Below are positions 1 to 50,628 of a stretch of 50,628 bases of DNA, one piece after another. The stretch is taken from positions 1-50,628 of the forward strand of contig JAHEDS010000010.1 of the NCBI GenBank assembly GCA_024641135.1, in the 5' to 3' direction. Source of the DNA: Flavobacteriales bacterium. Lineage in GTDB: Bacteria > Bacteroidota > Bacteroidia > Flavobacteriales > Flavobacteriaceae. Position 1 is the stretch's first letter. The number at the start of each line of letters is the position of its first letter. The notes under the pieces were generated by a model. The model saw only the letters and a list, made by a program, of their open reading frames with translations, did no database searches and had not been told where the DNA came from. A program made the translations under genes and the position numbers.

Positions 1-48
1 TGCATTCAGTAGTGGATGTAAATTTATAACCAAACAAATAGTATACTT

Positions 49-234
49 ATGGATTTTAAAAAATCAATTCTGAACCTTCTTGTGGCTTTATTGTTATCGC
101 CAGTTATTATTTACATTATTTTAGGGTTAGCTGGACTTGCTGGTTCTACTTATGAAATGACTAATGGAGAAACCTTCATTATTTGGCTGCTTATGGCTAT
201 TGTAATTAATTTATCTATTGTAAAGAAGTCATAA
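49..234 (+). CDS. small hydrophobic membrane protein, unknown function
   Basis: 61-aa ORF with two hydrophobic stretches (LLVALLLSPVIIYIILGLAGLAG and FIIWLLMAIVINLSIV), followed by a terminator-like hairpin. Confidence 0.55.
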   Translation: MDFKKSILNLLVALLLSPVIIYIILGLAGLAGSTYEMTNGETFIIWLLMAIVINLSIVKKS

Positions 235-255
235 TTCTTTTTTGAAGATTAAATT

Positions 256-285
256 AAAAATGCCGGTTTTATAACTGGCATTTTT
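256..285. terminator. bidirectional terminator-like hairpin between convergent genes
   Basis: aaaaatgcc-ggttttataact-ggcattttt, A/T-flanked stem between ORFs 49-234(+) and 284-1120(-). Confidence 0.65.
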
Positions 286-1120
286 AATTTATAAAGGATT
301 TTATTAAAGCTATAACATGTTCAAGGTGTTGTGGCAAATAATTTTCCTTCCATGGTTGTGAAGCTCCAAACACGTGGTTAGCACCTTCAATAATTTCTAA
401 TTGACTGTTTGGGTTCCATCTATGAAGATTTTCAGCTTCATGTATTGTAACACTCGTATCGGCATCGCCATGAATAATTAAAAATGGAATATTAAGATTT
501 TCTGTGGCAGTTTTAATAGTTAACCGGCTCTCATTTTTTATAAAATCGGTGTAAAATTGAAAATAGTGTGGCATTTGCTGTTTAGTTCGTCCGTTTTCAA
601 CAAAGTAAACCCCTTCTTTTTTCCAGGTTTCAAATGCTTTATCGGAAGGAAAACGAACCTTGTAATCGCTAACACCAGCTAAACTAATAACTTTATTTAT
701 TCTTGAATCTTCGGCTGATTTAATGATTACAATACCACCACCTCTGCTATGCCCGGTTAAGTTTATGTTTTTTAAATTGACTTCTTTTATGAGCTCCTTA
801 TCTGAACAGACCCAATCAATAACAGATTCTAAGTCGTCTAATTCTTTTGTGTAATTATTATTTCCAAAGGCATTTAAATCAGGAAAATCAATGGGTTGTT
901 CTATGGTGCCTCCATTATGAGAAAAATTGAATTTTACAAAACAAAATCCTGCTTCGGCAAATGCATTAGCCATTAAATTCCATGCTCCCCAATCTTTATA
1001 TCCTTTATAACCATGACAAAATATGATAACAGGTTTTAATGAACCATTGGATATGTAGCGATAGTCTATTAAAATTGGTTTTTGATGATTGCCTTGAATG
1101 ACTATGCTGTTTTTAATCAT
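284..1120 (-). CDS. alpha/beta hydrolase family protein
   Basis: GHSRGG nucleophile elbow, FCHGYKGYKDWG oxyanion region, late IIHGDAD and GANHVF (Asp/His) motifs. Confidence 0.85.
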   Translation of the reverse strand: MIKNSIVIQGNHQKPILIDYRYISNGSLKPVIIFCHGYKGYKDWGAWNLMANAFAEAGFCFVKFNFSHNGGTIEQPIDFPDLNAFGNNNYTKELDDLESVIDWVCSDKELIKEVNLKNINLTGHSRGGGIVIIKSAEDSRINKVISLAGVSDYKVRFPSDKAFETWKKEGVYFVENGRTKQQMPHYFQFYTDFIKNESRLTIKTATENLNIPFLIIHGDADTSVTIHEAENLHRWNPNSQLEIIEGANHVFGASQPWKENYLPQHLEHVIALIKSFIN

Positions 1121-1122
1121 AA

Positions 1123-3885
1123 TTATAATTCTTTTTCTGTAAAAGGAATACTGGGATTACATATTTCTAAAATAAGTTTTTTTAGTTGATTTGTAAAACT
1201 TTCGAGAGTTTCTGAAGTGATTAAATGCTCTTTTTTAGCATAGGGACCGGCTTTATCTTTTTCTGCAAATTTTAATACTCCAGCTCTTAAATTCTTAAAA
1301 GAAATGATGCCGGCCTCAACTGGCAGCTCAATTTGTTTAGATTCACATATCATATAAGCATATGCTAATATTTGAAAACTTTTACTGTACTTTTTATAGT
1401 CTGTAGTAATATCGTCCCAACTCACAATCTCCACTTCATTTTGAGCTACTTTTCCTGTTTTATAATCAACAATCCTTTTAATGCCATTATATTCATCAAT
1501 ACGGTCAACTTTCCCTTTAATAATTATGGGAAAATTTAATTCAGGTATTTCAATATTTACAGATTTATCTGCTTCAATTGCTATAATTTTTATTTGATTC
1601 CCTTTTTCTAAATCCTTTTTCTCTAAATCTAAAAAATTTGAAACATAGCGTTTGGCAATTTCATAAATAATAAGATTTTTGCCCTTTGTTATATCCCCTT
1701 CTTTATAAATGTTTTTAAAATGAAGGGCTACCGTTTTTTCCACTTGAACCTTCATGGATTTTATATGGTCAACATTTAAAAATGTATTTATTAAAGGTTT
1801 GTAAAAGTCTTCTAAAGTGTTATGAATAACTGTACCTAAGGTGTTTGCCGCCACCGTTTCTTCTGCTTCATCGTATTCCTGGATGTTTAATATTTTCTGA
1901 TAATAAAAATCGATAGGGTTTCTAATATAGTTAGTGAGGGAAGAGGGTGAAAAGCCTTTTTTGGCTACTTGTTTGATGAGGTCAATAACTTCAGGTGTTT
2001 TTTCAATAGTATTTACGCTTTTATTTAATATTGGAACCTTAGGTGTTATAAGGTGATATGAAATTTTGTGAATACCCTCCGTTTCCAATTGGGTTATGAA
2101 TCTACTTTTTTCACCACCTGTTAGTGAATCAGATTCTGTATTATATAAAATGTAAATGTTTTTGGCGCGCTGTAATAACCGGTAAAAGTGATAGGTATAA
2201 ACAGCGTCTTTTTCTTTATAAGTGGGAAGCTTATTCTCTAATTTTACATCGAATGGAATGAATGAATTATTGCTTTTTCCAGCTGGTAGAATGCCTTCAT
2301 TTACAGATGAAATAATGACAGTTTCAAAATCTAAAACCCGAGATTCCAACATTCCCATGATTTGCAAACCCTGTAATGGTTCCCCTTTAAAATCTAATGT
2401 TTCTGAACTTAATAACTCTTTGTATATGCTGTATAGCGTTGAAATATCTTGTATGTGATGAAATTTGGAGTTTAATTTTGTCAATTCATTGAATAATTCA
2501 TTAAAACGAAACAAATATTCTAGAGACAGAAGATTGGAAGATTTATTTAAATCTAAATAGGATTTTATATTTAGAATAAGTTCAGAACAATTTTTTAATA
2601 CAGCACTAATAGATTCGTTCCATTTTGAAAACAATAGCGCTATAATTTCATTACATTTTTCTTCAGTAATTTCTTTTAGTCGTTCAACACTAATAAAAAT
2701 TAAGTTATTTCTTTCAATAGTTTCTATAAGTATTGAAGCGTAATCTATCTCGTTTAAAAAGAACAATGGTCTAATAAATTGATGAGAAACTATCAAAATA
2801 ATGTCTTTGAAATAAAAAGATTTCGAAGGCTTTTTGTGAAGATGAAATAAGTGCTCAAATAATGAGGCCAATGGAATTGACTTTAAAGGGAATCCCATGG
2901 TAATATTTAATGCATTTATGTTTGATGGAAGCGAGTTTAAAACAGGAATCAATAAATTTTCATCCCCCAGAACAACAGCTGTATTATTTAAAGAAACATT
3001 GTCCTTTTTTATGGTATTTAATATGGTGCCAATGTATTTAGCCTGACCGATGTTTTTGGGTATTCCGTAAACAGAAATATTCTTATTTTTTGAATAATTA
3101 TTAGTAACCCAATTAAAGTTATTGCTTCTAAAATAGTTCCAGTTGTTTTTATGTGATCGTGTAAATAATCCAGCATCATGAACGGAATTATTTATAAAAA
3201 TTTCGTCAATATCCCAGTAAATTTCTGCTAAACCGTTTTGAAGTAGTTCTTGTATAATTGTTTCTTCAGAAGTGTTTAGGGCGTTAAACCCAAGAAAGAC
3301 ATGTTCTGTGTGTTGATTATTTTGAATATAAGTTTCTAAATTTTCAACCGCTTCTCTGTAGACTAAACCTTGATATCCTGATTTTTTTAATAATAATTGT
3401 TCGGTGAATAATGAGTAATACTTAAATATTTTGTTCCAAAAAGACAAGTAGTTTTTTATAAAATCTGTTTTATTTTCTTCTAGAGACCAATGCGTAATAT
3501 CTTGAATGGCACTTAAATAATTGAATATCTTTTTTTGTGGAATAAGATATCTGTCTATTTCATTAAAGTCTTGAAGTAAGATTTGTGCCCATTTTGAGAA
3601 AGATTCAAAGGGTTCTTGCTGGTCTTTGGGCGTTAACGCTATATAAGTGTTATAAAATTCAAAAAGAAGTTCTGTATTAGAGATTGTTTTTGTTTGTGCT
3701 AATTCTTCAACAAACTCCTCGATACTTAATATTTTAGGAGCAAAAATGGTGTTATCAACTATTTGAGATAGTTGATATTTTAAAAATATGCCCGCTCTCT
3801 TACTTGGTAAAACAAAAGTTATTGAAGAAAGATTTCGTTTTTTATTTTGTAAATCTTTTAATACGTCAAAAATAAAAGTAGCCAT
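1123..3885 (-). CDS. AddB-like PD-(D/E)XK nuclease / inactivated helicase family protein
   Basis: 920 aa; C-terminal GKVDRIDEYNGIKRIVDYKTGK nuclease motif; N-terminal FVLPSKRAGIFLKYQL; partner AddA-like gene nearby. Confidence 0.8.
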   Translation of the reverse strand: MATFIFDVLKDLQNKKRNLSSITFVLPSKRAGIFLKYQLSQIVDNTIFAPKILSIEEFVEELAQTKTISNTELLFEFYNTYIALTPKDQQEPFESFSKWAQILLQDFNEIDRYLIPQKKIFNYLSAIQDITHWSLEENKTDFIKNYLSFWNKIFKYYSLFTEQLLLKKSGYQGLVYREAVENLETYIQNNQHTEHVFLGFNALNTSEETIIQELLQNGLAEIYWDIDEIFINNSVHDAGLFTRSHKNNWNYFRSNNFNWVTNNYSKNKNISVYGIPKNIGQAKYIGTILNTIKKDNVSLNNTAVVLGDENLLIPVLNSLPSNINALNITMGFPLKSIPLASLFEHLFHLHKKPSKSFYFKDIILIVSHQFIRPLFFLNEIDYASILIETIERNNLIFISVERLKEITEEKCNEIIALLFSKWNESISAVLKNCSELILNIKSYLDLNKSSNLLSLEYLFRFNELFNELTKLNSKFHHIQDISTLYSIYKELLSSETLDFKGEPLQGLQIMGMLESRVLDFETVIISSVNEGILPAGKSNNSFIPFDVKLENKLPTYKEKDAVYTYHFYRLLQRAKNIYILYNTESDSLTGGEKSRFITQLETEGIHKISYHLITPKVPILNKSVNTIEKTPEVIDLIKQVAKKGFSPSSLTNYIRNPIDFYYQKILNIQEYDEAEETVAANTLGTVIHNTLEDFYKPLINTFLNVDHIKSMKVQVEKTVALHFKNIYKEGDITKGKNLIIYEIAKRYVSNFLDLEKKDLEKGNQIKIIAIEADKSVNIEIPELNFPIIIKGKVDRIDEYNGIKRIVDYKTGKVAQNEVEIVSWDDITTDYKKYSKSFQILAYAYMICESKQIELPVEAGIISFKNLRAGVLKFAEKDKAGPYAKKEHLITSETLESFTNQLKKLILEICNPSIPFTEKEL

Positions 3886-3896
3886 TATATAAAAAT

Positions 3897-3926
3897 AAAA
3901 AACGCTTCGGATATCCGAAGCGTTTT
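3897..3926 (-). terminator. intrinsic terminator downstream of the OmpA-family gene
   Basis: Near-perfect palindrome aaaacgcttcgg-atat-ccgaagcgtttt; the minus strand continues into a T-run. Confidence 0.8.
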
Positions 3927-3955
3927 AAACTTATTATTTTATTTAGTTAAATAAA

Positions 3956-5305
3956 TTATTTAACTAGGTTAATTTCAACACGTCTGTTGTTAGCTCTACC
4001 TTTGCTAGTTTTGTTATTATCAATTGGTTTAGATTCACCATAACCTACAGATGAAAGTCTAGAACCGTCAACACCATTTGCTACTAAATAGTCTTTTACA
4101 GCAGCAGCTCTTGATTCAGATAATTTTTGGTTATTAGCTTCACTACCTGTACTGTCTGTATGACCTTCAACAGTAAATTTAGCATTAGTGTACTCATTTA
4201 AGATACCTACGATATCGTTTAATACACCTGCAGATTGTGACTTAATACTTGCTTTACCAGTATCAAATAAAATAGTTTTAGCATAAGCATTTAATGCAGC
4301 TTTAACAGCTTCAGTTACTTCAGGACAACCATTGTTAGCAACAGTTCCTTTAACATCTGGACATTGATCATCTTTATCGATTACACCGTCACCATCAGTA
4401 TCAGGCCAAGGACATCCTTTATTAGCAGCAGGACCAGCAACAGTTGGACAAGCATCATCAGCGTCAGTTACTCCATCGCCATCAGCATCAGGACAACCAG
4501 CTAAAGCTTTTAAACCAGCAACTGTAGGACATTTGTCATCTTTATCAGGTACACCATCACCGTCAGTATCAGGACAACCATTAAACTCAGCTAAACCAGC
4601 TTCATTAGGACAATCATCTTTACTGTCTTCAATACCATCACCATCAGTGTCAGGACATCCGTTGAATGCTGCTAAACCAGCAACATCTGGACAAGCATCA
4701 TCTTTATCATAAATACCATCACCATCAGTATCAGTTCCACCAAATTTGATAGAGATACCAGCAGTATGTTGGAAATGAGTAGATAAATAGTCTTCAAAGG
4801 CATGTTTGTAAGAAGATTGAACAGTTAAACCTACGTTTTCACTGAACCATAAATTGAAACCAAGAGTACCGTTTAAAGTACCAGCTCCGATGTCATCAAC
4901 CCAAGTGTAACCTCCACCAACGCCTACAAAAGGATCAAAAGATTTTCCTTCAAGGAAGTTGTATTTAATAGTACCGTCAACACCATAGTAAGATAAGTCA
5001 CTTACTTCAGCATCTCCAAATTTAGAGATTTTGTTTAAAGATCCAGCTACTCCAAAAGAGAAACCATCACTTAAGTATTTAGATACAGAGACTGATGATA
5101 CAGAAGGTAAAATGTTCCAGTGATCACCAACATTAAAAAATTCAGCGAACATATCTCCTTGAGGAGCATCTTCTCCCACTGGGTATAAATCAACTGCGTT
5201 TACCCCAAGGGTTATTTGCCAAGGGTTGTTTTTGTCTTGCGCATTAACGTTGCTATAACCAAGTACAAGCAACATAGCGAACAATAATCTGCTAAGATTT
5301 TTCAT
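3956..5305 (-). CDS. OmpA family outer membrane protein with thrombospondin type 3 (calcium-binding) repeats
   Basis: Signal peptide [23 protein letters not shown]; repeated DTDGDGxxDxxDxCP; C-terminal OmpA motif [30 protein letters not shown]. Start moved from ORF-track 5368 to the signal-peptide Met, because a TAnnTTTG box overlaps the longer start. Confidence 0.9.
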
Positions 5306-5365
5306 ATTCAAAAGTTTTATTTTAAGTGTTAATTGTAACAAAAGTAAGTTGTTAAATTTTATTAA

Positions 5366-5373
5366 CAAAGATA
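5366..5373 (-). promoter_or_regulatory. Bacteroidota-type -7 box for the OmpA-family gene
   Basis: Plus-strand CAAAGATA = minus-strand TATCTTTG, matching TAnnTTTG; no convincing -33 box seen. Confidence 0.45.
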
Positions 5374-5426
5374 AATATATAAAAAAATTGAAGAAACCTT
5401 GTAATAATCAGTAGTTCCAAGCAATT

Positions 5427-6620
5427 TTATATGATTTTTAATGCTTTTCCGACCTTAGTAAATGCATTAATAGCCTTGTCTAGATGCTGTTTTGTATGTG
5501 CTGAAGACAATTGTACTCTAATTCTTGCTTTTTCTTTCGGTACAACGGGAAAAAAGAACCCTATAACATAAATTCCCTCTTTTAAAAGCATATTGGCCAT
5601 AGTCTGTGACAGTTTTGCATCGTAAAGCATAACCGGGACGATAGCAGAGTCTCCATCAATAATATCAAAACCTGCAGCTTTCATGCCCTTTTTGAAATAA
5701 TTAGTATTCCATTCTAACGTATCACGCAAACTTGTATCCTTTGAAAGCATATCGAATACCTTAATTGAGGCGCCAACAATAGCAGGAGCAAGAGAATTTG
5801 AAAACAAATAAGGTCTAGAGCGTTGACGTAATAATTCTATAATTTCTTTCTTACCTGTCGTATAGCCACCCATGGCCCCGCCTAATGCTTTGCCCAATGT
5901 TCCTGTAATTATATCAATTCTGTTCATTACGCCCTTTTCTTCCAGTGTTCCTCTACCGGTTTTTCCAATAAACCCAGCGGCATGGCATTCATCGATCATT
6001 ACCAAAGCATCATATTTGTCTGCTAAATCACAAATTTTATCCAAAGGCGCTACTAGTCCATCCATAGAAAAGACACCATCAGTGACAATAATTTTGAATC
6101 TGGCTCCATTTTTATTGGCAGCAATAAGTTGTGCTTCCAAATCGGCCATATTACTGTTTTCATAACGATATCTTGCCGCTTTGCATAAACGAACACCATC
6201 TATGATAGAAGCATGGTTTAAGGAGTCTGATATAATGGCATCTTCAGCATCAAATAAAGGTTCAAAAACACCTCCATTAGCATCAAAGGCAGCAGCATAT
6301 AAAATAGTGTCTTCAGTTTGATAAAAATCGGCAATTTTTTGCTCTAATTCTTTGTGTATATCTTGGGTTCCGCAGATAAACCTAACGGAAGACATTCCAA
6401 AACCATGTGTATCCATGGTGTCTTTGGCTGCTTGAATAACATCAGGATGAGATGATAATCCTAAATAATTGTTAGCACAAAAATTTAAAACGGTTTCTCC
6501 AGTATTTAAGGTGATTTCTGCTCCTTGAGCAGAGGTTATTATTCGTTCTTTTTTAAAAAGCCCATTGTCTTCAATAGATTGAAGCTCTTTTTTTAGGTGC
6601 TGTTTTAGTTTGCCGTACAT
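5427..6620 (-). CDS. kbl: glycine C-acetyltransferase (2-amino-3-ketobutyrate CoA ligase)
   Basis: Alpha-oxoamine synthase family: [45 protein letters not shown] (PLP lysine region). Confidence 0.92.
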
Positions 6621-6639
6621 GTTATTATTTTTTACAAAT

Positions 6640-9600
6640 TTATAATTCTTTTACTTGAATAGTCTCATTTATATATACAAGAATTTTTTTAATGACTTTA
6701 AGTTTCATTAATTCTAATACATCCTGATAGGAGATTAACTGCTGGACATGACTTTTATCTTCCTTTCCAGTTTTATAATCAATGATAATCGCTTCGTTTT
6801 TTGAATTTATAATAACTCGGTCCGGTCTTAAAATCTGTCCTTGTTTGGTAATAATATCACGTTCATTATAAATAATATTATCCGAGTTAAAGCAAGCTAC
6901 AAGTTTTGGGTGTTCAACTATTTCTATGATTATTTTATGGAGTATTTGAGCTTGTGGTTTATTTATAATTGACGATTCTATAAAGTCATTAATAACAAAT
7001 TCAACATCTCCCTTTGTATTTATCTTAGACATTATGTTATGAATAAGATTTCCTTTTTCAATAGCTTCTTCTTGATTAGAATCCCACAAATAACCTGAAT
7101 TAGTAACGATATTGATATTATGATCTTCTTTTGCGGTTGAAATAAATTCTTGTTCTTCTAGAGTGATTTTTTTTGCTGTTTGACTACTAGATTTTTTTTG
7201 TGAGCCAAAATCATAAATTAAATCAGATTCATTCCAAAGCCCTAAATGAGAAAGATAATTAATAAATAATCCGGAGTATTTTTTAGTATTAACTTCTCCT
7301 TTTGCGGAAATGTCCTTGGTTGAAATCACAAATAATTGTTCTATTGCCCTTGTTAAAGTAACATACAAAAGATTAATATTATCAAGCTCTTGTTCAGATT
7401 GATGAGCATTAAAAATGGATAATCCTTCCTCTCCAAAGTTCTCAAAGTCTTTCGAATAATTTAAAAGCGTATATTCAAAATCATTAAATTTTTCTTTATC
7501 TAATGAGAACCATTCTTTAGGCTCTTTTTCAAAGTAAATATCTAAATCTGCATATGGAAAAATTACTACAGGAAATTCAAGGCCTTTAGCTTTATGAATA
7601 GTCATAATTTGAACCGCATTTTGCCCGGTTGGAGAAACAATACTTAAGCTGTCTTTTTTCTTTTCGAAATAATTTAAAAAGCCTGAAATATCTGAACCTT
7701 TTTTCTGTGTATAATCTAAAACAACATCTAAATAAAATTGAACATAAGCATTAGATGTTTTAACTAAGCCAAAGGTTCTTACGATAGTTTCAACTAATTC
7801 AAATAATGAAAGTTCCGTTAATGAGTTGCTATTTATATAAACGCCGTACTTCTCAAAACTTCTGAATAATTGAATTGCAGATAATTGAAGTTTATTGCTA
7901 AAAAATTCATGTTTGTTTTCAATTTTAAAAAGTGATGCCAAGAAGCTCAAAATAGCCACTTTGACCTCATTGTTTTTAGGCTGAATTAAAAATGTAAGAA
8001 CATTATTTATAAAAATGACTTCTGGTGCGTTGTAAATCAATAAGGTTTCAGAAGAAATAATAGGAATTTCTTTTTGACTTAAATAATTAGCGATAGCAAT
8101 ACCATCTTTTTTCTTTCTAACTAAAACACAAATATCCTCCAGGTTGAAATTGTTTTGAAGGCATAAATCAATAGTTTCATATACTTTTGAAGCATAAAGC
8201 TCATCTCGGTCATCCTCTTTTGTGATTTCTAAAAACGAAAAATTAACATAGCCTCCATCTTGTTTAGAATTGGTTTGAATGGCGTTTTCATAAAGCGATT
8301 CATAGGCTTTATTATTAAAAACACGAGTCGCCAAGAATTTAAAGAAACCGTTGTTAAAATCTACAACCTCTTTGTAGCTCCTATAGTTTGTTGGAAGATT
8401 ATTAACTTTTTTATCAACTTGGAAGGGATTAGTATCATTAAACAAATCAATGAACTGTTCGGCCTTTCCGCCCCGCCACCTGTAAATAGCTTGTTTAGCA
8501 TCTCCAACCAGCATGGCACTGCCATTTTCTGTTGAAAGAGAGTTATTTATTAGAGGAATTAAATTTTCCCATTGTAATAATGAGGTGTCTTGAAACTCAT
8601 CAATAAAATAATGATTAAATTTTTCGCCAATCCGCTCATATATAAAGGGAGTCGGTTGGTTTTTAATTTCATTACTGATTATGGTATTAAATTCAGAAAT
8701 AAGCATTTTATTTTGCTCACTTTTAAGGACATCAAGTTCATTATTGATCGCGTTTAAAACTGATAAAGGAGTGATGTTTTTATAAAAGGCCTGTAGGAAT
8801 TTAAGATGATAAACCTTTTGCTTTGTTTCATTAAAGGCTATTATTAATTCGGGTTGAATCGAGTCTATAACAGCACTAATATCTGGTTTTACTCTTTTTG
8901 GGTAAAGCGAATTATTTTCAATTAAATCTAGTTGCCATTTGGTTTCAAAGTTTAAATCCAGTTTTTTTTCAGCTAAATTTTTAAAATGTTTAGGCAAATA
9001 TCCCCCTGAAAAATCACTAAATTCTAAACCACATTCATCTATTAAAGTCAATACTTTATTGGCTGCTTCAACAATATTTTTCTCTGTAAGCTTTATTTCA
9101 TCTTTTAATAAAATTTTGAGACTATTAAAGTCATCAATAGATTTTTCTTTAAAAGATTCAATAAATGGAATATCATTCTCATTGATAAGAAGTTTAGCAA
9201 TCTTATTAAAATCAAAGGACAAGTCCCAACTTTTATCTTCATCAGCCTTTTCAATGGCAAAGTCAACTAAAACTTTAGTGAGATTTTTTTCTATCCCAGC
9301 TTTAGACAATAAACTGTCTACAGCTTCATTTAAAAGTGATTCTTGATCAAGTTCCACTTCAAAATTTAATGGAAGCTTTAGGTCGTGAGCAAAAGTTCTA
9401 ATTAATTTATGTGTAAATCCATCTATTGTAGAAATATCAAAAGCCGCATAGTTATGCAAAATAGCTTCTAAAAGTTTTTTAGATTTTGAATGAAGTGAAG
9501 AAGCTTCTATTTCAAGTTCTTCGCAAATAGACAGAAACATGCTGTTTGGTTGCGATAAAATTGCGTCGTTTGAAAATTCTTTAAGGGTTTCAATTATGCG

Positions 9601-9771
9601 TTCTTTCATTTCAGCTACTGCTTTATTAGTAAAGGTGATAGCTAAAATGTGTTTGAAGGGTTCTTTTTTTTTAGATTTTAATAATATCTTAAGGTATTCT
9701 TTTACAAGGGTATAGGTCTTACCGCTGCCTGCAGATGCATTATAAATTGTAAAAGAAGAGGTGTTCTGCAC
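6640..9771 (-). CDS. AddA-like UvrD/REP helicase with C-terminal PD-(D/E)XK nuclease domain
   Basis: Walker [63 protein letters not shown]-terminal [22 protein letters not shown]. Confidence 0.9.
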
Positions 9772-9852
9772 AAAAACAAATTTTGCCTACAAGATAAAAA
9801 CTATCAATGAGTTCATAACTATTAATTATTTTTAATTGAGGGCATTTATACG

Positions 9853-9860
9853 TAAATTTG
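9853..9860 (+). promoter_or_regulatory. TAnnTTTG -7 box upstream of superoxide dismutase
   Basis: TAAATTTG 38 bp before the ATG; -33 box not clear. Confidence 0.45.
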
Positions 9861-9898
9861 GCTTGAATAGAATATTAATAAATTAAAACAAAATAATT

Positions 9899-10507
9899 AT
9901 GGCTTTTGAATTACCAAAATTAGGATATGCATATGACGCTTTAGAGCCTCATATTGACGCTCGCACAATGGAGATACATCATACAAAACACCACCAAGGA
10001 TATACCAATAATTTAAATGCAGCAATTGCAGGAACAGCTCTAGAAAATAAGTCAATTGGAGATATTCTTTCAAATTTGGATATGAATAATGCTGCTGTAA
10101 GAAATAATGGAGGAGGGTTTTTCAACCATTCTTTATTTTGGAATGTAATGAACCCAGAAGGAAAAGGGTATTTATCTGGAGAATTAAAAGATGCTATTAT
10201 CGCGGCTTATGGTTCTGTAGATGCTTTTAAAGATGCCTTTAGTAAAGCTGCTGCGACTAGATTTGGTTCTGGTTGGGCTTGGTTGTGCGTACATAAAGGA
10301 GGAAAAGTTGAGGTTTGTTCTACTCCAAATCAAGACAACCCTTTAATGCCAGGAGTTTCTTGTGGAGGAACACCAATTTTAGGGATTGACGTTTGGGAAC
10401 ATGCGTATTATTTAAACTATCAAAACCGTCGTCCAGATTATATCAATGCCTTTTTTAATGTAATTAATTGGAATGAAGTTGAAAGGCGATATGCTGAAGG
10501 AAAATAG
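9899..10507 (+). CDS. sod: Fe/Mn-type superoxide dismutase
   Basis: [69 protein letters not shown] metal-binding signature. Confidence 0.95.
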
Positions 10508-10533
10508 ATAAGAATGTGATTAAGTAATATTAT

Positions 10534-10567
10534 AAAAAAGCGTCTGGAAAAATCCAGACGCTTTTTT
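10534..10567 (+). terminator. intrinsic terminator downstream of sod
   Basis: aaaaaagcgtctgga-aaaa-tccagacgctttttt, 26 bp after the sod stop codon. Confidence 0.9.
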
Positions 10568-10599
10568 ATTTATATAAATTGAATATGTTTTTTAAAATG

Positions 10600-10627
10600 A
10601 AAAAGGTGAACGAGAGTTCACCTTTTT
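10600..10627 (-). terminator. intrinsic terminator of sRNA copy 1
   Basis: Perfect 12-bp stem with 4-nt loop; minus strand ends in a T5 tract. Confidence 0.75.
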
Positions 10628-10668
10628 GCCCCAAATCTACCATGAACTTAACCTACTTATGTTATGGT
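10600..10668 (-). ncRNA. candidate small RNA, copy 1 (~69 nt)
   Basis: Minus-strand ACCATAACATAAGTAGGTTAAGTTCATGGTAGATTTGGGGC core (10668-10628), identical to copy 2, then terminator AAAAAGGTGAAC-TCTC-GTTCACCTTTTT; preceded by TTTG-N18-TACATTTG. Confidence 0.72.
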
Positions 10669-10672
10669 GATT

Positions 10673-10702
10673 CAAATGTATGCAGCTACTAACAACTACA
10701 AA
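10673..10702 (-). promoter_or_regulatory. promoter of sRNA copy 1 (TTTG-N18-TACATTTG)
   Basis: Plus strand CAAATGTA (10673-10680), N18, CAAA (10699-10702); -7 box ends 4 nt before the conserved core. Confidence 0.7.
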
Positions 10703-10797
10703 AATATTTTAGTTCAACTACTAATTTATTAGCTTAAAAGATAAACGGTATAGGTGTATTAAAGATGAGTAAATGGAGTAGAAGTTAAAAAGGGCAT

Positions 10798-10829
10798 AAA
10801 AAAAGGCGAACAGAAGTTCACCTTTTTTT
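10798..10829 (-). terminator. intrinsic terminator of sRNA copy 2
   Basis: 14-bp stem. The one divergent pair is a G-U wobble on the minus strand but a C-A mismatch on the plus strand, so structure is kept only in minus-strand RNA. Confidence 0.72.
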
Positions 10830-10870
10830 GCCCCAAATCTACCATGAACTTAACCTACTTATGTTATGGT
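10798..10870 (-). ncRNA. candidate small RNA, copy 2 (~73 nt)
   Basis: Same 41-bp core (10870-10830, 41/41 identical) followed by terminator AAAAAAAGGTGAAC-TTCT-GTTCGCCTTTTTTT. Confidence 0.7.
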
Positions 10871-10874
10871 AGTA

Positions 10875-10882
10875 CCAATTTA
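10875..10882 (-). promoter_or_regulatory. degenerate -7 box of sRNA copy 2
   Basis: Minus-strand TAAATTGG (one mismatch to TAnnTTTG) at exactly the same 4-nt offset from the core as in copy 1; no TTTG at the -33 position. Confidence 0.5.
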
Positions 10883-10890
10883 TACGTATT

Positions 10891-10960
10891 TTAGATAAAA
10901 GTTCTATTTTTTAGATAAAACGCATTTTTATTAGATTAAATGTAGTTTTCATAGATAAAG
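10891..10960. repeat. four-unit direct-repeat array, exact 20-bp period (consensus TTAGATAAAA)
   Basis: TTAGATAAAA 10891-10900, TTAGATAAAA 10911-10920, TTAGATTAAA 10931-10940, ATAGATAAAG 10951-10960, with T-rich spacers. Confidence 0.75.
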
Positions 10961-10984
10961 TGCCACTAAATATTTTTTTATTAA

Positions 10985-12883
10985 TTAATAGGCCCGTTTT
11001 TTGTTTCCTTCATAAAAATTAATAAATGCACGGTTAACAACTCTGTTTCCGCCTACTGTTGGGTAGTTACCCGTAAAATACCAATCACCCAAATGTTTTG
11101 GACAAGCCTTATGTAAATTTTCAACTGACTGGAATATTATTTTAATTTCAGATTTAACATTGTCACCAGTTAATAACTCTGCTATTTTATCCGAGATTTG
11201 TTCATCTGTAAACGGTTCATAAATTTCCTTAACAAAGTTTTTAACTTGTCTGTCTTCTAAATCTGTTTGAAGAATGCATTTATCATATACTTCTTTTACA
11301 ATGTCAAAGTTGTTTGATTCTTTAAGTAGCTCTAATGCAGCTTTAAAAGCAATTAAACTTTCAAGATTTGCCATATCTATACCGTAACAATCGGGATAAC
11401 GTATTTGCGGTGCTGAAGAAACTATAACAATTTTTTTAGGATTCAATCTGTCAAGCATTTTTATAATACTCATCTTTAGAGTAGTCCCTCGAACAATGCT
11501 ATCATCTATAATAACCAAATTATCAGTCCGTTTAATAACCCCATAAGTTACATCATAAACGTGTGCTACTAAGTCATCACGGCTACTGTCTTCTGTAATA
11601 AAAGTCCTTAGTTTAACATCTTTAATGGCTATCTTTTCAATTCGCGGCATTTGAGATAAAATTTCGGTAACCCGTTCTGCTGATAAATTTCTGCTTCCGC
11701 TTAGAATAGCTTTGGTTTTCTTTTTATTGAGGAAATCTTCTACCGATTCAATCATTCCGTAAAAGGAAGTTTCTGCCGTATTTGGGATATATGAAAAAAC
11801 AGTATTTTTAATATCCTTGTTAATAGCGTCTAAAACTTTTGGCATGAGCAATCTACCAAGCATTTTTCGTTCTTGATAAATTTCAGCATCACTACCTCTT
11901 GAAAAATAAATGCGTTCAAATGAGCACGCTTTTCGTTCTAAAGGATTTAATATTTTCTTAATGGCAGTTTTACCAGATTTTTTTGTGATAATAGCATGAC
12001 CAGGCTCCAACTCTTTAACATCTTGATATTTTACATTAAATACCGTTTGAATCACAGGACGCTCAGAAGCAACCACAACAATTTCATCATCTTTATAATA
12101 ATATGCTGGACGAATTCCTGCAGGATCTCTTAATACAAATGAATCTCCGTGACCTAGTAATCCAGCCATTGCATAACCGCCATCCCAGTTTTTAGCAGCT
12201 CTCTTAAGTATTTTAGCAACGTTTAAACGCTCAGCAATCAGAGGAGAACACTCATTTTTGCTATAACCTTCATTTTTTAAATCTTTATATATTTTGCTTA
12301 CAGAATCATCTAAAAAATGACCTATTTTTTCCATAATGGTAATAGTATCGGTATACTCCTTTGGATGCTGACCTAAATCAATTAGGTTTTGAAACAATTC
12401 TTTAACATTGGTCATGTTAAAGTTTCCGGCAAGAATAAGATTTCTGTGCTGCCAGTTATTTTGTCTTAAAAAGGGATGAACGCTTTCAACACTGTTCTTC
12501 CCAAAAGTACCATATCTAACGTGTCCTAAAAAGACTTCACCTATATAGGGAATATTCTTTTTTTGAAGTTCGACACTATCTACATATTCAGGATTTTCTG
12601 TAAACTCTTTGTTAATTCTTTGGTTTATTTGAGCAAAAATATCTTGAATAGGTTGTTGTGCGATAGATCTCACCCTACTTATATAGCGTTCACCAGGCTT
12701 TGTGTCTAATTTTATACTTGCAAAACCAGCTCCATCTTGACCTCTGTTATGCTGTTTTTCCATCATCAGATACATTTTATTGACTCCATAAAACGCACTT
12801 CCATATTTTTCTTTATAGAACTCTAAAGGTTTTAAAAGTCTTAAAACAGCAATTCCGCATTCGTGTTTTAACGCATCACTCAT
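10985..12883 (-). CDS. amidophosphoribosyltransferase-like protein (PurF family, 632 aa)
   Basis: N-terminal class II glutamine amidotransferase (HECGIAV...HNRGQDGAGFASI, GHVRYGTFG) and PRPP-binding VIIDDSIVRGTTLK. Confidence 0.85.
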   Translation of the reverse strand: MSDALKHECGIAVLRLLKPLEFYKEKYGSAFYGVNKMYLMMEKQHNRGQDGAGFASIKLDTKPGERYISRVRSIAQQPIQDIFAQINQRINKEFTENPEYVDSVELQKKNIPYIGEVFLGHVRYGTFGKNSVESVHPFLRQNNWQHRNLILAGNFNMTNVKELFQNLIDLGQHPKEYTDTITIMEKIGHFLDDSVSKIYKDLKNEGYSKNECSPLIAERLNVAKILKRAAKNWDGGYAMAGLLGHGDSFVLRDPAGIRPAYYYKDDEIVVVASERPVIQTVFNVKYQDVKELEPGHAIITKKSGKTAIKKILNPLERKACSFERIYFSRGSDAEIYQERKMLGRLLMPKVLDAINKDIKNTVFSYIPNTAETSFYGMIESVEDFLNKKKTKAILSGSRNLSAERVTEILSQMPRIEKIAIKDVKLRTFITEDSSRDDLVAHVYDVTYGVIKRTDNLVIIDDSIVRGTTLKMSIIKMLDRLNPKKIVIVSSAPQIRYPDCYGIDMANLESLIAFKAALELLKESNNFDIVKEVYDKCILQTDLEDRQVKNFVKEIYEPFTDEQISDKIAELLTGDNVKSEIKIIFQSVENLHKACPKHLGDWYFTGNYPTVGGNRVVNRAFINFYEGNKKRAY

Positions 12884-12913
12884 TTCAGTAGTATTTTGTT
12901 TTATTTATATAAA

Positions 12914-12943
12914 TAAAAAACGCGCTCTATTTTGAGCGCGTTT
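12914..12943 (-). terminator. terminator between PfkB-type gene and PurF-family gene
   Basis: Stem aaacgcgctc-tatttt-gagcgcgttt just downstream of the minus-strand stop at 12946; T-run on minus strand. Confidence 0.7.
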
Positions 12944-12945
12944 GT

Positions 12946-13872
12946 TTATGTTAATGTTATATCGAATTGTGTTAATTTTTTAAATTGCAATAATCGTTTA
13001 TGAACCTCGTCATGTGTCAAATTTTTCATGCGTTCGGTTCCAAATTTTTCAACACAAAACGACGCTAGTGTGGATCCATAGATAACAGCATTCTTCATGT
13101 TTTCAAACGAAATATCTCCTGTTTTTGCAATATAGCCAGCAAATCCACCAGCAAACGTGTCGCCAGCACCTGTTGGATCAAAAACTTCCTCTAAAGGTAG
13201 TGCAGGAGCATAAAACACATTATCATTATGAAATAATAAAGCACCATGTTCTCCTTTTTTAATCACCACATATTTTGGTCCCATTTCATGAATTTTTCTT
13301 GCAGCAACAACTAAAGAATACTCTCCGGTTAATTGACGTGCTTCTTCATCATTGATAGTAATAACATCAATACGTTTAATAACATTATGTAATTCTGTTA
13401 AAGCGCTATTCATCCAGAAATTCATGGTGTCTAATATGACTAACTTTGGTTTAGCTGTCATTTGATCTAACACACTCAATTGTACATTAGGGTGCAAATT
13501 CCCTAACATTACAACTTCAGAATCGCGATAATTTAAAGGAACTTTTGGGTTGAAATCTGCAAGAGTATTTAGCTCAGTTACTAAAGTATCTCGTGTGTTC
13601 ATATCATTATGATACTTCCCACTCCAGAAAAAGGTTTTACCATTTTTAACTATTTCAACACCAGACACATTTATGTTTTTTCCAGATAATAAATCCAAGT
13701 AATCTTGAGGGAAATCACCTCCAACGATAGAAACAACTGCAGAATCAATATCAAATTGTGATGCCGACAAACCAATAAAAGTTGCGGCGCCACCCAGTAT
13801 TTTATCGGTTTTACCGAAAGGAGTTTCAATAGCATCAAACGCTAAAGTACCTACAATGACTAATTTACTCAT
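12946..13872 (-). CDS. PfkB family carbohydrate/nucleoside kinase
   Basis: GGAATFIGLSASQF N-terminal and DPTGAGDTFAGGFAGYI C-terminal PfkB signatures. Confidence 0.9.
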   Translation of the reverse strand: MSKLVIVGTLAFDAIETPFGKTDKILGGAATFIGLSASQFDIDSAVVSIVGGDFPQDYLDLLSGKNINVSGVEIVKNGKTFFWSGKYHNDMNTRDTLVTELNTLADFNPKVPLNYRDSEVVMLGNLHPNVQLSVLDQMTAKPKLVILDTMNFWMNSALTELHNVIKRIDVITINDEEARQLTGEYSLVVAARKIHEMGPKYVVIKKGEHGALLFHNDNVFYAPALPLEEVFDPTGAGDTFAGGFAGYIAKTGDISFENMKNAVIYGSTLASFCVEKFGTERMKNLTHDEVHKRLLQFKKLTQFDITLT

Positions 13873-14060
13873 GAAGAGGGTTAATAATTTTGTGCAAATA
13901 TAAACTTTTTAAAAGCTAAAAAGCGAATTTATTTTTCCTCAAAATTTGGATAAAGTATCGCTTGTTATATTTCAATAAACTTATAATTAGAAAAAGAAAT
14001 TCATAAGCTTCTGACTCAGAAAGTGCATTCTAAAAAAGCCTTTATTTTTTAAGTACAGAA

Positions 14061-15161
14061 TTATATTTTTATATAAATTTTCTTCTTATCCATAAAAAAT
14101 CCAACAACCCAACAAGTAAGCATTATAGAAAGCGCAAATGCCAAAGAGCCTACGTATCCCCCAAGTGATGACACAAATATGTTTTCAGCAATCCAATCAT
14201 AGGCAGAATTGTCACCAATTCTAGATACAAATAAAGTAATAACAAGTATCTCTGAAAGCACATAAATGAACAAGGGGTTTTTACCAAAGACTTCAAAGAA
14301 ATAGGTCCATTTTGTTTTATTCAAAATATCTAAAAGGTAGACTAATAATGATAAAACAATCAAGTCGATTCCAATGGTAAGTATAACAAAAGAGCTTGAC
14401 CAAAGTTTTTTGTTAAATGGTAAAAGTAAATCCCAGCTTAGTCCAATAAAAATCAACACAGCTCCGAGTAGGGTCATTTGTGCTATTGTTTTATAATTTT
14501 GACCACTTTTTTGAAGGAATATGCCTGTAAGATATCCCGCAATGACATTTGCAATAGCAGGCAGAGTACTTAATAATCCCTCAGGATCAAAAGCTATTCC
14601 ATCACCATGATACATGTGACTAGCTCCAATTAACCAAGTGTCTAATTTTAATACGGCATTACCGGGCAATGACAAATCACCAAACGCTAAAAGTATTATT
14701 GGATACGAAATAAGCGCAAATAAACTGAATATTATGGCGCCCTTTGTTTTGAAAAATCGTAAAACAACAGATGCAATTAAATAGCATAGGGCAATACGCT
14801 GAAGTACCCCAAAAATACGTGTATTATGGATACTTGTTAATGTGCCATTTTCAAAAAATGGGAACCAATACATTAGGAAGCCTATCAGAAAAATAATTAA
14901 GGTCCTTTTGAACACTTTTGAAAAAAATATTTTATTTGATAAGGACTCATATTTCCCCATACTAAAGCTCATGGAATTACCAACTATAAAAAGAAAAGTA
15001 GGAAAAACCAAATCGGTTAATGTAAAGCCATTCCATTCGGCATGTAATAATGGAGAAAAGGTAGTGGAATACTTTCCAGGTGAATTTACAACAATCATTA
15101 AAGCAATATCTAACCCTCTAAACACATCTAATGATAAATAACGTTTTTTAATTTTCTCCAT
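14061..15161 (-). CDS. multi-pass acyltransferase-like membrane protein (DUF5009 / heparan-alpha-glucosaminide N-acetyltransferase-like)
   Basis: N-terminal KRYLSLDVFRGLDIALMIVVNSPG and HAEWNGFTLTDLVFPTFLFIVGNSMSFS; many TM helices. Confidence 0.82.
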   Translation of the reverse strand: MEKIKKRYLSLDVFRGLDIALMIVVNSPGKYSTTFSPLLHAEWNGFTLTDLVFPTFLFIVGNSMSFSMGKYESLSNKIFFSKVFKRTLIIFLIGFLMYWFPFFENGTLTSIHNTRIFGVLQRIALCYLIASVVLRFFKTKGAIIFSLFALISYPIILLAFGDLSLPGNAVLKLDTWLIGASHMYHGDGIAFDPEGLLSTLPAIANVIAGYLTGIFLQKSGQNYKTIAQMTLLGAVLIFIGLSWDLLLPFNKKLWSSSFVILTIGIDLIVLSLLVYLLDILNKTKWTYFFEVFGKNPLFIYVLSEILVITLFVSRIGDNSAYDWIAENIFVSSLGGYVGSLAFALSIMLTCWVVGFFMDKKKIYIKI

Positions 15162-15202
15162 TTTTAATTTTAAAATATAGTTGATATAATTTTTTGGATT
15201 TA

Positions 15203-16573
15203 CTAAAGTATTACGTTTTCTGTTTGCCCTTCGATACGGCTTTTTTCTGCAGTGAAACCCATAATATGACTCTCAACAGATGCATCAATAGTCGATGATA
15301 ATAAATCAGGATTTTGTTGAGATACAGCTTTAACCCAATCTGCTGCTAAATTCCAATCGCCGCCACCATGCGAATCACTATCAAGTTCAAATACCGTTTC
15401 TTCATTAGTTAAGAAGTTTGTATAAACAAATTTAGACATGTCTCCAACTATGTCTCCATGGCTTCCCATTATGCGCGTGCGCCTTCCTTCATACGAAGTG
15501 AAAGCCTCCATACTAAAGGCAGCTGTAATGCCATCTTCAAATTGAAGATTGGTGACATAATGGTCCGGTTGATCGTTATCCATTTGATAAACACAACGAC
15601 CATAATTTGTTGTTTTTAGATAGTTAAGTACTGCTTCCGCTTGTTTGTCAGTATCTTCAGGAAGATCGAAAACGTAATTTCGTTGTCGTTCTCTGTAGTA
15701 AATTTTCAATGCGCTATAAGGGCATTCATTCTCTACAGTACAACCATCAGTGCATCTTGGCGTTGCTCCTTCAGGTTTATTTTCTTTTTTAAACCATTTT
15801 AAGTCCCCAAAAGCAGAGACTTTTTTACATGGTTTTCCAACCATCCACCTTAAAATATCAAGGTCGTGGCAAGATTTAGCCAAAATTATGGGAGTTGTCT
15901 CTTTACTATTGTGCCAATTTCCACGAACATAGCTATGAGACATATGTATATGTTCAATAGGTTCAATATGCTGAATACTTATTAACTCTCCAATGCTTCC
16001 ATTTTGAATTAATTCACGTAATTTAATAAAGTAAGGAGAATATCTTAGAACATGACAAACGCCAACTATTCTATTTGTTGTTTTTGCCAGAGCTAATATA
16101 TCTCGGCATTCCTTTTCTGTGGGAGCAATAGGTTTTTCTAATAAGATATCGTAACCCATTGAAAGCGCTTTCATGCAAGGGTCATAATGTAAATTATCGG
16201 GAGTTGTAATTATAATGGCATCGGCAAATTTAGGTCTTTCGAAAACCTGCTCCCAAGTATCAAAACTATTTTCAGGTTTAATATTATGTTTTGTACAATA
16301 CCGCTCATTTCTAATTTTAATAGGTTCAGCGACGCCAATAATATTTAAATGGTCTGGAAATTTCATAGCAAAATCCCCATATACGTTTCCTCTGTTACCT
16401 GCACCAAGAGTGATAGCAGTCACAGGTTTTTCTGGGGCCGGGTTTTTTAATTTATTGGGAATATGTACTCTAATATTTGGAGTGCTAAATCCATGAAGTG
16501 GAACTGTCAATATACCTCCTGTGGCAAAACCTAATGTTTTAAGGAGATTTCTTCTAGAAATTTCTTTTTTCAT
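15203..16573 (-). CDS. Gfo/Idh/MocA family oxidoreductase with Tat-like signal
   Basis: SRRNLLKTLGFATGG leader; GAGNRGNVYGDFA Rossmann motif; EKPIAPTEKEC. Confidence 0.9.
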   Translation of the reverse strand: MKKEISRRNLLKTLGFATGGILTVPLHGFSTPNIRVHIPNKLKNPAPEKPVTAITLGAGNRGNVYGDFAMKFPDHLNIIGVAEPIKIRNERYCTKHNIKPENSFDTWEQVFERPKFADAIIITTPDNLHYDPCMKALSMGYDILLEKPIAPTEKECRDILALAKTTNRIVGVCHVLRYSPYFIKLRELIQNGSIGELISIQHIEPIEHIHMSHSYVRGNWHNSKETTPIILAKSCHDLDILRWMVGKPCKKVSAFGDLKWFKKENKPEGATPRCTDGCTVENECPYSALKIYYRERQRNYVFDLPEDTDKQAEAVLNYLKTTNYGRCVYQMDNDQPDHYVTNLQFEDGITAAFSMEAFTSYEGRRTRIMGSHGDIVGDMSKFVYTNFLTNEETVFELDSDSHGGGDWNLAADWVKAVSQQNPDLLSSTIDASVESHIMGFTAEKSRIEGQTENVIL

Positions 16574-16632
16574 TACTGACGAATTAACAAATTATTATTT
16601 TTAAAAATAGTATTTTTAATTGTATATCAATA

Positions 16633-17274
16633 TTATTTTCTTCCAAAATCTGCAGGGATTTCTCCCCAAGCTTTTGTTTCCCATTTTACAATAACAGTAT
16701 TAAAACTATTTGTCTTTAACCAATTAACCGCCCTTTCAATCAGCTCAAAAACGGCTTTGTTTTTTTCGTTTAATTCGAGTTTGGTATTACAGGTTTTCTT
16801 TTTCACCCAACTTATAGCTGTTCTAGAATCTGTATATATAATTTTATCACTGTTATTTTTTTTTAACAAAGCTAAACCATGAACAATGGCTAAAAATTCC
16901 CCAATGTTATTAGTGCCTTCTTCAAAAGGGCCTTGGATAAATAATTGTTTTTTTGTTTTAGTATCAACTCCTCGATATTCCATTATGCCAGGATTTCCAC
17001 TTGAGGCAGCATCAACTGAAATCGAATCAAAATTAGGCTGGCCAATTTTTTTGAGTTGTTCAGCAGATAATTCACTTTTAAAAGACTTTGACTTTCCTAT
17101 ATAGTCTTTATAGTTACTATTTAAAGCTTTTTTAGCAGCATCAAAACTTTCAAAAGATTTATACTGAGCGCCTTCATAATTGGTGATTTGTGCTTTACAA
17201 TCATCCCAGGATTCAAATACTCCTTTATGATGTCCTTTCCAAACCGTATAATATTTTTTCTTTTTTTTACTCAT
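16633..17274 (-). CDS. RNase H family protein with N-terminal viroplasmin-type (caulimovirus) RNA/DNA-hybrid binding domain
   Basis: KKKYYTVWKGHHKGVFESWDDCKAQITNYEGAQYKSF plus SVDAASSGNPG...GTNNIGEFLAIVHGL...YTDSRTAISWV. Confidence 0.87.
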   Translation of the reverse strand: MSKKKKKYYTVWKGHHKGVFESWDDCKAQITNYEGAQYKSFESFDAAKKALNSNYKDYIGKSKSFKSELSAEQLKKIGQPNFDSISVDAASSGNPGIMEYRGVDTKTKKQLFIQGPFEEGTNNIGEFLAIVHGLALLKKNNSDKIIYTDSRTAISWVKKKTCNTKLELNEKNKAVFELIERAVNWLKTNSFNTVIVKWETKAWGEIPADFGRK

Positions 17275-17845
17275 TTGGAAATAAAAAGGATTCTACGATT
17301 TTTGGGAAATGCCTCATTTCTAATTCATGGATTTTAGCCGCAACGGTTTCAGCAGAATCATTACTTTTTACTTCACATTTCGATTGAAAAATTACAGCTC
17401 CCTCATCGTAATGTTCATTAACATAATGGATAGTGATGCCGGTCTCCCTTTCTTTATTTGCAACTACAGATTCGTGAACATGCATACCATACATGCCTTT
17501 CCCTCCATATTTAGGCAATAAAGCTGGATGGATATTTATGACCTTATTTTCAAAAGCATCCAAAATAGGTGTTGGGAATTTCCATAAAAAACCAGCAAGA
17601 ACGATAATATCTGGATTAATTGCTTTCAAAAGATCTAAAACATGATTTTCAGCATAAAACGCCGTTCTATTAAATGACAAACAACTAACTTTTAAATTGT
17701 TACATCGGTCAATTACCTTAGCGTAAGGATTATTTGTTAAGACTTGAACAACAGAAACATCCTTTCTTGTATTAAAAAACTTAATTAAATTTTCGGCATT
17801 CGTTCCGGAACCTGAAGCAAAAATTATGATGCGTTTCATTTTCAA
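17267..17845 (-). CDS. purN: phosphoribosylglycinamide formyltransferase
   Basis: IIIFASGSGTNAENLI; IVLAGFLWKFPTPILDAFENKVINIHPALLPKYGGKGMYG; 8-bp overlap with the RNase H start. Confidence 0.93.
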   Translation of the reverse strand: MKMKRIIIFASGSGTNAENLIKFFNTRKDVSVVQVLTNNPYAKVIDRCNNLKVSCLSFNRTAFYAENHVLDLLKAINPDIIVLAGFLWKFPTPILDAFENKVINIHPALLPKYGGKGMYGMHVHESVVANKERETGITIHYVNEHYDEGAVIFQSKCEVKSNDSAETVAAKIHELEMRHFPKIVESFLFPNE

Positions 17846-18068
17846 TTTTTTAAACTATTGATAATTGTAATTCGCTAAATATTAAATAAGTATCTTTAAA
17901 AAGCGCCTATACTTAATTATTTAAGAACACTTCTTTGTGTGACATTTTCAAACAAAAAAAAGAATAATAATTAAGAAATAGATAGTAAATTATAAATACT
18001 TAAAACTTATTTGGTAAATTTAGAATCATATTTTTAAACTAAAGTCGTGTTTTAAAAATAAAGTTTTT

Positions 18069-18076
18069 TATTTTTG
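18069..18076 (+). promoter_or_regulatory. TAnnTTTG -7 box upstream of acpP
   Basis: TATTTTTG 31 bp before the acpP ATG. Confidence 0.5.
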
Positions 18077-18107
18077 CCAACTAATTAAAACCTTAAATTA
18101 AAAGATT

Positions 18108-18341
18108 ATGTCAGACATTGCATCAAGAGTAAAAGCGATTATCGTAGACAAATTGGGAGTTGATGAGAACGAAGTTGTAACTGAAGCTAGCTTCACAAAC
18201 GATTTAGGAGCGGACTCATTAGACACAGTTGAATTAATTATGGAATTTGAAAAAGAATTTGATATTCAAATCCCAGATGATCAAGCTGAAAATATCGCAA
18301 CAGTAGGTCAAGCTATATCGTATATAGAGGCTGCAAAATAA
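18108..18341 (+). CDS. acpP: acyl carrier protein
   Basis: 77 aa; [28 protein letters not shown] phosphopantetheine site. Confidence 0.97.
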
Positions 18342-18353
18342 GCTAAAATTTTT

Positions 18354-19604
18354 ATGGAATTAAAGCGCGTTGTAGTTACAGGATTAGGAGCTTTAACACC
18401 TATTGGCAATACCAAAGATGAATTTTGGAATGCTTTAATTGGTGGTAAAAGTGGAGCTGCACCTATAACCTATTTTGATACCGAAAAGTTTAAAACAAAA
18501 TTTGCTTGCGAGTTAAAAAACTTTGAGGCGACCGATTTTCTTGATAGAAAAGAGGCTCGTAAAATGGATAAGTTTGCACAATATGCTATGGTTGCCGCTG
18601 ATGAGGCAATTGCAGATGCTAAATTTAATCTTGACGAAGTTAATAAATTGCGAGTAGGGGTAATTTGGGGAGCAGGAATAGGTGGATTGGAAACATTCCA
18701 AGACGAAGTTTTAAACTTTGCCTCTGGTGACGGCTCTCCAAGATTCAACCCATTCTTTATTCCCAAAATGATTGCAGATATTGCACCTGCAAACATTTCC
18801 ATAAAATACGGTTTTATGGGACCTAATTACACAACAGTTTCTGCTTGTGCTTCATCTGCTAACGCTATGTTTGATGCGCTAAACTCTATCCGATTAGGAC
18901 ATTGTGATGTAATAGTAACAGGCGGAAGTGAGGCAGCTGTAACCATTGCTGGAATGGGAGGGTTTAATGCAATGCATGCTCTGTCAACCAGAAATGAAAG
19001 TCCGGAAACGGCATCTCGCCCATTTGATGGAAGTAGAGATGGTTTTGTTTTAGGCGAAGGGGCAGGAGCAATCGTATTGGAAGAATATGAACATGCTAAG
19101 AAACGAGGAGCCAAAATATATGCGGAATTTGTTGGAGGAGGATTATCATCTGATGCTTATCACATGACTGCTCCGCATCCTGATGGTATTGGCGTAGTTG
19201 CAGTAATGCAAAATTGCTTAGAAAATGCAGGGTTAAAACCTGAAGATGTAGATCACATTAACACGCATGGAACATCGACTCCATTAGGAGATGTTGCTGA
19301 ACTTAAAGCAATCTCAAAAGTTTTTGGTAGTCACGCAAAAGATATAAATATTAATTCAACAAAATCAATGACTGGTCATTTACTAGGTGCTGCCGGTGCT
19401 ATTGAGGCCATTTCGGTAATTTTGGCAATGGAACATGGTGTTGTTCCTCCCACAATTAATCATACTACAGTAGATGAAAATATTGATCCGGAATTAAATT
19501 TAACTTTAAATAAAGCTCAAAAGAGAGATGTCAAAGTGGGTATGAGTAATACCTTTGGTTTTGGCGGTCATAATGCTTGCGTAGTATTTAAGAGATTAGA
19601 TTAA
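18354..19604 (+). CDS. fabF: 3-oxoacyl-ACP synthase II
   Basis: KRVVVTGLGALTPIGN; TVSACASSANA active Cys; NTHGTSTPLGD; STKSMTGHLLGAAGAIEA. Confidence 0.97.
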   Translation: MELKRVVVTGLGALTPIGNTKDEFWNALIGGKSGAAPITYFDTEKFKTKFACELKNFEATDFLDRKEARKMDKFAQYAMVAADEAIADAKFNLDEVNKLRVGVIWGAGIGGLETFQDEVLNFASGDGSPRFNPFFIPKMIADIAPANISIKYGFMGPNYTTVSACASSANAMFDALNSIRLGHCDVIVTGGSEAAVTIAGMGGFNAMHALSTRNESPETASRPFDGSRDGFVLGEGAGAIVLEEYEHAKKRGAKIYAEFVGGGLSSDAYHMTAPHPDGIGVVAVMQNCLENAGLKPEDVDHINTHGTSTPLGDVAELKAISKVFGSHAKDININSTKSMTGHLLGAAGAIEAISVILAMEHGVVPPTINHTTVDENIDPELNLTLNKAQKRDVKVGMSNTFGFGGHNACVVFKRLD

Positions 19605-19613
19605 TTCCCCCGA

Positions 19614-20348
19614 TTGAAAACCATTCGTAACATATTGAATTCCCGTTTTAACAACAGCGGGAATTTTTTTATTCATTTAAAAAAAATCTTAGGGTTTAAA
19701 CCCAAGAATATTCATGTTTACAAAACGGCATTTACGCATCGTTCTATGAATATTAAGGACAATGAAGGTAATGCTATTAATTATGAACGATTAGAATTTT
19801 TAGGCGATGCTATGTTAGGAGCTGTTATAGCATCTCACTTATATCTTGAAGTTCCTGGAGGCGATGAAGGGTATTTAACTAAGATGCGCTCAAAAGTCGT
19901 AAGTAGGGAACATTTAAATGAATTAGGTAAAGACTTAAATCTTATTGATTTAATTGAAAGCAAAATAGCTGCTTCCCAGTTTGGAGATAATATTCATGGG
20001 AATTTATTTGAAGCGTTAATTGGAGCCATTTTTTTAGATAAAGGATTCAATTACTGCGAAAAGTTTATTTATAAGCGAGTTATTATTCCATATGTAGACA
20101 TCGCTCAGTTAGAAGGAAGAGTTATTAGTTACAAGAGTTTACTTATTGAATGGTGCCAGAAGGAGAAAAAAACATTTAATTATAATGTTTATGAGGATAG
20201 CGGTAATGACGAAACTAGGCACTTTTCGGTAAAGTTGTCTGTAGATAATAAAGTAATTGCAAAAGCACGTGCAACCTCTAAGAAAAAAGCTGAAGAAAAG
20301 GCTTCAAAGCGTGCATTTTATGTGTTTCAGACAAAAATGTCACATTAA
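19614..20348 (+). CDS. rnc: ribonuclease III (TTG start in ORF track)
   Basis: FTHRSMN, NYERLEFLGDAMLGAV signature; C-terminal dsRNA-binding domain; start codon is TTG. Confidence 0.93.
   Translation: MKTIRNILNSRFNNSGNFFIHLKKILGFKPKNIHVYKTAFTHRSMNIKDNEGNAINYERLEFLGDAMLGAVIASHLYLEVPGGDEGYLTKMRSKVVSREHLNELGKDLNLIDLIESKIAASQFGDNIHGNLFEALIGAIFLDKGFNYCEKFIYKRVIIPYVDIAQLEGRVISYKSLLIEWCQKEKKTFNYNVYEDSGNDETRHFSVKLSVDNKVIAKARATSKKKAEEKASKRAFYVFQTKMSH
19638..19670 (+). promoter_or_regulatory. terminator-like hairpin inside the first codons of rnc
   Basis: aattcccg-ttttaacaacag-cgggaatt followed by T-run, ~34 bp after the fabF stop. Confidence 0.5.
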
Positions 20349-20374
20349 TTTTTTTTGTTTAAAAGAAATACAAC

Positions 20375-20398
20375 AACTATAACGATTGAGTTATAGTT
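20375..20398 (+). terminator. hairpin downstream of rnc (weak terminator candidate)
   Basis: aactataac-gattga-gttatagtt stem; poor U-tract afterward. Confidence 0.35.
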
Positions 20399-20423
20399 TC
20401 TACTCAAGATTAAGAAAAACTTA

Positions 20424-20431
20424 TATCTTTG
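20424..20431 (+). promoter_or_regulatory. TAnnTTTG -7 box upstream of the IPExxxVDY-like/pyk pair
   Basis: TATCTTTG 41 bp before the ATG. Confidence 0.45.
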
Positions 20432-20472
20432 ATATGTTTTAAATATTATATTTACATCGATTTTTATAAGTT

Positions 20473-20958
20473 ATGGCGGTACACAGACTTATTCTTGATG
20501 ATGTTTTTGATGAAGCGATTTTCTCTTTAATAGCAATTCATTGCACAATTGAAGATTATCGTTTAGCATATCTTCTTAATAAGAATTTAGGGCTTAATCT
20601 ATGCAGAAAAAAAGCTGATTTAGATTTTAAAAATGGTAAATCGGCCTACTCCATATTTAATTGGGAAGATAAAAAGCAACTAATATTCTGGAATTTAGTA
20701 TCTAATATTTGTAAAACAAATGATTATAAACAATATAATTCAGGTTTATTATTTAATGAAACACAACATATTACTAAAACATATAATTTATTGCCCGAAT
20801 TAAAAAACGTTAATTATCTCTTAAAAATAGATGATGAACTTACTATTAATAAGGAAAAGCAAATTGTAAATACAATACTTGGGATTCCTCAAATTGCAAC
20901 GGCTTATACTGTTGATCAAAGACAATTAAAATCTTTAGATAATTTAATTTTTAACTAA
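20473..20958 (+). CDS. IPExxxVDY-family-like protein
   Basis: Position between rnc and pyk, and LLPELKNVNYLLKI corresponding to the family signature (here LPE...VNY). Confidence 0.7.
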   Translation: MAVHRLILDDVFDEAIFSLIAIHCTIEDYRLAYLLNKNLGLNLCRKKADLDFKNGKSAYSIFNWEDKKQLIFWNLVSNICKTNDYKQYNSGLLFNETQHITKTYNLLPELKNVNYLLKIDDELTINKEKQIVNTILGIPQIATAYTVDQRQLKSLDNLIFN

Positions 20959-22400
20959 TGCCAATCAGAAAAAAAACTAAAATAGTAGCCACATTAGGGC
21001 CAGCATCAAGTACAAAAGAAGTATTAAAAGGAATGCTTGATGAAGGTGTAGATGTATTCAGAATAAATTTCTCCCACGCAGATTATAATGATGTGAGTGA
21101 GCGTATTAAAATAATACGTGAACTTAATAAGGAATATGGATATAACTGTGCAATTTTAGGAGATTTACAAGGTCCAAAACTTAGAGTTGGGGTGATGAAA
21201 GGAGAGGTTGTTGTTCATCCTGGTGATGAAATTATATTCGCAACTGGGGAACGATTTGAAGGGACAAAAGAGCGAGTTTACATGACGTATGAAAGATTTC
21301 CTCAGGATGCTAAGCCTGGAGAAAGAATTCTTTTAGATGATGGAAAATTAATTTTTGAAGTTATTTCAACGGACAAAAAAAGTGAAGTAAAAGCTAAGGT
21401 TATTCAAGGAGGTCCTTTAAAATCCAAAAAAGGTGTCAACTTACCTAATACGAATATTTCACAACCTGCATTAACAGAAAAAGATATTGAAGATGCCCTA
21501 TTCGCTATTAAGCAACAAGTAGATTGGATCGCTTTATCATTTGTGCGTCATGCTGAAGATTTGATGCAGCTTCGTGATTTAATAAATGAAAACAGCGAGG
21601 ATAAAATCCCAATAATAGCAAAAATTGAAAAGCCTGAGGCTGTTGAGAACATTGATAAAATTGTAGCAAATTGTGATGGTATCATGGTGGCTCGTGGTGA
21701 TTTAGGTGTGGAAATTCCAGCTGAAGAGGTGCCACTTATTCAGAAGCAATTGGTGCTAAGAGCAAAAAAAGCTAGGATTCCTGTCATTATTGCAACACAA
21801 ATGATGGAAACAATGATTACTAGTTTAACACCAACAAGAGCGGAAGTTAATGATGTGGCAAACTCAGTAATGGACGGAGCTGATGCGGTGATGCTTTCTG
21901 GTGAGACATCGGTAGGGCAGTATCCAATTCAAGTTATTAGACAAATGGCTAATATTTTAAAAAGAGTTGAAGATTCTCCACTTATTCAGGTTCCGCAATT
22001 ACCACCACATATTCGTACGAATCGCTATATCACAAAATCAATATGTTATCATGCTGCTAATATGGCGAATGAAATAAATGCAAAAGCCATTTCAACATTA
22101 ACAAATAGTGGATATACAGCTTTTCAAATTTCAGCTTGGAGACCATTATCTCACATATTAGTGTTTACTTCAAATCAAAGAATTCTTACTCAGTTAAGTC
22201 TGCTTTGGGGGGTAAGGGCTTTTTACTATGATAGATTTGTTAGTACCGATGAAACGATTGAAGATGTAAATAACATTGCTTGTAAGATGGGTTATCTTGA
22301 AGAAGGAGATATGCTTATTAGTTTGGCTGCTATGCCAATTCAAGATAAAGGAATGGTTAATACGTTACGTGTAACTGAAATTACTTCCTGTCCAGTATAA
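20958..22400 (+). CDS. pyk: pyruvate kinase
   Basis: RKKTKIVATLGPASS; IIAKIEKPEAVENID; GIMVARGDLGVEIPAEEVP; TQMMETMI; MDGADAVMLSGETSVGQYP. Confidence 0.97.
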   Translation: MPIRKKTKIVATLGPASSTKEVLKGMLDEGVDVFRINFSHADYNDVSERIKIIRELNKEYGYNCAILGDLQGPKLRVGVMKGEVVVHPGDEIIFATGERFEGTKERVYMTYERFPQDAKPGERILLDDGKLIFEVISTDKKSEVKAKVIQGGPLKSKKGVNLPNTNISQPALTEKDIEDALFAIKQQVDWIALSFVRHAEDLMQLRDLINENSEDKIPIIAKIEKPEAVENIDKIVANCDGIMVARGDLGVEIPAEEVPLIQKQLVLRAKKARIPVIIATQMMETMITSLTPTRAEVNDVANSVMDGADAVMLSGETSVGQYPIQVIRQMANILKRVEDSPLIQVPQLPPHIRTNRYITKSICYHAANMANEINAKAISTLTNSGYTAFQISAWRPLSHILVFTSNQRILTQLSLLWGVRAFYYDRFVSTDETIEDVNNIACKMGYLEEGDMLISLAAMPIQDKGMVNTLRVTEITSCPV

Positions 22401-22423
22401 ATCAAAGAAATTTTAATATTTTT

Positions 22424-22461
22424 AAAAAGGTCCACTTTTGATATTAAAAGCGGACCTTTTT
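22424..22461 (+). terminator. intrinsic terminator downstream of pyk
   Basis: aaaaaggtcc-a-ctttt...aaaag-c-ggaccttttt. Confidence 0.8.
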
Positions 22462-22483
22462 ATATAATACTACCTAAATAAAA

Positions 22484-23581
22484 TTAAAACTCAAATTTCA
22501 ACTGAACACTTACACTTTTTTGTTCTTGTAGTTTTTTTGTTTCAGTATTTAAATTAGATAAGGACACGCCTAATAATCGCACTGAATTGCTCAGCTTTTC
22601 TTGAAACAAAAGATCTTTAGCAGTTTCCAAAATCATTGATTTATCGCTTATAAAATAATGCAGGGTTTTGCTACGGGTTTGCAATGAGAAATCACTATAC
22701 TTAATTTTTAAAGTCACTGTTTTACCAGCAATATTACTTTTTTTTAATCGTTTTGAGACTTCACTTGTTATCTGCACTAATTTCTCAATCAGGAATATTT
22801 CGCTAGAAAGATTTTCATTAAAAGTGTGTTCTGCAGCTAATGATTTTCTAACTCTGTTTGGCCTTACTTCACTATTATGAATGCCTCTAACGACGTAAAA
22901 GTAAAATTTACCTGATTTACCGAAATGCTCATCTAAATACTCGAGAGTTTTTGATTTTAAATCTTTTCCAGTAAAAATGCCAAGCTGATACATTTTTTCT
23001 GCAGTTACCTTACCTACTCCATAAAATTTTCTAATATCTAATTGTTCTAAAAATGTAAGAATTTCTTCAGGATTTACTGTTTTTTGACCGTTAGGTTTAT
23101 TATAATCGCTGGCAACTTTGGCTATGAATTTATTTGTTGAGATGCCAGCAGAAGCCGTTAACCCAATTTCTTTAAAAATACGTTCTCGTATGTCTTTGGC
23201 AATTAAACTAGCACTAGGATTTCCTTTTTTGTTGTGTGTAACATCTAAATAGGCTTCATCTAATGAAAGGGGCTCAACTAAATCTGTATAATCGAAGAAA
23301 ATAGCGCGAATTTGTTTTGAAATTTCATGATATCTATCAAAACGAGGTTTTACGAAAATGAGATCAGGGCAATTTCGTATAGCCTGAATACCACTCATCG
23401 CACTTTTTACCCCATATTTTCTGGCTTCATAACTAGCTGCACTCACAACGCCACGCTTTTCACTGCCACCTACAGCAATTGGTTTGCCTTTAAGTTCTGG
23501 ATTATCCATTTGCTCAACAGAGGCGTAAAATGCATCCATATCAATATGAATTATTTTTCTATTAGATGGAATCTGAGACAT
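22484..23581 (-). CDS. dinB: DNA polymerase IV (Y-family)
   Basis: IIHIDMDAFYASVEQ; EPLSLDEAYLDVT; SAGISTNKFIAKVASDYNKPNGQ. Start trimmed from 23608 to MSQIPSNRK. Confidence 0.93.
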   Translation of the reverse strand: MSQIPSNRKIIHIDMDAFYASVEQMDNPELKGKPIAVGGSEKRGVVSAASYEARKYGVKSAMSGIQAIRNCPDLIFVKPRFDRYHEISKQIRAIFFDYTDLVEPLSLDEAYLDVTHNKKGNPSASLIAKDIRERIFKEIGLTASAGISTNKFIAKVASDYNKPNGQKTVNPEEILTFLEQLDIRKFYGVGKVTAEKMYQLGIFTGKDLKSKTLEYLDEHFGKSGKFYFYVVRGIHNSEVRPNRVRKSLAAEHTFNENLSSEIFLIEKLVQITSEVSKRLKKSNIAGKTVTLKIKYSDFSLQTRSKTLHYFISDKSMILETAKDLLFQEKLSNSVRLLGVSLSNLNTETKKLQEQKSVSVQLKFEF

Positions 23582-23623
23582 CTTGTAAAAATATAATATC
23601 TTTATCAAAGAGAATTATATGCC

Positions 23624-24286
23624 ATGGGAAAAACAGCAATTATCATTGGGGCAACAGGTTTAACTGGAGGACTATTATTGCAAAGCCTTCTGGACGACGA
23701 CAGATACCAGACCATTAAATTATTTAGTAGAAATACTTGCAATTTGAAGCATCCAAAGCTTGAAGAGCATTTGATGGATTTATTTGATCTTGAAAAACAG
23801 CAGCATTTATTGATAGCTGATGAGGTTTTTTGTTGTATCGGTACCACCAAAGCTAAAACACCTAATAAAGAACAGTATCTTAAGATAGATTATGGTATTC
23901 CTGTTACTTTGGCATGGCTTTGCGAAAAAATGAGTATTGATACGTTCGTCGTCATTTCAGCTTTAGGAGCTAATAAAATGAGTAAGATTTTTTATAATAG
24001 AACCAAAGGCAAAATGGAAGAGGATGTTTTGAGAAGTAAAATTCAAAACATCTATATTCTTCAACCATCATTAATTGGTGGCTCAAGAAATGAAAACCGA
24101 TTTGCTGAAAAAGTGGCAAAAGTTCTTATGAGTATTTTAAATCCTTTTTTAATTGGAAATTTAAAAAGGTATCGCTCAATTCATGCTAAAATAATTGTTG
24201 AAACTATGATTTGGTTAGCTAATAATGAATATAGGTCGGGAAGAATCCCATCAAATGAAATTCAACAAATTGCGAATGGTTTATGA
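23624..24286 (+). CDS. NAD(P)-binding atypical SDR-type oxidoreductase
   Basis: AIIIGATGLTGGLLLQSLL dinucleotide motif; FCCIGTTKAKT; VVISALGAN. Confidence 0.82.
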   Translation: MGKTAIIIGATGLTGGLLLQSLLDDDRYQTIKLFSRNTCNLKHPKLEEHLMDLFDLEKQQHLLIADEVFCCIGTTKAKTPNKEQYLKIDYGIPVTLAWLCEKMSIDTFVVISALGANKMSKIFYNRTKGKMEEDVLRSKIQNIYILQPSLIGGSRNENRFAEKVAKVLMSILNPFLIGNLKRYRSIHAKIIVETMIWLANNEYRSGRIPSNEIQQIANGL

Positions 24287-24756
24287 TTGAAATAGAACGT
24301 AAGTTTTTAGTGACGTCTGAAGAATTTAAAAACGAAGCATATAAAAAAACAAAAATAATTCAGGGGTTTTTAAATACTAATAAAGATAGAACTGTTAGGG
24401 TTAGGACAAATGGAAATCAAGGATTTATTACAGTTAAAGGACTGTCATCGGATGGTGGTTTAACGCGATTTGAATGGGAAAAGGAAATTTCATCAGATGA
24501 CGCTAAGTTGTTATTAAAGCTTTGCGAGAAAGGAATTATTGAAAAAATGCGTTATGAGGTTAAATTTGAAAAACATATTTTTGAAGTTGATGTTTTTCAA
24601 GGAGATAATGAAGGGTTAATTATAGCAGAAGCAGAACTTAAAACCGTAAATGAGATTATTAATAAACCTAAATGGATTGGTGACGAAGTAACAGGAAATA
24701 TTGATTACTATAATTCACAGTTAAGCAAACGACCTTTTAAAACTTGGAAAAAATGA
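24283..24756 (+). CDS. CYTH domain protein
   Basis: N-terminal MIEIERKFLV (ExExK); conserved VRVRTNGNQGFITVKG. Confidence 0.88.
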   Translation: MIEIERKFLVTSEEFKNEAYKKTKIIQGFLNTNKDRTVRVRTNGNQGFITVKGLSSDGGLTRFEWEKEISSDDAKLLLKLCEKGIIEKMRYEVKFEKHIFEVDVFQGDNEGLIIAEAELKTVNEIINKPKWIGDEVTGNIDYYNSQLSKRPFKTWKK

Positions 24757-25241
24757 AAAAAGCAATTTTCCTTTTATTCTTTTTACTCTTTATAATAGCT
24801 TGTAAAAAGCCTGTTGAAAAAAGTGAAATTCTAGAAACTAAACGGACTGAAAATACCTTGAAACAATTAAAGGAAGAACTAACAAATCGCGGTTTTGAAA
24901 CCTTTGATTATGTTGATGAAAAAACAAACGATACTATTTTGATGCAACAATATTTTATAGCATTTTTAAAAAGTGGACCAACACGTTCTCAAACCAAAGA
25001 AGAAGCAGATAGTTTGCAATTATTACATCTGGCTCATTTAAGTAAAATGTATGAATTAGGCTATGCAGATATTTCTGGACCATTTGGTGACGATGGAGCT
25101 ATAAGAGGCTTGACTATTTATAATGTACCAACTTTAAGTATGGCAGATAGTTTAGCAAATTTAGATCCAATGGTAAAAGCAGGCCGTTTAATTATTGAAA
25201 TTCATCCGTGGTGGGCAGCAAAAGGGTTTTCATTAAGATAG
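24744..25241 (+). CDS. lipoprotein of unknown function
   Basis: Lipobox-like LLFIIACKK signal peptide; overlaps the CYTH gene by 13 bp. Confidence 0.65.
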   Translation: MEKMKKAIFLLFFLLFIIACKKPVEKSEILETKRTENTLKQLKEELTNRGFETFDYVDEKTNDTILMQQYFIAFLKSGPTRSQTKEEADSLQLLHLAHLSKMYELGYADISGPFGDDGAIRGLTIYNVPTLSMADSLANLDPMVKAGRLIIEIHPWWAAKGFSLR

Positions 25242-26116
25242 TATTAAAAATATTCAAAATTGTTTTACAACTTATAAATGTTGTAACTATTGCAGGGCTA
25301 TTAGCAATACACTTTATTATTAAAGAACGCACCTATTGGTCTTCTTTATTTTTTTATGCCATTCCTTTACCTGTTATTATTTTTATTGTATTATCATTGT
25401 CTGTTGTTCTTACTAAAAAATGGAGACGATATAATTTAATAATAGCTTCAGTTCTGATGCTACTATGGCTAGGTAGAAGTTTTAAAATCCATTTTCCAGA
25501 TAAAATTGATAAAAATGCCATAGAAGTGGTTTTTTGGAATGCATCTCATGATAATGATTTTCAAACCGTTAATCTTGAAAACGAACATATTCCAGATGTT
25601 ATGGTGTTAGTGGAATCAGAAAAAAATAATATTAATAGATTAAAAATAAAATATCCAAACTACTATTTTTATAAATCTCAAAGAGAAATATTTATCTTTT
25701 CAAAAAAGTTATTAATCATTGAAAGTGAAAATATATCTAAAAAAGGAACATCTGTAATTAATTTTAAAACTTGGGGAGTTAATTTTTATGCTATTGATGT
25801 TCAGGGAAGTATAGATATTTCTAGAGAACCTGAACTAATATTTGTTAGTAAAAACATTATTAAAAAGACAAACACGATTGTTTTAGGAGATTTTAATACG
25901 CCATATGAATCTGTTTATTTAAAACAAATAAAAAAGGATTTTAATCAAGCATTTAATAAAAAAGGAAATGGTTTTAGAGAGACATGGTTCAATAATTTAC
26001 CTGTTCTGTCATTAGATCATATATGGGTCTCAAAAGATTTAAAGGTTTTAAAAACTGAGAAGTTTTATTCTTTAAAATCTGATCATAGCATGTTAAAAAC
26101 TGTGGTTAGAAAGTAA
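25208..26116 (+). CDS. endonuclease/exonuclease/phosphatase family membrane-anchored protein (start uncertain)
   Basis: EVVFWNASHDN, VLGDFNTPYES, SLDHIWVSKDL, SDHSM motifs with N-terminal TM helices; GTG start overlaps upstream gene, so true start is probably downstream. Confidence 0.72.
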   Translation: MVGSKRVFIKIVLKIFKIVLQLINVVTIAGLLAIHFIIKERTYWSSLFFYAIPLPVIIFIVLSLSVVLTKKWRRYNLIIASVLMLLWLGRSFKIHFPDKIDKNAIEVVFWNASHDNDFQTVNLENEHIPDVMVLVESEKNNINRLKIKYPNYYFYKSQREIFIFSKKLLIIESENISKKGTSVINFKTWGVNFYAIDVQGSIDISREPELIFVSKNIIKKTNTIVLGDFNTPYESVYLKQIKKDFNQAFNKKGNGFRETWFNNLPVLSLDHIWVSKDLKVLKTEKFYSLKSDHSMLKTVVRK

Positions 26117-26137
26117 TTATAAAATAAGTTGTATTAT

Positions 26138-26611
26138 TTATTTTACTACCGTTATTAAATAATTGCCATTAAAATCCTCTAACTCTTGAAGAACTCCATT
26201 ATAGATTGCAGAATTTAATTTAAAAAAAGTCCAATCACAAATATGAGATTCTGCGGTTAGGTTTAAAATTAAAGTATCAGTTACTTCATTAGATAATTGA
26301 ATTTTTAAAGTGTTCTCCCCATCTACTCCAATTAGGTTCAATACTATTAAGTTTTCAATACCTTGAACATCATTAAAGACAACATTGGAATAAGTATAAT
26401 CATTAAATAACACCTTAATTTCATCAGCTTTATAAGTGTTATTTTCAATTAAGTTATTTCCGTCACTATCAATAAGTTTTATAAAAAGGCTAGGTATAAA
26501 AGGATCAAACAAAGCACAATCAATCTCTTGTTTATCGTCATTTTTACATGAAATAAAGCAACAAATACAAAATAGGATTAAATAGGATTTCATTCTATTA
26601 TTTTCTTTCAA
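26138..26611 (-). CDS. lipoprotein of unknown function
   Basis: MKSYLILFCICCFISCKND lipobox after a short extension; no recognised domain. Confidence 0.6.
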   Translation of the reverse strand: MKENNRMKSYLILFCICCFISCKNDDKQEIDCALFDPFIPSLFIKLIDSDGNNLIENNTYKADEIKVLFNDYTYSNVVFNDVQGIENLIVLNLIGVDGENTLKIQLSNEVTDTLILNLTAESHICDWTFFKLNSAIYNGVLQELEDFNGNYLITVVK

Positions 26612-26666
26612 GATACCAACTTTAATAAATGGTTGCGCTTAATTGACTAAAAATACAATTTATGTT

Positions 26667-26978
26667 TCAAGAGATAACATATTCGTATTCACGTTCAACT
26701 TTACAAATTCTAACATGATACCAACAGTACCAATCTTTTTTGCCTTTTTCTTGAGCTTTTAAATGGTCAGCATTCTGTTTCCAGTTTTTAATATCCTCTA
26801 AAGTTTTCCAATAACTTACAGTAATTCCAATATCATTTCTTGCACTCTCAAAACCCATAAACCCTTTTTGTTTTTTGGCAAGGGTTTCCATCAGATTAGA
26901 CATCTCTAAATATCCATCAATTTGTTCGGAATGTTTTGAGGTAAAAATTACGGCGTAATACGCTTCGTTTTTTATCAT
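26667..26978 (-). CDS. antibiotic biosynthesis monooxygenase (ABM) domain protein
   Basis: YYAVIFTSKHSEQIDGYLEMSNLMETLAKKQKGFMGFESARNDIGITVSYWKTLEDIKNWKQNADH; start trimmed to MIKNEAYY. Confidence 0.78.
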   Translation of the reverse strand: MIKNEAYYAVIFTSKHSEQIDGYLEMSNLMETLAKKQKGFMGFESARNDIGITVSYWKTLEDIKNWKQNADHLKAQEKGKKDWYCWYHVRICKVEREYEYVIS

Positions 26979-27098
26979 TTTAAAGGATTTAATTTGGCTT
27001 GTTAAAGTTATATTATTTGGTGAAAACACTGGTTTTTAAACAACAATTTATTAGTACCTTTACCTCAAAATTATATAATTCGTAAAAACAAAGTAAAT

Positions 27099-28652
27099 AT
27101 GGGAGCAATTGCTGCTGATTTCGGAATAAAAGAAGCTTTAATTCAGTTAGGTGTTAAAGACATAAATAATGGAACCTCAACAGGATCGAATAACTTTAGT
27201 AACGGGGAAATCTTAGAAAGTTTTTCGCCAGTTGATGGGAAATTAATAGGAAAAGTAAAAACTACAACGCGTGCAGATTATGATAAGGTTATGGAGACAG
27301 CAACAATTGCGTTTAAAGCCTGGAGAACAAAGCCTGCTCCACAGCGTGGTGAAATTGTACGTCAGTTTGGTGATAAGCTTAGAGAGAAAAAGCAAGCCTT
27401 AGGAAAACTGGTTTCTTACGAAATGGGCAAAAGTTTTCAAGAAGGGTTAGGAGAAGTTCAGGAAATGATAGACATCTGCGATTTTGCTGTTGGTTTATCA
27501 CGTCAACTACATGGTTTTACTATGCATAGCGAAAGACCTGGACATAGAATGTATGAACAATACCATCCTCTAGGTACAGTTGGAATAATTTCGGCATTTA
27601 ATTTTCCAGTTGCTGTTTGGTCGTGGAATACTGCTTTAGCTTGGATTTGTGGAGACGTTTGTGTTTGGAAACCAAGTGAAAAAGCACCTTTATGTGGGGT
27701 TGCTTGTCAAAATATAGCTGCAGAAGTTTTTAAAGCTAATAATCTACCTGAAGGAATTTCTTGCTTAATTAATGGTGATTACCGGGTTGGTGAATTTATG
27801 ACAAAAGATACTCGCGTGCCTTTAATTTCGGCTACAGGCTCAACCAGAATGGGTAAAATAGTAGCGCAAGAAGTTGCGGGAAGATTAGGAAGATCATTAT
27901 TAGAATTGGGTGGGAATAATGCAATTATCGTTACGCCAGATGCTGATATAAAAATGACCGTAATTGGTGCTGTTTTTGGTGCTGTTGGTACAGCAGGGCA
28001 ACGTTGTACATCTACGCGTAGATTAATTATTCATGATTCTATTTATGATAAAGTAAAAACAGCAATTGTTGATGCCTATAAACAATTGCGAATTGGAAAT
28101 CCCTTGGATCAGAATAATCACGTAGGACCATTAATTGATAAAGATGCAGTTAAAATGTATCAAAATGCTTTATCTAAAGTTGTTGAAGAAGGTGGCAAAT
28201 TAGTTGTTGAAGGTGGTGTTGTTGAAGGAACAGGTTATGAAAGTGGTTGCTATGTAAAACCGGCAATTGCTGAGGCTAAACCAGATTATAAAATTGTTCA
28301 GCATGAAACGTTTGCTCCTATTTTATACTTATTAAAGTATTCAGGAAATGTTGAAGATGCCATTCATATTCAAAATAATGTGGTTCAAGGATTATCTTCT
28401 GCTATTATGACTAACAATTTGAGAGAAGCAGAACGATTCTTGTCGGTTGCGGGTTCAGATTGTGGTATTGCGAATGTAAATATTGGAACTTCTGGAGCTG
28501 AGATTGGTGGTGCTTTTGGTGGTGAAAAGGAAACAGGAGGAGGCCGTGAGTCGGGAAGTGATGCATGGAAAATATATATGAGAAGACAGACAAATACAAT
28601 TAACTACACTACCGAATTGCCTTTGGCACAAGGTATTAAATTTGACCTGTAA
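27099..28652 (+). CDS. aldehyde dehydrogenase, ALDH7 / alpha-aminoadipic semialdehyde dehydrogenase-like
   Basis: FNFPVAVWSWNTALAWICGD; LELGGNNAIIV; GTAGQRCTSTRRL; GGAFGGEKETGGGRESGSDAWK. Confidence 0.9.
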   Translation: MGAIAADFGIKEALIQLGVKDINNGTSTGSNNFSNGEILESFSPVDGKLIGKVKTTTRADYDKVMETATIAFKAWRTKPAPQRGEIVRQFGDKLREKKQALGKLVSYEMGKSFQEGLGEVQEMIDICDFAVGLSRQLHGFTMHSERPGHRMYEQYHPLGTVGIISAFNFPVAVWSWNTALAWICGDVCVWKPSEKAPLCGVACQNIAAEVFKANNLPEGISCLINGDYRVGEFMTKDTRVPLISATGSTRMGKIVAQEVAGRLGRSLLELGGNNAIIVTPDADIKMTVIGAVFGAVGTAGQRCTSTRRLIIHDSIYDKVKTAIVDAYKQLRIGNPLDQNNHVGPLIDKDAVKMYQNALSKVVEEGGKLVVEGGVVEGTGYESGCYVKPAIAEAKPDYKIVQHETFAPILYLLKYSGNVEDAIHIQNNVVQGLSSAIMTNNLREAERFLSVAGSDCGIANVNIGTSGAEIGGAFGGEKETGGGRESGSDAWKIYMRRQTNTINYTTELPLAQGIKFDL

Positions 28653-28663
28653 GTAATAGAAAT

Positions 28664-28710
28664 AAAAAAACCTTGCTTCAATGCCGAGTTTTACGGGAGA
28701 GGCAAGGTTT
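28664..28710 (-). terminator. hairpin with U-tract on minus strand, between convergent genes
   Basis: aaaccttgc...gcaaggttt; minus strand continues TTTTTTT; loop is long (~25 nt). Confidence 0.5.
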
Positions 28711-28808
28711 AAAATAGAATTGATTAATAGCATTGCAAAAATCAGAATTATTCTGATTCATTTTTAACTTTCAATATTAAATATTGGTTAAATTTTTATT
28801 AAAAAATG

Positions 28809-29942
28809 CTAGCTATATTTAACCTTCCTTAAAATCCTTACAGATTCTTTAAAGGAATTATAAATTTCTTCATCGTAAACTTTTAAATACGAGCCAGCTT
28901 CATTTAGTTTATCGATGGCCTCATGAAATAAGTTTAAATAACAGATTAAGTAAGTCCCTGGTAAATTTTTTAGATCTAAAGCTTCAATTTTTGATAGTTT
29001 AAGTCCTTTTTTAAGTTTTTCTAAAATAGTGTTATTAGTATTATAAATATGATGCAATGTTTTTTTATCATATTGAGGGGGCTCAAATAATAATTTAGTG
29101 TCAATAGAATAACTTGCGTTATTCTCAAAATTAATAATTGTCTCTTCTAAGGGATAATATTTATTACTATTTTGCAATCCCAGATTGACATATTCAATAA
29201 TTTTAAAATAGTTTTCATTAAAACTTATAGAGACTTCATCTAAAATTGAAAAAAATAATCGAACCTGTTCGTTTACTAGTTCAATATCCACTCTAGAAAA
29301 AAAGACTTCATCTTTCACTGTTTTTTTTTGACCAGCCCAGCAAACAACAAAATATTCTTTGAAAACTTTATATTGTGGGTTAAAATCCTTTCGTTTATTT
29401 AAAAAATCAAAAACCCCGTTTAAGGTATGCTCAATATTGTTTTGAGCATGTTTTTCAATAGCTTCAACGATTTTTGAGTTAACATCATTTATTTCTATAT
29501 CAAACACCTTTGGCATGCTCATACTGCCGTCTCTAAAAAAAACAGAACCACCATAATACTTCCAAATATTCTTTCTTAAAGACGTTATTTTTTCAATGGA
29601 ACGTATGGTTACTAAACCTACAACTTTATCGTCTGGTAAGTGGGGAAATGGAATATTTTCGTATTGAACAATAGGGGGGTTAGTAAGATAAGCATTGATT
29701 AAGTTTTGAATCTTACTATCGTCAAAAAAGTCTACACCAATAATGTTATTATCTTCATCGTCTACTCCAATTACTATATAAGAGTTGTTTTTTGGATTAC
29801 TATTTGATAAAGCACAAATATGTTTTAAAAATTTAGCTTTTCCCTCTTTATGGCTTATATCAATTTTTCGCTTTTTATCATAAAAACTATTCTCATCATT
29901 ATGCGCTAATAAGTGTTTTATAAGTAGGCGTTTATTAATCAT
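28809..29942 (-). CDS. ATP-binding / AlbA_2 (Schlafen-like) domain protein
   Basis: KEGKAKFLKHICALSNSNPKNNSYIVIGVDDEDNNIIGV...YYGGSVFFRDGSMSMP. Confidence 0.72.
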   Translation of the reverse strand: MINKRLLIKHLLAHNDENSFYDKKRKIDISHKEGKAKFLKHICALSNSNPKNNSYIVIGVDDEDNNIIGVDFFDDSKIQNLINAYLTNPPIVQYENIPFPHLPDDKVVGLVTIRSIEKITSLRKNIWKYYGGSVFFRDGSMSMPKVFDIEINDVNSKIVEAIEKHAQNNIEHTLNGVFDFLNKRKDFNPQYKVFKEYFVVCWAGQKKTVKDEVFFSRVDIELVNEQVRLFFSILDEVSISFNENYFKIIEYVNLGLQNSNKYYPLEETIINFENNASYSIDTKLLFEPPQYDKKTLHHIYNTNNTILEKLKKGLKLSKIEALDLKNLPGTYLICYLNLFHEAIDKLNEAGSYLKVYDEEIYNSFKESVRILRKVKYS

Positions 29943-29984
29943 AATTAGCTTAAACTAAATGCAAGATTCAACAAATTAAAGTTT

Positions 29985-30734
29985 TTAATTTTTCTTAACG
30001 GTTGTACTGTTCGCTTGTGCTGTTGGGAACACTAATAAATCAGCAATATTTACATGACATGGACGAGAAATGACAAAGTATATTATGTCGGCAATGTCTT
30101 CAGCTTGCAAAGCTTTAAATCCCTTATAAACTGTATCTGCAATTTTATCACCTTTAAAGCGAACTTGGGAAAACTCGGTTTCTACTAATCCAGGATTTAC
30201 CGAACCAACCTTAATTCCATAAGGATTTAAATCGATCCGCATACCTTCAGTAATTGCAAGCACCGCATGTTTACTAGCACAATACACATTGCCTTTTGGA
30301 TAGACTTCTTTTCCTGCTGAAGAACCTATATTAATAATATGTCCAGACAGTCTTTCAGTCATTTGAGGTATAATAGCTTTACTAACATAAAGCAACCCTT
30401 TTACATTAATATCCATCATCGCATCCCAGTCATCCAGACTTCCTGTTTGTATAGGGTCTAATCCATGTGCATTCCCTGCATTATTTATTAAGATATCTAT
30501 AGTTTGAAAATCTTTTGGCAATGAATTTATAGCATTTTGAACTTCATTTTTATCGCTAACATCAAAATTTAAAATATGAACGTTGGTTTTATCTTTAAGT
30601 TCATTTTTTATCTCTTGGAGGCGCTCTTTTCTTCTTCCACATAAAATCAAATGAATTCCATGCTTTGCAAATTCGTAGGCTGTTGCTTTTCCAATACCAC
30701 TCGTTGCTCCTGTTATAAGGGCTGTTTTTGTCAT
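29985..30734 (-). CDS. short-chain dehydrogenase/reductase
   Basis: ALITGATSGIGKATAYEFA; LINNAGNAHG; INIGSSAG...YCASKHAV. Confidence 0.92.
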   Translation of the reverse strand: MTKTALITGATSGIGKATAYEFAKHGIHLILCGRRKERLQEIKNELKDKTNVHILNFDVSDKNEVQNAINSLPKDFQTIDILINNAGNAHGLDPIQTGSLDDWDAMMDINVKGLLYVSKAIIPQMTERLSGHIINIGSSAGKEVYPKGNVYCASKHAVLAITEGMRIDLNPYGIKVGSVNPGLVETEFSQVRFKGDKIADTVYKGFKALQAEDIADIIYFVISRPCHVNIADLLVFPTAQANSTTVKKN

Positions 30735-30988
30735 TTATTTTTAGTTTTTAATGGTATTGAAATAAATACCATAGCATGTTATAAGTGTTTTTTTGTATTT
30801 CACATATAAAAATACTTAAAACGAATTTAATATCTTACTATTGCTTATAAATTATAATAAACGCTGATATAGAAAGTATTACAAGTTTTTTGTTTCGGTA
30901 ATTGCACTCACTAAATCACATTAATTTGTAATAAATCCAAAACCCCAAAACAAATCGTATATAATAAAATGAACCCAAAAATAATATT

Positions 30989-32119
30989 ATGAAAACTCTC
31001 AAAAAAATAAACTTTTTCATTTTCACTTTGATTTTAATGTCCTTTTATTCTTGTAGTAACTCAGAATCTGACTCTACTACACGTGAAGGAGTAGCTCCAA
31101 AAATATCGGTTAGACTTGTAGACGCGCCTGGCGATTTTAAGGCGGTTAATGTTGAGGTAGTCGATGTTATGATAAAAATGGATGATGATAGTGAGGGAGA
31201 AGGCGGATGGATCTCTCTTGATGCTCAAAATGAAACAATTAACTTATTGGATTTTACAGGAGGAATAAGTAAAGTTCTTGTTGATAGATTTCCTATCCCT
31301 GCAGGTACACTTACTCAAATGCGTTTGGTGTTAGGTGATGGAAATACCATCGTTATAGAAAATGATTCTGAAGAAGATATGGAATATGATCTTAAAACTC
31401 CAAGTGGGCAGCAATCGGGATTAAAGCTAAAAGTTAATACTCTTATTGAAGAAGGATTTACTTATGATTTTATTTTAGATTTTGATGTTGAAAAATCTAT
31501 TGTAATCGCTGGAAATTCAGGTAATATTATTTTAAAACCTGTTCTTTATGTTAGCACAGAAGTAAGTTCAGGGATTATTGAAGGAACTATTATGCCAATC
31601 GATGTGCCATCTATTGCTTCAGTATTAGTGGACGATAATGGAACTCCAGACGCGGAGGATGATTTTATAATTTCTGCCTATACAGACGAAAATGGAGCAT
31701 TTGCCTTATGGGGAGTTCCAGAAGGAACGTATGACGTAGTAGTAACACCAATTGATGCTGAATCTGATTATAGTGGTGGAATTGAGACTGATGTTGTAGT
31801 TACTAATGGAGCTATTACAACAATTGCCAATCCTATTGAATTACAGTTCAAACCAGGTTCAATAAGTGGAGACGTAACAAACGATATTGTTGTGACTATT
31901 GAAGTTAAAGACAGCTCTAGTTTAGAGGTTATTACAACTATGGAATCAAACGAAAAAGGTGAATTTCTTTTTGAAAATATTCCGGTAGGAACATATATCG
32001 TAACCATTAGTGCTTCAGGATATATTTCACAAGACTACTCAAAAAATGATTCTACAGATGTGGTAGTAATAGCCAAAACGGAGACCGTATTAGACCCAAT
32101 CACTTTAGTAGCAGAATAA
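30989..32119 (+). CDS. DUF4382 domain lipoprotein with carboxypeptidase-regulatory-like repeats
   Basis: Lipobox FYSCSNS; ISVRLVDAPGDFKAVNVEVVDVMI (DUF4382 N-terminus); GTYDVVVTP and GTYIVTISA repeats. Confidence 0.8.
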   Translation: MKTLKKINFFIFTLILMSFYSCSNSESDSTTREGVAPKISVRLVDAPGDFKAVNVEVVDVMIKMDDDSEGEGGWISLDAQNETINLLDFTGGISKVLVDRFPIPAGTLTQMRLVLGDGNTIVIENDSEEDMEYDLKTPSGQQSGLKLKVNTLIEEGFTYDFILDFDVEKSIVIAGNSGNIILKPVLYVSTEVSSGIIEGTIMPIDVPSIASVLVDDNGTPDAEDDFIISAYTDENGAFALWGVPEGTYDVVVTPIDAESDYSGGIETDVVVTNGAITTIANPIELQFKPGSISGDVTNDIVVTIEVKDSSSLEVITTMESNEKGEFLFENIPVGTYIVTISASGYISQDYSKNDSTDVVVIAKTETVLDPITLVAE

Positions 32120-32144
32120 ATTATTATAATTACAACTATTGTAT

Positions 32145-32178
32145 AGAGCAACACATGTATGTGTTGCTCTTTTTTTTA
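32145..32178 (+). terminator. intrinsic terminator after DUF4382 gene
   Basis: agagcaacaca-tgta-tgtgttgctct followed by T-run. Confidence 0.88.
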
Positions 32179-32299
32179 ACCAATAATTAACGGCTGTTTA
32201 AAAATATTTTAACCTATTATTAACAGATTGCCATTGAAAATTTTAACAATTTGCAATGCTTAAATAGGCTTGTGGTAATCAGGCTTAAAAAAATTAAAA

Positions 32300-33304
32300 A
32301 TGATGGAAGAATCAGGAACAATTGATATTAAAACTATTAACGAAAAGATAGAAAAAGAAAGTGCTTTCGTTGATTTGCTAATGTTAGAAATGAATAAGGT
32401 TATTGTAGGTCAAAAACATATGGTTGAAAGACTGCTTATTGGTTTATTGGGTCAAGGGCATATATTACTTGAAGGTGTTCCAGGATTGGCAAAAACATTA
32501 GCTATTAATACGCTAGCTAAAGCTATTGATGGTTCTTTTAGTAGAATACAGTTTACGCCAGATTTATTGCCGGCAGATGTAACAGGAACCTTAATCTACA
32601 ACATGAAGCTTAATGATTTCTCAATTAAAAAAGGACCAATTTTTGCCAATTTTGTTTTAGCTGATGAAATAAACAGAGCTCCTGCAAAAGTGCAGTCGGC
32701 TTTACTTGAAGCTATGCAAGAGAAACAAGTAACTATTGGTGATGAAACCTTTATTCTTGATAAACCGTTTTTAGTAATGGCGACTCAAAACCCAGTGGAA
32801 CAGGAAGGGACTTATCCTTTACCAGAAGCTCAGGTTGATAGATTCATGCTGAAAACGGTTATAGATTATCCAAAATTAGATGAGGAACAAATGATTGTTC
32901 GTGCTAATCTAAAAGGAAGTTATGATAAAGTAAATGCGGTGGTCTCTATAGATCAAATTTTAAAAGCACAACAGGCTGTTAGGGAAGTTTACATGGATGA
33001 AAAAATTGAGAAATACATTCTTGATATTGTTTTTGCAACGCGTTACCCTGAAAAATATAAATTACCAGAACTTAAGCCTTTAATTTCTTTTGGAGCCTCT
33101 CCTCGTGGTAGTATCAATTTGGCTATTGCAGCCAAGTGTTATGCTTTTATTAAACGTCGTGGATATGTTATTCCAGAAGATGTGCGTGCTGTTGTTTATG
33201 ACGTATTAAGACACAGGATTGGTATTACTTATGAGGCCGAAGCAGAAAATGTCACTTCAGTTGAAATAATCAACAAAATTGTAAACGAAATAGAAGTTCC
33301 ATAG
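32300..33304 (+). CDS. MoxR family AAA+ ATPase
   Basis: HILLEGVPGLAKTLAINTLA; FVLADEINRAPAKVQSALLEAMQE; ATQNPVEQEGTYPLPEAQVDRF. Confidence 0.94.
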   Translation: MMEESGTIDIKTINEKIEKESAFVDLLMLEMNKVIVGQKHMVERLLIGLLGQGHILLEGVPGLAKTLAINTLAKAIDGSFSRIQFTPDLLPADVTGTLIYNMKLNDFSIKKGPIFANFVLADEINRAPAKVQSALLEAMQEKQVTIGDETFILDKPFLVMATQNPVEQEGTYPLPEAQVDRFMLKTVIDYPKLDEEQMIVRANLKGSYDKVNAVVSIDQILKAQQAVREVYMDEKIEKYILDIVFATRYPEKYKLPELKPLISFGASPRGSINLAIAAKCYAFIKRRGYVIPEDVRAVVYDVLRHRIGITYEAEAENVTSVEIINKIVNEIEVP

Positions 33305-33378
33305 AATAGGAGATTTTAGAAAGAAGAAATACGATTTAGTGAATCGTAAATTAAAAATCTATAATCGAAAATGAAAAA

Positions 33379-34245
33379 ATGGATACAAAGGAATTACTAA
33401 AAAAAGTACGAAAAATTGAGATTAAGACACGTCGGTTGTCTGATCATATATTTGGAGGCGAATACCATTCAACCTTCAAGGGGCGTGGTATGACATTTAG
33501 TGAAGTAAGGCAGTATCAATATGGTGATGATGTTAGAAATATAGATTGGAATGTTACGGCTAGATATAGCGAACCTTTTATAAAAGTTTTTGAAGAAGAA
33601 CGAGAATTAACCATGATGTTGATGGTTGATATTTCTGGTTCGGAATTTTTTGGAACACAGGATCAATTTAAAAATGAAGTGATAACTGAAATTGCTGCAA
33701 CTCTGGCTTTTTCAGCAACTCAAAATAATGATAAAATAGGGTTGATTTTATTTTCTAATAAAGTGGAACTTTTTATTCCACCCAAAAAAGGACGATCTCA
33801 TGTTTTAAGAATCATTCGAGAACTCATTGAATTTGAACCTCAAAGTAAAGAAACTAATATAGCAGAAGCTCTAAAGTTTTTATCCAGTGTCATGAAAAAA
33901 AGAGCTATTGTGTTTGTTCTTTCAGATTTTATCGCAGATGATTTTCAGCATACCATGAAGATAGCTGCAAAAAAGCATGATGTTACCGGAATCCGAATTT
34001 ATGACAAACGTGAAGAAAACATTCCGGATTTAGGGATGGTTCAAATGGTAGATAGTGAAACTAATGAGTATATGCTGGTTAATACGACTTCAAAAACAGT
34101 AAGACTTAATTATGGTAAATATTATCGCGAACGAGTAGATTATTATAAAGACAGCTTTTCAAAATCTGGAGCAGGTGCTATTAACTGTAGAGTTGATGAA
34201 AGTTACGTAAAAAAGTTATTAGGTTATTTTAAAGCAAGAGCATAA
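33379..34245 (+). CDS. DUF58 domain protein (VWA-like)
   Basis: FKGRGMTFSEVRQYQYGDDVRNIDWNVTARYSEPFIKVFEEERELTMMLMVDISGS. Confidence 0.92.
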   Translation: MDTKELLKKVRKIEIKTRRLSDHIFGGEYHSTFKGRGMTFSEVRQYQYGDDVRNIDWNVTARYSEPFIKVFEEERELTMMLMVDISGSEFFGTQDQFKNEVITEIAATLAFSATQNNDKIGLILFSNKVELFIPPKKGRSHVLRIIRELIEFEPQSKETNIAEALKFLSSVMKKRAIVFVLSDFIADDFQHTMKIAAKKHDVTGIRIYDKREENIPDLGMVQMVDSETNEYMLVNTTSKTVRLNYGKYYRERVDYYKDSFSKSGAGAINCRVDESYVKKLLGYFKARA

Positions 34246-34252
34246 AATATTT

Positions 34253-35920
34253 ATGAATTATAGTTTACGAATATTGAATAAAAAACCAGCTGATAGGGCT
34301 TTGCAGTCGTCAGGCCTATTCTTTTTATTCTTTTTCTTTGTTTCTTGGGTTTTAAATGCACAAGTAACAGCTTCAATAGATTCTACGTCTATAAAAATTG
34401 GGGAGCAAATAACTTACAGCATTGAAGTAAAAACAGACACTACAAGCTTGGTAGTATTTCCAGAAGGGCAATCGTTTTCACCTTTAGAAATGATTGAATC
34501 TTATGAAACAGATACACTAAAGCAAAATGATAAATATAATCTTATAAAAAAATATGGGCTAACACAGTTTGATTCTGGAGCATATACCATTCCGCCTCAA
34601 AAAATAGTTGTTGGAAATAAAACCTTTCTAACAGATTCGCTAAAAGTTGAAGTAAGAAATATCTTGGTTGATTCGACAAAACAAGGGCTTTACGATATTA
34701 AACCTATTATTGAAGTGCAAAAACCTGCAAGTCAATGGTGGAAATATTTGCTTGTTGTTTTACTGGTTTTAGGAATTATAGCGGGATTATTATATTGGTT
34801 TTTATGGAGAAAAAAACCGCTTACCGAAGAAGAACAGAATGCATTATTACCGCCATACGATAGAGCTAAATTAGCCTTAAAAAAGTTAGAAGAGAGTCCG
34901 TATTTAAAGCATGATGAATATAAAGAGTATTATTCTGAGTTAACTTTAATTATTAGAAAGTATTTAGACGAAAAAGTGTACGACCATTCAATGGAAAGTA
35001 CAACCGACGAGCTAATTTCCAGACTTAGATTATTAAAAGAAGGAAACCAGATAGATTTAAATCAGGAAACTATTAAGAATATTGAAAGCATTCTTAAAAG
35101 GGCTGATTTAGTAAAATTCGCAAAATCTAAACCAGATTCTGCCTTGGCAGAATTAGACAGAAAAACTATAGATGTCGAAATTGACCATGTTAAAGAAGTG
35201 CTTCCAGAGCCAAGTGAAGAAGAAAAACTTCTTGATGAGAAATATAAAGAAGCGTTAAAACAAAAAGAAAAGAGAAAAAAGATAGTCATTACTATTGCTG
35301 TTTCAATAGCAATTTTAATTCTAACATACGTTGGTTTTGGATTTAAATATGGTTTTAGGTATGTAAAAGATACAATTGTGGGTAATTCAAGCCTGGAATT
35401 ACTGGAAGGAAATTGGGTAATAAGTGATTATGGGGTTCCTCCCATTACCATATCTACACCTCAGGTTTTAAAACGGATGTTACCAGAACAACCAAAAGAA
35501 GCTGTTTCCGAGCAAGCTCAAATCACGATGTTTGGTTTTGGTAGTTTAAAAGAACAGATTAGTATTGTTGTGTCTACCTCAAAAGTTACGCTTCAAGGTG
35601 AGCAAAAAGTAGATTTAAACGAGGTCGTAGAAAAGAATATTAAAACCTGGGAAAACAGTAAAGTTGAAAATATTTTGGTTCAAAAAGAGAAATTTGTAAC
35701 ACCAAATGGCGCGGAAGGGTTAAAGACCTATGGAACGGCTGATTTTCCAATTGGTACCTCAGGTAACGATAAAACAAATGGGAATTATATCATTTTAGCA
35801 TTTAATTCAAACAATGTGATTCAGGAAGTTATCATATCATGGCTAGAGAATGATGTTTATGCAAACGACATGGCAATTCGTATTTTAAACTCAGTTGAAC
35901 TTATTAAACCTAAAGAATAA
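34253..35920 (+). CDS. Bat-operon membrane protein (BatD/DUF4381-like N-terminal part plus extra C-terminal region)
   Basis: Periplasmic domain, TM, ILKRADLVKFAKSKP; located between DUF58 and BatA; second TM then ~170-aa C-terminal domain. Confidence 0.7.
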   Translation: MNYSLRILNKKPADRALQSSGLFFLFFFFVSWVLNAQVTASIDSTSIKIGEQITYSIEVKTDTTSLVVFPEGQSFSPLEMIESYETDTLKQNDKYNLIKKYGLTQFDSGAYTIPPQKIVVGNKTFLTDSLKVEVRNILVDSTKQGLYDIKPIIEVQKPASQWWKYLLVVLLVLGIIAGLLYWFLWRKKPLTEEEQNALLPPYDRAKLALKKLEESPYLKHDEYKEYYSELTLIIRKYLDEKVYDHSMESTTDELISRLRLLKEGNQIDLNQETIKNIESILKRADLVKFAKSKPDSALAELDRKTIDVEIDHVKEVLPEPSEEEKLLDEKYKEALKQKEKRKKIVITIAVSIAILILTYVGFGFKYGFRYVKDTIVGNSSLELLEGNWVISDYGVPPITISTPQVLKRMLPEQPKEAVSEQAQITMFGFGSLKEQISIVVSTSKVTLQGEQKVDLNEVVEKNIKTWENSKVENILVQKEKFVTPNGAEGLKTYGTADFPIGTSGNDKTNGNYIILAFNSNNVIQEVIISWLENDVYANDMAIRILNSVELIKPKE

Positions 35921-36927
35921 TGTTTGAAGGAATTGAATTTGTTAATAAGGAATTCTTTTGGTTGCTATTATTAATTCCAATTGCAATAATTTGGTATCTG
36001 TTTAAGAATAAAAAGCAAACTGCAGAATTAAAAATATCTAGTTTAAAAGGTTTTAAACTTACCAATTCTTGGCTGCCAAAATTTAAACATGGATTATTTA
36101 TATTAAGGCTTTTGGCTATGGCTTTGATAATTACTGCTATGGCAAGACCTCAAACGGTTGACGTTTCTACACGTACCAAAACAACACGAGGAATAGATAT
36201 TGTCATGGCAATAGATGTGTCTGCCAGTATGTTGGCAAAAGATTTATCTCCTAACAGACTTGAAGCATTAAAAGAAGTAGCGGCTGAATTTATAAAAGAC
36301 AGGCCAAATGACAGAATTGGATTAGTAGAATATGCAGGAGAAAGCTATACCAGAACACCTATTACAAGTGATAAATCCATTATTTTAACGTCATTAAGGA
36401 GTATAAGATATAATACCATTATTGAAGGCGGAACAGCAATAGGATCTGGATTAGCGACAGCAGTAAACAGATTAAAGGATAGTAGGGCAAAAAGTAAAGT
36501 CATTATTCTATTAACAGATGGGGTGAATAATTCTGGGTTCATCGATCCTAAAATCGCCAGTGAATTGGCGGTTGAATATGGTATAAAAGTGTATACTATT
36601 GGAATTGGGACCAATGGAAATGCCTTATCTCCAGTTGGAATCGATCCTAGGTCTGGTGATTTTCAATATGCACGAGTTCAGGTAGAAATTGACGAAGTTT
36701 TACTAAAAGAAATTGCCGATGTTACTGGCGGAAAATATTTTAGAGCCACTAATAATGAAAAGTTAGAAGAAATATACAATGAAATTAATAAGCTTGAAAA
36801 GACGGATATTGATGAATTTAAGTATTACAATTATCAGGAAAAATTTCGTCCATTGGTGTTGTTAGCTGGATTTTTCTTGTTATTAGAGTTTTTATTAAGA
36901 ACTACCGTTTTTAGAAGTTTTGTTTAA
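35920..36927 (+). CDS. batA: BatA-like VWA domain protein
   Basis: DIVMAIDVSASMLAKD MIDAS, VIILLTDGVNNSG; N- and C-terminal TM. Confidence 0.9.
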   Translation: MFEGIEFVNKEFFWLLLLIPIAIIWYLFKNKKQTAELKISSLKGFKLTNSWLPKFKHGLFILRLLAMALIITAMARPQTVDVSTRTKTTRGIDIVMAIDVSASMLAKDLSPNRLEALKEVAAEFIKDRPNDRIGLVEYAGESYTRTPITSDKSIILTSLRSIRYNTIIEGGTAIGSGLATAVNRLKDSRAKSKVIILLTDGVNNSGFIDPKIASELAVEYGIKVYTIGIGTNGNALSPVGIDPRSGDFQYARVQVEIDEVLLKEIADVTGGKYFRATNNEKLEEIYNEINKLEKTDIDEFKYYNYQEKFRPLVLLAGFFLLLEFLLRTTVFRSFV

Positions 36928-36964
36928 ATGGAGTATCAAATCGTTGGATAATTATAGAGAATAG

Positions 36965-38002
36965 ATGTATCAGTTAGATGAAAAAATATGGTTTTGGGTT
37001 TTGGGAGTTATTCCTGTTATACTCCTAATCTTTCTTATTTTACAAATTTGGAAGCATAAAGCTCAAAGTAAATTTGCTGATAAATTGATGCTTAAAAGAT
37101 TAAGTCCAAATACCTCATTATTCAAATCTATATTAAAATTAGTGGTGTTGGGTTTTGTATTTGCGTTCATGACGATAGCTTTAGTAAACCCTAAAATTGG
37201 AACAAAACTTGAAACAGTAAAACGAGAAGGAGTGGATATTGTTTTTGCTATCGATGTCTCTAAAAGTATGTTGGCAGAAGACATTGCTCCAAACCGATTA
37301 GAAAAGGCAAAGCAATTAGTAACTCAAATCGTCAACAATTTAGCAAGCGACAGAGTTGGGATTATTGCCTATGCAGGAAAAGCTTTTCCGCAACTGCCAA
37401 TTACAACAGATTATGCAGCGGCAAAAATGTTTTTACAAAACATGAATACCGATATGTTGTCGTCTCAAGGGACTGCCATAGACGAAGCCATTAAACTAGC
37501 TAAAACCTATTATGATGATGAAGAACAAACCAATAGGGTACTTATTATCATTTCTGATGGAGAAGACCATAGCGAAGAAGCAGCCTCTGTGGCAGAAGAA
37601 GCAAATGAGGAGGGCATAAGAATTTTTACTATTGGTGTTGGTGATGTTAAAGGTGGACCAATTCCTGAAAAAAGAAATGGGATTGTTTTAAATTATAAAA
37701 AGGATAATAATGGTGAAACCGTTATAACAAAATTAAACGAAGACATTCTCCAATCTATTGCTGATAAGGCAAACGGAGTATATGTTAATGGTAAAAACAC
37801 TAACGAAGTGGTTGATCAAATAGGAGAAATATTAAATAAAATGGATAAAAAGGAATTTGAATCTAAACAATATGCCGATTTTAAAGACCAGTTTCAATGG
37901 TTTTTAGGTTTTGCTTTGTTCTTTTTATTTTTAGATATTTTCTTGTTAGAGCGTAAGACAGGCTGGTTAAAGAAATTAAATTTATTTAACGAGAATTTAT
38001 AA
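36965..38002 (+). CDS. batB: BatB-like VWA domain protein
   Basis: DIVFAIDVSKSMLAED MIDAS; LIIISDGEDHSEEA. Confidence 0.9.
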   Translation: MYQLDEKIWFWVLGVIPVILLIFLILQIWKHKAQSKFADKLMLKRLSPNTSLFKSILKLVVLGFVFAFMTIALVNPKIGTKLETVKREGVDIVFAIDVSKSMLAEDIAPNRLEKAKQLVTQIVNNLASDRVGIIAYAGKAFPQLPITTDYAAAKMFLQNMNTDMLSSQGTAIDEAIKLAKTYYDDEEQTNRVLIIISDGEDHSEEAASVAEEANEEGIRIFTIGVGDVKGGPIPEKRNGIVLNYKKDNNGETVITKLNEDILQSIADKANGVYVNGKNTNEVVDQIGEILNKMDKKEFESKQYADFKDQFQWFLGFALFFLFLDIFLLERKTGWLKKLNLFNENL

Positions 38003-38068
38003 ATCCTTTAACAAAGTGAAATATATAGGTTTAATATCTTTATTTAGGTTTAATAAGTAAGAAAGAAA

Positions 38069-38920
38069 ATGAAATTGAAGAACTTTTTAATAATTATAAC
38101 AGCGTTATTTAGTGCGGTTTCTTTTTCACAAGAAAAGAAAGAACAAAATGTAATAGCCGAAAAAAAGGCGAATAGTTTTGTTTATGAAGGTAATCAACTG
38201 TCTAAGGAAGATGATTTTGTTGCTGCTGAAATGGAATACAGAAAGGCTATTTCAGAGAATGCCACTAATACAGCGGGCGCTTACAATTTAGCAAATGCCT
38301 ATTTTAAAAAAGGTGAATTTGAAGAAGCATTATATCGTCAGCAACAAGTAGTTAATACGTCTACATCTAAGGAAGAAAAGCATAAAGCATTTCATAATAT
38401 AGGCAATATTTTAATGCAAAATAAAAAATGCAAAGAGGCCGTTGAGGCCTATAAAAATGCATTAAGAAATGATCCAACTGATGAGGAAACGCGGTACAAT
38501 TTAGGACTTGCAAAAGAGTGTGCCGAGCAGCAAAAAGATAAGCAGGATCAGAATAAAGACAACAAGGATAATCAAGATAAAAAGGACGAGAATAAAGATA
38601 AGCAGGACGAAAAGGATAAGGAAGGGGATAATAAAGACAAGCAAGACCAAAAGGATAAAGGCGACCAAGACAAAAAAGAAGGAGATGACAAAAAAGACGA
38701 TGAAGGAAAGCCTAAAGATGACAAACAAGATCAGCAAAAAGGAAAAGAAGACAATCAAAATAAAGATCAGCAAAAACCACAACCACAACCCGGAAAACTA
38801 TCTGATCAGCAAATAAAAAGCTTGTTGGAGGCTATGAACAATCAAGAACAAAAAGTTCAGGAGAAAATAAATGCCGAAAAGCAAAAAGGTGTAAAAGTAA
38901 AAACCGAAAAGGATTGGTAA
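38069..38920 (+). CDS. batC: BatC-like TPR protein with long charged low-complexity tail
   Basis: Signal peptide, TPR repeats (AGAYNLANAYFKKGEFEEALY; AVEAYKNALRNDPTDEETRYNLGLA), then K/D/Q/E/N-rich tract. Confidence 0.87.
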   Translation: MKLKNFLIIITALFSAVSFSQEKKEQNVIAEKKANSFVYEGNQLSKEDDFVAAEMEYRKAISENATNTAGAYNLANAYFKKGEFEEALYRQQQVVNTSTSKEEKHKAFHNIGNILMQNKKCKEAVEAYKNALRNDPTDEETRYNLGLAKECAEQQKDKQDQNKDNKDNQDKKDENKDKQDEKDKEGDNKDKQDQKDKGDQDKKEGDDKKDDEGKPKDDKQDQQKGKEDNQNKDQQKPQPQPGKLSDQQIKSLLEAMNNQEQKVQEKINAEKQKGVKVKTEKDW

Positions 38921-38939
38921 TTAGAAAGACAGTGCGTTT

Positions 38940-40712
38940 ATGAAATTTATAAAACATACTGCATTAGTATTTATCTTATTGGTAGGCAGTATTTCTTACT
39001 CACAAGTTAAATTTGAAGCTAAGGTAAGTAAGAATAAGCTAGGTGTTAATGAGCGGTTACGCGTGGATTTTGAAATGAATCAGGATGGCGATCATTTTAA
39101 TCCACCAGACTTTAGTGAGTTTACAGTTGTAGGAGGCCCAAATCAGTCTGTAAGTAATTCATGGATAAATGGGGTGCGCTCGTTTACTAAAACCTATAGT
39201 TATTTTTTGGCCCCTAAAAGACAAGGAAACTTCAGTATCGATCAGGCTTCAATAATAATAGATGGCCAAGCTTATAAAACGATACCTTTAAAAATTGAAG
39301 TAACTGCCGCCGTCGATATCCCTAAAGACCCTAATGATCCAAATTACTTAGCAGCGGAAAATATTCATTTAGTGGCTGAAATTTCTAAAACAGACCCCTA
39401 TTTAAACGAAGCAATTACAGTTGTTTATAAATTGTATGTGTCTCCAAATACAGGGGTTGATAATTGGCAGGAAATAGATAGTCCAAGATATAATGATTTC
39501 TGGAGTCAGAATATTGATATGCAAGGCCAAAAAGTACAGACAGGAACGTATAATGGTGAAGATTATCGTTATCTGGTTTTAAGAAAAACAGTCTTATATC
39601 CTCAAAAAACGGGAAAGTTAAATATTGAACCCTTAAGTTTAGATATTTCTGTGCAGGTTCCTACAAGTAGACGAGATATTTTTGGCAGAACTTTGATGTC
39701 TCAAGCTCATAGAACAGTATCAGCAGGAAGCAAAACAATAGATGTAAAGCCATTACCAGAAGTTGGAAAACCAGTAGATTTTTCGGGTGCTGTGGGCGAT
39801 TTTAGTTTTAATGTTACAATGTCTAAAACAGATCTTAAAGCGTCTGAATCTTTAGAGGCAAAAGTTGAGGTAAAAGGAAAAGGAAATTTAAAACTTATTA
39901 ATCTTCCTAAAATATCCTTGCCTAGTGCATTAGAGGTATATGAACCAGAGCATAATGAAAATGTACAAACAAACATGGAAGGTATGCAAGGTTCAATTTC
40001 TGACACCTATACTATAGTGCCTCAATTTAAAGGTAAATACCCTGCCCCAAGTATTTCATTTTCATATTTCGATTTAAAAACAGAAACCTATAAACATTTA
40101 GATTCAAAAGAAATAATCATCAATGTTTTGGAAGGACCTACCAGCGGGACTAGTTCAAATGATAATATAGCAGCTAATAGCGTAAAACAACCGGTGGTTT
40201 TGAGTAATGATCAATTTGCATATATTAAAACTAAATCTGATTTCACTTCTGTTACGCCTTCGTATTTTTTTCAAAGTAAATTATTTTGGAGTTCTTTATT
40301 ATTACCATTTTTAGCAATTCCATTAGCAATATTTATTAGAAGAAAAAAAGCTGAACGAGATGCTGATATTTTTGGTAATAGAATGAGAGCAGCCGATAGA
40401 TTGGCTAAAAAATATTTAAGTCATGCGAAAAAAGCTTTAGGTAAAAAAGAAGCATTTTATGTAGCACTTGAAAAGGCATTGCATAACTATTTAAAGGCAA
40501 AATTACATCTAGAAACCAGTGATTTTAGTAAAGATATTATTAAAAATCTTCTTATAGAACGTAAGGTAGATAAAGAAGTCATTACTGATTTTATAAGTAT
40601 TTTAGAAAGTTGTGAATTGGCTCGTTACACCCCAATAAACATTGTAACTATGCAGCATGATTACGAAAAAGCTGCCAAAACTATTTCATTAATTGATAAG
40701 CAAGCAAGTTAA
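38940..40712 (+). CDS. batD: BatD-like protein
   Basis: Signal peptide; KFEAKVSKNKLGVNERLRVDFEMNQDGDHFNPPDFSEFTVVGGPNQS; C-terminal TM and cytoplasmic helical region. Confidence 0.9.
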   Translation: MKFIKHTALVFILLVGSISYSQVKFEAKVSKNKLGVNERLRVDFEMNQDGDHFNPPDFSEFTVVGGPNQSVSNSWINGVRSFTKTYSYFLAPKRQGNFSIDQASIIIDGQAYKTIPLKIEVTAAVDIPKDPNDPNYLAAENIHLVAEISKTDPYLNEAITVVYKLYVSPNTGVDNWQEIDSPRYNDFWSQNIDMQGQKVQTGTYNGEDYRYLVLRKTVLYPQKTGKLNIEPLSLDISVQVPTSRRDIFGRTLMSQAHRTVSAGSKTIDVKPLPEVGKPVDFSGAVGDFSFNVTMSKTDLKASESLEAKVEVKGKGNLKLINLPKISLPSALEVYEPEHNENVQTNMEGMQGSISDTYTIVPQFKGKYPAPSISFSYFDLKTETYKHLDSKEIIINVLEGPTSGTSSNDNIAANSVKQPVVLSNDQFAYIKTKSDFTSVTPSYFFQSKLFWSSLLLPFLAIPLAIFIRRKKAERDADIFGNRMRAADRLAKKYLSHAKKALGKKEAFYVALEKALHNYLKAKLHLETSDFSKDIIKNLLIERKVDKEVITDFISILESCELARYTPINIVTMQHDYEKAAKTISLIDKQAS

Positions 40713-41463
40713 TATGAAACAGTTCTTATACATTCTTATCTTTTTTATTAGTTCGATAACTTTTGCTCAAAACCAAAGCTTATTCGAACAAGGAAATACG
40801 CTTTATAATGAAGGCAGATATGAGGAGGCCATTCAAAAGTATCAGGCCATTTTAAAGACAAAAAATCATTCAGAAGCCTTATATTTTAATTTGGCGAATT
40901 CACATTATAAATTAAATCATATTGCACCAAGTATTTACTATTACGAAAAAGCATTACAGTTAGCGCCTGACGATCAGGATATAATAAACAACTTGGCCTT
41001 TGCTAAAAATATGACTATTGATGCGATTGATGTAGTACCATCGGCAGGTTTTAATAAACTTATAAGAAGCATAACAGATGTTATGAGCGTTGATAACTGG
41101 GCGAAAGTTTCTGTTGGGTCTGTTATTCTATTCGTAATAATATTTTTATTATACTATGTTACCTATTCTACTTTAAAAAAGAGAATTGCTTTTATTACCA
41201 GTAATTTATTTCTTTTTTTGGCGGTATTCTCTGTGGCCATTGCTTTTCATAAAAATAATCTGAACAAAAAAGATAAACCGGCAATAATTTTTGCACAAGA
41301 AACGGTTATTAAAAGTGAACCAAATAAGAGAAGTCAGGAATTATTTAGATTACACGAAGGCACCAAAGTTCAAATTCTTGATACGGTTAATCAATGGAAA
41401 GAAATAAAGCTTGCCGACGGTAAAGTAGGTTGGATTGAAAACGAAGATATTAAAGAACTTTAA
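40693..41463 (+). CDS. batE: BatE-like TPR and SH3-like domain protein
   Basis: TPR repeats, two TM helices, SH3-like LHEGTKVQILDTVNQWKEIKLADGKVGWIENEDI. Confidence 0.88.
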   Translation: MISKQVNMKQFLYILIFFISSITFAQNQSLFEQGNTLYNEGRYEEAIQKYQAILKTKNHSEALYFNLANSHYKLNHIAPSIYYYEKALQLAPDDQDIINNLAFAKNMTIDAIDVVPSAGFNKLIRSITDVMSVDNWAKVSVGSVILFVIIFLLYYVTYSTLKKRIAFITSNLFLFLAVFSVAIAFHKNNLNKKDKPAIIFAQETVIKSEPNKRSQELFRLHEGTKVQILDTVNQWKEIKLADGKVGWIENEDIKEL

Positions 41464-41502
41464 TTTATTTGGATTATATTTATCTAAGACAAATAAAGTA
41501 TT

Positions 41503-42129
41503 ATGGACTTAAATAAAGTTTTCAAAAACAACGATCAGTGGATTAAAGAAAAACTTGCCTTAGACCCCAACTTTTTCAGTGATTTAGGGAAAGGACAAAG
41601 CCCAGAACTTCTATTTATTGGTTGCTCAGACAGTAGAGTTTCTGCCGAAGAATTGATGGGGTTAGGTCCAGGCGATGTGTTCGTTCATCGCAACATTGCA
41701 AATATGGTAATCAGTATAGATTTGAATGCAATGTCAGTCGTTAATTATGCTGTTAATTTTCTTAAAGTAAATCATGTTATTGTTTGCGGGCATTATGAAT
41801 GTGGAGGTGTTAAAGCCGCAATGCAATCGGCCGATTTAGGTATTTTAAATCCATGGCTTCGTAATATCCGGGATGTCTATAGAATTCATAAAAACGAATT
41901 AAATAGTATTTCTGATGAAGATAAGAAGTACGAGCGACTAGTAGAACTTAACGTTAAAGAGCAGTGTGTAAACTTAATAAAAACGGCTGCAGTTCAGAAG
42001 GCCTATAGAGATCGTGGGTTACAAGTTCATGGATGGGTTTTTGATGTCCATACAGGTAAACTTATCGATTTAAAAATAGATTTCGAGAAGTATTTAAAAG
42101 ACATTATGGAAATTTATCATTTAGATTAA
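41503..42129 (+). CDS. can: beta-class carbonic anhydrase
   Basis: IGCSDSRVSAEELMGLGPGDVFVHRNIAN; VCGHYECGGVKAA. Confidence 0.94.
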   Translation: MDLNKVFKNNDQWIKEKLALDPNFFSDLGKGQSPELLFIGCSDSRVSAEELMGLGPGDVFVHRNIANMVISIDLNAMSVVNYAVNFLKVNHVIVCGHYECGGVKAAMQSADLGILNPWLRNIRDVYRIHKNELNSISDEDKKYERLVELNVKEQCVNLIKTAAVQKAYRDRGLQVHGWVFDVHTGKLIDLKIDFEKYLKDIMEIYHLD

Positions 42130-42138
42130 AATGAGCAT

Positions 42139-42675
42139 TTAAATAATCTCTTCCTCCATTTCAGGATCAATACCGTCCTCACCAATAGGTTTTCCATTTA
42201 CCAAAACGTTCGGGAATAAGGTTGGTATTAAAGATTTCACAGGCTCGTAAAGTACAGATTCTTGTTTGTCTTGCTCTTTAACAAAGGGCACATTAGCATT
42301 TATTTTATCTAAAACAATAAGCACTACACTTAATATAAATGCAACTTTTAATCCACCAAAAAAAGCGCCAAACACTTTGTTAATAAGACCTAGCATAGCA
42401 AAGTCGGCTATTTTGGTTAATGCTTTTCCTGCTAAGGCAATAACTAATATTATTACGATAAATGTAATAATAAAGGCGGCTATATTTACTGAATTTTCAT
42501 TCCAGTCGACTCTTTCTTTTAAAAAGTTGGCTGCAAAGTTACTAAAATGAAAAGCACCGTATACACCTGCTATTAAAGCAACTAATGAAGCTAATTCAAC
42601 AAAAAAACCACGCATAAAACCACGAACTAATCCTAAAACCAGTAGGGTTAATAAGGCTAAATCTAAAACACTCAT
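42139..42675 (-). CDS. CvpA family membrane protein
   Basis: LDLALLTLLVLGLVRGFMRGFFVELASLVALIAGVYGAFHF; four TM. Confidence 0.88.
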   Translation of the reverse strand: MSVLDLALLTLLVLGLVRGFMRGFFVELASLVALIAGVYGAFHFSNFAANFLKERVDWNENSVNIAAFIITFIVIILVIALAGKALTKIADFAMLGLINKVFGAFFGGLKVAFILSVVLIVLDKINANVPFVKEQDKQESVLYEPVKSLIPTLFPNVLVNGKPIGEDGIDPEMEEEII

Positions 42676-42748
42676 AACAAACAGATTTATAACAAATATA
42701 AAGTTTTGATACCAAACAACTTTGTAACTTTACAACTTTAAATCATAT

Positions 42749-43105
42749 ATGTCAAGAGACGAACAATTAAAACAACGCTGGGAATTGGTAACAGAAAAGT
42801 TATCCAATCAATTTGCAGATGGAGACCTATTAGATCTCGATGCAATAATATATTTAATTGGTGTGCAAGAACTGGGTCAGTTAGACCGTACTTTTAAAAA
42901 GGAGCAAAAGCTCGATTTAATGCACATTGCCATTTGTAAACTATTAATGCCTTATGGTTATTATGAGCTAGAATTTGTTGATGATGAAGGATGGCCTCAT
43001 TATAGAGCTTTGGAATCTTTACCATTTTTGAAAGCAGGAGAACAAAGTGTTTTAATGAAAGAAGCCATCGTAAACTATTTTGTTGAGACAGACTACATAG
43101 ATTAA
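42749..43105 (+). CDS. conserved hypothetical protein
   Basis: 118-aa ORF between cvpA-type gene and pheS; plausible composition, no recognised domain. Confidence 0.7.
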   Translation: MSRDEQLKQRWELVTEKLSNQFADGDLLDLDAIIYLIGVQELGQLDRTFKKEQKLDLMHIAICKLLMPYGYYELEFVDDEGWPHYRALESLPFLKAGEQSVLMKEAIVNYFVETDYID

Positions 43106-43151
43106 GGCCATAGTATTACAATATCATTAGCTCAATTCTAACAAAAATCAT

Positions 43152-43159
43152 TAAATTTG
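43152..43159 (+). promoter_or_regulatory. TAnnTTTG -7 box upstream of pheS
   Basis: TAAATTTG 21 bp before the ATG. Confidence 0.45.
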
Positions 43160-43180
43160 CCATCATTTTGAACAGATATC

Positions 43181-44200
43181 ATGATAGATAAGATAAAGGA
43201 ACTTATTGCTGAAGCCGAAGCGTTTAAAGCGCAGTCTAAAGAGGAGGTAGAAACTTTTCGTATAAAATATTTAGGTAAAAAGGGATTATTAAACGACTAT
43301 TTTGCGGAGTTTAAAAATGTCCCGAACGATCAAAAAAAGGAATTTGGACAGGTTATTAATAAGCTTAAAAAAACCGCTGAAGATAAAGTCATTGCTTTAA
43401 AGGAAGAACTTGAAAGTAATGAGGAAGTTAAAGGTGTTTATGGTGATTTATCTAGACCAGGAGAGCCTATTCAAATTGGTGCACGTCATCCTATATCAAT
43501 TGTAAAAAATCAAATTATTGATATATTTTCTCGAATAGGGTTTAATGTAAGTGAAGGACCAGAAATGGAAGACGACTGGCATAACTTTACAGCTTTGAAT
43601 TTACCAGAATACCATCCGGCAAGAGATATGCAGGATACGTTTTTTATTCAAACCAATCCTGATATTTTGTTGCGTACCCACACGAGTTCTGTACAGGTAC
43701 GTTATATGGAAAACAACAAACCACCAATTCGTACAATTTCACCGGGCCGTGTATTTAGAAATGAGGCTATTTCGGCGCGTTCACATTGTTTTTTCCATCA
43801 GGTAGAGGGCTTATATATTGATAAAGATGTCAGTTTTGCAGATCTTAAGCAAACACTTCAGTATTTTACAACTGAGATGTTTGGTAAATCTAAAATTCGT
43901 TTACGTCCATCGTATTTTCCGTTTACTGAACCAAGCGCAGAGGTAGATGTATATTGGGGCTTAGAAACGGAGACCGATTATAAGATGACGAAAGGAACCG
44001 GCTGGCTAGAAATTATGGGCTGTGGAATGGTAGACCCTAACGTGCTTGAAAACTGTGGGATTGATTCTAAAGAATATTCTGGGTTTGCTTTTGGAATGGG
44101 TATCGACAGAATTGCTCTGTTACTACATCAAATTAGCGATATTAGGTTACTAAGTGAAAATGATGTGAGGTTTTTAGAGCAGTTTAAATCTGCACTTTAG
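43181..44200 (+). CDS. pheS: phenylalanine-tRNA ligase alpha subunit
   Basis: GFNVSEGPEMEDDWHNFTALNLPEYHPARDMQDTFF; RTHTSSVQVRYM; GCGMVDPNVL; FAFGMGIDRIALL. Confidence 0.97.
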   Translation: MIDKIKELIAEAEAFKAQSKEEVETFRIKYLGKKGLLNDYFAEFKNVPNDQKKEFGQVINKLKKTAEDKVIALKEELESNEEVKGVYGDLSRPGEPIQIGARHPISIVKNQIIDIFSRIGFNVSEGPEMEDDWHNFTALNLPEYHPARDMQDTFFIQTNPDILLRTHTSSVQVRYMENNKPPIRTISPGRVFRNEAISARSHCFFHQVEGLYIDKDVSFADLKQTLQYFTTEMFGKSKIRLRPSYFPFTEPSAEVDVYWGLETETDYKMTKGTGWLEIMGCGMVDPNVLENCGIDSKEYSGFAFGMGIDRIALLLHQISDIRLLSENDVRFLEQFKSAL

Positions 44201-44248
44201 ATTTTGTTTATTTTATTAGTCATTTTTAGCTTTTTTCCAAGCAATATA

Positions 44249-45490
44249 TCATCTTGATTTAATCATTTTTAATGAGAAAAAACCAAGAATAGCGATTACT
44301 AATATTAAAATTCCCCAAAGCCAATATTTGTTTTCAAACAAAGGCATTAATTTTGAGCTAGGTTCTTTTTCAATAGACTCCTCTTTCCCTAATGTTAAAG
44401 CCACTAAGGGTTCGGAAATTTTAGTTGTGAACTGGTCAATATCATAACGAGGTTTCTTGCTACCAGTTTTATTCCCATAGGTTAAATAATATTTTGCTGG
44501 TTTTGTAAACCTAATAAAGAGTTCGCATACCGGACCAACTATTTCAACAGTATCAAGATCTAATGGCTGATTGTCTTGATTGTCAATACTTATTTTTAGT
44601 TTTTTAACTAATGTATTTTCAAATGTGAAGTCGTTATTTTCAACAGAACTTAGGGTGCCATTGGTTAAAGTTCTATAATCATATAACCATTTTTTTTGAG
44701 TTTTTACGCTATCAGAAATATATTGTAACCTAACAGGGCGATAATAATCAAAGGGTGAATTAATATGCATACTTACGCTGCTAACAGGAACAAATTGAGG
44801 TAACTCAATATCTAATTCGGTGGTTTGTTTTTGTTTGTTTTCTTTGGTTATTAATTGTTTAATAGGATACTTATTATAATCACCATTTTCGACTGTTTTA
44901 AGAAGCGCTTTCACTGTTTTTAATCCAGGTTTTTCATTGGTTTTCATTAAAATTCTGAAATACTTATAACTAGAAACGGGAAAGTTTACATTGGTAAATT
45001 GATAATGCGTATCGGCATTATTAATGGATAAGATGCGGTAATCATCAATAATTGTAAACCATTCGTTCTGGTTTTGGCTGCCTTCTAACTTAATTAGCCA
45101 ATCAAAATTAAATTGTTTAAAATCTAATTGAAACTGATTAATATTCGTTTTTTCAGGAAATTGAATTGTAAAATAATACCCCGTATCATTAAAAGAACTA
45201 TTTGTAATTTTTAAATTCACTAACGTGTTTACAATAGAAGCGTTCTTAAATTTCAATAAATAGGGAGCTTCAATGGTGTCATTCGTTGCCGTTAAACCAA
45301 ACACTCTAATATCTGAAAAACTGGGAGAAAGGTGATTAAAAACGTCTTTGGGCAAGGTGACTTTATGCCATAAATTAGTAACTCCTGTTAATTCGCGCTT
45401 ATAGCTAAATTCCTGCATTTGCGCATGAATAAATGCAAAGGCAAATAAAAGAATACTTACACATATTTTACGCTTCATTATCATCTGCAA
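44249..45490 (-). CDS. DUF3999 family protein
   Basis: Signal peptide, beta-rich ectodomain, C-terminal TM; overlaps start with upstream DUF2339 gene. Confidence 0.78.
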   Translation of the reverse strand: MQMIMKRKICVSILLFAFAFIHAQMQEFSYKRELTGVTNLWHKVTLPKDVFNHLSPSFSDIRVFGLTATNDTIEAPYLLKFKNASIVNTLVNLKITNSSFNDTGYYFTIQFPEKTNINQFQLDFKQFNFDWLIKLEGSQNQNEWFTIIDDYRILSINNADTHYQFTNVNFPVSSYKYFRILMKTNEKPGLKTVKALLKTVENGDYNKYPIKQLITKENKQKQTTELDIELPQFVPVSSVSMHINSPFDYYRPVRLQYISDSVKTQKKWLYDYRTLTNGTLSSVENNDFTFENTLVKKLKISIDNQDNQPLDLDTVEIVGPVCELFIRFTKPAKYYLTYGNKTGSKKPRYDIDQFTTKISEPLVALTLGKEESIEKEPSSKLMPLFENKYWLWGILILVIAILGFFSLKMIKSR

Positions 45491-48011
45491 TTTGATGTTT
45501 AAATTTATTATATAAAAATGAAATAATTAAAAGCAAAATACCAAGAGAAACAAAAACTATAGTTTTTGAAAGGGTTCCCAGATGCGCAATATCATAAAAG
45601 AAAAGTTTTATTAAGGTGACTGAAAACAACACGATGGCGGCAAGGCGTAAGTGTTTTTGTTTTTTCCAAATGCCCCAAATAATGAGAGCTAACGAATAAA
45701 CACCCCAAAAGATACTTAATCCTAATTTGTGTGATTGAGTAGACCCTCCAAGATCCATTAAGTTGATTATTTCACTACTTAAAATCCATAAAAGAGTAAT
45801 ACTAAAAATGACACTGAATAATTTAGAAAAGCTGATATTAATAAAGGAAGCTTTTAAATAGTTATAACTCGCATAAAGAATTAGTGTGACAAAGGCAAAA
45901 GACAAATATCTTAAAAGTATATTATTGATGCCGGTTTCGTAATAATCACTAAAATTCTGTGTAAGATAATTGTCTCTTAATTCACTTAGTGTATATAAAC
46001 CTACTGTTAAAAAAATAAAAAGTGCAAAACCATTTAAAATAAGATTTATATGGCCTAGATTCTGATTTTTTAATTTTTTAATATTCACAAAGGATAATAC
46101 CGATAAGAATAGTAGGGAGTATAGAATTAAAAATACCGTTTTAAACTTTAAGATATCTTGGTTGAAATAATTCTGGTAATCATTAAACCGAACAAGCGAA
46201 TCGTTATAAAGCAATTGGAAATAGTTTGCTATTTCCATGTAAACTCCAAAGTATATTGTAGTTAATAAAATCCCTGGCATTAATAAGGATACAGTTTTTA
46301 GCAAATCATTTTTAGGTTTAATTGCTGAGATATATTTATTGTTGTTATTCAAAATATAGATAAAACTGAAAGCTCCAATAAATAAGATGGTACTTAAAAA
46401 TTGAATGTTAAAAACAGGGGTTATTTTATTATCAGATGAATTAGAAAAATCAAACAAATAGGATGTACCCCAATCTTGATAAAGACTAAAAACAGCCAGA
46501 ACCATTAAGGGGTAAGAAAGTGATTCATAAATCGCAATGGATTTTGTTCTTCCAATCCAAAATAAAAGTAAGGCTTCTCCAATCCATAACAATGTAACCC
46601 AATTACCGTCTAACTGTACCGGAATAGCAATAGTTATAAATACTAAAACCAAACCAGAAACCAGATAAAATAAATTTTTATCTGCAAGTTTTAGTTTATA
46701 AATAATGATACTAACTATAAAATGTAAAATACCGTTACAAATAGTGAAGAGACCCAATAACTGCTGGCCTGTCTCATGATTATCTAAAACACTGTAGCCA
46801 AGGCCGTAAAATATAAATGAATTAGCTAACAGGAATAAAATATCTAAAAAGCTAAAGGCTTCTTTTTTAATTAATTTATAGGCTAAAAAGGTAATATAAA
46901 ACTGTATAAAAAATATACTTTGAAAAATTAAAGCTAATGCAAAGTGTTCATTTTTATGGTAATCAAAAAGATACCATGATAAGTATATAATCGATGTTAA
47001 AATAAACGAGGCATAGTAAAGCGATTTCCAGTATTTTTTAAAGGAAAGTATTAAAATGCCACAATTTATAATACTCATATAACTAAAGAGCACCACTACA
47101 TTTGCTGTATCATCACCTAAAATAAATGGAACTGCATAGGCACCAACCAATCCAATATTTGCGATAAGTTGGTTGTTATATTTTAAAGCTGCAAAAACGG
47201 TAAATGCTGTAAAAGCAAACATGAGAAAAAATGCCAATTCTTGGGGGATTAAAGCATAGTAACCGTAAGCAGCATATGTAATAAAGTACATAATAGCCAT
47301 GGCGCCACTTACCAGAACAGCGCTAAATTTTTCATATTTTGCTTTTAATTTTAAACCAAAACCGATAAGTCCTAAGCCCATTAAATAACCTAGTATTATT
47401 CTTGTAACGGGATTAATAAGGTTGTTATCAATAGTGTATTTGGCACCAATTGAAACACCAATGATTAAAATGGCAATACCAATTTTATTTATAAGGTTTT
47501 CACCAATAAATTTTTCTAGTTCATTACTAACTCTAATGGGTTTTGTTTCAGGTTTGGGGTGATAAGATGGTTTGGCAGGATCTGTTTTAAGAGTTTGAAC
47601 AATAGGTTTTTGATAAACAGGGTCTTTTTTAATTTTAGGAATAGCCAACCAAAGTATAATATAGACTAAAAAGCCAACCCCGAAAAACAGACTAAATAAG
47701 ACCCATAAAATGCGAAGTATTATTCTGTGAATACCCATGTAATTAGATAATCCTGAACAAACACCTCCTAATATTCGATGATTTATATCTCTATAAAATC
47801 CCGTTGTAGTAATATGAGGTGGAACAGGTTGTTTCTCCTTTAAAATTGTAGGTTCAGTTTTTTTATCTTCCAAAGGTTTTTGTGCAACTTCAGCTCTAAG
47901 AAGAGCTATTTCTTTTTGAAGATTAGTTACTTCCAGAGAGAATGTAGCTTGTTTCTTAAGTAGTAATTCCAGCTTATTTTGTAACTCATTAATTTGGCCT
48001 AGAGGATCCAT
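45468..48011 (-). CDS. DUF2339 multi-pass membrane protein with N-terminal coiled coil and PspC domain
   Basis: PspC: HRILGGVCSGLSNYMGIHRIILRILWVLFSLFFGVGFLVYIILWLAIPK; then ~20+ TM helices. Confidence 0.83.
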   Translation of the reverse strand: MDPLGQINELQNKLELLLKKQATFSLEVTNLQKEIALLRAEVAQKPLEDKKTEPTILKEKQPVPPHITTTGFYRDINHRILGGVCSGLSNYMGIHRIILRILWVLFSLFFGVGFLVYIILWLAIPKIKKDPVYQKPIVQTLKTDPAKPSYHPKPETKPIRVSNELEKFIGENLINKIGIAILIIGVSIGAKYTIDNNLINPVTRIILGYLMGLGLIGFGLKLKAKYEKFSAVLVSGAMAIMYFITYAAYGYYALIPQELAFFLMFAFTAFTVFAALKYNNQLIANIGLVGAYAVPFILGDDTANVVVLFSYMSIINCGILILSFKKYWKSLYYASFILTSIIYLSWYLFDYHKNEHFALALIFQSIFFIQFYITFLAYKLIKKEAFSFLDILFLLANSFIFYGLGYSVLDNHETGQQLLGLFTICNGILHFIVSIIIYKLKLADKNLFYLVSGLVLVFITIAIPVQLDGNWVTLLWIGEALLLFWIGRTKSIAIYESLSYPLMVLAVFSLYQDWGTSYLFDFSNSSDNKITPVFNIQFLSTILFIGAFSFIYILNNNNKYISAIKPKNDLLKTVSLLMPGILLTTIYFGVYMEIANYFQLLYNDSLVRFNDYQNYFNQDILKFKTVFLILYSLLFLSVLSFVNIKKLKNQNLGHINLILNGFALFIFLTVGLYTLSELRDNYLTQNFSDYYETGINNILLRYLSFAFVTLILYASYNYLKASFINISFSKLFSVIFSITLLWILSSEIINLMDLGGSTQSHKLGLSIFWGVYSLALIIWGIWKKQKHLRLAAIVLFSVTLIKLFFYDIAHLGTLSKTIVFVSLGILLLIISFLYNKFKHQIADDNEA

Positions 48012-48150
48012 TAGTATTGCTTTTTAATTTAAAATGGTAATATTTTAAGAGACTGAATAGCATGATTCTTAAATAAGTAGTATTACGAAGTTAGTGTTTT
48101 TAACTTAAAATATTGGTCACACAATTTGTTTTATAAATTTTGAAATTGCC

Positions 48151-48158
48151 TATTTTTG
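48151..48158 (+). promoter_or_regulatory. TAnnTTTG -7 box overlapping predicted TTG start of ORF 48156
   Basis: TATTTTTG; TTTG 22 bp upstream at 48125-48128. Confidence 0.5.
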
Positions 48159-48179
48159 AACTTTTTAAAGTATTTAATT

Positions 48180-48575
48180 GTGAAGAAAGATATTATTATT
48201 CCTAAAATTGAAAATGTGTATGTTGCTGTGATTAATGAGTACAACGATATTTATAAAACCAATGATTGGAATGCTTATATAATAAATGATAAGATTTCTG
48301 ATTTAGAAATGGTATTAATTGTTACAACAGGGTTTACAAAAGAGAAAATCACCTCTACCATGAGGCATAAACTTGAAAAACTACCAGCCAAGAGTTATGC
48401 AAAAATCGAATTGATGCAAGAGGATGTGTTGCAGTTAAACAATGAGTTTAAAGTCACCTTTTTTGAAAACAACAAACTTTTTGATAAAACCTATTTATTT
48501 AGAAAAAACACAATAAACCTAAAAGCACTTCAATCCATTCCATTAATGGATAAGAAGGGTGTTTTAGTAAAATAA
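48180..48575 (+). CDS. hypothetical protein (start re-called to GTG 48180)
   Basis: ORF track starts at TTG 48156, inside the putative -7 box; in-frame GTG at 48180 gives VKKDIIIPKIENVYVAV. Confidence 0.65.
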   Translation: MKKDIIIPKIENVYVAVINEYNDIYKTNDWNAYIINDKISDLEMVLIVTTGFTKEKITSTMRHKLEKLPAKSYAKIELMQEDVLQLNNEFKVTFFENNKLFDKTYLFRKNTINLKALQSIPLMDKKGVLVK

Positions 48576-48576
48576 C

Positions 48577-49578
48577 TTAATTTAGTTTTTCCGTCAATAA
48601 CTTAAATGTTCTTTTAGGGTCTTTGCCCTCGTAAAGTATTTCATAAACGGCATCGATTATAGGTAGATGCGTTTTTTTGTTGTTCTTTTCATTAAGTAAA
48701 TGCGCACTTTTAGTGGCATAATAACCTTCGGCAATCATACTCATTTCCATTTGAGCAGATTTTACCGTATAGCCTTTACCAATCATATTGCCAAACATAC
48801 GATTTCTTGAAAACACAGAATAACCAGTAACTAAAAGGTCTCCCAGATAGGCAGAATTATTAATGTTACGCTTCATTTTGTGCATCTTTTTTATAAAACG
48901 TTTCATTTCTCGAATCGCATTACTCATAAGAACACTTTGAAAATTATCACCATATCCTAATCCATGTGCAATACCAGCAGCAATGGCATATATATTTTTA
49001 AGCATTACGGCATATTCTATGCCTATAATATCATCACTTATTTTGGTTTTAATATAATCACTAGATAGTTGTTTAGCAATTTCTTTGGCTTTTTTCGAAT
49101 CGGCACATGATATAGTAAGATATGATAAACGCTCAAGAGCAACTTCTTCTGCGTGACATGGTCCAGCAATCACAGCAATATTTTCAAAAGGGATATTGTA
49201 AAATTGATTAAAATGTTCACCAACCAGTAATCCAGATTCCGGTATAATGCCTTTAACAGCTGAAACAATAGTTTTGTTTGAAATATCGACTGTAAGTTTT
49301 TCCAATTCACTGTGCATAAATGCGGACGGAATAACAAAAATTAATACATCGGCATAAGTCACCATTTCATTAATATCATTACTAAGTTTTAATTGCGATA
49401 AATTAAACTCAACCGAACTTAAATAATTTGGGTTGTGCTGTTCTCTCAGTAAATGTTCTTTGGTGTAAACACTACGCATATACCAGCCTACTTCAGGAAG
49501 ATTTTCACAAAGCATTTTTACAATAGCAGTGGCCCAGCTTCCGGCGCCAAAGACAGCATATTTTAATGGATTATTCAT
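48577..49578 (-). CDS. gpsA: NAD(P)H-dependent glycerol-3-phosphate dehydrogenase
   Basis: YAVFGAGSWATAIVKML; IVSAVKGI; IAGPCHAEEVA; LKNIYAIAAGIAHGLGYGDN; start trimmed to MNNPLKYA. Confidence 0.93.
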   Translation of the reverse strand: MNNPLKYAVFGAGSWATAIVKMLCENLPEVGWYMRSVYTKEHLLREQHNPNYLSSVEFNLSQLKLSNDINEMVTYADVLIFVIPSAFMHSELEKLTVDISNKTIVSAVKGIIPESGLLVGEHFNQFYNIPFENIAVIAGPCHAEEVALERLSYLTISCADSKKAKEIAKQLSSDYIKTKISDDIIGIEYAVMLKNIYAIAAGIAHGLGYGDNFQSVLMSNAIREMKRFIKKMHKMKRNINNSAYLGDLLVTGYSVFSRNRMFGNMIGKGYTVKSAQMEMSMIAEGYYATKSAHLLNEKNNKKTHLPIIDAVYEILYEGKDPKRTFKLLTEKLN

Positions 49579-49708
49579 ACTATAACATGAAGATATATTT
49601 TCAAAAGTACGCAAAATATTAGTTTTTGTTTAGTCCTTAAATTCATTATAAATATTTTTTTGGCATGTGTTTTGAATACTTACTAATAGAACGATAAAAT
49701 TCAGGCGT

Positions 49709-50628
49709 ATGAAAACTTTAAAATTACTTTTAGGATTTGCATTAACAGCAACACTTTTTACTTCTTGTTACACCGAAGTAATTGTAGATGATTATTATGA
49801 GGAGCCAGGAATTTCATTAAGCCAGTTATTAGGTTCTTATGAATTATGGTATGTAGATATTAATCAGACCGTAGGTTATGGTTCAACGCCTTTTTTACAA
49901 AAAGCATTTACAGTTTCTTTTAGAAACGGAACCATGTTTGCTAATAATAATTTAGTAGGTATTGGAAGTACTGGCAATGGGTTAGGGATTCCTGTAGCCG
50001 ATTATAATACATATGACATGATATTAGATGTATATCATGATATAGATGGGTTTGAAACTTTTGATGTGTATCAAATTAACAGCAATACCATCGAACTTTA
50101 TAATCCAAATAATGACACCTCGTACTTTTTAAAAGGCTATCAACGCAGTAATTTTGATTATGATTTTGTGTTTTATGATAATATTCATTATTTCCTACAA
50201 GAATATGAAGCTTGGGAAAAAACATATACTAGTGCATATGGAGCAATAAATGACTTTGATAATGAAAATTATTTACAGTTTTTAGCAGGGGGTAACGACT
50301 CTGAATTTAGGAGCTCACAAGATTTGCCTGGAACCAGTATTTCAAATTTATTTTGGGATTATACAGGCCTTTATGGTGTAGGGAATGTTTCAAATAATAT
50401 GTACCTAAAAACTTTAACATTAGATTATGATTATTTCAGTAATGAATATTTTGAATTAAGCGTTATAAATGACGGAAAGATTGAATTATATCACCCAGCA
50501 TCACAAACCGTGTATGAATTTGTTGGAAGAGGATATATACAATATTTAAAAACATCAAATACAAAAAACAAAACATCGTCAACTGAAAAGTTACGTAAAG
50601 AAAGAAAAGATAAAATAGAAAACCCACG
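49709..50628 (+). CDS. lipoprotein of unknown function, truncated by window end
   Basis: Open from ATG 49709 to the window edge with no stop; MKTLKLLLGFALTATLFTSCYTE lipobox; missing from ORF track because incomplete. Confidence 0.75.
   Translation, partial: MKTLKLLLGFALTATLFTSCYTEVIVDDYYEEPGISLSQLLGSYELWYVDINQTVGYGSTPFLQKAFTVSFRNGTMFANNNLVGIGSTGNGLGIPVADYNTYDMILDVYHDIDGFETFDVYQINSNTIELYNPNNDTSYFLKGYQRSNFDYDFVFYDNIHYFLQEYEAWEKTYTSAYGAINDFDNENYLQFLAGGNDSEFRSSQDLPGTSISNLFWDYTGLYGVGNVSNNMYLKTLTLDYDYFSNEYFELSVINDGKIELYHPASQTVYEFVGRGYIQYLKTSNTKNKTSSTEKLRKERKDKIENP

Follow-up and report, generated by a model that had tools for sequence, protein, structure and literature searches.

A tandem candidate small RNA between sod and purF in Flavobacteriaceae and its predicted pairing with an unlinked small-protein mRNA

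The window, the whole 50,628-nucleotide stretch of flavobacterial DNA that was analysed, contains two closely similar short units between sod and a purF-like gene. An earlier note, made from the sequence alone, had read them as a duplicated, stand-alone small RNA (sRNA). The question is whether the units are genes in their own right and, if so, what their RNA acts on. We consider it likely that they encode a multicopy sRNA that acts in trans, pairing with the mRNA of a small protein and blocking its translation, probably as one member of a feed-forward pair.

The layout described in the earlier note is borne out by the sequence. The flanking genes converge, a 41-bp string is repeated without a mismatch, and a hairpin followed by a T-tract is joined to each copy on the minus strand. 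The 41-bp identity sits within a 59-nt direct repeat that is 92% identical (10623-10681 and 10825-10883). Two minus-strand units of about 70 nt therefore share one core, and each ends in a hairpin terminator. The predicted fold of copy 1 has an energy of -20.7 kcal/mol (z -3.9; 1 of 200 shuffles is equally good), and that of copy 2 has -24.3 kcal/mol (z -4.7; no shuffle is equally good). The same pair is present at the same place in all seven genomes of the window's genus and is therefore not a chance arrangement. The inverted repeat between sod and the sRNA genes is probably a bidirectional terminator. Coordinates are listed in Table 1.

Table 1. Features of the sod-purF interval, in positions of the window.
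Feature	Position	Strand	Description
sod	9899-10507	+	Flanking gene
17-bp perfect inverted repeat	10532-10569		A and T tails; presumed sod terminator, parts sod from the sRNA genes
sRNA copy 1 (purF-distal)	10600-10668	-	5' hairpin ACCATAAC...GTTCATGGT, single-stranded AGATTTGGGGC, terminator; 5' end placed from the position of the TACATTTG box
Intrinsic terminator hairpin, copy 1	10600-10627	-	GGTGAAC/GTTCACC plus A/T-tract arms; perfect 12-bp arms
Conserved 41-nt core, copy 1	10628-10668	-	Complementary to the predicted pairing sequence in the small-protein mRNA
-7 box, copy 1	10673-10680	-	TACATTTG; TTTG 18 nt upstream
Upstream direct repeat, copy 1	10712-10737	-	TTAAGC (10737-10732) and TTGAAC (10717-10712), 20 bp apart
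sRNA copy 2 (purF-proximal)	about 10798-10870	-	Core as in copy 1; longer A/T terminator arms
Intrinsic terminator hairpin, copy 2	10800-10827	-	Arms from A-tract/T-tract
Conserved 41-nt core, copy 2	10830-10870	-	Identical to copy 1 core
-7 box, copy 2	10875-10882	-	TAAATTGG; one departure from TAnnTTTG; read against the 253-promoter profile
Upstream direct repeats, copy 2	10894-10939	-	TTAATC (10939-10934), TTTATC (10919-10914) and TTTATC (10899-10894), 20 bp apart
purF-like gene	10985-12883	-	Encodes an amidophosphoribosyltransferase-like protein

The TTTG-N18-TACATTTG promoter that had been proposed for copy 1 is present. Copy 2 has a weaker box, TAAATTGG, which the earlier note did not include, and in both copies the TAnnTTTG-type box is equally far from ACCATA. 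Alignment of 253 sRNA upstream regions places TAnnTTTG at a fixed distance, with a T-rich -33 region about 20 nt further upstream. In the same promoters, TTYRTC boxes peak at two positions exactly 20 bp apart; pairs at this spacing occur 42 times, against 0 in 20 shuffled sets. Activators of the LytTR type bind direct repeats that lie immediately before the -33 region and are separated by about two helical turns, usually about 21 bp, compared with exactly 20 bp here. The repeat looks like a candidate activator site. A search with the promoter element for a wider regulon returned mainly the sRNA copies themselves and a few other matches.

A core restricted to this genome was what the earlier note had named as evidence against an sRNA. 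At least one copy is instead present in 242 of the 301 sampled Flavobacteriaceae genomes, and 59 have none. Covariance-model scores of 60-102 bits are confined to this family, and no convincing match was found outside it in the order and phylum samples, where the best score does not exceed 36 bits. Named records with the sRNA include Maribacter, Zobellia, Winogradskyella, Lacinutrix, Aquimarina, and Flavobacterium. Among 120 fetched records, sod and purF are both present in 85, one of them in 29, and neither in 6, so that at least one adjoins the array in 114 of 120 loci; the fetched stretches are at most 8 kb long and a neighbour may fall outside them. Copies lie downstream of purF on the purF strand and number from one to six (47, 34, 20, 14, 4, and 1 records, respectively). 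A solitary extra copy is present away from the sod-purF locus in one genome (G003:C65, L017:867-937), on a contig with an apparent gene for a recombinase-like protein close by. This copy suggests that the unit moves occasionally.

The sRNA can be sorted into three sequence types: that of the window (ACCATAACATAAGTAGG...GGTAGATTTGGGG), a Maribacter/Zobellia type (RCCATAGCATAAGTAGG...GGTAAGATTTGGG), and a Flavobacterium type (ACCATAACATTAGTAGG...GGTAGATTTGGGG), the genera of the last two being assigned by inference from the named records. The first 44 or so nucleotides are near-invariant among 30 units that represent many genera. In the terminator, the sequence changes from unit to unit while the pairing is kept, with double (compensatory) changes at three pairs. 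The 5' hairpin that the earlier note drew for the core is predicted in the fold, and its pairs hold in 94-98% of 251 upstream/core sequences, with A-T to G-T and similar changes. Its innermost UAA/UUA pairing is lost in Flavobacterium, which has ATTAG for ATAAG, and this part is therefore better read as a conserved loop of 14-16 nt. The terminal loop (CAUAAGUAGGUUAAG; AGTAGGTTAAG) and the linker GATTTGGGG are conserved although they have no pairing partners, which suggests that they make intermolecular contacts. That the sRNA itself codes for a peptide (ATGGTAGATTTGGGGCAA...) was considered and is improbable: 5 to 7 A residues follow the core, depending on the unit, and the Maribacter/Zobellia type carries an extra base, so that no common frame is preserved.

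As judged from sequence signatures, each copy has a promoter and a terminator of its own. Together with the compensating terminator changes, the near-invariance of the unit in dozens of genera, and a copy number of one to six beside constant neighbours, this supports the duplicated stand-alone sRNA that the earlier note had proposed.

Across the whole window, no Rfam family is matched at its gathering score. Flavo-1, which had been suggested as a possible identity, is neither at gathering score nor in the list of matches at E<=10 for positions 10510-10990. Permissive Rfam matches (BTnc231, SurA, and others) were rejected as driven by terminators. Membership in FopS (RF04319) was rejected as well: the scores are 20.6-21.1 bits against a gathering score of 56, and the matter was decided by a genome search with RF04319 at E<=10, in which the window copies are not among the matches and unrelated sites reach 25.9 bits. 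The core sequence was found in no relevant paper, and the term undescribed applies to Rfam and the open-access papers searched.

Several near-identical copies that act by pairing are also a property of Qrr, the CiaR-dependent csRNAs, OmrA/B, and LhrC. These are among the sibling sRNA sets listed in PMC11697453. Their sequences are unrelated to that of the window sRNA, which differs further in that a single small-protein mRNA carries two sites for it and that sRNA and target have promoter repeats in common. FopS and GibS (RF04319, RF04182; PMC11697453) resemble it more closely, being multicopy short Bacteroidota sRNAs in which an unstructured stretch is conserved and an intrinsic terminator is present, and the string UUCAUGGU..AGAUUU looks common to FopS and the window sRNA; it was this string that raised the question of FopS membership. 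FopS pairs with translation initiation regions (PMC11697453). It has a single-stranded 5' region with the R1' seed followed by the terminator, whereas the window sRNA begins with a predicted 5' hairpin, lies in tandem at one syntenic locus, and has a small-protein mRNA rather than susC as its predicted target. The likeness to Bacteroides FopS is best described as functional only.

The Rfp sRNAs of Flavobacterium psychrophilum (PMC9723704) offer another comparison, as conserved flavobacterial sRNAs with predicted base-pairing targets. Rfp18 is the one flavobacterial base-pairing sRNA with mutant data found in the literature; it has a third stem-loop and metalloprotease/adhesin targets (PMC9723704). 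The window sRNA has one hairpin and a terminator, a distinction drawn from the published description, and it could be another of the Rfp sRNAs catalogued for that species.

Searching the genus for an 18-nt stretch complementary to the core, with up to three mismatches allowed, returned one recurrent site besides the sRNA genes, with one or two mismatches in six of the seven genomes. In its own reading direction, this site forms the leader of a small ORF, which in the window's genome lies outside the window (G000:C164; L228, L253). The leader there reads ACCCAAATCTACCATAAACTTAACCATTATG, then MNFATNLPEQPTFHESKFKETMRENLRFIKSLLYLTKKIFML. The earlier note had no target, and this one is new. It is a conserved, unannotated gene of about 42 codons, and its product of about 42 amino acids matched no Pfam or NCBIfam family. 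The reading frame, the stop, and a C-terminal end of the KKIFML type are kept in 69 orthologs. A convergent ABC-transporter ATPase gene (oligopeptide) adjoins the small ORF in all 30 loci examined, and the other flank is scoB in 23 of them and an acetoacetyl-CoA-synthetase-like gene in 6, these names being a reading of the protein sequences.

By profile search, the small ORF is present in 133 of the 301 family genomes at E<=0.1 and in 79 at E<1e-4. All 79 of the latter carry the sRNA, compared with 242 of 301 overall; the genomes are related and these counts overstate independence. Well over half of the sRNA-bearing genomes have no confident small ORF by the same search. There the sRNA must have other or diverged targets, and its full role is therefore larger than this one gene.

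The small-ORF mRNA contains two sites that are nearly fully complementary to the sRNA, one running through the leader to the start codon and one covering codons 4 to 13 or so. The leader motif CCCCAAATCTACCATAAACTTAAnnnCTTATG and the codon 4-13 site CAAATCTACCTGAACAACCTACT recur in the 69 orthologs, including those with a diverged protein. In the window's genome, the duplexes have predicted energies of -39.0 kcal/mol for the leader and -38.4 kcal/mol for the codons. The ortholog means are -37.4 and -35.4 kcal/mol, respectively, against means of -17.6 +/- 3.2 and -16.2 +/- 3.5 kcal/mol with shuffled mRNA and of -16.0 and -14.4 kcal/mol with shuffled sRNA (best -20.0 and -21.3). The leaders of 598 other ORFs have a mean of -17.4 +/- 3.9 kcal/mol, with a best value of -33.5. 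In 65 of the 69 orthologs, the duplex at the leader extends to the start codon; the orthologs are mutually related, so that such counts overstate independence. The complementarity is thus conserved, far above chance, and at the translation start of an unlinked mRNA.

Within site 2, Leu is encoded by CTA in 66 of 67 cases, compared with 22% elsewhere in the same genes, and Pro by CCT in 43 of 45, compared with about 10% elsewhere. Such freezing of synonymous codons is expected where a coding region is under selection for RNA pairing. The sRNA core is so invariant that it shows little covariation with the target; the exception is one position (ATAAG/ATTAG), for which a Flavobacterium target has the matching change. 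Part of the sRNA segment that pairs is enclosed in the sRNA's own 5' hairpin, which would have to open for pairing. Taken from sequence comparison, the pairing of the sRNA with the small-ORF mRNA is strongly supported. In one small-ORF leader (L276, G182) there are further antisense sites in tandem, CCCAAATCTACCTGAACTTAACC and CCCAAATCTACT, an expansion of the sRNA sites within a single mRNA.

The small-ORF promoters contain TTYATC(G) boxes too, with two boxes 20 bp apart in 17 of 69, against 0.15 expected from shuffles. The recurrence of the 20-bp repeat in the target promoter suggests that one regulator probably drives both the sRNA and the small-ORF mRNA in a feed-forward arrangement.

The proposed mechanism is as follows. 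An sRNA of about 70 nt would be transcribed on the minus strand from the promoter of each copy, a TAnnTTTG-type box with a 20-bp direct repeat resembling an activator site, and would stop at that copy's intrinsic terminator. Its loop CAUAAGUAGGUUAAG, the 3' arm of the hairpin, and the single-stranded GAUUUGGGG would jointly pair with the small-protein mRNA at two sites, in the leader up to and over the start codon and at about codons 4-13. Pairing at the start codon would most likely block translation initiation, and the shared regulator driving sRNA and target would make them a feed-forward pair. We infer the transcription of the sRNA, the identity of the regulator, the role of the small protein, and, because the pairing lies over the start codon, repression rather than activation.

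In a rival reading, the small-ORF mRNA acts mainly as a sponge that titrates the sRNA from other targets, such as lipoprotein mRNAs, with its peptide secondary. The presence of more than one site in each mRNA, with as many as three in certain leaders, would suit a sponge, as would the ORF of G180 (L317), which has no NLPE peptide motif and still has its leader sites, and a stretch of G005 (L018) with two antisense sites, a terminator-like hairpin, and no ORF. This reading seems unlikely nonetheless, given the conserved frame, stop, and C-terminus in the 69 orthologs, the placement of site 1 at the start codon in 65 of them, which a pure sponge would not require, and the finding of no other strong target in the window's genus by pattern and model searches.

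We judge it improbable, too, that the sRNA has a positive effect on the small-ORF mRNA, activating or stabilising it, for instance by unfolding an AGATTT-CCCC-AAATCT hairpin in the leader. Many leaders do have self-complementary AGATTT..AAATCT around the CCCC that pairs with the sRNA, and the common promoter element suggests that both products are needed together. The predicted pairing, however, covers the start codon, which normally blocks initiation, and several leaders, that of the window's genome included, have no perfect hairpin.

Still less probable is an sRNA that mostly binds protein, whether of the RRM type such as RbpB or another, with pairing as a side effect. The extreme conservation of the hairpin loop and single-stranded stretch would fit, and in Bacteroides the multicopy FopS RNAs are bound by RbpB (PMC11697453), but protein binding leaves unexplained why a syntenic gene that is unlinked to the sRNA should have matching antisense sites and synonymous codons that are frozen. 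That the units are mere 3'-end elements (tandem terminators) of the purF transcript is scarcely credible: they do lie downstream of purF on its strand, but each copy has its own conserved promoter and upstream repeat, the core is conserved far beyond the needs of a terminator, and G003 (L017) has an additional copy at another locus.

Repression of the small protein by a base-pairing sRNA remains the preferred reading, and other lineages appear to extend it. In G420 (L355), two paralogous CAP-domain-like lipoprotein genes have CTACTAA/TACTAA in their leaders, where the Flavobacterium sRNA reads ATTAG, and these leaders are complementary to nearly the whole 5' part of the sRNA. Their duplexes with the sRNA type of their own genome have energies of -49.7 and -50.0 kcal/mol; with the other type, the first leader gives -42.7. 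In G082 (L356), which has the Maribacter/Zobellia type, a lipoprotein leader contains CCCAAATCCAACATAAATTAACCTACTTATG (-35.0 kcal/mol). These leaders make it probable that the target set is wider in other lineages. In the window's genus, the target-leader model and pattern searches gave no further convincing target; target searching relied on such patterns and models rather than on an exhaustive scan for imperfect sites. An ungapped 33-nt pattern that allows wobble pairs returned only the sRNA genes themselves and chance-level matches, missing the small ORF because the true target has bulges.

We lean somewhat towards regarding the whole as an undescribed, family-wide pair, in which tandem sRNAs at sod-purF and an unlinked small-protein gene with two sites would be driven by one regulator as a feed-forward pair, site 2 pairing would freeze codons of the small-protein gene, and lipoprotein mRNAs would be extra targets elsewhere.

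Flavobacteriaceae are a major marine and freshwater family in which base-pairing sRNAs are almost unstudied. Here a near-invariant sRNA, present in about four fifths of the sampled family genomes, is matched with a specific predicted target and a new conserved small protein. To our knowledge, start codons in this family are generally not chosen by Shine-Dalgarno pairing, and an sRNA whose loop pairs over the start codon would therefore be a good model for the control of such mRNAs.

Three further observations concern single loci. The lipoprotein genes of G420 lie at about 430-1560 on the minus strand of L355, and the second has the same TTTCATCGA box upstream. The stretch at L018 (G005:C4, minus strand, about 1467-1560) has a TATATTTG box, its two antisense sites in tandem, and a T-run after the hairpin; it resembles a sponge RNA or a small-protein gene copy that has decayed. 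In Flavobacterium glaciei (L154), CCCAAAACTACCATT lies about 90 nt ahead of an ORF for a response-regulator-like protein close to the sRNA locus (-27.5 kcal/mol); the ORF is a possible target or regulator, and the match could be chance.

Follow-up and report, generated by a model that had tools for sequence, protein, structure and literature searches.

We used sequence inspection, comparative genomics and covariance modelling to follow up a 20-bp-periodic array in a flavobacterial genome, and our analysis indicates that the array is likely a set of direct-repeat binding sites for a LytTR response regulator that would drive a pair of tandem small RNAs (sRNAs). Throughout, the window is the whole stretch of DNA that was analysed (50,628 nucleotides). 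To our knowledge, next to nothing has been established about what regulates flavobacterial sRNAs, and no description of this regulator-sRNA pair was found in the open literature.

A tandem sRNA family between purF and sod

The array lies upstream of the second of two sRNA copies, which are enclosed by two conserved genes:

9899 to 10507, plus strand: Fe/Mn superoxide dismutase gene (sod), the conserved convergent downstream neighbour
10600 to 10668, minus strand: sRNA copy 1, from sequence search, fold and covariance model
10797 to 10870, minus strand: sRNA copy 2, with a 5' hairpin, an unpaired conserved AGATTTGGGGC and an intrinsic terminator
10985 to 12883, minus strand: purF, the upstream neighbour, also conserved and oriented like the sRNAs

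Across the Flavobacteriaceae the family consists of tandem copies of 69-75 nt between purF and sod. The RNA has one 5' hairpin, the conserved unpaired AGATTTGGGGC and a terminator, whose stem varies freely in sequence while its pairing is kept; copy 2 itself is 100% identical in four congeners. A 74-nt sRNA query found matches in 30 of the 60 relatives, which with one exception belong to the same family, and an exact-core scan of named genomes returned at least 118 stretches, including Zobellia, Maribacter, Winogradskyella, Aquimarina and Flavobacterium. Among the matches listed, the order purF, sRNAs and convergent sod was complete in 80 of 118 loci, and at least one of purF and sod was in place at 113 of 118. 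With the covariance model, the sRNA was detected in 166 of the 201 genera sampled.

The family is absent from Rfam, where no entry recognises it: no Rfam family reached its threshold anywhere in the window, and relaxed thresholds gave sub-threshold, chance-like matches only. FopS (RF04319) of Bacteroides is likewise a multi-copy short sRNA family of the Bacteroidota (PMC11697453), but the sRNA described here is tandem at one syntenic locus and differs in sequence and host group. Its best score against RF04319 was 20.6 bits compared to a gathering score of 56, and because this falls short of the Rfam threshold the sRNA is not FopS. The Rfp RNAs of Flavobacterium psychrophilum, including Rfp18, are also conserved flavobacterial sRNAs (PMC9723704). 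Rfp18 is described there as pairing with its predicted targets through a third stem-loop, whereas the sRNA here has one hairpin plus the terminator, a comparison with the Rfp RNAs that is by description only.

Degenerate relatives of the sRNA core occur elsewhere. Seven loci (L162-L168, e.g., G000:C164:12700-13700 and G030:C2:79200-80300) carry two to four degenerate head-to-tail core repeats (..TTAAGTTCATGGTAGATTTGGGGCA..), mostly just 3' of an oligopeptide-type ABC transporter ATPase gene and in several genera. From their sequence, these look like a multi-site 3' UTR or a sponge-like RNA.

The four-unit array upstream of copy 2

The original prediction was of four units at an exact 20-bp step, and inspection of the sequence bears this out. 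TTAGATAAAA is perfect at 10891 and 10911, the unit at 10931 (TTAGATTAAA) has one mismatch to it, and the unit at 10951 (ATAGATAAAG) has two. Read on the minus (transcribed) strand, the units lie at -29, -49, -69 and -89 of copy 2, counted from the conserved first RNA base at 10870, a start site inferred from conservation. The promoter elements of both copies are as follows:

10673 to 10680, minus strand: -7 box of copy 1, TACATTTG, an exact TAnnTTTG match
10699 to 10702, minus strand: -33 TTTG of copy 1, found in no more than 3 of the 7 congeners
10709 to 10717, minus strand: box of copy 1 (-49), TTGAACTAA, from the sequence and 7 congeners
10729 to 10737, minus strand: box of copy 1 (-69), TTAAGCTAA, from the sequence and 7 congeners
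10875 to 10882, minus strand: -7 box of copy 2, TAAATTGG, after the Bacteroidota consensus TAnnTTTG
10891 to 10899, minus strand: box 1 of copy 2 (-29), TTTATCTAA, covering the -33 region
10911 to 10919, minus strand: box 2 of copy 2 (-49), TTTATCTAA, position conserved family-wide
10931 to 10939, minus strand: box 3 of copy 2 (-69), TTAATCTAA, position conserved family-wide
10951 to 10959, minus strand: box 4 of copy 2 (-89), TTTATCTAT, conserved at genus level

A row of four such units, each within two mismatches and at exact 20-bp steps, was found a single time in the window and in none of 40 dinucleotide shuffles; taken singly, TTAGATAAAA shows no enrichment there (30 matches found, 25.6 expected). 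The array is kept in related genomes, with all four units in register in 7 of 7 congeners. Within the genus, boxes and linkers differ only weakly in conservation (0.91 vs 0.86) and rotated masks score equally; by itself, comparison within the genus would not have sufficed to prove the boxes. The window also holds coding-type tandem repeats at 4433-4734 (81-bp period) and 38534-38676 (lysine-rich, 30/39-bp periods), which are unrelated to the array.

The core promoter of copy 2 is as the prediction had described it, with the -7 box TAAATTGG and GAAC in place of the TTTG that copy 1 has at -33. The -7 box is one position off the Bacteroidota sigma-A motif TAnnTTTG, and it was assigned to this class. 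We rejected the flavobacterial SM5 promoter, given as TAnnTTGY in PMC9723704, since TAAATTGG has no pyrimidine after TTG. From the start of box 1 to the TA of the -7 box is 17 bp.

Copy 1 has a degenerate two-box element of its own, 20 bp apart and conserved in 7 of 7 congeners. The proposal that one copy is constitutive and the other regulated is therefore not supported in this window, because copy 1 carries the same box pair. A real split of this kind seems, from sequence, to exist among the copies of the Maribacter/Zobellia/Muricauda group. There the tandem copy in last position is often boxless, with a conserved TTTG-N19-TAATTTAG promoter (L024, L027, L062, L071, L232, L234 and other loci), and for these reasons it seems constitutive.

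A family-wide two-box element

Alignment of 290 distinct sRNA copies on the RNA start revealed that, above the -7 box, only TTnAnCnAA blocks at -69 and -49 are conserved. Both boxes were present at five or more of six positions in 143 of the 290 copies, compared to 0.3 expected from shuffles. Where the step between them could be measured (163 pairs), it was 20 bp in 130 and 19 or 21 bp in 32. The core of the element is thus a pair of 9-nt boxes with an 11-bp spacer, centred at about -55; it stands before the majority of the sRNA copies in the family, and its most diagnostic base is a C at -64 and -44 (58% vs 17% background). Since this two-box element is family-wide, the array of copy 2 is, on the aligned sequences, a genus-level extension of it to four units.

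A composite pattern of boxes at -69/-49 plus the -7 box matched the host genome exactly twice, at the two sRNA promoters, and in 40 genomes every match with no mismatch was an sRNA promoter. The two-box pattern taken out of its promoter context was not enriched over a reversed control in seven genomes. Among dispersed sRNA copies outside the purF-sod interval (L155-L161), L156 and L157 retain the two-box element and the others do not clearly do so. In addition, the box-box--7 arrangement with one mismatch precedes two similar leaders, at L391 (G002:C110:2739-2801) and L393 (G003:C9:409031-409093); one of these leaders precedes a putative secreted protein, and the matches may mark a further target of the same regulator.

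The fixed columns of the alignment bear on a second reading in the original prediction, namely that the T- and A-tracts, which alternate with a phase of about 10 bp, curve the DNA intrinsically, and that this curvature takes the place of the -33 box. On such a reading no dedicated protein would be required. In its favour, an A-rich run does follow each box (-42 to -39 and -62 to -58), and all four units face approximately the same side of the helix. However, A/T-tract bending needs no conserved C, and the C at -44/-64 together with TT...AA in fixed columns disfavours curvature alone on sequence grounds. GC-richer relatives keep the boxes without long tracts (e.g., GTTCATCCAA and GTTTGTCCAA), and the same boxes recur at the promoter of one LytTR gene. 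We consider intrinsic curvature very improbable as the explanation of the array.

A priA-linked LytTR protein as the candidate regulator

The host genome (G000) encodes six LytTR genes, of which only one has such boxes immediately before its start. It codes for a 231-aa receiver-LytTR protein (PF00072 and PF04397; G000:C154:9560-10252; locus L151) and sits between rpsF/rpsR and priA, a context that recurs at a second locus, L395. The genome with L395 (G016:C22), where the regulator gene is in this usual rpsF/priA context, has no detectable sRNA and is a natural test case for other genes that the regulator may control.

The promoter of the candidate regulator reads TTTAACGAT-N11-TTTATCCGA, with boxes at -29 and -49 at a 20-bp step. 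The TA of the -7 box follows the start of the proximal box by 17 nt, which is the offset of the -29 unit in copy 2, and orthologues conserve the pair. A TTnAnC box 17 nt (±1) before the -7 box was found in 42 of 42 close orthologue promoters and, with a strict -7 pattern, in 10 of 31 distant ones. The background rate for such a box at that offset is 2.7%, and promoters of a control LytTR gene had it in 0 of 19 cases.

The position of the -29 unit, which overlaps the -33 region both in copy 2 and at the regulator's own promoter, is what might be expected if the boxes were repressor sites that silence the sRNAs. Against this, the family-wide pair at -69/-49 lies outside the core promoter. While the -7 box is strongly conserved in the 290 copies, TTTG at -33 occurs in 50 of them (21 expected), and it is rarer in box-bearing copies (24 of 194) than in weak-box or boxless copies (23 of 96), as expected for activator-dependent promoters. 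Two features favour activation: the -33 TTTG is missing more often from box-bearing promoters, and the pair lies above the core promoter. We regard silencing of the sRNAs as improbable. At the regulator's own promoter, the boxes at -29/-49 could equally mean repression. The proposal that the array units are activator sites is supported in so far as they look like sequence-specific regulator sites, at fixed, conserved positions above a promoter with a well-kept -7 box and a poorly kept -33 box; activation is the most likely mode of action. That the regulator binds the element, and that its binding activates, are both probable from the sequence data.

Co-occurrence of the regulator and the sRNA

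With an orthologue cut-off of E ≤ 1e-50, both the candidate regulator and the sRNA were present in 152 of 201 genera, the sRNA only in 14, the regulator only in 4 and neither in 31, an odds ratio of 84 for genera that are not independent of one another. For a control LytTR protein, the odds ratio against the sRNA was 4.5. Two of the genome's other LytTR proteins, the only ones used as controls, were rejected as the binder on account of their poor co-occurrence with the sRNA and the 0 of 19 boxed promoters, the latter for the one that was tested. On a control-gene tree the absences require about 10 changes, at least four of which are forced by well-supported branches, although the tree is poorly resolved and leaves many forks open; co-occurrence therefore does not stem from one shared loss.

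The boxes might instead be the sites of another regulator, either a different LytTR protein or one of the OmpR/AraC type; that the priA-linked regulator has them too would then be due to chance or to common descent. A spacing of two helical turns between direct repeats is not confined to LytTR proteins, OmpR/AraC-type proteins also use direct repeats, and the genome has five further LytTR genes. Furthermore, in 14 genomes that retain the sRNA no orthologue of the regulator passed E ≤ 1e-50. In G026, which is among the 14, boxes are still recognisable, for which a divergent orthologue, a gap or another binder are the alternatives. On the other side stand the presence of boxes just upstream of the priA-linked gene alone among the six, the recurrence of the 17-nt offset in its orthologues and in none of the control promoters, and the far looser tracking of the sRNA by the two other LytTR proteins. 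Another regulator is unlikely on balance, though less so than repression or curvature, and the priA-linked protein is our preferred candidate.

Comparison with known systems and proposed circuit

LytTR proteins bind two direct repeats of 9-11 nt with spacers of 11-13 nt (PMC4847170). The boxes here have this architecture, with 9 nt each, an 11-nt spacer and a 20-bp step in most copies. The -69/-49 pair is also placed as LytTR sites are, upstream of the promoter with a centre near -60, its own centre being about -55 relative to an inferred start. In Escherichia coli, YpdB binds GGCATTTCAT direct repeats (PMC4847170) that are close to the TGCATTTCATCTAA units found here (L246), and its target set is essentially dedicated, like that of the composite pattern. 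The YpdB target is the protein-coding gene yhjX, whereas here it is an sRNA family with a 20-bp step and up to four units.

Another parallel is AgrA of Staphylococcus aureus, a LytTR response regulator that activates both RNAIII and its own operon, agr, from repeats centred near -60 (PMC4227749). Both systems have upstream direct repeats, a regulatory RNA as output and sites at the regulator's own promoter. In contrast to AgrA, the candidate regulator is encoded on its own, and the loci read show no agrB/C/D-like genes beside it. The sRNAs are tandem and 69-75 nt long, and the match is by architecture only. Because the regulator is not in an operon with histidine kinase and peptide genes (L151, L395), the genomic context rules out membership of the Agr system.

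In the circuit that we propose, the priA-linked regulator would bind the repeats cooperatively on one face of the DNA and recruit RNA polymerase to promoters with a good -7 box and a poor -33 box, with the -29 unit of copy 2 standing in for the latter. Both sRNA copies would be switched on, copy 2 more strongly, as its extra units may make it stronger or more cooperative. Binding at -29 and -49 of its own promoter would give autoregulation, and the sRNAs presumably act by base pairing. We lean, by a modest degree, towards the wider view that this is a dedicated Flavobacteriaceae circuit in which an autoregulated orphan LytTR regulator drives the purF-sod sRNAs in more than 150 genera. It would resemble AgrA-RNAIII with a separate origin, and the numbers of copies and boxes would be tuned by lineage, with a single copy released from control in certain lineages.

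Flavobacteria play a major part in the breakdown of marine polysaccharides, and fish pathogens are found among them. For this group, the proposed circuit links one response regulator to one sRNA family in concrete terms that can be tested, down to the exact bases to mutate, and the box-bearing and boxless copies within one cluster amount to a built-in natural experiment.
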